Source: Balneolaceae bacterium (GTDB lineage: Bacteria > Bacteroidota > Rhodothermia > Balneolales > Balneolaceae). From it: a stretch of DNA of 37,561 bases. A program made the position numbers and the translations under genes. This document shows positions 1-37,561 of the stretch, one piece after another (positions within the stretch are counted from its first letter, which is position 1; each line of letters starts with the position of its first letter). The notes under the pieces are model-generated. The model did no database searches. It had not been told where the DNA came from and saw only the letters and a list, made by a program, of their open reading frames with translations. The stretch lies in assembly GCA_007693395.1 (NCBI GenBank), contig REDS01000130.1, forward strand, positions 1 to 37,561, written 5' to 3'.

Positions 1-97
1 AGAGCGATACCGGCGTCAGCACATCGGCAAGCATCCGCCTTGAAACGGGTATTGCTGAATAGGTTTTTGCCAGTTCTGAAAATTGTTCAAAAGTCAT
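1..97 (-). CDS. trpE: Anthranilate synthase component I, N-terminus (partial)
   Basis: This is the first 32 codons of a minus-strand gene that runs off the left edge. The visible N-terminus contains IPVSRRMLADVLTPVSL, which matches the start of the TrpE family, where an I-P-x-x-R...D-x-x-TPVS block precedes the chorismate-binding domain. TrpE converts chorismate and an amino group to anthranilate, the first committed step of tryptophan synthesis, in the cytoplasm. The ATG at 97 follows an intrinsic terminator and a Trp-rich leader ORF, and that context independently supports a tryptophan biosynthesis gene. Only the N-terminus is visible, so completeness and downstream trp genes cannot be judged. 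PabB is a less likely alternative given the leader. Confidence 0.8.
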   Translation of the reverse strand, partial: MTFEQFSELAKTYSAIPVSRRMLADVLTPVSL

Positions 98-109
98 GCT
101 TCATAAAAT

Positions 110-143
110 AAAAAAACCCACTCCAGAATTCTGCAGTGGGTTT
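110..143 (-). terminator. trp attenuator terminator (Rho-independent)
   Basis: Read on the minus strand, a perfect 9-bp stem AAACCCACT / AGTGGGTTT (positions 143-135 with 122-114) is followed by a run of seven U residues and then the trpE start 13 nt later. The loop can form three more pairs (CAG/CTG). A terminator placed between a leader peptide and a structural gene is the hallmark of transcription attenuation, not of an operon end. Confidence 0.85.
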
Positions 144-188
144 ATAAAATTTCTTAAAATGTACGTTACATCATAGTGATTCCACTGC
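133..188 (-). promoter_or_regulatory. trp antiterminator pairing (segments 2 and 3)
   Basis: On the minus strand, GCAGTGG (positions 188-182, inside the 3' part of the leader ORF) is the exact complement of CCACTGC (139-133). The latter is the 5' arm of the terminator plus two adjacent bases. Forming this 7-bp helix would prevent the terminator stem. A ribosome stalled at the Trp codons about 20 nt upstream would leave segment 2 free to pair with segment 3, while a ribosome reaching the stop codon would cover segment 2. The complementarity is seen directly; the mechanism is inferred from the well-known enterobacterial trp attenuator. Confidence 0.7.
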
Positions 189-242
189 CATATATGTAAG
201 GCCGGGCCACCACCAATTGGTATGTACGTTTATTGCTTTCAT
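171..242 (-). CDS. trpL: trp operon leader peptide with WWW
   Basis: A 23-codon ORF on the minus strand begins MKAINVHTNWWWPGL and ends in TGA, 73 nt before the trpE start. It carries three consecutive Trp codons (positions 215-207). The opening MKAI-x-V and the Trp run resemble the Escherichia coli leader peptide [14 protein letters not shown]. Its role would be to sense charged tRNA-Trp: stalling at the Trp codons favours the antiterminator, and fast translation favours the terminator. No strong Shine-Dalgarno precedes the ATG, which is common in Bacteroidota-like genomes. The short length would hide it from ordinary gene callers. Confidence 0.82.
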   Translation of the reverse strand: MKAINVHTNWWWPGLTYMAVESL

Positions 243-260
243 GCTCAGTGAAACTATTGG

Positions 261-273
261 TTCATTTAATGAA
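261..273. repeat. Inverted repeat upstream of trpL
   Basis: TTCATT-T-AATGAA is a perfect 6-bp inverted repeat 19 bp upstream of the trpL start. A related AT-rich string lies at 308-317. It sits where the trp promoter should be, so it could be an operator, but it is short and AT-rich and may be chance. Confidence 0.3.
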
Positions 274-311
274 ATGCAACAGCATAAATTTTAAAAATCT
301 TTGGTTTATTA

Positions 312-434
312 AATGAAACACGAATCGGAATTCTTTACCGTTAAGAAGAACAAAACCATCATCTGAAATAAACCCTGTAATTTGCCGCCATGTCAAAAAA
401 CAGATCTAACACAGACGACGTCTACCTGTTTGAA
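312..434 (+). repeat. Direct repeat copy A: gcdH 5' region duplicate
   Basis: This 123-nt stretch aligns without gaps to 2197-2319, with about 14 mismatches by hand count. It covers 78 nt of upstream DNA plus the first 15 codons of glutaryl-CoA dehydrogenase. Similarity ends abruptly after the codons for LFE. The two copies flank the 6-bladed propeller and Cys-rich gene pair. Confidence 0.85.
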
Positions 435-482
435 AAGGCAGAACAAAACTTAGCCGGTAACGGTTGGATTTTTGAAGGGTAA
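390..482 (+). pseudogene. Remnant of glutaryl-CoA dehydrogenase 5' end
   Basis: A 30-codon ORF starts MSKNRSNTDDVYLFE, nearly the same as the first 15 residues of the intact dehydrogenase starting at 2275, and then diverges. Its last residues, GNGWIFEG, vaguely resemble the internal GGWILNG segment of the same enzyme, so an internal deletion is possible, but this is weak. Three of the four differences in the shared coding part change the amino acid, as expected for relaxed constraint. All FAD- and substrate-binding regions are absent, so no enzyme is made. Confidence 0.7.
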
Positions 483-526
483 CTTTGAAATTGATTCGAA
501 ATACTTACCATGTTCAACCTACAATA

Positions 527-1585
527 CTAAAAAGGTAAATCATAAGTTGACAGCATTATATCAGAACTAACTGGATCATGTCCAAGCACAATCAATCGAG
601 GTTCAGAATTATTTTGAATAGAAATTGCATCTACCGGATGAGACGTAAGGTATGTTTTTAAATAATTTCCAGTATTTCGATCATAGATATCCAGATAACG
701 TCGATAAAACTCCTCATCTTCCATACCTAAATGGATGAGTAAAAGTTTATCATCAAAAAGTATCATGTCTTTTGTTGCACCATCCCGGGTTCGCAGTTCG
801 TGTGGTTCCATATTAAAAAGATCAAGTTTAAGGGGAGCTATAATTTCGCGTGAATATAGCAACTCACCTTCTGATGTATAAGCTTTTAAAAGATCATTTT
901 TAATACCTGAATAATAAATTATTCCATCCTTAGAGGTAATACTTCCATCAAGCAGAAAGCCTCTCCTAACACCAAACAAATCACGCACATTTAATAATGC
1001 TGAAAGTACTCTTCCATTTTCATCAATAATATGAAGAGATTCTTCTGAAAAAAGAGAGAATAGAACAAATTTATCTGATCCAAGATAACTTAAACGATGT
1101 AAACGCAAACCAGAAGGAGTTGGAAATTCATTTATAAGTCTGCCTTTACTTGATCTGACCGTTATTTTCTTAAGCCCATCATCTAAAAACCAAAAATTTC
1201 CATCAGTATCAGTGGAAATACTCATAGGATATCTGAACTCTCCAGGTCCGTTGCCTTCTGATCCAAAAGTTCTCACCAGTCTCAATTCACTGTCAAACTG
1301 GGTAAAATTTTTATTAACAGGATCATTTATTGTAAGGTATTCGGAATTTGCTGCCATTAAATATGAGTGATAAATATTATGCTCCTGTGAAATATTTTTT
1401 GTGTTTACAGGCTTAAGTTCTTCTACAATTATACGTTCAGAAACATCTTGTGGGGTGTAAACAAAAAAAGATTCTGTATGAAATTGATTTTCTTGATTTA
1501 AAGATCGATTCTCATATCCTGATTTAACAGATAACAATACAACAAGACATACTACAATATTGGAGATCACAATAAAATTGTTCAT
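527..1585 (-). CDS. 6-bladed beta-propeller protein (NHL-like), exported
   Basis: The 352-residue protein has an N-terminal hydrophobic segment (about residues 4-20) that should act as a signal peptide or anchor. A beta-rich body follows, with a classic blade signature near residues 106-140: RTFG-x-x-GNGPGEF, then a block reading SISTDTDGNFWFLDD and a KKI strand. This pattern is typical of the 6-bladed propeller (DUF5128/NHL-like) proteins common in Bacteroidota. No catalytic motif is visible, and such propellers usually bind ligands or partner proteins. It lies 66 bp downstream of a small Cys-rich exported protein on the same strand, so the two probably form a transcription unit. The pair sits between two copies of the gcdH 5' region, which suggests an accessory insertion. 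Family assignment is fairly safe; function is unknown. Confidence 0.7.
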   Translation of the reverse strand: MNNFIVISNIVVCLVVLLSVKSGYENRSLNQENQFHTESFFVYTPQDVSERIIVEELKPVNTKNISQEHNIYHSYLMAANSEYLTINDPVNKNFTQFDSELRLVRTFGSEGNGPGEFRYPMSISTDTDGNFWFLDDGLKKITVRSSKGRLINEFPTPSGLRLHRLSYLGSDKFVLFSLFSEESLHIIDENGRVLSALLNVRDLFGVRRGFLLDGSITSKDGIIYYSGIKNDLLKAYTSEGELLYSREIIAPLKLDLFNMEPHELRTRDGATKDMILFDDKLLLIHLGMEDEEFYRRYLDIYDRNTGNYLKTYLTSHPVDAISIQNNSEPRLIVLGHDPVSSDIMLSTYDLPF

Positions 1586-1651
1586 GTTTTCAACTAAAAA
1601 ATATTAAAAGTTAATTTTGTGAATTTGTTGCACTAGTAGAAAAAATTAACA

Positions 1652-1999
1652 CTAATTATTCCATCTGCAAATCCAGCAGATTTGACAACCATCTACATCT
1701 TCACAATAGTAATCACAGAAATTATTACCAAAAGTAGGGCAACCAACCGTAAAACAACCATCATTACCATATTCATCGGGTATGCAGGCATTTGTCAAAA
1801 TTGTAGATTCTTCTCTAAACAAATTCTCATATTCAAGCTTTGAGCCACTAATGTTAACAATGCCTAATGATTCCCAATCATCCGTACAAGAGAGAACAAT
1901 GAATTCATTATTTATTTCAGATTTAATTTCATCAAACTCTGATGAATACATAAAAATATTTGAGAATATCGCAAAGAAGAAAATAATTATATGATACAT
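1652..1999 (-). CDS. Small Cys-rich exported protein
   Basis: This 115-residue protein has a hydrophobic N-terminus (residues 3-18) that looks like a signal peptide. Its C-terminus has eight cysteines between residues 72 and 111, with CxxC spacings near the end (C105, C108, C111) and one more Cys at 38. A purine-rich AGGGG lies about 7 nt before the ATG. The neighbour downstream is a 6-bladed beta-propeller. In Bacteroides, small exported Cys-rich NVEALA-type proteins are often encoded beside such propellers, and this gene has the same architecture although I cannot show homology. The cysteines could form disulfides in the periplasm or outside the cell, or bind a metal. It is not a recognised enzyme. 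Reality of the gene is supported by the signal peptide, Cys pattern and plausible RBS. Confidence 0.65.
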   Translation of the reverse strand: MYHIIIFFFAIFSNIFMYSSEFDEIKSEINNEFIVLSCTDDWESLGIVNISGSKLEYENLFREESTILTNACIPDEYGNDGCFTVGCPTFGNNFCDYYCEDVDGCQICWICRWNN

Positions 2000-2031
2000 A
2001 GATTACCCCTATTCTTTAATAAGTTATTTGT

Positions 2032-2047
2032 AAGTACTTGTGTACTT
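2032..2047. promoter_or_regulatory. Inverted repeat upstream of the Cys-rich gene
   Basis: AAGTAC-TTGT-GTACTT is a perfect 6-bp inverted repeat 33-48 bp upstream of the ATG at 1999. It is placed where an operator for the Cys-rich/propeller pair would be expected. It could also be a small hairpin; no T-run follows on the plus strand. Confidence 0.35.
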
Positions 2048-2196
2048 TAGAAAAAAAAAACACTTTTCAAAATTCTGAACAACATGCATCAGAAATCCTT
2101 AAAAAGGTAACTGAAAATTTATTCCTATTAATATCAGGTGGCACTCAAATATTTTTTCAGGTAGCATTCACTAAGTTGATATAATTTTATTTTAAG

Positions 2197-2319
2197 AATG
2201 AAACGCGAATCGGAATTCTTTACCTTTCAGAAAACCGAAACCATCATCTAAAATAAACCCTGCTATTTGCTGCCATGTCGAAAAACAGATTTAACATAGA
2301 CGACGCCTACCTGTTTGAA
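2197..2319 (+). repeat. Direct repeat copy B: intact gcdH upstream and 5' end
   Basis: This is the intact partner of the duplicated segment at 312-434. It includes TACCTTTC (2221-2228), close to the Bacteroidota -7 element TAnnTTTG, about 47 nt before the gcdH ATG. The corresponding bases in the broken copy read TACCGTTA, a worse match, which fits this copy being the one still in use. Confidence 0.8.
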
Positions 2320-3483
2320 TCGGAACTGACCGAAGATGACAAAATGATCATGGAAACCGCTCGTGAATATGCCCAAACACGGCTTGAACCGCGTGCTCTG
2401 GAAGGCAATCAGGATGAGGTTTTTGACCTCTCCATAGCCAAAGAGATGGGCGATCTGGGACTTTTGGGTGCCACGATCGATCCCAAATATGGCGGGGTTG
2501 GTGCCAGCCAGACTGCTTATGGACTTGTTGCCCGCGAAGTTGAGAGGGTCGATTCCGGGTACCGCTCGTTCATGTCGGTGCAATCGTCTCTGGTTATGTA
2601 TCCCATTTCTGTTTTCGGTACCGAGGCACAAAAGCAGAAATACCTTCCACGGCTGGCTACTGGCGAGATCATTGGCTGTTTCGGGCTCACTGAACCCGAC
2701 CACGGATCAGATCCCGGCTCCATGACGACAACGGCGGTTAAAACCGATGGCGGCTGGATACTGAACGGGGCTAAAATGTGGATTACCAACTCCCCGATTT
2801 CGGATGTGGGAGTGGTATGGGCAAAAGCCAAAGAGTCAAAAAATGATGAACCCGTAATCCGGGGTTTTCTTGTAGATCGGGGTATGAAGGGCTACTCCAC
2901 ACCCGAAACCAAACATAAAATGAGCCTGCGGGCATCCTCTACCGGCGAGATGGTGTTTGAAGATGTTTTTGTACCCGATGAAAATGTATTCCCCGATATC
3001 CGCGGACTGAAAGGGCCGTTTATGTGCCTGAACAGTGCACGTTACGGAATTGCCTGGGGCGTAGTAGGAGCTGCTGAATTTTGTTACCAAAAAGCACGGC
3101 AGTATGTACTCGACCGTAAGCAGTTCGGAAAACCGCTTGCTGCCAACCAGCTTCCGCAAACCAAGCTCGCTGATATGCTTACCGACATCACCTCTATGCA
3201 GATGCTGGCCTGGCGCCTGGGCAAACTAAAAGATGATGGCCGCCTCCACCCTTCCATGGTATCGCTGGCTAAACGGCACAATGTTGGCAAAGCACTCGAC
3301 ATTGCCCGTATTTCACGGGATATGCACGGCGGAAATGGAATCTCCGGTGAATACAGGGTTATTCATCATGTAGTAAACCTCGAATCGGTAAATACCTATG
3401 AAGGCACCTACGATATTCACGGGTTGATTCTTGGCCGTGAGATTACAGGTATTCAGGCTTTTACGCCAAAAGGCAATGAGTGA
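2275..3483 (+). CDS. gcdH: Glutaryl-CoA dehydrogenase (acyl-CoA dehydrogenase family)
   Basis: The 402-residue flavoenzyme is full length for the family. Expected blocks are present in order: [14 protein letters not shown] (about residues 138-151), the [15 protein letters not shown] strand, the RKQFGKPL segment, and [12 protein letters not shown] followed by [10 protein letters not shown]. The YEGT glutamate at about residue 376 matches the catalytic base of glutaryl-CoA dehydrogenase. The enzyme oxidatively decarboxylates glutaryl-CoA to crotonyl-CoA in lysine and tryptophan breakdown, passing electrons to ETF. The sequence resembles GcdH more than short-chain acyl-CoA dehydrogenases, but assays would be needed to exclude a related acyl-CoA substrate. 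It starts directly after the duplicated upstream segment and has no co-directional partner downstream. Confidence 0.88.
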
Positions 3484-3491
3484 TTTCAGTC

Positions 3492-3527
3492 GAGGTTAAG
3501 GTTGACGCTAAGGTTAAGATTGAGGAT
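3492..3527 (+). repeat. Three imperfect 12-bp tandem units
   Basis: Between the convergent ends of gcdH and the cyclophilin gene, GAGGTTAAGGTT, GACGCTAAGGTT and AAGATTGAGGAT follow one another. AAGGTT here can also pair with AACCTT at 3544-3549, so the region could act as a weak convergent terminator. Confidence 0.4.
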
Positions 3528-3547
3528 TTGACTTTTGCCTCTAAACC

Positions 3548-5500
3548 TTAAATTTCAATCCATGCCCGAATAATTCGGTCGCCAACTTGGATTCTGTCTA
3601 CTACATCCATCCCTTCAATTACTTCGCCAAAAATGGTGTAGAGTCCGTCGAGATGGGGTGTCCATGTATGTGTGATGAAAAACTGGCTTCCCTCCGTATC
3701 GGGACCTGAACTGGCCATTCCCACTTTACCTCGCGAAAATGTGCCGAAGGATGGTTCGGTAGGGATGCGGTATTCCGGCCCTCCAAATCCATCACGCCGG
3801 TCAAAATCCCCGCCCTGAATCACAAAATTGGGCACTACCCGGTGAAAAACCACATCATCATACAGATGATTCTCCAATAAATGATATGCAGATGAAACTG
3901 TAAATGGTGCATCTGCTGTTTTCAGTTTTATCCGGATCAGCCCTTGTGTGGTTTCAATCAACCAGGTAGGATGTGGACCAAGTTCATTCAGAGTTTCCCA
4001 GTCAGGTATGCGAAACGGCTTTGATTCAGCCTGATTAGCTAAGCCAGCGCCCTCTATACCATGCACCCGCATAGCATTTGAGAGAATCTGAGCAATGGAC
4101 TGATGATTGTTTTCTGCTGCATACAGATAAGCTTCAACAAAAAGGTGTGGGTTTTTTGGAGAGTAAAAATCCCTGTTCGATATCATTAACTCAGATACGG
4201 AGATAACACTTCGATTCACGTTTAATAGTGCAAGATCCAGTTTTTCTGAAAAAATAGGGGTTAGTTCCCGGGGATTCGGATGATCTTCCAAAACTGAGTT
4301 TAGTGCCATTGCAGCGTGCATAGCTTCTATGCCTTCTTGCTGCATAGTATCAGCCAGCAAAAGATAATACTCGTTTTCATCAAGCAAAGTTTTATAAAGT
4401 GAAAGAACCCGGCTTTTCATATAGGGATTTTCTGAATCAATAGAATGGATATGTTCTTTGTATGATGTTATGTCTGCTCCGTGGACAGCAAGCAGTTCGA
4501 TAAATGTGAGGGCTACTTCAGCATTCTCTAAAAAGTGTGTGATATCATGCCGGAGGGATATGAGATATTTCTCGCTTAATCCATCTATTTGTTTCAATGA
4601 TTCCAAAGCCTGAACTGAAACAATGGGATTTGGGTGATTTAGTAATCTCTCAATGTGGTTCTCATTGATTGAATTATGCTCGTAAAAGCGTAATGAAAAA
4701 GCTGCCGCCAGGGCGAATTGTGTATTTTCGTTGATGTGGTTCTGATCCCTCCTGTACATGGCTGACTCAAACCCAGCCGTACCGGTGAGCCTTAGAAGGT
4801 ATTCGTCAGCTAACCTTGGAAGTTCGTCCACTCTTCGGTATGCCAGTTCAATAAGCATCTTCTCAGCTGAAGTACCAGTTTCCGGCCGGTTGAGAGGTGA
4901 CCGCCACAACCCATATAAAAGGTTCGTGATAGCTGTTTCATCATCCATTGAAAATATAAGTTGAGCAAGATCATCTATGGTTTCAGTATCCAATTCAATT
5001 CTGGTAAGCATTACGCCTGCAGCTCTGGAACATGTATTAAATTGCAGGAGAAGTTCTGCTCTTGTAATCAATTCTCTCAAAACAGATTCCCCTCCTGCCC
5101 TTTCAAAAAATTTGCACATATTGTATGATTCATGAACATCCTCGAAAAAATGCTGCTCAATTTTATTTAACTGTGCATCACTCACTTGATGATGCGACAA
5201 AACTATCCATGCCATAGGATGATGGTATTCCAGTGCATAATTTATTAGTTCTTCAACATCATCAAACAATGAATGGATAAGCCCATTAAAGGCAAGGTTC
5301 GAAATAACTTCATCATCATGATCTTTAAGCAACCAAAGCGTTTCTGTATCCCTTTGAGTTATCGCATCAGCTAACGCGGTAAGAGTTTCATCATCCGCAT
5401 CAAAAGGCATTTGGAGTTTATCTATAGTACTGCAACCTGTTCCCCATAAAACCGGCACAAATATCATTAGTAAAAGATTTAAGGCACGCCTTGTTAACAT
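3548..5500 (-). CDS. Lipoprotein with helical repeats and C-terminal cyclophilin domain
   Basis: With the ATG at 5500 the product has 650 residues. An N-terminal MLTRRALNLLLMIF signal sequence ends in a relaxed lipobox with Cys23 (GTGC). About 480 residues of alpha-helical, HEAT-like repeats follow. Residues about 514-650 form a cyclophilin-type peptidyl-prolyl isomerase: VVFHRVVPNFVIQGGDF, GKVGMASSGPDTEGSQFFIT and HLDGLYTIFGEV carry the usual active-site Arg, Phe and Gln. It probably assists folding in the periplasm while tethered to a membrane. An upstream in-frame ATG at 5539 adds 13 basic residues, but it would crowd the divergent lexA promoter, and the shorter form gives a better signal peptide. 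The long repeat region fused to a cyclophilin is the unusual part. Confidence 0.8.
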   Translation of the reverse strand: MLTRRALNLLLMIFVPVLWGTGCSTIDKLQMPFDADDETLTALADAITQRDTETLWLLKDHDDEVISNLAFNGLIHSLFDDVEELINYALEYHHPMAWIVLSHHQVSDAQLNKIEQHFFEDVHESYNMCKFFERAGGESVLRELITRAELLLQFNTCSRAAGVMLTRIELDTETIDDLAQLIFSMDDETAITNLLYGLWRSPLNRPETGTSAEKMLIELAYRRVDELPRLADEYLLRLTGTAGFESAMYRRDQNHINENTQFALAAAFSLRFYEHNSINENHIERLLNHPNPIVSVQALESLKQIDGLSEKYLISLRHDITHFLENAEVALTFIELLAVHGADITSYKEHIHSIDSENPYMKSRVLSLYKTLLDENEYYLLLADTMQQEGIEAMHAAMALNSVLEDHPNPRELTPIFSEKLDLALLNVNRSVISVSELMISNRDFYSPKNPHLFVEAYLYAAENNHQSIAQILSNAMRVHGIEGAGLANQAESKPFRIPDWETLNELGPHPTWLIETTQGLIRIKLKTADAPFTVSSAYHLLENHLYDDVVFHRVVPNFVIQGGDFDRRDGFGGPEYRIPTEPSFGTFSRGKVGMASSGPDTEGSQFFITHTWTPHLDGLYTIFGEVIEGMDVVDRIQVGDRIIRAWIEI

Positions 5501-5563
5501 AGCATTGTATTTTTGAAAAGGTTTTCGTTTCTTGCACATATATCATACATAAACAAGTTTACT

Positions 5564-6223
5564 ATGGATAAAGCACAACTTACAAGAAAGCAGAAAGAGT
5601 TCTTCGATTACATTGTAGAATACAAAAAAGATTACGATGTGTGGCCCACCTATCGGGAAATTGCAGATGCATTTAATTATAAATCCCCAAATAGTGTAAC
5701 GCAAAACATTCAGGCCCTTCTTAAGAAAGGTGTACTTGTGAGAACAGACGAGGATGAATACGATATTCATCCTGAATATGAAGAAAATCTCGGGCTTAAG
5801 AAAAGTACGGGCATACCTGTTCGTGGCCTCATCGCAGCAGGTTATTTACAGGAAGCAGTTGAAGCCGATCTTGGAAGAATTACTTTGGAAACATTATTCC
5901 CCAATCTCGACAGTATGTTTGCGTTAAGGGTTTCCGGGATGAGCATGAAAGATGCGGGCATTTTTGATGGTGACTTTGTACTGCTGATGGACAGCGACGT
6001 AAAAGATGGTGACATTGGAGCTGTTCTCTATAACGGAGAAACAAGCCTTAAACGAATATATCACGACAGAAATGGCCTGCGACTTGAACCTGCAAACCCG
6101 GAATATGATGATATTATAATTGAACCCGATGTGTTTGAAGAAGTGCGAGTTATCGGAAAGTACATCGGCCACGTAAATCGGTCGGGAATACACAAAACTA
6201 TTCCAAAGAAACTCGCCAGCTGA
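5564..6223 (+). CDS. lexA: LexA-type repressor, S24 autoprotease
   Basis: The 219-residue protein has an N-terminal winged helix (residues about 5-60; LTRKQKEFFDYI, then PTYREIADAF and SPNSVTQNIQALLKKG) and a C-terminal S24 peptidase domain. The self-cleavage bond is A92-G93 in LIAAGYL, with nucleophile S127 in VSGMSM and general base K163 in TSLKRIY. LexA represses SOS genes until RecA filaments trigger cleavage. I chose the ATG at 5564 because it gives the standard N-terminus; an in-frame ATG at 5513 would run into the oppositely oriented cyclophilin gene. The 63 bp between the two divergent starts must hold both promoters. Autoregulation is expected from the family, but I could not identify an operator. 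Confidence 0.88.
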   Translation: MDKAQLTRKQKEFFDYIVEYKKDYDVWPTYREIADAFNYKSPNSVTQNIQALLKKGVLVRTDEDEYDIHPEYEENLGLKKSTGIPVRGLIAAGYLQEAVEADLGRITLETLFPNLDSMFALRVSGMSMKDAGIFDGDFVLLMDSDVKDGDIGAVLYNGETSLKRIYHDRNGLRLEPANPEYDDIIIEPDVFEEVRVIGKYIGHVNRSGIHKTIPKKLAS

Positions 6224-6235
6224 TTTAAAAATCGA

Positions 6236-6394
6236 TTACGACTCTTTCTTTACTGTTATCAGCTTACCATTAGCATCCTTTCGGGATTCAAAAAGCTGAG
6301 AATCTTTAATCCAGGCCCTTCCCCCATCGCGTTGCAGCTTTTTTGTGTTTTTGTATTTAAACGCTTGTTTGTGAAGATCGGGTAATTTGCTCAT
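6236..6394 (-). CDS. Small basic protein, unknown function
   Basis: A 52-codon ORF starts MSKLPDLHKQAFKYKNTKK and ends in TAA 12 bp from the lexA stop, convergent with it. It is Lys/Arg rich, has no signal peptide or Cys, and its composition looks like a coding sequence (few hydrophobic stretches, balanced charges, clear ATG). The region would otherwise be an unexplained 340-bp gap between lexA and rplU. I do not recognise the family. It could be a small nucleic-acid or ribosome-associated protein, but that is speculation. Confidence 0.55.
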   Translation of the reverse strand: MSKLPDLHKQAFKYKNTKKLQRDGGRAWIKDSQLFESRKDANGKLITVKKES

Positions 6395-6518
6395 AGTTTT
6401 TTTGTTTTAAAATAGGGCATTCACACTTTTCAAAAAAGTATCTGTTAGGATTAGATCTCATCAGATACTGTACAGATATTTTTGAACTTCATGCATTTTA
6501 ATTTAAAACAAAAAAGCT

Positions 6519-6526
6519 TATCTTTG
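6519..6526 (+). promoter_or_regulatory. Promoter -7 element for rplU-rpmA
   Basis: TATCTTTG is an exact match to the Bacteroidota primary-sigma -7 consensus TAnnTTTG, 41 nt before the rplU ATG. The -33 region is only T-rich (about 6495-6499). The placement agrees with a short leader for the ribosomal protein operon. Confidence 0.5.
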
Positions 6527-6566
6527 GAGTCTATCAAAAATTTTAATCACCAGAAAATTTACAGAC

Positions 6567-6875
6567 ATGTACGCTATCGTTAAAATTGGCGGGCATCAAT
6601 ACAAAGTTGCAGAAGATCAGACAGTTTTTGTGAACAGACTTTCATCAGAAAATGATAAGGTGACTATTAAAGATGTTCTGCTTGTAAAAGATGACAAAGG
6701 TAAAGTAAAAATTGGCAAGCCTACCGTAAAAGGCGCCAAAGTTGAAGCTTCTGTTGTGGATCATATCAAAGCCGATAAAGTTATCGTTTTTAAGAAAAAA
6801 CGAAGAAAAGGCTATAGAGTTAAAAATGGCCACAGACAGGCAATTACTCAGCTCAAAATTGAGAAAATAGCTTAA
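6567..6875 (+). CDS. rplU: Ribosomal protein L21 (bL21)
   Basis: This 102-residue protein is a standard-length bL21, beginning MYAIVKIGGHQYKVAEDQ and ending with the family signature KKKRRKGYRVKNGHRQ-x-x-T-x-LKI. It binds 23S rRNA in the large subunit and is encoded with L27 as in most bacteria. The ATG is unambiguous. No separate promoter is visible between it and rpmA. Confidence 0.97.
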   Translation: MYAIVKIGGHQYKVAEDQTVFVNRLSSENDKVTIKDVLLVKDDKGKVKIGKPTVKGAKVEASVVDHIKADKVIVFKKKRRKGYRVKNGHRQAITQLKIEKIA

Positions 6876-6890
6876 TAACGAGGTAATATA

Positions 6891-7145
6891 ATGGCACATA
6901 AAAAAGGACAAGGTTCTACAAGAAACGGAAGAGACTCAGAATCAAAAAGACTGGGTGTGAAGAAATTTGGCGGGCAGGTAGTGCGTGCCGGTAATATCAT
7001 CGTGCGGCAAAGAGGCACTAAATTCCATCCGGGCGAAAATGTAGGAAGAGGCGGAGACGATACTCTCTTTGCACTTGCTGATGGAACAGTTGCTTTCAGA
7101 ACAAGAAGCGGCGGACGCAAGTATGTCTCTATTGAGCCTGCTTAA
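6891..7145 (+). CDS. rpmA: Ribosomal protein L27 (bL27)
   Basis: The 84-residue protein starts [19 protein letters not shown] and has the bL27 core [27 protein letters not shown]. The N-terminal arm reaches the peptidyl-transferase centre. There is no N-terminal extension needing proteolytic removal, unlike the form in Firmicutes. A GAGGT Shine-Dalgarno lies 7 nt before the ATG, stronger than at most starts here. A strong terminator follows. Confidence 0.97.
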
Positions 7146-7165
7146 AAATTATTAAGCTTTTTGGT

Positions 7166-7199
7166 AAACCCCGATAACACAGTTATTCGGGGTTTTTTT
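7166..7199 (+). terminator. Rho-independent terminator of rplU-rpmA
   Basis: A GC-rich stem (AAACCCCGA pairing with T-CGGGGTTT, extended by TAAC/GTTA after one bulged T) closes on an ACA loop and ends in seven T residues. It lies 21 bp after the rpmA stop and 11 bp before the next gene's start. Confidence 0.9.
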
Positions 7200-7209
7200 A
7201 TTTTTGGGT

Positions 7210-7866
7210 ATGATGTTTAAAATCCCTCAATTCCCACCCTTACATTTTGGCTCCATCTACTGTATAGGGCGTAACTACGCCGAACATATCAAAGAGATGA
7301 AGAGCACAAGAACAGAAACACCTGTAGTTTTCTTAAAACCAAGGTGCAGCTTAGTGCTTAATAATGACTCTATTCTTCTTCCTGAAGAGTCTGCTAATGT
7401 ACACCACGAGGTAGAACTTGTACTGTTGATTGGCAAAACGTGCAAAAACATAAAAGCCAAAGACGCATTAGATGCAATAAAAGCAATTGCCGTTGGAATT
7501 GATGTTACAGCAAGAGATATTCAGTCAGACGCGAAGAAGAGTGGCCTGCCCTGGACCCTTGCAAAAGGCTTCAACACATTTGCACCTGTGGGAAATTTTG
7601 TAACCTTCGGTAAAGAGATAGATCTGCAACATATAGATATCTCTGTTACTGTAAATAATGAAATTAGACAGCAGGGAAATACGCGAGACATGATTTTTCC
7701 TGTTGTTGAAATCATATCCTATCTAAGCGGGCGTTTCACTCTATATCCCGGAGACCTGATTTTTACCGGTACCCCGGAAGGCGTTAGCCAAATAAAACCC
7801 GGAGATAAAATTGAAGCTCAAATCGGCAATAACCTATCAACACTTTCTGCAGATGTTAAAGCGTAG
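7210..7866 (+). CDS. Fumarylacetoacetate hydrolase family protein (FAHD1-like)
   Basis: This is a roughly 218-residue single-domain FAH-family enzyme. It shows the opening YCIGRNYAEH, metal-ligand glutamates in HHEVELVLLIG, the conserved GIDVTARDIQ and LPWTLAKGFNTFAPVG blocks, and the closing GDLIFTGTPEGV. Short bacterial members hydrolyse or decarboxylate acylpyruvates or oxaloacetate using Mg2+; the exact substrate cannot be told from sequence. The ATG at 7210 or 7213 is preferred to an in-frame TTG at 7204, which lies in the tail of the preceding terminator region. The 3' end overlaps the start of the M23 peptidase gene by 14 bp, so the two are probably co-transcribed. Confidence 0.82.
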   Translation: MMFKIPQFPPLHFGSIYCIGRNYAEHIKEMKSTRTETPVVFLKPRCSLVLNNDSILLPEESANVHHEVELVLLIGKTCKNIKAKDALDAIKAIAVGIDVTARDIQSDAKKSGLPWTLAKGFNTFAPVGNFVTFGKEIDLQHIDISVTVNNEIRQQGNTRDMIFPVVEIISYLSGRFTLYPGDLIFTGTPEGVSQIKPGDKIEAQIGNNLSTLSADVKA

Positions 7867-9724
7867 TTTTTTTCTTAGCCTGATAATTACAGTTACAACT
7901 GCTTCTGTAACTGTTCAGAAAGCATCTGCTCAACCCCTCTCATTTCTCGCTGATTCTGTTTCATACTTATGGCCAACGGATGCAAGCAATCAATTATCAT
8001 CAACGTTTGCAGAAACCCGTTCCGCACACCTGCATGCCGGCCTCGATATACGTACCTGGGGGCAAGAAGGCTACAGAGTATTTGCAACCCGTTATGGCGT
8101 TATTTACAGAATTGGGATGAGTCCGTTTGGTTACGGAAATGTTATTTACATGAAGCACGGAGACGGCAGCTATTCTGTATATGCTCACCTGAACAGGTTT
8201 GAACCAAAATTACAGGCATTTGCCGACTCCTTACGATTAATTGACTATACAGCTGACCTTGATAAAATTATTTTTGAAGAGGGCTTTACCTATAAAAAGG
8301 GCGATGTGATTGGATATACCGGTTCTACAGGTGTAGGTCCGCCGCATTTACATTTTGAATTACGAACTCCTGAGTTTAAACCATTCAACCCGTTGTTAAC
8401 CAATCTAACTGTTCATGATAACATACCGCCGGTATTTAGGCAGCTTGGCATCGAATACCTTGATGATGAAACACTGAGGTTGAAGGATTATCGAATTGTA
8501 AACGGAACGGGATCCGGAAGCAGGTATAATTTCGGTGAGATTACAGTGAACGGGCCTGTGGGCTTATCTGTAAATGTGCACGACAGGGCAAACAATACAC
8601 CTAATGTGTATGCCGTCCATACCTTAACCATGATGCACCATGCAGATACACTTTTCCATTCGCAGGCAGATTATTTTCCTTTTATGTATGCCAATCATAT
8701 GTTTTTGGACAGATCATACCCAATTCTTGTGCAAACCAGGCGGGGTTTTCAGCGTCTCTATAAGGTAAAGGGCAACAGGCTTCCGATGTACCAAACCAAT
8801 TCATCACTCGGCCTGATAGATTTTGATACAGGTACCTACCCCATCCGGATCATTGCAGCTGATGCAAACGGAAACAGAAGTATCGCAAATCTTACGATAC
8901 ATGTAAACCCTTCCGGTAAGTCGCCACGTGATGAAATTACCTATATCCCAACCTATCCAAAACCAAGTAATCCAATATCGCAGGCTAATAAATGGAATAA
9001 TCTAAAACTGGATGAGAACCGTATGTTGCTTGTTTCAGCCAGTGATGATGTGATTCCATTCTCTCGTGATGTTCGATACTATAAAAATGAATCCATAAAC
9101 AGCTTCGAGAAATTTCTGGTACCCGGTAAACGAACCATTTTTAAAAGCCCGGATAATATGATGTGGATAGAATTTCCGGAAAATGCACTTCATGATACAC
9201 TTCAGCTGAGAATGGATATCGTAAAAACAGGCACTACCATTCAGTTTAATTTCGACCCCGACAGGCTGCCACTTGCTGAAAGAATTCAATTTAATTATCT
9301 GCTCCCAGATTATTTAAATGAAAATGAGCGCTTGGGACTGTTTTCCGTTGACAGATACAGAGATAGACACTTCTTCTTGAATGCAATGAATAATCATGGT
9401 GTTATCAGGGGGTCGCTGAGGGAAATAAGCAGCCTGATTATTAAAAGTGACAATACACCACCCTGGGTTGGAAGGCCGCGTTTAGAAAGAAATCTGGCTG
9501 GTAATCATGTTGTAATTTTGCCGGTCAGAGATGGAGATACAGGTATTAACTACAGGAATTCACTTATCAAAGTAAATGGAATGCGAGGAATTATTGAATA
9601 CGATCCCGAAAAAAACTTCCTGATTTTTTACAATCCTGAATTTAGGCCGGCGCCATCAAACCAGATAGAAGCTGAAGTACTCGATGGTGCCGGTAACCGC
9701 ACAGTACGATCGTTTACAATTTAA
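7853..9724 (+). CDS. M23-family metallopeptidase with long C-terminal extension
   Basis: With the ATG at 7853 the protein is 623 residues long and starts with a clear signal peptide (MLKRSFFLSLIITV...SAQ, cleavage near 27). The LytM/M23 domain spans about residues 38-175: zinc ligands H61 and D65 in HAGLD and H167 in HLHF, with catalytic-type H112 in YAHL and H165. All key residues are present, so it should be an active peptidoglycan or peptide hydrolase in the periplasm or at the surface. Residues about 180-623 are beta-rich with no motif I can name. An in-frame ATG at 7811 exists but would add 14 residues before the signal peptide and deepen the overlap with the upstream gene. Confidence 0.85.
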   Translation: MLKRSFFLSLIITVTTASVTVQKASAQPLSFLADSVSYLWPTDASNQLSSTFAETRSAHLHAGLDIRTWGQEGYRVFATRYGVIYRIGMSPFGYGNVIYMKHGDGSYSVYAHLNRFEPKLQAFADSLRLIDYTADLDKIIFEEGFTYKKGDVIGYTGSTGVGPPHLHFELRTPEFKPFNPLLTNLTVHDNIPPVFRQLGIEYLDDETLRLKDYRIVNGTGSGSRYNFGEITVNGPVGLSVNVHDRANNTPNVYAVHTLTMMHHADTLFHSQADYFPFMYANHMFLDRSYPILVQTRRGFQRLYKVKGNRLPMYQTNSSLGLIDFDTGTYPIRIIAADANGNRSIANLTIHVNPSGKSPRDEITYIPTYPKPSNPISQANKWNNLKLDENRMLLVSASDDVIPFSRDVRYYKNESINSFEKFLVPGKRTIFKSPDNMMWIEFPENALHDTLQLRMDIVKTGTTIQFNFDPDRLPLAERIQFNYLLPDYLNENERLGLFSVDRYRDRHFFLNAMNNHGVIRGSLREISSLIIKSDNTPPWVGRPRLERNLAGNHVVILPVRDGDTGINYRNSLIKVNGMRGIIEYDPEKNFLIFYNPEFRPAPSNQIEAEVLDGAGNRTVRSFTI

Positions 9725-9729
9725 TTCCT

Positions 9730-10107
9730 TTATAAATGTGCAATACAGCTAATTTCCACAAGCACATTTTTTGGTAATGTTTTTACTGCTACCGTTTCCC
9801 TTGCCGGCGGGTTATCACCAAAGTGGCCACCATAAATTTCATTCATTATGGGAAAATCATCCATAGAAGCCAAAAATATGGAACATTTAAGAACATTCTG
9901 AAAACCACTACCGGAGGCTGTAAGAACTGCTTCAAGATTCTCCATCACCTGTTTGGTTTGTTCTTCAATTCCACCCTTAATAATTGTCATGCTTTCAGGT
10001 AGCAGAGCAATCTGGCCTGAACAATAAACAATGTTATTATAAATAACGGCTTGACTATAAGGGCCAATTGCAGATGGTGCTTTTGTTGTCTCGACTATTT
10101 TTTTCAT
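9730..10107 (-). CDS. ridA: RidA-family enamine/imine deaminase
   Basis: The 125-residue protein matches the Rid/YjgF family along its length: APSAIGPYSQAV, the YCSGQIAL strand, the FGDNPPARETVAV block with R103 and the VEISCIA end with E118. R103 and E118 correspond to the substrate-binding arginine and the conserved glutamate of active RidA. RidA hydrolyses reactive 2-aminoacrylate released by PLP enzymes, so the nearby trans-sulfuration enzyme is a plausible source, although that gene is on the other strand. The ATG at 10107 gives the canonical N-terminus; an upstream ATG at 10152 adds 15 unconserved residues. It converges with the M23 gene with only 5 bp between stops. Confidence 0.9.
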   Translation of the reverse strand: MKKIVETTKAPSAIGPYSQAVIYNNIVYCSGQIALLPESMTIIKGGIEEQTKQVMENLEAVLTASGSGFQNVLKCSIFLASMDDFPIMNEIYGGHFGDNPPARETVAVKTLPKNVLVEISCIAHL

Positions 10108-10206
10108 AGTAAATATCTGTTGGAAACATTTATGATTTATATGATATATCACTCTATGTGAAAGTATGACAAACCGTTATATTTTCCATCAGTTTCCATG
10201 CAGTTA

Positions 10207-10237
10207 TTGCGGAATCATCTATATATGGTTACTTTAG
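10207..10237 (+). promoter_or_regulatory. Candidate promoter for the TPR lipoprotein pair
   Basis: TTG (10207-10209) and TACTTTAG (10230-10237) are separated by 20 bp, which is close to the Bacteroidota -33/-7 arrangement TTTG...TAnnTTTG. The element lies 40 bp before the ATG at 10278, in the divergent gap between ridA and the TPR gene. Confidence 0.4.
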
Positions 10238-10277
10238 AACGATTAACCAAATTCAATTTGAACGATAAATATTACAT

Positions 10278-11597
10278 ATGAAAAGCTATAAACCATTTCT
10301 ATTAATCATTGCTTTAGCCGGTCTTTTTTGGGCATGTGAAACGACCGATCCGTTTGTGAATGAGGTACAATTAAACATTTTTACCGGAGATTTTGAGGCA
10401 GCACTTGCAGTTGCTGATAACGCAATTACAGAAAACGAATCAAATCATGTTGCTCACTATTATAGAGGAATAGTTCTGGCAGCTCAGGCAGAAACGCTTG
10501 AAGATCCAGCAGAAAGGCGTTCATATTTTGAAAGGGCACGTGAGTCTTTCATGACATCGAGAAGTTTAATGGAAGCCATGGAAGAGAAGCCTGATGAGTG
10601 GGAGGAATTAAACGATGCTATTATAGTTTACTGGGCAGATGAGTACAACGCCGGTGTTAATATTCAAACTGACGACAGCCTGTTTAATGCCACACCAGAT
10701 CCATTCAGAGTATCTTTAGCGCATTTATATAATGCAGCTACAATCAATCCTGATAGTGCAATGACTTTTCAGGTGATTTCATCAACATATTTCCAGCTTG
10801 ATGAAGTAGATAATGCAATTACTGCTTATCAAAGAGCCATGGAACTGCTCGATCCGCCACTATCTGATGATTTTGAATACCTGGCAAGCCTTTTCCTTTT
10901 TGTAGAAAGATTTGATGATGCCATTCGAACATCAGAAGAAGCACTTGAACTATATCCTGATGAAACAATCTTTGTTCAGTTCATGGCTGATGCCTATATA
11001 CAATCCGGTAATCAGGAACGTGCTATTGAGCTTGTTGAAGGTTTGATTGCGAATGATCCTGAGAACCCTACTTACCGCAGAGTGCTGGGAACACAAATCT
11101 ATCAAACAGTTGATAGATTAACTACAGAAGCAGCACAACTTTATGAGCGCCAGTTCGATTTAAGACAAGCTGCCAGAAACCAGAGTGGTGATGAATTAGC
11201 ACAAACAGAGGCTGAATTAGAACAGCTTAACAACAGAGTAGATGAGTTGGAGCAAGAAATTGATGAGCTTACTCAAATCTCTGTTCGGGAAATGACCAGA
11301 GTTACTGAACTCGAGCCGGAGAGCGAATCAGCTCATTTTATTCTTGGAATTATTTTCCAGAACCGTGCTGCAAATCTCTTCGATAGGAGAAACAACACAA
11401 CGGATAACCAAGAAGCGCAAGAGTATGATGAGAGAGCTCGTGAAAACTTACGTGAAGCCCTTGTATTCTACGAAAGAGCTGCTGAGATAAATCCTGATAA
11501 TCCAGAAAACTGGCAATCTCTTTACCAGGTTTACGTTACACTTGGAATGGAAGCAGAAGCAGAAGAAGCTATGCGCCGCGCCGGTTTTGATGACTAA
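10278..11597 (+). CDS. TPR-repeat lipoprotein
   Basis: The 439-residue protein begins with a lipoprotein signal, LIIALAGLFWAC, giving Cys20. Several tetratricopeptide repeats follow: YRGIVLAAQAE, the DNAITAYQRAMEL unit, the AIRTSEEALELYPDE unit and a final YERAAEINPDNPENWQSL. Between repeats, residues about 305-335 form an acidic coiled coil (ELEQLNNRVDELEQEIDEL). It is probably anchored in the outer or inner membrane facing the periplasm and acts as a protein-interaction scaffold. The next gene, 19 bp downstream, is a paralogue with the same layout, so the two may work as a heteromer. No enzyme motif is present. Confidence 0.8.
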   Translation: MKSYKPFLLIIALAGLFWACETTDPFVNEVQLNIFTGDFEAALAVADNAITENESNHVAHYYRGIVLAAQAETLEDPAERRSYFERARESFMTSRSLMEAMEEKPDEWEELNDAIIVYWADEYNAGVNIQTDDSLFNATPDPFRVSLAHLYNAATINPDSAMTFQVISSTYFQLDEVDNAITAYQRAMELLDPPLSDDFEYLASLFLFVERFDDAIRTSEEALELYPDETIFVQFMADAYIQSGNQERAIELVEGLIANDPENPTYRRVLGTQIYQTVDRLTTEAAQLYERQFDLRQAARNQSGDELAQTEAELEQLNNRVDELEQEIDELTQISVREMTRVTELEPESESAHFILGIIFQNRAANLFDRRNNTTDNQEAQEYDERARENLREALVFYERAAEINPDNPENWQSLYQVYVTLGMEAEAEEAMRRAGFDD

Positions 11598-11616
11598 TTA
11601 TTAATAAGTTATTTAT

Positions 11617-12828
11617 ATGATCTATTTATTAACCCGAATGGCAGGTTTCGCACTTGCCTTCGGGATTTTTTTTGCAATTTCATGCACATCTACTGAAAAC
11701 GTTGTTCAAACTCAGCAAGATAACAGTTCAGAAGAAACGTTTGATGAACAACTTCGAAACGTAAACGAAAGAATAACACAAACGCCTGATAATCAGCAAC
11801 TATATGTTGAGAAAGCCCGGCTGCTCTCAAACTACGCTGCAACATTTAGTTCACCTGATCAGAGATTAATTCTGTATAAAAATCTCAGAGATCTCTCTAA
11901 CGAAAATAGTGGTAACCAACCTGAGATTGTATCCATTAAAAAAGATGCCTGGAATAAAGAGCATAGCAGCGGGCTGCAATTACTTCAGAAAGATTCAGAT
12001 ATCTTCCACGAACAATCACAAACTATTATTGCCCATTTCGATAATGCTATAACGCTTATCCCTGATTCACTTCAAACCTACAACCTGAAAGCCACAACGC
12101 TTTATAGAATAGGCAACCTGCACGCTGCCATTGAAACGTTAGAAACTGCTAAATCTTTCAAAACCATAAGCACTTCAAATCTTGATGAGAAAATTGCTTA
12201 TTTACACTTAGAATCTGGCAATATTCAAGAAGCACTGTCTTTCTACAATCAATTATCAGAAGCGTACCCTGATGACGAAAATTATCGCAATGGGTTAATT
12301 AATGCTTTAATTCTGAATGAGCAACATGAAGAAGCAGTTGCCATACTCAAAGATTTATCAGAGCAATATCCTGCACGGTTTTTCTATCGGGAAGCTTTAG
12401 CAACAGAAACTTTTTTCCTCGTTAAAAACAGAAGTGAAGAGTTGCTTCAGTCAGACCCTGATGAATTGAATGTTGAAGAAAATCTCAACACAATTATCGC
12501 ATATCTGAACGATTCTCATTCAATATTCAACGCACTAAGTTCAGACGCACCGGTTAATGAGGAGAGCGCTTTGCGAATTGCAGCATTCTATAAAAATTCA
12601 GCGCACATGCTTAGCACTTTAGCTGATGAACTTGAGATTGAAGCAGAAAAAAAAGAAGAGCTCGAAGCAATGTACCTTGCATTTATTGAGAACTCTCTGC
12701 CATCATGGGAACGGCTTACAGAGATAAACCCAAATAATTTGGATTATCTGGTTAATTTGAAACAAGCGTATCAGGCTCTTGGCATGGATGAAGAAGCAGA
12801 TGCAATTCAACGATCCATAAATTTTTAG
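11617..12828 (+). CDS. TPR-repeat lipoprotein, paralogue of the preceding gene
   Basis: This 403-residue protein has a lipoprotein signal ending AISC (Cys23) and then TPR-like helices: YNLKATTLYRIGNLHAAIETLE, IQEALSFYNQLSEAYPDD and HEEAVAILKDLSEQYP. Its C-terminus (TEINPNNLDYLVNLKQAYQ, then LGMDEEADAI) closely mirrors the end of the upstream protein (AEINPDNPENW..., then LGMEAEAEEAM), so tandem duplication is likely. The internal coiled coil of the first paralogue is replaced by a stretch ending AEKKEELEAM. It is followed 4 bp later by a trans-sulfuration enzyme gene, which may be read from the same transcript although the functions do not obviously relate. Confidence 0.78.
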   Translation: MIYLLTRMAGFALAFGIFFAISCTSTENVVQTQQDNSSEETFDEQLRNVNERITQTPDNQQLYVEKARLLSNYAATFSSPDQRLILYKNLRDLSNENSGNQPEIVSIKKDAWNKEHSSGLQLLQKDSDIFHEQSQTIIAHFDNAITLIPDSLQTYNLKATTLYRIGNLHAAIETLETAKSFKTISTSNLDEKIAYLHLESGNIQEALSFYNQLSEAYPDDENYRNGLINALILNEQHEEAVAILKDLSEQYPARFFYREALATETFFLVKNRSEELLQSDPDELNVEENLNTIIAYLNDSHSIFNALSSDAPVNEESALRIAAFYKNSAHMLSTLADELEIEAEKKEELEAMYLAFIENSLPSWERLTEINPNNLDYLVNLKQAYQALGMDEEADAIQRSINF

Positions 12829-12832
12829 AACT

Positions 12833-13975
12833 ATGAAGTTTAATACTAAAACCATTCATGCCGGCCAAAAACCTGATGAGACAGCTGGTGCAGTGATGCC
12901 ACCGGTATATTTCACATCAACCTATGTACAATCTGCTCCAAACCAACACAAAGGTTATGACTATGCCAGAGTGGGCAACCCAACCCGTACTGCACTTGAA
13001 AAACTAATTGCAGGGCTTGAGGAAGCTGATGAATGTGCATGTTTCTCGAGTGGTGTAGGCGCAATTGATGCCATTCTGAAAACCTTAACTCCCGGTGACC
13101 ATGTAATCTCTACGAATGATCTTTATGGAGGTACATACAGATTATTTACACAGGTTTTTGAAAAGTATGGTATTGAATTTTCATTTGTTGATATGAGCGA
13201 TATCAACAAAATTGAGAACAGTGTTCAGGCAAACACAAAGCTTATCTGGATAGAAACACCAACCAATCCACTTCTGCGCATAATTGATATCAAAGCTGCG
13301 GCCGAAATTGCCGGGAAAGCGGGTGCTTTAAGTGTGGTGGATAATACTTTTGCAAGCCCTTATTTACAACAACCACTTTTGCTCGGTGCTGATGTTGTAA
13401 TGCACTCTACAACAAAATATCTGGGAGGGCACTCAGATGTAATTGGCGGTGCGATTGCATCATCTAACGCCAATTTCATGGAGAAAATCAAATTTCAGGT
13501 AAAAACTACCGGAGCCGTACCCGGACCTATGGATTGTTATCTTGTTTTACGGGGAATAAAAACTCTTGCAGTTCGAGTTGAGCGATCTGTTGAAAATGCA
13601 AAAATTATAGCCAAACATCTAAATGTTCATCCATCTGTTGGACATGTTTTTTACCCCGGTTTGCTCTCTCACCCTCAGCACGATCTTGCCGGAAAACAGA
13701 TGAGCGATTATGGAGCTATGCTATCTTTCGAGCTTAAAGATTCTACGTTTGAGGATTCCGCTGAATTTATGCAGAAAACGAAAATTTTTGCCCTGGCCGA
13801 GAGCCTTGGAGGGGTTGAATCTTTGATTAGCCATCCTGCATCAATGACACACGGTTCTATTCCAAAAGATGTCCGTGAACAAGCTGGCCTGAAAGATACA
13901 CTAATAAGGCTATCTGTTGGTATAGAAGATGTTAATGACTTAATTAACGATCTTGAACAGGCTTTTGAAAAATAA
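12833..13975 (+). CDS. Trans-sulfuration PLP enzyme (cystathionine gamma-synthase/lyase family)
   Basis: The 380-residue protein is full length for the Cys/Met-metabolism PLP family. YDYARVGNPTRTALE, then FSSGVGAID, ETPTNPLL, VVDNTFASPYLQQP and MHSTTKYLGGHSDVIGG appear in order. PLP would be bound at K195 in STTKYLGG with D170 contacting the ring nitrogen. The family includes cystathionine gamma-synthase, gamma-lyase and homocysteine-forming sulfhydrylases; sequence motifs visible here do not separate synthase from lyase, so I leave the symbol blank. The start is the ATG 4 bp after the TPR gene, and the stop lies 10 bp before the thiolase ATG. Confidence 0.85.
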   Translation: MKFNTKTIHAGQKPDETAGAVMPPVYFTSTYVQSAPNQHKGYDYARVGNPTRTALEKLIAGLEEADECACFSSGVGAIDAILKTLTPGDHVISTNDLYGGTYRLFTQVFEKYGIEFSFVDMSDINKIENSVQANTKLIWIETPTNPLLRIIDIKAAAEIAGKAGALSVVDNTFASPYLQQPLLLGADVVMHSTTKYLGGHSDVIGGAIASSNANFMEKIKFQVKTTGAVPGPMDCYLVLRGIKTLAVRVERSVENAKIIAKHLNVHPSVGHVFYPGLLSHPQHDLAGKQMSDYGAMLSFELKDSTFEDSAEFMQKTKIFALAESLGGVESLISHPASMTHGSIPKDVREQAGLKDTLIRLSVGIEDVNDLINDLEQAFEK

Positions 13976-13985
13976 ATCTACCATT

Positions 13986-15164
13986 ATGAGAAACTGTGTA
14001 ATAGTTGAAGCAAAACGAACACCAATCGGGTCATTTGGTGGTAGCCTATCATCCTTTACTGCACCGGAATTAGGTTCTGCAGTGATGTTTGAACTCATCA
14101 AAAAAACGGGACTAAATCCGAATCAAATTGATGAAGTAGTAATGGGTAATGTACTTAATGCAGGTATTGGCCAGGCACCGGCAAGACAGGCAGCCATTAA
14201 GGCCGGGCTTCCAGATAAAATACCCGCAACTACAGTAAATAAAGTTTGCGCTTCAGGGACAAAAGCTATTATGATTGCCGCGGATCAAATAGCACTTGGG
14301 CAAAACAATATTATGATTGCAGGCGGAATGGAGAGCATGAGCAATGTGCCCTACTACCTAAAAAACCATCGCTTCGGATCAAAACTTGGAAATGCAGAAG
14401 TCATTGACGGAATTATCCATGACGGGCTTTGGGATGTATACAACAACTTTCATATGGGCAGCGCAGGTGAGTTGTGTGCAAAAGAGTGCAACATAAGCCG
14501 AAATGAACAGGATCAATATGCCATTGAATCGTACAAAAGGGCTATTAATGCGCGTGACAATGGCTGGTTCAATGATGAAATTGTACCCATAAAAGTTGCC
14601 GGGAGAAAAGGCGACGTTACAATGGTATCTTCTGATGAAGAACTTGGGAAAGTGAACTTCGAAAAAATTCCTCAACTCAGGCCTGTTTTCGCAAAAGATG
14701 GTACCATAACCGCTGCAAACGCGAGCAGTATTAATGACGGTGCCGCCGCACTATTATTAATGAGTGAAGAGAGAGCCAAAGAGTTAGACATCTCTCCTAT
14801 TGCTAAAATTTTGAGCCACTCAAGCGCAGCAAAAGCGCCGGAATGGTTCACAACAGCACCGGCTGATGCAATTCCATTGGCATTAAAAAGAGCCTCCATT
14901 GAAAAAAATGATGTTGACCTATTTGAAATTAATGAGGCATTCTCCGTAGTGTCGTTAATCAATAATCAACTTCTTGAACTAAACCCTGATAAAGTTAACA
15001 TAAATGGTGGTGCTGTAAGTATTGGGCACCCAATAGGATGTTCAGGCTCACGAATTGTTGTTACTCTTCTGAATGCACTAAAGAGAACCGGGGGCACTAT
15101 AGGGTGTGCAGGCATTTGCAATGGTGGCGGTGGTGCTTCTGCACTTGTTTTAGAGATGTTGTAA
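13986..15164 (+). CDS. atoB: Acetyl-CoA C-acetyltransferase (thiolase)
   Basis: The 392-residue thiolase carries the nucleophile C88 in VNKVCASG, H348 in GGAVSIGHPIGCSG and the second acid/base C378 in CAGICNGGGGA. N-terminal VIVEAKRTPIGSFGG and the MGNVLNAGIGQ loop fit biosynthetic acetoacetyl-CoA thiolases. It reversibly condenses two acetyl-CoA and would also finish the degradation of glutaryl-CoA through crotonyl-CoA, linking it to gcdH in the same window. An earlier in-frame start at 13953 would overlap the preceding gene and add 11 unconserved residues, so the ATG at 13986 is preferred. Confidence 0.88.
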   Translation: MRNCVIVEAKRTPIGSFGGSLSSFTAPELGSAVMFELIKKTGLNPNQIDEVVMGNVLNAGIGQAPARQAAIKAGLPDKIPATTVNKVCASGTKAIMIAADQIALGQNNIMIAGGMESMSNVPYYLKNHRFGSKLGNAEVIDGIIHDGLWDVYNNFHMGSAGELCAKECNISRNEQDQYAIESYKRAINARDNGWFNDEIVPIKVAGRKGDVTMVSSDEELGKVNFEKIPQLRPVFAKDGTITAANASSINDGAAALLLMSEERAKELDISPIAKILSHSSAAKAPEWFTTAPADAIPLALKRASIEKNDVDLFEINEAFSVVSLINNQLLELNPDKVNINGGAVSIGHPIGCSGSRIVVTLLNALKRTGGTIGCAGICNGGGGASALVLEML

Positions 15165-15420
15165 TTACAAACAGTATGTTTATCTATCATCTTGATTTTT
15201 TAAACAGGCAGATGTATAATACTGACATCATACAACAACATCTTTTTTAATTCCTATTCAAGCTTATACCCTTTCAAACAATATCAGCCTATAGAACTAA
15301 AGCTACTGTTTTCATTTCAAATAATCCGGCGGATAATTAGTACTACTCTATGGTAGGTTTCCTCTAATTTCGGTTATTTTTTGTGTAGAACAATATAAAG
15401 GCTAAATCAAAGTTTTTTAC

Positions 15421-15428
15421 TATATTTC
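15421..15428 (+). promoter_or_regulatory. Candidate -7 element upstream of porV
   Basis: TATATTTC differs from TAnnTTTG at one position and lies 34 bp before the porV ATG. It is the best promoter-like site in the 297-bp gap (15165-15461) after the thiolase gene. The rest of that gap is AT-rich, with no other gene or strong hairpin that I can see. Confidence 0.35.
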
Positions 15429-15461
15429 ATACAGTTTATATACAAATCCATCTTATCTATT

Positions 15462-16589
15462 ATGAGAAAAATCTTTATCACTCTACTCGTTGCAGCTTTT
15501 ATTCCTTTTGGAGCAATTCAGGCACAGGTAGGCATTACCGCAGTTCCATTTCTTCAAATTGAACCCGATTCCCGCGCCACAGGCATGGGTAATACAGGTG
15601 TTGCAATTGCAGATAATGCATCAGCAATTTTCTGGAATCCAGCCGGACTTGCTTTTCAAAATCAAAGCCAGATAAGCCTTACCCACGCAAACTGGCTACC
15701 CGCATTTAATGCAGACCTTTTTTATGATTATTTGGTAGGTACCTACTACGTGGAAGGAATTGGAACCATAGGTGGCCACATTACTTTCCTGAATCTTGGG
15801 GAACAAACCCGAACAGACGAAACAGGATTAGAACTTGGCCGATTTAACAGTTTCGAAATTTCTGCAGGCCTGTCTTATGGGTTTAGAATTTCCGATAATT
15901 TTGCTGTTGGTACAGGCTTACGTTACATCTACAGCTCACTTGCTGATGGCAGTGTTAGCGGGCAGGATATAAGCCCTGGATCGAGCATAGCTGTTGACCT
16001 TTCAGCCCTGTACAAAACCAATCCCTTCACTGTTGGCAGCAGAATGGCGAACTTTAATGCCGGTATTAACCTCTCTAATATTGGTCCCGGTATACAGTAT
16101 ACAGACAATGCACAGAAAGATCCGCTGCCAACTATGTTGCGTGCCGGTTGGGCCTACACGATGGATCTTGACAGAAACGGTTTAAACCGAATCACGTTCG
16201 CCAACGATATATCCAAAGTAATGGCGAGAAATGAGCGAATTGGTTCTGATCCTGACAGCCCTGAATACGAAACGATGGGTGTTTTCGAAGCACTTTTCAA
16301 TTCATGGGGCTCATTCGAGCGCTTTAATGGAGTAGAAACCGTTAGTGTAAGCCTTGCACAACAACTTATGTTTGGCTTTGGCCTTGAATACTGGTACGAT
16401 AATCTATTCGCACTCCGTACAGGTTATTACTACGAGCATCCGGAAAATGGAAACAGAGAATTTATTACTCTTGGTGCAGGCCTCAGATACAACATTTTTG
16501 GTGTAGATTTCAGTTACCTTTATGCACTTGAAGACGATCACCCACTTGCTAACACAATCCGATTAAGCGTGTTGATCAACTTCAGATAA
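15462..16589 (+). CDS. porV: Type IX secretion outer-membrane protein PorV
   Basis: The 375-residue protein has a signal peptide (MRKIFITLLVAAFIPFGAIQAQ). The diagnostic N-terminal block of the PorV/PorQ family follows: PFLQIEPDSRATGMGNTGVAIADNASA is seen in two parts around residues 29-55, with FWNPAGLA after it. The remainder alternates aromatic beta strands and ends in VLINFR, as expected for a FadL-like 14-strand barrel. In the type IX system PorV takes CTD-bearing cargo from the translocon and passes it to the attachment complex. The gene immediately downstream encodes a CTD-bearing protein. PorQ is shorter and usually less similar at the N-terminus, so PorV is favoured. Confidence 0.85.
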   Translation: MRKIFITLLVAAFIPFGAIQAQVGITAVPFLQIEPDSRATGMGNTGVAIADNASAIFWNPAGLAFQNQSQISLTHANWLPAFNADLFYDYLVGTYYVEGIGTIGGHITFLNLGEQTRTDETGLELGRFNSFEISAGLSYGFRISDNFAVGTGLRYIYSSLADGSVSGQDISPGSSIAVDLSALYKTNPFTVGSRMANFNAGINLSNIGPGIQYTDNAQKDPLPTMLRAGWAYTMDLDRNGLNRITFANDISKVMARNERIGSDPDSPEYETMGVFEALFNSWGSFERFNGVETVSVSLAQQLMFGFGLEYWYDNLFALRTGYYYEHPENGNREFITLGAGLRYNIFGVDFSYLYALEDDHPLANTIRLSVLINFR

Positions 16590-16598
16590 GCTTTATTA

Positions 16599-19500
16599 AT
16601 GACATATAAACTCTTGAAAAGCAGTGATAAATTATTATTATCGTTGCTTTTTTTGTTTTTAGTAACTCTGATTAAACCTGTTTCGGCCCAGGAACACCTG
16701 TACCGTACTCACTCCCTTTCTCCTTCACAAAAAACACAATTTAACCCCGAACCTGTAACGGGTACTCTTACAATTGTTGCGGTTATGGTGGAGTTTCAAC
16801 CTGATACTAATCCGCTTACATCGGGAAATGGTACGTTCGAGCCCGGCAGCATTCCTTACCTTGAGAATCCCGGCACTACAATAGATGCGCTGCCACATAA
16901 CAAAGCATACTTTGAAGCACATCTGGAATTTGTTAGGAACTACTTTACAAGCCAATCGAATAGCCGTTTAGATATTCGTTATGAGGTTTTACCAAAAGTT
17001 TACCGGCTTGATAATGAGATGGCTCACTACTCCCCCACAGGAGAAAACCCCGATCTTTCTATTCTTGTAAATCTGGTAAATGATGTTTGGGGGAAGGTTG
17101 CAGAAGAGGGAGATCTGAATCTACAAATGCATCAACCCCACAACACAGCATTCATAATTTTCCACGCTGGTATTGGCAGAGATATAGAACTTACCGGAAC
17201 CAGCCTCGACAGAACCCCTCAGGATATCCCATCCGTCTATTTAAGCACAAATGCTCTTCAAACCTTTCTTAATGATCCATCCTTTACCGGTTTTGAGATT
17301 GACAATGGAAATATCCTGGTAACAAATTCTCTGATTTTACCCCGAACACTTAGCCGTTCAGGAGAGGATGTATCCGGTGAGCGATTTGTACTTCCACTCT
17401 CATCTAATGGGCTAATTACTGCACAGATTGCAAGCCATCTTGGCCTGCCCGATCTATTTAATACAGAAACGGGGCAATCAGGCATTGGCCAGTTTGGTTT
17501 GATGGATGGAGCTGGAATTTTTGCGTGGAATGGGCTCTTTCCTCCTGGTTTATCCGCATGGGAGAAAATTTACCTCGGCTGGGCTGAATCATTTAATGTG
17601 CAGACAGATCAAGATGGGATCTTTACTCTTCCCGCATCAAGCTTTAACGAGCAGAATAGCATTGCAAAGGCCTCTATTTCGAACAGCGAATACTTTTTGA
17701 TTGAAAACCGCCATCGAGATCCATTCGGTGAAGGTGTTAGCCTCACTATTCGAAGGCCAGATGGTTCTGAAGTGGTGCAAACATTCACCAACCGAGATGA
17801 AGAGTTTATCAACCGGCCACTTGGATTTGATCAATTGCTTGAACCCGGAGTAATTACAAATGTGAGCAATTATGATTTTGCGCTGCCCGGTGGTTTTGAT
17901 GAGGGGGATGCAGAATCGCCCGAGAGAGAGTTAAATGGTGGAATTCTAATCTGGCACATTGATGACGCAGTGATAAACAATCGGGATATCGGTACCGGCA
18001 TCAACAGCAACCCAAATAGGCGCGGAGTAAATCTTGTAGAAGCAGACGGAGCCCAGGATATTGGCAGGCCTACTCAAATTGGTCTTGGTCAAAATGAGGC
18101 AAACGGATCTGCATTTGATTTTTGGTGGTCCGGGAATAATGCCACCGTAATCACTCAAACAGGAAGAATCACGCTCTACCAAAATCGCCTCGGGCCTGAT
18201 ACTACCCCAAATAACAACAGTAACTCAGGAGCAGCCAGCAATTTTGAACTCTATGAGTTTTCTGATAATCTGCCTCATGCTACTTTCAGAATCAGACCCG
18301 TAAATGCTTTTAATGAACTCTACTCCATGTTTGATGAGCAATCTGGCCTTGAAATTTCTGCTTTTAATGATTTGAATGACCATTATCTGATGCAGTTTCC
18401 GCTTGCTATTCAGGCTGTGGATATAACAGGCTCAAAAAGTGCTCTTATTCCCGGCAATGATGGTGCTTTGCTCTATAATTTGAAAACAAAGAATCTTAGG
18501 TCTATTCCACTGAACATTAGCAGTATACAGCAGCCATTTATTGATTCGAATGAGGCTAAAATTGCAATAAGTGAAAATCCCTTTCAACAATCGGGTCAAA
18601 TAAAAACAGTTGTTTACTCCTATGAAAATCAGGAGCTTAACCAGATCTGGAACTTTTCCACACCTCCAAATACTGCGTTTATTAGCTCCTCAACAAGAGG
18701 CCTTCTGGAAATTGACGGCACGCAATTTTCTGCTGATCTATTACATTTTGATCTTATCGAATCGGCTGAGGCATCACAAAAATCAGAAACAGTTCGAGGA
18801 GTACAATCTCGCATCACAGATGGCCAGTTAGAGATCACATCAAACGGTGAAGCAATCACCCATTCTATACCGTCCACATCATCAAATATCCAACGTAACT
18901 ACACAGGAATCATCGATATATCGGGGCGAGAAATTCTTGTTTATCTATTGCTTGATGGTGCACTGTATCTTTTTTCAAGTCAAACAAATTTCAGGGATAG
19001 AGAACAGATCACAAACCGTGAGTTCATTAACTGGCCTGCTATGGTTGATTTGACTCAGGATGGTAATCCCGATTTCATTTTTACTGATACAGATGGTACT
19101 CTAATTGCTAAAAACAGGTTTGGTGCCTCTCTGCACAATTTTCCATTGAATCCACCTGGTGAATTTCAGTTTACAGGAACTCCTCTTATAGCTGATATAA
19201 CCGGAGACGGAAATGCAGAAATTATTATCACTGCCAAAGATTCGTTCTCATTAAATATCTATGCATATAATCTTGATGATAAGGTTATTGATGGTTTCCC
19301 TCTCTTTGTCGGTGGTATTCTCAATGAAAATTTTTCACCTGTAAATCCTCTCCTGTTTGATGATAAACTTATTGCATTAAGTCCTGATGGTGATCTAAAA
19401 GTGTGGCAATTTCAGGCAATAGGCAACCTGCTTTGGCGATCTGCCTATGGAAACACAACGAATAATAAAGTATCATCCATCTTTTTAAGTGAGCCAGTAT

Positions 19501-19793
19501 CCGTTGAGTTTGATCTTCTAAACAAAAAAGAAACATATAATTGGCCAAATCCTGCCGTTGATGAAACCCGAATTCGATACCAAACAAGCTTGCCAGCTGA
19601 GATTACCATCAACATCACAACCATGAGCGGCAGATTGATCTATAGCAACAAACTACAAAGCAGCGGCGGTGTAGCCGAAGAAGTTTCCGTGGAAACTTCG
19701 AACTGGGCAAGTGGTGGTTATTTTGCTGTAGTAGAAGCAAAAAGTGGTAGCCAAACTGAGCGAAAAATCATAAAAATTGCAGTGGTTAGATAA
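16599..19793 (+). CDS. M6-like metalloprotease homologue with T9SS sorting domain; active site lost
   Basis: The 1064-residue exported protein has a signal peptide (about 1-30), an M6/immune-inhibitor-A-like domain (about 55-480), a VCBS/FG-GAP-like region with DLTQDGNPDFIF and DITGDGNAEIII, and a C-terminal type A sorting domain (about 980-1064; WPNPAVDETRIRY, then MSGRLIYS and WASGGYF). The M6 framework is clear: LGLPDLFN, GIGQFGLMDGAG and LSAWEKIYLGW. However, the residues that should read HEXXH just before LGLPDL are AQIAS (275-279, DNA 17421-17435), so both zinc histidines and the catalytic glutamate are missing. It is probably a secreted pseudoprotease with a binding or structural role. 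It is packed 10 bp after porV and abuts the next gene. Confidence 0.82.
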   Translation: MTYKLLKSSDKLLLSLLFLFLVTLIKPVSAQEHLYRTHSLSPSQKTQFNPEPVTGTLTIVAVMVEFQPDTNPLTSGNGTFEPGSIPYLENPGTTIDALPHNKAYFEAHLEFVRNYFTSQSNSRLDIRYEVLPKVYRLDNEMAHYSPTGENPDLSILVNLVNDVWGKVAEEGDLNLQMHQPHNTAFIIFHAGIGRDIELTGTSLDRTPQDIPSVYLSTNALQTFLNDPSFTGFEIDNGNILVTNSLILPRTLSRSGEDVSGERFVLPLSSNGLITAQIASHLGLPDLFNTETGQSGIGQFGLMDGAGIFAWNGLFPPGLSAWEKIYLGWAESFNVQTDQDGIFTLPASSFNEQNSIAKASISNSEYFLIENRHRDPFGEGVSLTIRRPDGSEVVQTFTNRDEEFINRPLGFDQLLEPGVITNVSNYDFALPGGFDEGDAESPERELNGGILIWHIDDAVINNRDIGTGINSNPNRRGVNLVEADGAQDIGRPTQIGLGQNEANGSAFDFWWSGNNATVITQTGRITLYQNRLGPDTTPNNNSNSGAASNFELYEFSDNLPHATFRIRPVNAFNELYSMFDEQSGLEISAFNDLNDHYLMQFPLAIQAVDITGSKSALIPGNDGALLYNLKTKNLRSIPLNISSIQQPFIDSNEAKIAISENPFQQSGQIKTVVYSYENQELNQIWNFSTPPNTAFISSSTRGLLEIDGTQFSADLLHFDLIESAEASQKSETVRGVQSRITDGQLEITSNGEAITHSIPSTSSNIQRNYTGIIDISGREILVYLLLDGALYLFSSQTNFRDREQITNREFINWPAMVDLTQDGNPDFIFTDTDGTLIAKNRFGASLHNFPLNPPGEFQFTGTPLIADITGDGNAEIIITAKDSFSLNIYAYNLDDKVIDGFPLFVGGILNENFSPVNPLLFDDKLIALSPDGDLKVWQFQAIGNLLWRSAYGNTTNNKVSSIFLSEPVSVEFDLLNKKETYNWPNPAVDETRIRYQTSLPAEITINITTMSGRLIYSNKLQSSGGVAEEVSVETSNWASGGYFAVVEAKSGSQTERKIIKIAVVR

Positions 19794-22700
19794 TTGAATT
19801 GGTGGCTTACATATCGTATTTCGAGCGTCTTATCTTTGATTATTTTGCTCTTTGCATCTGCTAAAACATCACATGCTCAGGTAAGCCCATCATCGCTCGA
19901 CTTTTCTTTTAATCACCTCCCCTGGTTTACAATTGAAACAGAGAATTTTTTCATTCATTATCAGGATGGAAACAGCCGAACAGCCCAGGTTACTGCAGCC
20001 ATAGCTGATGAGATTTACGAACCAATTACCTCACTGTATAACTATCAGCCGGAACGGAAAATAAGCATCATCCTTCACGATCGTGAAGATTTCTCGAACG
20101 GAGCTGCTTTCTTCTACGATAATAAAATCGAGATATGGGTTCCGGCACTCGATACTCCTCTCAGAGGCACCCATCAGTGGCTGCAGAATGTAATTACGCA
20201 CGAGTTTGCACATATGGTTCAGCTTGGTGCATCTATGAAACGCACACAACGAATACCTGCAATTTATTTCCAGTGGCTCAATTACGAAGATGTGCGCAGG
20301 CCCGATGTACTCTACGGTTTTCCAAATGGTATCATAACATTTCCTTTTTCCGGTGTAAGTATCCCCGTTTGGTTTGCAGAAGGTACTGCACAATTTATGC
20401 GGGAGAGTATCTATTTTGACTTTTGGGACACTCACCGGGACATGATTCTCCGTACAAGAATTTTGACTGATACACAGCTTCAACTTGATGAGATGGGTAC
20501 ATTTTCATCAAAGAATTCACTTGATCGGGAGACGATTTATAATCAGGGTTTTAAGTTCACAACGTACCTCACCGACAGATTTGGAGAGCAAATTCTCGCA
20601 GAACTTTCTCATAATGCAGCTACAAAAGGGTACAACAACTTTAACAGGGTTATCAAAGCCACTACATCTGTACCCGCACAAGAGTTGTTTGATGACTGGA
20701 TTGCCGATCGGAAAGAGTACTACCGGAGTATGATTAGTACACGTGAAATAACGCAAACCCTGCCTGTTGAAGAGAACGGTTTTTTCAATTTTTATCCTCA
20801 GGTTAGTGATGGAACTCTCGCATATCTTACTAACAGAAATCGCGATTTTGCGAGAACGGCGCTCATACTAATCAAAAACGATCAGGAAATTGAAGTGGAT
20901 CAGTCGCATAATGCTGAATATCTGTCTCCTAATCAACAGTACCTCTCTTCTCACAATATCGCATCCAATACTACCCTCGATTTTATCAGTAATCGCTTCA
21001 GTTTTTCTCCTGATGGTAATAAAATTGCTTACAGCAGGGCAAGAAAAAATCGTTTTGGTGAGACCTATCAGGATATTTACATCTACTCAATTACAAACAG
21101 AGACAGAGAAAAGATTACCGTAAGTGCCCGAATTCAGGATCCCGCCTGGCATCCATCAGAAGATAAACTTGCAGCCGTGCAGTTGCATGACGGTACCCAG
21201 AATCTTGTTGTGATAAACCTTGAAGATAACAATGTATCTCAACTCACAAACTTTTCATCTGGTGAAACCATTTTCGCACCTGTCTGGAATACGCATGGCG
21301 ACAAAATTTTCTTCGCCAAAGCGACTACCGGCAACCGAAACATCTATAAACTGGAGCTGAAATCAAACCAAATCAAACCGTTGTTGCCAAACTCATCCAT
21401 CGATAATCGTGATGTTTGGATGCACCCGAAGTCCGGAGAAATCTACTTCTCTTCAGATGTTACCGGTATTTTCAATATTTACCGAATGAATGCTGGCTCA
21501 GATTCTATAGAGCAACTAACCAGCGTAATCGGTGGTGCATTTATGCCCTACGCAGATGATGAGTATCTCTACTTTTCAGAGTACAAAGAAGATGGTTACA
21601 AAATTTCTAAACTTAACCTTCAAAACTTTAGCGATACCAAAATATCCCTCAAAACATGGAACGTACCAGAAAGTGATAGTTCTCTTCCAAACTTTTATGC
21701 TAAAGCTGAAAATCTTGAAGCTCAGGAACTGAACAGGCGCTCTGATGAAAGGGTTTTACAGCTAACCGAGAACCATCCTGAATGGAAATGGAGGCCATAT
21801 AGCGAAACTACAACAGGCTTAAATATCTACCCGGTCATTAGGTTCGATAACTACACAAAACTTAAAGGGAGTAACTCCAGACTGCTTACAGAAGCCCGGT
21901 TCGGAAATATTGGGCAAAATTTATGGAGAGATTTAAAAGCCGGTGCATATTTTGAGTCTCGCGATGTAATCGAATCATTTTCTATTTTTGGTGGCGCACT
22001 ACTTGGCTGGGGCTCTCTGCCGGCTGATGGGCTTACAGGCTTCTTCTCTCCCACCCGCCTGAATAATATGGACAGAGACCTGTTCCTCATTTTGGACTAT
22101 CGCGGGCTTCCTTTTCTGAAAAGAAGCTGGTCTCCAACAATCAGCATAGAGTTGTACAACATCAAACGAAATGTACGAGATGGAATCACGATCGAAGAGT
22201 TTGCATGTACATCCTGCCTGCCAACTGACCGAAGTATAGATATACGCTACAACATGTGGGAAGCAAATCTATTTCTCAGAAGTAAATTAAACCGCTGGAG
22301 TTTACTTGAGTTTGGTGCATCATATTCCCCATACAGTGTGAACATCGACGGATTTTTCTCGCAGGAGTTTAATGAATTTATTCCAGGTTCCACATCAGAA
22401 TATTTCAGGGGTAGTACCTATTCAGTTTCTTACATTGCAGATGCAACTATACCAACAATTCACTACGATATAGCCCCAACAGGCTTCAAGGGTAACTTAA
22501 CCTATAAATATCAACCCGGCAGCTTGCTGGACGAGTTTGAGGTGAACGACGGGATATTATCGCCGGTCTATTCTAAAGAGTACAATCACTCGCTGGAGTT
22601 CAGAAGTCGTATAGGTTTTGAGGCTTCATCAACACTGAATGCCATGATTACCACAAGAGCATTTTCCTATCTCAATTCACCCGAAGATTTCTTCTACCTC

Positions 22701-23123
22701 GATTATATAGGCGGCTTGGGAGGTATGATGTCGTACCCATACTTTGCACTCGGCGGACAACGTTCATTCTTTGTAAGAGCATCCCTATTGCGCCCACTCT
22801 TTACTTCAATAAACCGCCAAATAAATGCACATACAATTGATAAACTTTTTGGACATCTGTTTTTTGAAACCGGAAATGGCTGGGGAGGACCGTTAAATAT
22901 TGGTAACAATATGAAAACCGGCTTAGGTGCAGAACTGCGTTTTTCTTTCAATAGTTACTATCTTTTCCCGATGAAATTTTTCGTTAACACCATTTATGGA
23001 TTTAATCGTTTTGATGTAAACCTGCCTGCAGATTTCATCTCAACATCAGGGGTTGAAAGAGTTACGTACGGCAGAGAATTACTTTTTTATTTTGGTTTGA
23101 CCTTTGATTTCGACGTTCTATGA
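19794..23123 (+). CDS. Gluzincin peptidase MA-like domain, TolB-like propeller and putative C-terminal beta barrel
   Basis: The 1109-residue protein starts at a TTG immediately after the previous stop codon; a good signal peptide (SSVLSLIILLFASAKTSHAQ) supports this start, and no ATG is nearby. Residues about 40-310 form a gluzincin metallopeptidase: HEFAH at 136-140 and the third zinc ligand E196 in WFAEGTAQF. Residues about 320-660 carry repeated PD40/TolB-like blades (FSPDGNKIAYSRAR, DPAWHPSEDKLAAVQ, APVWNTHGDKIFFAK). The last 400 residues are beta-rich and aromatic, ending YFGLTFDFDVL, which looks like an outer-membrane barrel. Unlike its neighbour, its catalytic residues are intact. It could be an autotransporter-like surface peptidase. 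Domain order is seen; the barrel is inferred. Confidence 0.75.
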   Translation: MNWWLTYRISSVLSLIILLFASAKTSHAQVSPSSLDFSFNHLPWFTIETENFFIHYQDGNSRTAQVTAAIADEIYEPITSLYNYQPERKISIILHDREDFSNGAAFFYDNKIEIWVPALDTPLRGTHQWLQNVITHEFAHMVQLGASMKRTQRIPAIYFQWLNYEDVRRPDVLYGFPNGIITFPFSGVSIPVWFAEGTAQFMRESIYFDFWDTHRDMILRTRILTDTQLQLDEMGTFSSKNSLDRETIYNQGFKFTTYLTDRFGEQILAELSHNAATKGYNNFNRVIKATTSVPAQELFDDWIADRKEYYRSMISTREITQTLPVEENGFFNFYPQVSDGTLAYLTNRNRDFARTALILIKNDQEIEVDQSHNAEYLSPNQQYLSSHNIASNTTLDFISNRFSFSPDGNKIAYSRARKNRFGETYQDIYIYSITNRDREKITVSARIQDPAWHPSEDKLAAVQLHDGTQNLVVINLEDNNVSQLTNFSSGETIFAPVWNTHGDKIFFAKATTGNRNIYKLELKSNQIKPLLPNSSIDNRDVWMHPKSGEIYFSSDVTGIFNIYRMNAGSDSIEQLTSVIGGAFMPYADDEYLYFSEYKEDGYKISKLNLQNFSDTKISLKTWNVPESDSSLPNFYAKAENLEAQELNRRSDERVLQLTENHPEWKWRPYSETTTGLNIYPVIRFDNYTKLKGSNSRLLTEARFGNIGQNLWRDLKAGAYFESRDVIESFSIFGGALLGWGSLPADGLTGFFSPTRLNNMDRDLFLILDYRGLPFLKRSWSPTISIELYNIKRNVRDGITIEEFACTSCLPTDRSIDIRYNMWEANLFLRSKLNRWSLLEFGASYSPYSVNIDGFFSQEFNEFIPGSTSEYFRGSTYSVSYIADATIPTIHYDIAPTGFKGNLTYKYQPGSLLDEFEVNDGILSPVYSKEYNHSLEFRSRIGFEASSTLNAMITTRAFSYLNSPEDFFYLDYIGGLGGMMSYPYFALGGQRSFFVRASLLRPLFTSINRQINAHTIDKLFGHLFFETGNGWGGPLNIGNNMKTGLGAELRFSFNSYYLFPMKFFVNTIYGFNRFDVNLPADFISTSGVERVTYGRELLFYFGLTFDFDVL

Positions 23124-24091
23124 AAGTAATCATTCTGTTTATCGCTGTTGTAATCGCACCGGTATACTTGCTTGCACAAACAGATAGCTCAAAGGCAAAA
23201 TCTTTGGTCATCAACAATCATACAGATGGTAAAACTCAACAGCTACATATCGTTGAACCCATTCTGCTAAGAAATATCTTATTGAAAACTGAGGGTTCTA
23301 ACCGTTCATTTACGGAAAGCTCCGCAGTACCATTTTTCAGCTCACTGGTAGTTCCGGGAACCGGCCAGATGATCAACAGAAACTGGTGGCGGTCGGGTAT
23401 CTACCTCGCGGTAGAAGCTGCAAGCATCTATCTGGCTATCGACTACCGAAACCGTGGTGTTCGAGGAGAACGCAATTACGAACGCTGGGCAGACCAAAAC
23501 TGGAGTGTTGTTCAATACTCCAAATGGCTTGTTGATTATCATGCTATTCATGGAATAAACAACCCCTATCTCGATGATCTGAGGCAGATGATTGAGGGCC
23601 TGAACCCTGCGTTTGATACATCCATAGATTGGAACAGAATAGACCTGGCTATTCTAAGAAATGTGGAAAGAAACACTCCTTACATTACCACAGACGATCT
23701 TGGTGCAAGTAATTTTTCCCACGTTTTACCTGATTTTGGCTCTCAGCAATACTACGAATTAATTGCAAAGTACTACCAATATCAGGCTGGCTGGCGTGAT
23801 TATGATGCCTTTCATGATAATCTTGGACACACAGGTAATCTGTTTATCGAACGCTTTCGGATAGAAAGAAACGGGGCATTTGCCAGCCCCCTCTTCTACG
23901 ATGGAGTGGATTTTTCAAGGCAGTTTAACGAAGATTTCAGACGAAGTGGATATTTTGTTTCTCTTTTAATAGCAAATCACATTATTTCCGCTTTTGATGC
24001 GTATTTTACGGTTCAGTTGAAACAAAACCGGTTAGATGCAACTTCAACCATGCTGCCGGGAAGAAACCTGGTAATCAACTACCGTTTTTAA
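23120..24091 (+). CDS. DUF5683-like exported or membrane protein
   Basis: The 323-residue protein begins with a signal peptide (MKVIILFIAVVIAPVYLLAQ). Its segment SLVVPGTGQMINRNWWRSGIYLAVEAASIYLAI resembles the DUF5683 motif (S-x-x-PG-x-GQ followed by a W-W-x-x-G helix), shown here in part only. The C-terminal segment GYFVSLLIANHIISAFDAYF is hydrophobic, followed by an arginine/aromatic end NLVINYRF. Its ATG overlaps the previous stop codon (ATGA), indicating translational coupling with the large peptidase-propeller protein. DUF5683 proteins have no established function. Confidence 0.65.
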   Translation: MKVIILFIAVVIAPVYLLAQTDSSKAKSLVINNHTDGKTQQLHIVEPILLRNILLKTEGSNRSFTESSAVPFFSSLVVPGTGQMINRNWWRSGIYLAVEAASIYLAIDYRNRGVRGERNYERWADQNWSVVQYSKWLVDYHAIHGINNPYLDDLRQMIEGLNPAFDTSIDWNRIDLAILRNVERNTPYITTDDLGASNFSHVLPDFGSQQYYELIAKYYQYQAGWRDYDAFHDNLGHTGNLFIERFRIERNGAFASPLFYDGVDFSRQFNEDFRRSGYFVSLLIANHIISAFDAYFTVQLKQNRLDATSTMLPGRNLVINYRF

Positions 24092-24109
24092 TGATCTTTT
24101 AAGCAACCT

Positions 24110-24946
24110 ATGAAAGAGCTTCTCAAAAAAATATTCAATAAAAAGGTGTTTTTCGCTGCTGGAATATTGGCAACTTCTGCTGTTATCATTGCCATTATTT
24201 TTGATCTGTTTATCATGCCTCACTATACCAATTTTAACAAAGGCGTAACTGTGCCCGACGTTACAAAACTTTCTCTTGAAGATGCCGAATCACTGCTTGA
24301 ACGGTATGGTCTCAGGCATGAAGTGCATGAAAGACGCGCCAACTCAGTCTATCCCGCAAATTATATTATAGACCAGGCTCCTTCCCCGAAGCAGATTGTA
24401 AAGCCAAACCGTAAGGTTTATCTCACTGTCAATACAGCTGTTACTCCACAAACTGTTGTGCCAAATGTGGTGAATATGTCTTTGAGAAATGCAGAAATTC
24501 AACTTGAAAATCACGGCCTGGTTGTAGGTACCCGCAGTTATGAATCATCCCGGTTCAGAAATACAATTTTGAGACAATCTGTAGCTCCCGGCGACACGGT
24601 TGCTCGGGGAACAGTAGTAAACTTAGCCGTTAGTGATGGTTTGGGATCGCGAATTGTTGATGTTCCCGATGTTGAAGGTATGCGCCTTTCAGAAGCTCAA
24701 CAAGCAATTATCAGAGCGGGCTTGCGCGTTGGCGAAATTCGATTTGAGCCAAGCCGGGAACATACCCCAAATACAATAATCGATTATTCACCAAGGGAAG
24801 AGCAACTTACAGAGGGCCAGGTAATTCTGCTTGTAGTGGCAGAGCGATTTGATGCCCGCGAAGAACTTGAAGAAGGTGCTATAATTGATGATACTACAGC
24901 AGTAGTGCCGCCGCCTGAATTTGATGATGAACCCGGGGAAAATTAA
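24110..24946 (+). CDS. Membrane-anchored PASTA-domain protein
   Basis: The 278-residue protein has a basic N-terminus, one transmembrane helix (about 13-35), then three PASTA repeats at roughly 42-108, 112-178 and 185-255. Each opens with a P-x-V signature (VPDVTKLSLEDAESLL, VPNVVNMSLRNAEIQL, VPDVEGMRLSEAQQAI). The tail is acidic. PASTA domains bind muropeptides or beta-lactam-like ligands in Ser/Thr kinases and penicillin-binding proteins. Here no kinase or transpeptidase domain is present, which is the usual form in Bacteroidota-like genomes. The gene lies 18 bp after the DUF5683-like gene and 3 bp before rpe. Confidence 0.85.
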   Translation: MKELLKKIFNKKVFFAAGILATSAVIIAIIFDLFIMPHYTNFNKGVTVPDVTKLSLEDAESLLERYGLRHEVHERRANSVYPANYIIDQAPSPKQIVKPNRKVYLTVNTAVTPQTVVPNVVNMSLRNAEIQLENHGLVVGTRSYESSRFRNTILRQSVAPGDTVARGTVVNLAVSDGLGSRIVDVPDVEGMRLSEAQQAIIRAGLRVGEIRFEPSREHTPNTIIDYSPREEQLTEGQVILLVVAERFDAREELEEGAIIDDTTAVVPPPEFDDEPGEN

Positions 24947-24949
24947 TTC

Positions 24950-25639
24950 ATGAACTTAGACTTACCCATTTTAGCTCCATCCATCCTTGCCGCCAACTTT
25001 TCTAAACTTGGTGAAGAAATCACAACCTGCACCAATTCCGGAATTCACTGGATCCACTGCGATATTATGGACGGCCATTTTGTACCTAACATCAGTTACG
25101 GGCCTTCAATCGTAAAAAGTGTACGTGATACTGCTCCAGAAGCATTTCTTGACGTACACTTGATGATTGAAAAACCGGACAATTTTATCGAGAATTTTGC
25201 TGATGCAGGCGCAGATTTAATTTCAGTGCACCATGAAACATGCCCCCACCTCCACCGAACCATCCAAAACATCAAAATGAATGGATGCATGGCAGGGGTT
25301 GTTATAAACCCTGCTACCAGTGTTGATTTACTTCGCCCAATATTACAGGATATTGACCTTGCTTTAATCATGAGTGTAAACCCTGGTTTTGGTGGCCAGG
25401 CATTCATTGAATCAAGCATTCAAAAAGTAGAGTACCTGGCACAAATCCGTAATGAGCTTAATCTCAGTTTTTTAATCGAAATTGATGGTGGTGTTGGAAA
25501 ATCAAACATTGCAAAACTCTCGGAAGCGGGTACCGATGTTCTTGTTGCGGGGAGCAGTGTATTTAAAACCGATGATATTTCAGCAAGAATAGCTGAACTT
25601 ACAAAATTGGCTAAATTGGGTGCCGGTAAATTAGCTTAG
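24950..25639 (+). CDS. rpe: Ribulose-phosphate 3-epimerase
   Basis: The 229-residue TIM-barrel enzyme interconverts ribulose 5-phosphate and xylulose 5-phosphate in the pentose phosphate pathway. Family residues are in place: S11 in LAPSILAANF, H36 and D38 in IHCDIMDGHFVPN, H70 in DVHLMI and D179 in EIDGGV, with the phosphate loop SVNPGFGGQ. Metal binding by H36, D38, H70 and D179 is known for the family. It starts 3 bp after the PASTA gene. The stop at 25637-25639 is followed at once by the phoH reading frame. Confidence 0.95.
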   Translation: MNLDLPILAPSILAANFSKLGEEITTCTNSGIHWIHCDIMDGHFVPNISYGPSIVKSVRDTAPEAFLDVHLMIEKPDNFIENFADAGADLISVHHETCPHLHRTIQNIKMNGCMAGVVINPATSVDLLRPILQDIDLALIMSVNPGFGGQAFIESSIQKVEYLAQIRNELNLSFLIEIDGGVGKSNIAKLSEAGTDVLVAGSSVFKTDDISARIAELTKLAKLGAGKLA

Positions 25640-25666
25640 TGAAATCAATAACGTACGTATTTAATT

Positions 25667-26671
25667 ATTCTACACATCGAAACAGAAAATAACTTATCAG
25701 AAGAAACAATTTTCATCGAAAAAGTTGACCCTGTTGTATTACTCGGTCTAAACGATGAACATCTGAGGCATCTTGATCGCGTTTTTCCTGCATCAAAACT
25801 CACAGCGCGTGGTAACAGAGTAAAGATCCTTGGCCCGAATACTGAAGTACGGGTGATAAAGGGCATTATCCATGAGATGTTGAAAGTTGGAGCAAAGAAG
25901 GGAGAAATACATTCTTCAGATGTCACAACTATACTCGCGCTTGCCAACAAGGTTGAAGGAAAATCGCAGAAAAGAAGTGAACCTGTTTTCGATCAAAATA
26001 CAGGCGATATTATTCTTCACACACACACAGGTGAGGCCGTATCTGCAAAAACTCCCGGACAACGAGATATCGTTAAAGCATCTGAAAATAACGATATACT
26101 TTTTGCTATAGGCCCGGCCGGTACCGGTAAAACATACACTTCGGTAGCACTTGCCGTAAAAGCATTAAAAGAGCGGAAAGTAAAAAAAATTATTCTTGCC
26201 CGGCCGGCTGTTGAGGCAGGTGAAAACCTTGGATTTCTTCCGGGAGACCTCAAAGAAAAAATCGACCCATATCTCCGCCCTCTTTATGATGCTCTTGAGG
26301 AGATGATTGAGTTTGATAAACTCGAATTCCAGCTTGCAAAAAATGTGATTGAAATTGCTCCCCTCGCTTACATGCGCGGAAGAACCTTAAATAATGCATT
26401 TGTTATTCTTGATGAAGCTCAGAATGCAACAAACACACAAATGAAAATGTTTTTGACCCGAATTGGCTTCAACAGCAGGGCAATCATTACAGGTGATGTA
26501 ACTCAAACTGATTTACCGCAAAAACAGCAATCCGGACTGATTTCCATACAGACAATTCTAAAAAACATTGATGGGATATCTTTTGTCTATCTTGACCAAA
26601 AAGATGTGGTACGCCATAAGCTGGTTAGGGATATCATCGATGCTTACGAAAAATTTGAGAACAAGAAGTAA
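25667..26671 (+). CDS. PhoH-family ATPase, start codon unclear
   Basis: The ATPase core has Walker A GPAGTGKT (DNA 26111-26134), the RPAVEAGENLGFLPGD block, Walker B VILDEAQN and an ITGDVTQTDLP sensor block, all typical of PhoH/PhoL RNA-associated ATPases. The first ordinary start codon is a GTG at 25853, which would give 272 residues. However, the frame stays open to 25652, and the extra codons read like the normal PhoH N-terminal domain (IFIEKVDPVVLLGLNDEHL, then ARGNRVKILGPNTEVRVIKG). No ATG, GTG or TTG exists in that extension, so an ATT at 25667 or 25664 is the best guess. Alternatives are a small upstream sequence error or true use of GTG. The domain assignment is secure; the start is not. 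Confidence 0.85.
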   Translation: MLHIETENNLSEETIFIEKVDPVVLLGLNDEHLRHLDRVFPASKLTARGNRVKILGPNTEVRVIKGIIHEMLKVGAKKGEIHSSDVTTILALANKVEGKSQKRSEPVFDQNTGDIILHTHTGEAVSAKTPGQRDIVKASENNDILFAIGPAGTGKTYTSVALAVKALKERKVKKIILARPAVEAGENLGFLPGDLKEKIDPYLRPLYDALEEMIEFDKLEFQLAKNVIEIAPLAYMRGRTLNNAFVILDEAQNATNTQMKMFLTRIGFNSRAIITGDVTQTDLPQKQQSGLISIQTILKNIDGISFVYLDQKDVVRHKLVRDIIDAYEKFENKK

Positions 26672-26685
26672 GAGGCTTTAAATAA

Positions 26686-27474
26686 ATGAGCCAACCTAAA
26701 GTAGTGCCATTGTATGAAGGTACATTTTCTGTGGCAATCGATAAAAAATTTAACCGAATAGGCAGAGATGATTCTCCTGGAAAAGGTGCTTTAAAACTTT
26801 CAATTAATCCATTTCTCATCACAACAAACGAGCGAAATATCTTGTTTGATGCAGGGTTAGGCGGCCTGATTGGCGAAGATACCTCTATCGAAACACTGAT
26901 TAATAATCTCGATGAGCATGGGGTATCAGATTATGAAATTTCAGATATTTTTATCAGCCATCTCCATTTTGACCATTTTGGCGGTCTGGCACATCAAGAA
27001 AATGGATATTGGGAATTAACGTTTCCCGATGCTACTGTATGGGTTTCTGAGGAGGGGTGGAAAAAAAGATATTCGCTAATTGGTGACGAACCGGAAGCAC
27101 ATCAAGATTTTTTTCATTTTTTAGACTCAATGGCCAATATAAAGTTCATATCGGATGATGTTGAGGAAGTTGAACACGTGAAAACGAAAACTATTGGCGG
27201 TCATACTGAATTTCATCAGGCACTTTTTTATGATAATGACTCTTTGCGATGCTTAATGGCAGGTGATGTAATTGGGAGAAGAATTTTCATCAACAGAAAT
27301 TTTGCCGCCAAGTATGATTTCAAACCAAAACAAAGTATTGAAGCCCGCGAAACTCTCAAGAGGTTTGCATGTAAAAATGATTTTACGATATTGGCTTATC
27401 ATGAAACACACCACCCAATGTTTAAACTAACGAATTACAACCCTAAATCGGGTTATTCAATTGAAGTTGTGTGA
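26686..27474 (+). CDS. MBL-fold metallo-hydrolase
   Basis: The 262-residue protein has the metallo-beta-lactamase fold signature HLHFDH (92-97), H173 in GGHTEF, D194 in MAGDVIG and a final histidine in YHETHHP, enough for a binuclear metal site. Overall layout resembles the lactonase-like branch (AHL lactonase/YtnP type), but the substrate cannot be read from the sequence. It follows phoH by 14 bp and ends 2 bp before the PNP start, so all are likely on one transcript. Confidence 0.82.
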   Translation: MSQPKVVPLYEGTFSVAIDKKFNRIGRDDSPGKGALKLSINPFLITTNERNILFDAGLGGLIGEDTSIETLINNLDEHGVSDYEISDIFISHLHFDHFGGLAHQENGYWELTFPDATVWVSEEGWKKRYSLIGDEPEAHQDFFHFLDSMANIKFISDDVEEVEHVKTKTIGGHTEFHQALFYDNDSLRCLMAGDVIGRRIFINRNFAAKYDFKPKQSIEARETLKRFACKNDFTILAYHETHHPMFKLTNYNPKSGYSIEVV

Positions 27475-27476
27475 TT

Positions 27477-28268
27477 ATGGAACTCCCCAACTATGTCTCT
27501 GAGATCAAAAACTTCCTTGTTGAAAGTGGATTTCCATCAAGTGTGGACTCCGTTGTAATACTGGGTTCCGGCCTTGGTGATTTTTCTGACACTATTGAAA
27601 ACTCTTTTTCAATTGATTATATACAAATTCCACATTTTCCTGCGCCATCCGTGCAGGGACATTCCGGTAAATTGTTTTATGGTAAAGTAGCTGGAAAAGA
27701 TGTAATAGCATTTTCTGGCCGTTTCCACCACTATGAGGGCTATTCCTTTAGTAAAACTGTACTTCCGGTTCATCTTGCAAATCTATTTTCGGCTAAAAAA
27801 ATAATTATTTCAAATGCCGCAGGTGCCATAAATACCAATTTCAAGGTTGGTGATTTAATGGTTATTGATGATGTATTTCGTTTCTTTCATTCTGTACCAA
27901 TTCTCCCTTCTAATTCATTCAGATATAATCTTTATCCTGTTGCTGACAGAATGCGCAAAATTGCTGCCGAATCTGGCCTTGATATTCAGAGAGGAACCTA
28001 CATGTATGTTAAAGGGCCAAATTACGAATCGAAAGCAGAAATCAGGGCTTTCAGAATTCTGGGTGCAGATGTTGTTGGAATGAGTACAGTACCTGAACTG
28101 ATTGAATCTTCAAGGCTCGGATTAAAAGCAGCAGCTATTTCTTTGGTTACAAATATGGCTGCTGGTGTTTCAAAAGGCAAACTCGACCATTCTGAGGTTA
28201 AAGAAGCTGCAGAAAAGCGAAAAGAAGATTTTGCTATTCTTGTCAGCAGTATTATTGAGAAGCTTTAA
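27477..28268 (+). CDS. Purine-nucleoside phosphorylase (trimeric type)
   Basis: The 264-codon gene encodes a class II (trimeric) PNP, with phosphate-binding GSGLG, FHHYEGYS, ISNAAGAIN, the base-binding KGPNYES loop and MSTVPE, then VTNMAAGVS. It cleaves inosine or guanosine with phosphate to the free base and ribose 1-phosphate. Adenosine deaminase in the same window would feed it inosine. The ATG at 27477 is preferred over a GTG at 27471 that overlaps the MBL gene. The stop converges with the DUF3307 gene, with 5 bp between them. Confidence 0.9.
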   Translation: MELPNYVSEIKNFLVESGFPSSVDSVVILGSGLGDFSDTIENSFSIDYIQIPHFPAPSVQGHSGKLFYGKVAGKDVIAFSGRFHHYEGYSFSKTVLPVHLANLFSAKKIIISNAAGAINTNFKVGDLMVIDDVFRFFHSVPILPSNSFRYNLYPVADRMRKIAAESGLDIQRGTYMYVKGPNYESKAEIRAFRILGADVVGMSTVPELIESSRLGLKAAAISLVTNMAAGVSKGKLDHSEVKEAAEKRKEDFAILVSSIIEKL

Positions 28269-28273
28269 GCTTT

Positions 28274-28974
28274 TTATATCATCCACTTTACAATCAGTGC
28301 TACACTGATAGCAATTAAAAAGCTCAAAAGTGTGCCTACTATGATATATTCGGTTAACTTTCGGTCTTTTTCTCTTGTTAAATCACTAAAACGAAACACT
28401 GATTTTGCTGCTATTAGAAAACCTACCACTTGCAAATGTCCAGCTATAACTGAGATAAATACTAAAATACGTTCAAGTATACCAATATAGAGTCCGGCAC
28501 TGGATAAGATGAATTTTCTGTATTTAGCACTTCATCATTCCACTTACTCAAAACGTGTTGCATTATAAATGCAGTGGGATATGTTAAAAATATAAGGCCG
28601 GTAATGATTATCCAGAATCTCTCTCCTACTGCTGGCAATTGTATGGGTTCTAAAAACAGTTGCAGTGCTATAAAAATCATAACTACGTGTGCTATTTGAT
28701 CGGCAAAGAACCAGAATCTTGGTTTGTTTTTTTGGAACGTCAGCTTTATGCCATCAATCAGAAAGTGTGAAACTGTGATAAAGAGTGCCGCTTTCCAGAT
28801 TGTTGAATCCCAAGTAATTAACAGAATTAGTAGAAAGTGAATAATACTATGAATCAGCAGGTACGGTGATTTCCACTTTTTCTGCATTTTATTCTCTATC
28901 CACATTTTTGGCTGTAGCAGAAAGTCACCAATTATATGTGCTAATAGGAGTTTAGTAATAAGTTCTGTTTCCAC
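28274..28974 (-). pseudogene. DUF3307-family membrane protein with a one-base frameshift
   Basis: The gene starts at a GTG overlapping the satD stop region by 23 bp. It encodes LLLAHIIGDFLLQPKMW, the usual DUF3307 opening, and then several transmembrane helices. The frame ends early at 28462 after an unrelated 17-residue tail. One frame over, the expected rest of the protein continues (AGLYIGILERILVFISVIAG, then LREKDRKLTEYIIVG-like helices) to a TAA at 28274. The total length of 701 nt is one base short of 234 codons. Restoring one T in TCTTA near 28504-28509 would read SSLSSAGLYIG. So either a recent single-base deletion or an assembly/sequencing error is present. The family commonly pairs with SatD; its function is unknown. 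Confidence 0.8.
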
Positions 28975-29599
28975 TTCTATAGCCTGTTCGTTGCATTATT
29001 TTTTCACGATAGTACTGCTCTAATTCTATTATTTCGTAAATCGAGCCTCTTTTTATCCTGTCATTTACTGTGGATTGTGCTAAGCCTAATATCTCGGCAA
29101 TTTCTACTTGAGTTATGCCCGGTTTTCTGAACAGTAATTCCGCAGTTTCTGCTGTATTGCTCGTCCATGAGTTCATGATGATGAGCGCCAGTTTTAGCAT
29201 CATGTTTATTTCTTCATCGAATTCGGGCCAGTTTGTTTTTATGGCCATATTTACTTTTCGGCTTTTTATCTCATCAAGTAGTTTACCGGAAAATACAAAT
29301 GGCTCATCGTTTGATTCACTTACCCGATTTTCTTGTTGATAGGCATGCCCAATACCAATTGCTAACCGCACATCCAGGGCTGGTTTTTTTATTTTTTTTA
29401 TGATGCTTTTTATCAGAATTGCAAGGCGCAGGCTTTCTTCTGGTTCTGCGGTGAGCTGAAAGCTGTCTCCTCTGTATATTTCCCAGTCGTGTGGTGTTTC
29501 TCCTATTTCTGAGAACATATTTTTAAGCGGATCTAACCATATTGTTGCCAGATCTGCCTTTTGGGACTGTATGATATCTCCTGTTATGATACTAATCAT
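28952..29599 (-). CDS. SatD-family protein with C-terminal helix-turn-helix
   Basis: The 215-residue protein begins MISIITGDIIQSQKA and has IYRGDSFQL and VRLAIGIG, matching the SatD family, whose N-terminal fold resembles nucleotide cyclase-like domains. Residues about 161-185 (GITQVEIAEILGL, then AQSTVNDRIKRG) form a helix-turn-helix. The family was named from a secretion/acid-tolerance locus in streptococci, but its biochemical role is not established. It is encoded upstream of, and overlaps, a DUF3307 membrane protein, a recurrent pairing. Three copies of a palindromic element lie 8-85 bp upstream of its ATG, so autoregulation through the HTH is a natural hypothesis. Confidence 0.82.
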   Translation of the reverse strand: MISIITGDIIQSQKADLATIWLDPLKNMFSEIGETPHDWEIYRGDSFQLTAEPEESLRLAILIKSIIKKIKKPALDVRLAIGIGHAYQQENRVSESNDEPFVFSGKLLDEIKSRKVNMAIKTNWPEFDEEINMMLKLALIIMNSWTSNTAETAELLFRKPGITQVEIAEILGLAQSTVNDRIKRGSIYEIIELEQYYREKIMQRTGYRSGNRTYY

Positions 29600-29606
29600 A
29601 CAGGAA

Positions 29607-29684
29607 TATCGGTATTTATTTCGATATTTTCAATTTATCGTCTATTTTGTCGATATTTTATTTTTATCGGTATTTTAGACGATA
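29607..29684. promoter_or_regulatory. Operator-like array: three TATCG-N10-CGATA copies, 29-bp period
   Basis: Perfect inverted repeats TATCG-N10-CGATA occur at 29607-29626, 29636-29655 and 29665-29684. Copy starts are exactly 29 bp apart, and the linkers are nine bases with almost only A and T (TTTTCAATT and TTTTATTTT). Six alternating half-sites are therefore spaced 15, 14, 15, 14 and 15 bp centre to centre. The array fills the whole gap between the photolyase stop and the satD start, so the satD promoter must lie within it. Binding by SatD or another regulator is inferred. It is not a CRISPR: the unit is too short, with no variable spacers. Confidence 0.8.
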
Positions 29685-29685
29685 T

Positions 29686-31164
29686 TTATAGCAGGCTTTT
29701 TTGACTACTGAAGGTGTTGAGGTAGTTTTTTAGTTTTACTTTTTTCTTTGTGCTTTCGCTTGTCATGTAACGTAATTTGCCAAATATTGGCCGTTCTTGC
29801 CAGGCTCTGTCAAATCTGCCGAAACACCAGAATATACCGGAGTAGCTGTTTGGATCTCTGCCATCTATGGCAAAGGTGTTGTTTAGGTCAATGAGATATT
29901 GTAATGCTGTTTCGGGGTCAGGAGTCCATTCTATTACTTTTTTACCCCACAACATGCGCAGGTAGTTATGAATAATTCCTTCTTCTCTGAGTTGCGTTTG
30001 CGCCGCATTCCAAATCTCGTCGTGTGTTTTTGATTGTGCCAGTTGTTCGTAGGCATAGGTCCATTCGCGTGCATCGTCGCGGTGTTGATTGAGTGTTTCT
30101 AATGCCCAATCGGGCAGGCTGTCAAATTTGTCGTAATCTTTTCGGTGATGGGCAAAGTGAAATCCTACTTCTCGCCAGGTTATAACTTCGTCAAGAAAGG
30201 AGTCGATATTTGGGTTACCATTAAAGAACCCGCCGGTTGAACCGTTGTTGTAAGTAATTTTATCTAAATCCCACCCTTCTGGCTGGTGCTGTAAAACGGC
30301 TTGAACTATTTCATATTCTGAAATTTTACCGAAATGAAGCCAGGGGCTCAAATTACTCGTTTTCTTTTCATCGGGATCGTTTCGTTTTTCATCGTAAACG
30401 AGAAGCCCATTTTTTATGAATTGCCCCAGCATACCGAGCGCAGCCTGTCTGCCACCGTGCCACTCTATAGGCTTCACATCGTGATTGATGGGTAGTTTTT
30501 CGATGAAGCCGGGTATATGATTTAGTGCATCTTGAACATCAGGAATATCTTGAAAAATCTCGTTCGGCAATTGAACAGTTTCTCTGTTTTTAAGATCATC
30601 GAGTGGAATTTTCTTGGGAGGATTTGTGTACGCTTCGATAAAATGTTTCTGCATGATTTTTCTGAAGAGATAGGCACTGTACGGATCTTTTTCTGTAAGA
30701 CCTAGTGGAATAAGCCCATTACTGTCTACAGTAATGTATGGAATGGAGAGTTCTTCAGGATAGGTATTATTCCGTTTGCGCATGATGAATACAGGGTATT
30801 CATCCGTAATCAAAACAGATGCTTTTTGGGAAAGATCAAAAAGGAGTTTTTTATATTGCCCGGGCTTTTCTTCAACAAATGATATGTAATTGAGCTCTTG
30901 TTGATTGGCGTAATCACGATGCTCTTTCATACCCTGCATCATAAATGTGTGTGAACGATCACTTGCCCAGGGGTAATCACAAGAGAAGGCCTCGAGTATG
31001 AGTAATGGTTTGCCAAGTTTATTGGCCCATGCTACAGCATACTCAAGGGCATAATTATAATGAAACCTGCGATTGATTTGCATCCAATAAAGAACATAGC
31101 CTCCATCCGGGTTTGGCTGATTACTGTTCTTTTTGAAAATACGTTGGCTGTTAAAATTTTTCAT
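29686..31164 (-). CDS. Class II CPD photolyase
   Basis: The 492-residue protein matches class II deoxyribodipyrimidine photolyases: YVLYWMQINRRFHYNYALEYA is the characteristic N-terminal block (seen at about residues 23-43), LSPWLHFGKIS lies at the FAD-binding boundary, and DGRDPNSYSGIFWCFGRFDRAW and FGKLRYM close the catalytic domain. It repairs UV-induced cyclobutane pyrimidine dimers with blue light. The ATG at 31164 gives MKNFNSQRIF; an upstream ATG at 31194 would add ten residues. It is 40 bp downstream of typA on the same strand. Its stop codon abuts the operator-like array of satD. Confidence 0.9.
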   Translation of the reverse strand: MKNFNSQRIFKKNSNQPNPDGGYVLYWMQINRRFHYNYALEYAVAWANKLGKPLLILEAFSCDYPWASDRSHTFMMQGMKEHRDYANQQELNYISFVEEKPGQYKKLLFDLSQKASVLITDEYPVFIMRKRNNTYPEELSIPYITVDSNGLIPLGLTEKDPYSAYLFRKIMQKHFIEAYTNPPKKIPLDDLKNRETVQLPNEIFQDIPDVQDALNHIPGFIEKLPINHDVKPIEWHGGRQAALGMLGQFIKNGLLVYDEKRNDPDEKKTSNLSPWLHFGKISEYEIVQAVLQHQPEGWDLDKITYNNGSTGGFFNGNPNIDSFLDEVITWREVGFHFAHHRKDYDKFDSLPDWALETLNQHRDDAREWTYAYEQLAQSKTHDEIWNAAQTQLREEGIIHNYLRMLWGKKVIEWTPDPETALQYLIDLNNTFAIDGRDPNSYSGIFWCFGRFDRAWQERPIFGKLRYMTSESTKKKVKLKNYLNTFSSQKSLL

Positions 31165-31203
31165 ATCAGAAAAACAGCACACCGTTGAAATCAATTCCCG
31201 AAT

Positions 31204-33024
31204 TTAGATCAACTCTTTATTTTTCTCAGCGCGTTTTCTGTCGTTATGATCTAAATAGAGCTTTCTTATTCGAAGGCTTTTTGGAGTAACTTCAAGAAGT
31301 TCGTCTCTATCTATGAATTCAATGGATTGCTCCAAACTCATCTTTTTTGCCTGAGATATCTTTACGGAATCTGCTGTTTGCGTAGCACGATGGTTTGTAA
31401 GATTCTTTTTCTTAACAACATTTATAACCATGTCGTCTGCCCTGTTGTTGATCCCCACAACCTGACCGGTGTAAACCGGATCGCCCGGTTCCACGATAAA
31501 CTGGCCTCTGTCTTGCAAACCTTCCAAGGCATAAGGAGTTACATCACCTTGCTCAAGCGAAATAAGCGCACCTCTTGTTCTGCCAGCTATTTCACCTGCA
31601 TATGGCCCATACTCATCAAATTGCTGGTGCATAATACCAGTACCCCGAGTTTCTGTAAGCATTTCGCCACGAAATCCAATCAACCCGCGAGAAGGTACTT
31701 TAAATTCTATTCGGTTGTTTTCACCCTCTTGCACCATCGATGTCATGATACCTTTTCGCTTCTGCAAATTATCGATCACCTTGTTGCTGTAATCGGTGTT
31801 TACATCAATTACCACTTCTTCAAATGGTTCGTATAATTTCCCATCAATTTCGCGGTATAAAACTTCCGGTCTTGAAACTGCAAATTCAAACCTTTCACGA
31901 CGCATTGTTTCAATCAAAATGGAGAGTTGTAATTCTCCCCGGCCTGCTACTCTGAACACGTCCGGATTATCGGTTGGTTCTACACGAACGGATACATTGG
32001 TTCGAATCTCTTTATTAAGCCGGTCTTTTATCATATTTGAGGTTACATAGTCTCCTTCGCGGCCAGCAAAGGGTGAGTTATTTACCCGAAAATACATCGC
32101 CATAGTAGGCTGATCGATATCATAATACTCTATGGGAGTGGGGTCTGTTGTATCTGTGAGTGTATCACCTATTTCTACAGCTTCATACCCGGCCATTGCA
32201 AAAATATCGCCTGCAAATGTTTCATCTACAGGCTCTCTGGTTAAACCATTAAATGTAAATAGTTTAGTAGCTTTACCTTTGGCTTTTAGATCACCCTTTC
32301 TGTTGAGCAATACAATTTCCTGATTGGTTTTTATACTGCCCTGCTCAACCCTTCCAATTGCAATTCTTCCTACGTAATCATTCCAGTCTACACTGCTTAC
32401 AAGCATTTTAAACGGGGCATTACCAATTTGCTCGGGCGGTGGAATATGTTCAACAATTTTGTCGAATAATGGAGAAAGGTCAATATTGTCGTCATCAAGT
32501 TCATTTTTAGCAATTCCATTAATGGCAACGGCGTAAAGTACGGGGAAGTCAAGCTGTTCGTCGTCTGCATCGAGTGATACAAATAGATCGAAAACCATGT
32601 TCAGCACTTCATCAGGACGGGCATCATTTCGATCAATTTTGTTGATCAATACAATAGGTTTGTAACCAAGTGCCAGTGATTTTCTTAGTACGAACTTAGT
32701 TTGTGGTAATGGGCCTTCGGCTGCATCTACAAGCAATATCACACCGTTAACCATTTTTAGGATTCGTTCAACCTCACCACCAAAATCGGCGTGACCAGGG
32801 GTATCGACAATATTGATTTTGGTGCCTTTCCAATTTATTGCAGTATTTTTCGAACTTATTGTAATTCCTTTTTCTTTCTCAAGATCTCCAGAATCCATTA
32901 CTCGTTCAGCAATTTGCTGGTTCTCTCTGAATGTTCCGCTCTGACGCAGCATCTGATCTACAAGCGTAGTTTTCCCGTGATCTACGTGAGCAATAATTGC
33001 GATGTTTCTGATGTCTTTTATCAT
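31204..33024 (-). CDS. typA: Translational GTPase TypA/BipA
   Basis: The 606-residue GTPase is of standard length. G1 AHVDHGKTT (12-20), G3 DTPGH (74-78) and G4 NKID (128-131) are intact. The EF-G-like domains and the BipA-specific C-terminus follow (RGLIGFRGEMLTETRGTGIM, then the VNVVKKKNLTNHRA block). TypA binds the ribosome and is linked to assembly and stress growth, especially at low temperature. It is the first gene of the typA-photolyase stretch. Confidence 0.96.
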   Translation of the reverse strand: MIKDIRNIAIIAHVDHGKTTLVDQMLRQSGTFRENQQIAERVMDSGDLEKEKGITISSKNTAINWKGTKINIVDTPGHADFGGEVERILKMVNGVILLVDAAEGPLPQTKFVLRKSLALGYKPIVLINKIDRNDARPDEVLNMVFDLFVSLDADDEQLDFPVLYAVAINGIAKNELDDDNIDLSPLFDKIVEHIPPPEQIGNAPFKMLVSSVDWNDYVGRIAIGRVEQGSIKTNQEIVLLNRKGDLKAKGKATKLFTFNGLTREPVDETFAGDIFAMAGYEAVEIGDTLTDTTDPTPIEYYDIDQPTMAMYFRVNNSPFAGREGDYVTSNMIKDRLNKEIRTNVSVRVEPTDNPDVFRVAGRGELQLSILIETMRRERFEFAVSRPEVLYREIDGKLYEPFEEVVIDVNTDYSNKVIDNLQKRKGIMTSMVQEGENNRIEFKVPSRGLIGFRGEMLTETRGTGIMHQQFDEYGPYAGEIAGRTRGALISLEQGDVTPYALEGLQDRGQFIVEPGDPVYTGQVVGINNRADDMVINVVKKKNLTNHRATQTADSVKISQAKKMSLEQSIEFIDRDELLEVTPKSLRIRKLYLDHNDRKRAEKNKELI

Positions 33025-33108
33025 AAAAAAAATGGTGAAGGCCTGAATAACTTACAAGCCTATATTTAATGATTTACCTGAATTGTGAATCCTGAAAAAC
33101 AGACAGCC

Positions 33109-33117
33109 CTAAATATA
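33109..33117 (-). promoter_or_regulatory. Candidate -7 element for typA
   Basis: On the minus strand TATATTTAG lies about 85 bp before the typA ATG and is close to the TAnnTTTG consensus. The 272-bp gap to the divergent SDR start holds no other gene that I can see. Confidence 0.3.
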
Positions 33118-33296
33118 CCACTAATATTATTCATAACTCTATTATTTATTCATAAACCTTTTACTCACCTCTTCGTTAAGGTTGAATTTCATATTTTTAC
33201 TCCCGCAATCAAGAAATTCTGAATGAAAGTCAAAATTCAAACGAATTCCTTATACTTCACTAAATGTATAGCACTCAACCAACGAATATCATCATT

Positions 33297-34073
33297 ATGG
33301 ATTTAGGTATTTCTGAACATACGTTTATTGTTTGTGGAGCAAGCAGTGGATTTGGAGAAGCAATAACACGGCAATTGGTAAAAGAGGGCGCAAACGTCAT
33401 TGCTGTCGCCAGGCGTGGAGATCTACTGAAAGATAAGTATGCCAACTTTGAAAAAAGTATAACCCCTGTAGAAGGCAGCCTGATTTATAGAGAAACACTT
33501 GATAAAATTATGTTTTCGGTGAAAAAAAGAAATATTCATGGGATAGTATTTAATGCTGGAGGGCCACCCACTGGTACACCCCTTCAAACTAAAATGGCCG
33601 ATTGGGATGCTTCATGGCAACTGATAATGCGGTGGAAAATTGATCTTGCCCTTCGATTAGCTCCGGTTTTTAAGGAAAAAGGATATGGAAGAATGCTGTT
33701 CATTGAAAGCCAGTCCATTAAACAACCACTGCCTGCATTAACATTAAGTAATGCATTCCGGGCAGGAGTGACAGGTTTTGCAAAGACGCTTTCGTTAGAA
33801 TTGGCAAAATATGGCGTAACTGTAAATGTTCTTGCACCGGGTTCTCACAATACACCTGCCATTGAGAGAGTTATTGAAAATAACAGCAGTATGAGGGGTA
33901 TTTCTTATAATCAAGCTAAACAAGAGATGGAGCAAAAGATTCCTGTTGGCAGAATGGGTACAGCTGAAGAATTTGCATCGTTAGCCACCTGGCTGCTTTC
34001 ACCAAATAGTGGTTATGTTACGGGACAAACCATTAGCCATGATGGTGGAAGCATTTCCGGGCTGTTTGGATGA
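33297..34073 (+). CDS. SDR-family oxidoreductase lacking the YxxxK motif
   Basis: The 258-residue Rossmann protein has the cofactor loop GASSGFG (14-20), NAGG (86-89), and the classical C-terminal PGSHNTPA and GRMGTAEEFASL blocks ending GYVTGQTISHDGG. At the catalytic position where YxxxK is expected, it reads SNAFR (151-155), so Tyr is Ser and Lys is Arg, in an ESQSIKQPLPALTLSNAFR context. A branch of FabG-like SDRs with SN-x-x-R at this place exists, so the change is probably ancestral. The activity is uncertain. The ATG at 33297 is chosen because the 11 residues before it, from an ATG at 33264, are not SDR-like. Confidence 0.82.
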   Translation: MDLGISEHTFIVCGASSGFGEAITRQLVKEGANVIAVARRGDLLKDKYANFEKSITPVEGSLIYRETLDKIMFSVKKRNIHGIVFNAGGPPTGTPLQTKMADWDASWQLIMRWKIDLALRLAPVFKEKGYGRMLFIESQSIKQPLPALTLSNAFRAGVTGFAKTLSLELAKYGVTVNVLAPGSHNTPAIERVIENNSSMRGISYNQAKQEMEQKIPVGRMGTAEEFASLATWLLSPNSGYVTGQTISHDGGSISGLFG

Positions 34074-34104
34074 TACATTTATTAATTATTGATCTGAGAT
34101 CCTA

Positions 34105-34527
34105 ATGATTTTTTTTCAAAAAGAGTTTTTTCTTACTTCAAAATCACGGGGATTTCACCTTATTACCGGTGAAATTCTCGAACAACTTGATAAGCTGCAT
34201 AGCATTAAAGCGGGTATTGCCCACATTTTTATAAAGCATACAAGTGCAGGACTAACCATCAACGAGAATGCAGACCCTTCTGTGAGGCGGGATTTTGAAT
34301 CTCATTTCGACCGAATGGTGCCGGAAGATTCCTCGCTTTTTGAACATACGCTTGAAGGCTCCGACGATATGACTTCGCACATTAAAAGTTCACTTTTAGG
34401 ACAATCTGTTACTGTTCCCATCACTAACGGTCAGTTTAATCTTGGCACCTGGCAAGGGATATATCTATGCGAGCACAGAAATTATGGTGGCCGGCGAAAG
34501 ATTGTAATAACCATTTATGGAGATTGA
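34105..34527 (+). CDS. YjbQ-family (UPF0047) protein
   Basis: The 140-residue protein is typical of UPF0047/YjbQ: IFIKHTSAGLTINENADPSV, then DMTSHIKSSLLG, the ITNGQFNLGTWQGIYLCEHR block and R-KIVITI at the end. Conserved His and Glu residues cluster as in the family; some members have weak thiamine-phosphate synthase activity, but the physiological role is unclear. It lies 31 bp after the SDR gene and its stop is 2 bp before the adenosine deaminase ATG. Confidence 0.9.
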   Translation: MIFFQKEFFLTSKSRGFHLITGEILEQLDKLHSIKAGIAHIFIKHTSAGLTINENADPSVRRDFESHFDRMVPEDSSLFEHTLEGSDDMTSHIKSSLLGQSVTVPITNGQFNLGTWQGIYLCEHRNYGGRRKIVITIYGD

Positions 34528-34529
34528 TA

Positions 34530-35528
34530 ATGGAATTGGATTTTAAACGCCTACCCAAAGTTGAACTACACTTACATCTGGATTGCTCTCTTAGCTTTGA
34601 AGTAGTACAGCAAATTGACCCTAACATAAGTGAAAGTGTATATCAAAACGAATTCATCGCACCTGTGGGATGTACCGGGTTATCAGATTATATAGAACGA
34701 GCAAGCAGAGGGATTAACCTGATGCAAACTAAAGATAACCTGCGACTGGTTACATTGGATCTTTTCAGGCAGTTAAAAGAGGATAATGTGATCTACGCAG
34801 AAATACGTTTCGCTCCGCTTTTACATCTCAAAGAGGGCCTTACAGCTACTGAAGTAGTTAAAGCTGTTAATTTGGCTTCTGAGGAAGGAATAAAAAAATA
34901 TGGAGTTGAAGCCTCAATTATACTGTGTACACTGCGGCATTATTCTGAAGAACAAAGTATGGAAACCATAAAGCTTGCAGAGGCATTTAGAGACACCCTT
35001 GTTCGCGGTTTTGACATTGCTGCAGATGAGGCCGGCTACCCTGTTGATAATCACATCGCAGCTTTTCAATATGCTAAAAAGAAAAATATTCCATGTACTG
35101 CACATGCCGGAGAGGCCAAAGGTGCTTCAAGTGTCTGGGAAACATTGAAATATTTTGGCCCATCAAGAATTGGCCATGGAGTTCGATGTGCTGAAGATCC
35201 CCAACTCTTGAAGTACATTCGCAAGCACAATATCCATCTTGAAGTTTGCCCTACCAGCAACGTACTCACAAAAATTTTCCAAAAAATAGAAGATCACAAC
35301 ATTGACCATCTTTTTGATGAACAAATATCTTTAAGCATCAATACTGATGGAAGAGCTATCTCAAATGTATCTCTTGAGGACGAATACGAAAAGTTAAACA
35401 GAGTATTTCATTGGGAGATGAATCATTTTAAAAAGTGCAATATCGAAGCATTGCAGCATGCTTTTCTGCCTGAACAGAAAAAGAAAAAACTGCTATCTGT
35501 TTTGTTAAAAAGATTTAAGGATAGTTAA
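34530..35528 (+). CDS. add: Adenosine deaminase
   Basis: The 332-residue protein has zinc ligands H14 and H16 in VELHLHLD, the HAGEAKG and IGHGVRC blocks, and LEVCPTSN, then INTDGRAIS in place of the enterobacterial TDDP. A TD[GN]R form is found in other bacterial deaminases. It converts adenosine to inosine, which the PNP in this window can phosphorolyse. A longer frame from 34467 overlaps the YjbQ gene heavily and is rejected. Aminodeoxyfutalosine or related deaminase activity cannot be excluded from sequence alone. Confidence 0.85.
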   Translation: MELDFKRLPKVELHLHLDCSLSFEVVQQIDPNISESVYQNEFIAPVGCTGLSDYIERASRGINLMQTKDNLRLVTLDLFRQLKEDNVIYAEIRFAPLLHLKEGLTATEVVKAVNLASEEGIKKYGVEASIILCTLRHYSEEQSMETIKLAEAFRDTLVRGFDIAADEAGYPVDNHIAAFQYAKKKNIPCTAHAGEAKGASSVWETLKYFGPSRIGHGVRCAEDPQLLKYIRKHNIHLEVCPTSNVLTKIFQKIEDHNIDHLFDEQISLSINTDGRAISNVSLEDEYEKLNRVFHWEMNHFKKCNIEALQHAFLPEQKKKKLLSVLLKRFKDS

Positions 35529-35561
35529 TTCAACTCTTTGAGTTACCCTAAAAAAAGATTA

Positions 35562-35582
35562 ATTTTCTTTAATAAAGAAAAT
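35562..35582. repeat. Perfect AT-rich inverted repeat in a 363-bp gap
   Basis: ATTTTCTTT-AAT-AAAGAAAAT is a perfect 9-bp inverted repeat 34 bp after the adenosine deaminase stop. It has no U-run and only A-T-rich pairs, so it is a poor intrinsic terminator but could be an operator. The rest of 35529-35891 is AT-rich with no gene, RNA or strong promoter that I can support. Confidence 0.4.
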
Positions 35583-35891
35583 AAGCTGTTTTCAAGTGTG
35601 CAGTTTATTGAAGCTATGGTGCTTTTTAGAGGATAAAACAAGTGGCAAAGCGCAATTAATTTAGTTATAAAGCTGGCTTTAATTAGTTTATACAGTTAAA
35701 ATATTTTATCGTTTTTTTGTAATTATACGTTTGATTTTATTAAACCACGTTATCGTACTGAAAGTCAATGACTAACAAACGTTGGAAGTTAGCGCTATAA
35801 TTTTCTATACAGCCTATTATACATATACACAGATCAACATATAAAGCTATACTAAAGACGTTTCAGTCAACATTGGTTCCAAGAGATTGTG

Positions 35892-37130
35892 ATGGAAAAG
35901 AATGAATTGCAAAATCTGCTTCTAAAAATTACCACAACATATATCAATGTTGACTTTGATGAAGTAGATTCTATCATTGATCAGTCATTAAGAGAAATGG
36001 GGATGTTCGTTTCAGCAGATCGGGCATATGTATTTAGTTACGACTTTCAAAATTCTACTACATCCAACACATTTGAATGGTGTGCTCAAGGTATTTCGTC
36101 TGAAATTGACAATCTTCAGCTTGTAGCGATGGACAGTATACCCTATTGGGTGAACAAACATCTGCGTGGGCAACCACTTTATGTACCGAATGTGAAATTG
36201 CTTCCAAATGATGGGCCTGAAGGCTTACGGGCAATTTTAGAGCCACAAGACATTAAGAGCCTGATAACCATTCCTATGATTCTTGATGATGATTTGTTAG
36301 GATTTGTGGGATTTGATTTCGTGAAAAATTCATACGAATTATCTGAAACTGAAATCACTTTGCTTACTCTGTTTGCAAATATGTTAGTGAATGTACAGAA
36401 CAGAAAAGCCAAAGAACAAAAATTAAATTCATTCCTCTCAATTACACAGAATCAGAATGAAAAACTAAAGCATTTTGCTCACATATTATCGCATAATATT
36501 CGTTCTCACTCTACGAATATATCCATGATTTTGTCTTTAATATCTGATGAATATCCTGAATTACACGAGTTTCAGCTTATTCGATTATTAAATACATCAT
36601 CTGAAAAATTATCAGAGACAATCAGACACCTGAACAAAGTTATTTTAATTAATACCTCTACTCCTGAAAAATTTAGTACCCTAAATCTTCACGAAGTCAT
36701 TGATCATGCAATCAGAACATTGAAGTTTATGGCAGAGAATGAAGGTGTAATCATAGAAAATCAAATTCCCAAAAATACTATTTGTAAAGGTGTAGAATCA
36801 TACTTGGACAGTATATTTATGAATTTAATTACAAATGGAATAAAGTTTTGCTCGGATGAACGTGACAGTTTTGTAAAAATTTATCTTAAAGAAGAAGACC
36901 ACTACTTGGTTATTTTCATAGAGGACAACGGTTTAGGTATAAATCTTAACAAAAACCGGGAAAAAATCTTTGGCTTATACAAAACATTCCATGAACACCC
37001 TGATTCACGGGGAATTGGGTTGTTTATCACGAAAAATCAAATCGAAGCGATGGGTGGAAAAATAGACGTAGAAAGTGTAGTTGGCAAAGGTTCAATTTTT
37101 AAAATTTATTTACCTCATGAAGAATACTAG
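35892..37130 (+). CDS. Cytosolic GAF-domain histidine kinase
   Basis: The 412-residue protein has no transmembrane segment. Residues about 10-170 form a GAF sensor domain (SADRAYVFSYDF, then LITIPMILDDDLLGFVGFDF). H201 in FAHILSHNIRSHSTNI is the phosphorylation site of the HisKA helix. The ATPase domain has N-box N311/N315, DNGLGI (345-350) and RGIGLFIT (373-380). The sensed ligand is unknown. The ATG at 35892 is preferred to the adjacent GTG. It overlaps the response regulator gene by 14 bp, making a clear two-component pair. Confidence 0.88.
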   Translation: MEKNELQNLLLKITTTYINVDFDEVDSIIDQSLREMGMFVSADRAYVFSYDFQNSTTSNTFEWCAQGISSEIDNLQLVAMDSIPYWVNKHLRGQPLYVPNVKLLPNDGPEGLRAILEPQDIKSLITIPMILDDDLLGFVGFDFVKNSYELSETEITLLTLFANMLVNVQNRKAKEQKLNSFLSITQNQNEKLKHFAHILSHNIRSHSTNISMILSLISDEYPELHEFQLIRLLNTSSEKLSETIRHLNKVILINTSTPEKFSTLNLHEVIDHAIRTLKFMAENEGVIIENQIPKNTICKGVESYLDSIFMNLITNGIKFCSDERDSFVKIYLKEEDHYLVIFIEDNGLGINLNKNREKIFGLYKTFHEHPDSRGIGLFITKNQIEAMGGKIDVESVVGKGSIFKIYLPHEEY

Positions 37131-37545
37131 TAAAATTTGCATAATTGATGATGATGAAATCTTTGTAATTGTAGCAAAGAAAATCATGAAAGTGGCAGGC
37201 TTTTCTGAGGAAGTTAAAAATTATAAGAATGGAAAAGATGCAATAACCTACTTAAAAGAAAATGCCTCTAATGAAGAAAATATACCGGAGTTTATTTTTC
37301 TTGATTTAAATATGCCACTTATGGATGGTTGGGAGTTTTTACATGAGTTGGAAAAACTTGATCTATCCAAAAAAGTGAAGGTTTTTATTTTCACCTCTTC
37401 AATAGATCCTGAAGATCAAAAACGGTCAGAAGAATTCTCTATCGTAGAAAGGTTTATTGAAAAACCTCTAACAATGCAGAAGCTGAAACTTATAACAGAG
37501 TTTGAAGAGACTGTTCAGAAAAGTGTGTCAAAAAAGTTAAACTAA
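37117..37545 (+). CDS. Single-domain response regulator
   Basis: The 142-residue receiver has the acidic pair at D11-D13 (IIDDDE), phosphoacceptor D63 in FLDLNMPLMDG, T93 in IFTSS and K116 in EKPL. There is no output domain, so it probably acts by protein contact or in a phosphorelay. The ATG at 37117, inside the kinase gene, gives the normal receiver start; an upstream TTG at 37081 adds 12 residues and is less likely. Nothing follows in the last 16 bases. Confidence 0.9.
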   Translation: MKNTSKICIIDDDEIFVIVAKKIMKVAGFSEEVKNYKNGKDAITYLKENASNEENIPEFIFLDLNMPLMDGWEFLHELEKLDLSKKVKVFIFTSSIDPEDQKRSEEFSIVERFIEKPLTMQKLKLITEFEETVQKSVSKKLN

Positions 37546-37561
37546 CAAACAACCTAAAATT

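Follow-up and report, generated by a model that had tools for sequence, protein, structure and literature searches.

Upstream of satD in the window (the whole 37,561-nucleotide stretch of contig REDS01000130.1) lies a tandem array of palindromes through which SatD very probably controls itself and the adjacent membrane protein gene, judging from comparison of satD loci at the sequence level. Taken as a whole, it is quite likely that SatD binds this array cooperatively, that the satD-partner operon is autorepressed, and that the palm domain of SatD places the operon under nucleotide control.

The window contains three exact copies of TATCG-N10-CGATA (Table 1), repeated with the 29-bp period originally reported (copy starts at 29607, 29636 and 29665). 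The six half-sites alternate as described, at 15/14/15/14/15 bp (starts 29607, 29622, 29636, 29651, 29665 and 29680), and the array does fill the satD upstream region, occupying 78 bp out of the 86-bp gap between the end of the photolyase ORF (29686) and the satD ATG (29599), both on the minus strand. The description of the linkers as AT-only-like is correct for 29656-29664 (TTTTATTTT, AT-only) but not for 29627-29635 (TTTTCAATT), which includes one C. With at most one mismatch, 5 matches were found in the window against 0.67 expected, and none of 100 shuffles reached 5, excluding a chance origin of the array there.

Table 1. Features of the satD locus on contig REDS01000130.1.
Feature	Position	Strand	Remarks
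Partner, conserved C-terminal domain, other frame	28274..28498	minus	AGLYIGILER...LTEYIIVGTLLSF
Partner (DUF3307 membrane protein)	28462..28974	minus	overlaps satD end; open frame shortened by frameshift in this MAG
satD	28952..29599	minus	N-terminal cyclase/palm-like domain (predicted), C-terminal HTH (PF16264, PF13412)
SatD recognition helix, residues 175-184	29048..29077	minus	176, 177 and 180 covary with operator bases
Predicted satD promoter, TTGAAA-N17-GATATT	29605..29633	minus	consensus match and conservation
Operator copy 1, TATCG-N10-CGATA	29607..29626	.	nearest satD start; overlaps -10 of predicted promoter
Operator copy 2, TATCG-N10-CGATA	29636..29655	.	
Operator copy 3, TATCG-N10-CGATA	29665..29684	.	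adjoins photolyase stop codon

The nearest named relatives are Balneolaceae MAGs (SatD 80-93% identical), in a group that takes in Rhodohalobacter. Orthologues in the genus have 2-5 operator copies at 29 bp, some of them weaker in L013. The wider survey covered 97 satD loci, mostly from Bacteroidota, that remained once redundancy was removed at 75% protein identity; the start codons of the SatD homologues were set by script. At least three palindromic copies at 28/29-bp spacing were found in 79 of these, compared to 0-6 loci with such a chain at each of the control spacings (20-26 and 30-45 bp). Sequence autocorrelation is strongest at 28, 29 and 56 and shows a lesser rise at 58. Among 388 control segments taken from the same loci, a three-copy chain occurs in one; only two control segments score highly, and both are displaced arrays before the partner gene. 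The 18 loci in which a three-copy chain was undetected mostly have two copies, and a few have none. In L039 there is no convincing array, and the partner gene looks broken too.

Other Bacteroidota satD genes are preceded by about three tandem palindromes whose sequence differs from that of the TATCG array, with half-sites such as TATCGG/CCGATA in Pedobacter and TATTCC/GGAATA or TATCAC/GTGATA in Flavobacteriaceae; TATAAG, TTAAACC, TGAAAC and ACAACC are found among further satD lineages. Phyla besides Bacteroidota are represented by a few plasmid records. Those from haloarchaea display the 29-bp period with different operator letters, and those from alphaproteobacteria (Sphingomonas, Agrobacterium) contain three copies at 28 bp with different letters again. 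No clear array was seen in the Segatella and Fusobacterium plasmid records inspected, and the Aerococcus SatD match has a different gene setting. The check originally suggested, a scan for such sites upstream of satD homologues, bears out the 28/29-bp architecture, which is widespread; the literal TATCG is confined to the genus plus certain other groups. What satD loci conserve is the architecture of the array, with the operator letters diverging by lineage.

This divergence was compared with the SatD sequence, using 59 loci with a half-site starting TAT and relating the next three bases to every SatD column. The three columns with the highest z are D180 (12.7), T177 (6.7) and S176 (6.5), all located inside the modelled recognition helix (residues 175-184). 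When sequence pairs are stratified by how identical the remainder of the protein is, the same columns remain the top three, with z of 16.6 for residue 180, 9.8 for residue 176 and 7.3 for residue 177. Across 200 shuffles of the labels, the highest z reached by any column was 8.4, with a 95% point of 6.1, so that T177, alone of the three, lies below the null maximum. S-S-E at 176/177/180 pairs with CGG in 9/9 loci, with proteins down to 41% identical, NSG pairs with CGT in 4/4 loci, and DAK pairs with TCC (3 loci) or GCC (1 locus). In a leave-one-out assay, the triplet was predicted correctly from the three residues in 33/59 cases, even with ties resolved in favour of the most dissimilar protein. 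Taking the protein of highest overall identity instead gave 29/59, and variable columns drawn at random averaged 7.4 with a maximum of 25; as the alignment is the one used to pick the columns, this describes the code and does not validate it. SatD paralogues of the same genome have differing operators in the pairs inspected (L011/L029 in G004 and L014/L048 in G015).

The half-site letters thus track residues 176, 177 and 180 as direct SatD binding would predict. The proposal that the SatD HTH is the dimeric binder of the array gains support from both the 28/29-bp architecture at satD and the helix covariation, and binding of SatD to its own array is strongly supported by these sequence patterns. 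The operator ACAACC-N6-GGTTGT, at 29 bp, is common to the Bacteroidota locus L073 (2322-2368, satD strand) and the haloarchaeal L191 (1906-1952), and the SatD proteins of both have identical helix letters (QQAVSK).

The SatD protein of the window matches Pfam PF16264 across residues 5-187 (33.2 bits, compared to a gathering score of 29 bits). The AF2 model (pLDDT 94) suggests the N-terminus (approximately residues 1-125) adopts a palm/cyclase fold, with fold matches to GTP cyclohydrolase III (Z 9.5), Cas10 (9.3) and cyclases and GGDEF proteins (8-9); Foldseek concurs, with three matches at E < 0.001. D8 and D45 are invariant (97/97) and may form a metal-binding pair. The combination of the predicted fold and two invariant aspartates suggests nucleotide sensing by SatD. 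The GG[DE]EF signature is missing from SatD, residues 43-48 reading RGDSFQ. A viral scan and phage records yielded no SatD relative, and PADLOC returned weak matches only, mostly across the HTH region.

A gene for the partner is located directly downstream of satD in 167/173 loci (95/97 non-redundant), usually within 20 bp or overlapping, as detected with an iterated profile seeded by the DUF3307 protein of the window. The frameshift in the window copy (28274-28510, minus strand) could be either genuine or an artefact of assembly; the close relatives L006 and L098 have an intact partner of 232 aa. The DUF3307 N-terminal motif is found in about 68/95 partners, and 18 partners are shorter than 150 aa, so DUF3307 is not what the partners have in common. 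The common part is a C-terminal domain of approximately 80 residues (G..IG.LER ... GF..AAK...RF ... EY.L.GT..S), also found in haloarchaeal and alphaproteobacterial partners. Examples of this membrane domain are found in the partners that follow satD in L043 and L048, and at L189:2660-3076. None of the short partner forms tested reached the cut-off of any Pfam family, and the two tested against NCBIfam gave no match. The DUF3307 model has a mean pLDDT of 80 and no significant PDB match, and we therefore claim no fold for it. In L073 and L077 there is no array before satD; the satD-partner gaps are 199 and 123 bp, and two palindromes 29 bp apart lie between the genes, preceding the partner. This argues that the output governed by the array is partner expression.

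A site resembling the predicted satD promoter occurs in 12/14 genus orthologues, 34 (once 35) bp before the ATG, with GATAAT in L011; this distance implies a leaderless or nearly leaderless mRNA. In 12/14 orthologues the ATG-proximal operator copy extends over the spacer of this predicted promoter and partly over its -10, an overlap suggesting that the promoter is closed by bound SatD. In the proposed mechanism, the array would be SatD's own operator, with a SatD dimer placed on each 20-bp palindrome via the C-terminal HTH, and residues 180, 177 and 176 reading the three base pairs that vary in each half-site (TAT-xyz). A constant distance of 28 or 29 bp between copies would bring adjacent dimers into contact, and this fixed spacing points to an array that is filled cooperatively. 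The filled array would shut the promoter overlapping the copy nearest the start codon, and SatD would repress its own two-gene operon of satD and membrane-protein partner. The palm/cyclase-like domain would probably bind or make a metal-nucleotide ligand that alters DNA binding, with the operon opening on a nucleotide cue. We infer repression rather than activation, as well as the ligand and the role of the partner; the nature of the ligand is a guess from the predicted fold and the conserved aspartates.

The closest described analogue of the SatD array appears to be the operator pairs of HipB, which binds cooperatively and repressively at E. coli hipBA (PMC3376134, PMC3920265). HipB recognises four sites (TATCC-N8-GGATA), and in MG1655 the sites at -134/-106 and -67/-39 are exactly 28 bp apart within each pair. 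Both systems consist of tandem palindromes (HipB at 28 bp, SatD at 28/29, the window at 29), and HipB is an autorepressor of a two-gene operon, as proposed for SatD. The helices are alike (HipB GIKQATISN, SatD family GIKQNAVSN), and among PDB sequences the SatD profile matches HipB best, albeit weakly (E 0.0055 over 34 positions). In contrast, HipB, a small antitoxin, is paired with a kinase, whereas SatD combines a palm/cyclase-like domain with a membrane protein partner; HipB sites come in pairs, whereas SatD arrays are usually a single run of about three copies with letters varying by lineage. SatD is placed outside HipBA because its partner (DUF3307/membrane protein) is no HipA-type kinase. 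Class III nucleotide cyclases, GGDEF enzymes, the Cas10 palm and GTP cyclohydrolase III resemble the predicted fold of SatD residues ~1-125, whose two invariant aspartates are a candidate metal-binding pair; SatD differs from these proteins in that the palm is joined to an HTH and RGDSFQ replaces the GGDEF signature. At OR and OL of phage lambda, repressor dimers cooperatively occupy three adjacent operators overlying a promoter, much as proposed for the SatD array; the lambda sites differ in serving two repressors and, at OR, divergent promoters. In S. pyogenes, transposon screens class satD as essential, although 178/249 genomes have it and ~29% lack it (PMC11323703); this offers a lead, as it would be expected if satD restrains something harmful.

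Covariation informs on binding and is silent on its sign, and operator copies also reach upstream of the predicted -35. SatD could thus bind the array as an activator of the operon, perhaps one that depends on a ligand. We consider this unlikely, as the copy nearest the ATG lies across the predicted spacer and part of the -10 in 12/14 orthologues and the similar HipB array represses (PMC3376134, PMC3920265). Much less likely still is that the array is read by another DNA-binding protein and that SatD is adjacent by happenstance. Operators can be read by regulators encoded elsewhere, but here the SatD positions best associated with the operator letters are those of the recognition helix, and the array accompanies satD across phyla with unrelated operator sequence.

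Tandem repeats with inverted halves could also belong to a mobile element, as its iterons or its partition site, or act as a terminator of the upstream photolyase gene. All three can be given hardly any credence: operator letters covary with the SatD helix, and the array is found with satD in the chromosomes of many families. The arms are 5-6 bp with 8-10 nt between, and the terminator was rejected, as no terminator-like site was found. Autorepression by array-bound SatD is the reading we favour.

Full-text searches, with most subscription journals outside their scope, turned up no described operator for the SatD family, almost nothing on the SatD family or DUF3307, and nothing on PF16264. The proposed model offers a first testable function for SatD (PF16264) and its neighbour DUF3307, and the array suggests that what is controlled is a membrane domain for which Pfam has no name. 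The satD loci also constitute a natural experiment in DNA recognition, with one array geometry, many operator sequences and three residues covarying with three bases, making the recognition code of the SatD HTH directly testable. More tentatively, SatD and its membrane partner could form a two-gene module, not previously described, that serves nucleotide signalling or resembles toxin-antitoxin systems and is spread over Bacteria and Archaea. Here, a palm-domain autorepressor would sense or make a nucleotide and release a membrane effector, on an array of fixed geometry whose specificity diverges via three helix residues so that paralogues avoid cross-talk.

Elsewhere in the source genome, six other TATCG-N10-CGATA matches were found, compared to four for a reversed control pattern. 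All six are single and 5/6 lie inside ORFs; with numbers close to the control, these are read as chance and a wider regulon was rejected. A search for paired sites in 40 relatives located nearly all at satD, with extra sites in G015, G011 and G004 and a single match in G044. Away from satD, two full TATCG-N10-CGATA sites at 29 bp occur in the relatives L178 (2488-2536) and L179 (2484-2532), and one site plus a half-site at 29-bp spacing in a third, L180 (2554). Those in L178 come just after an ftsH-like gene.
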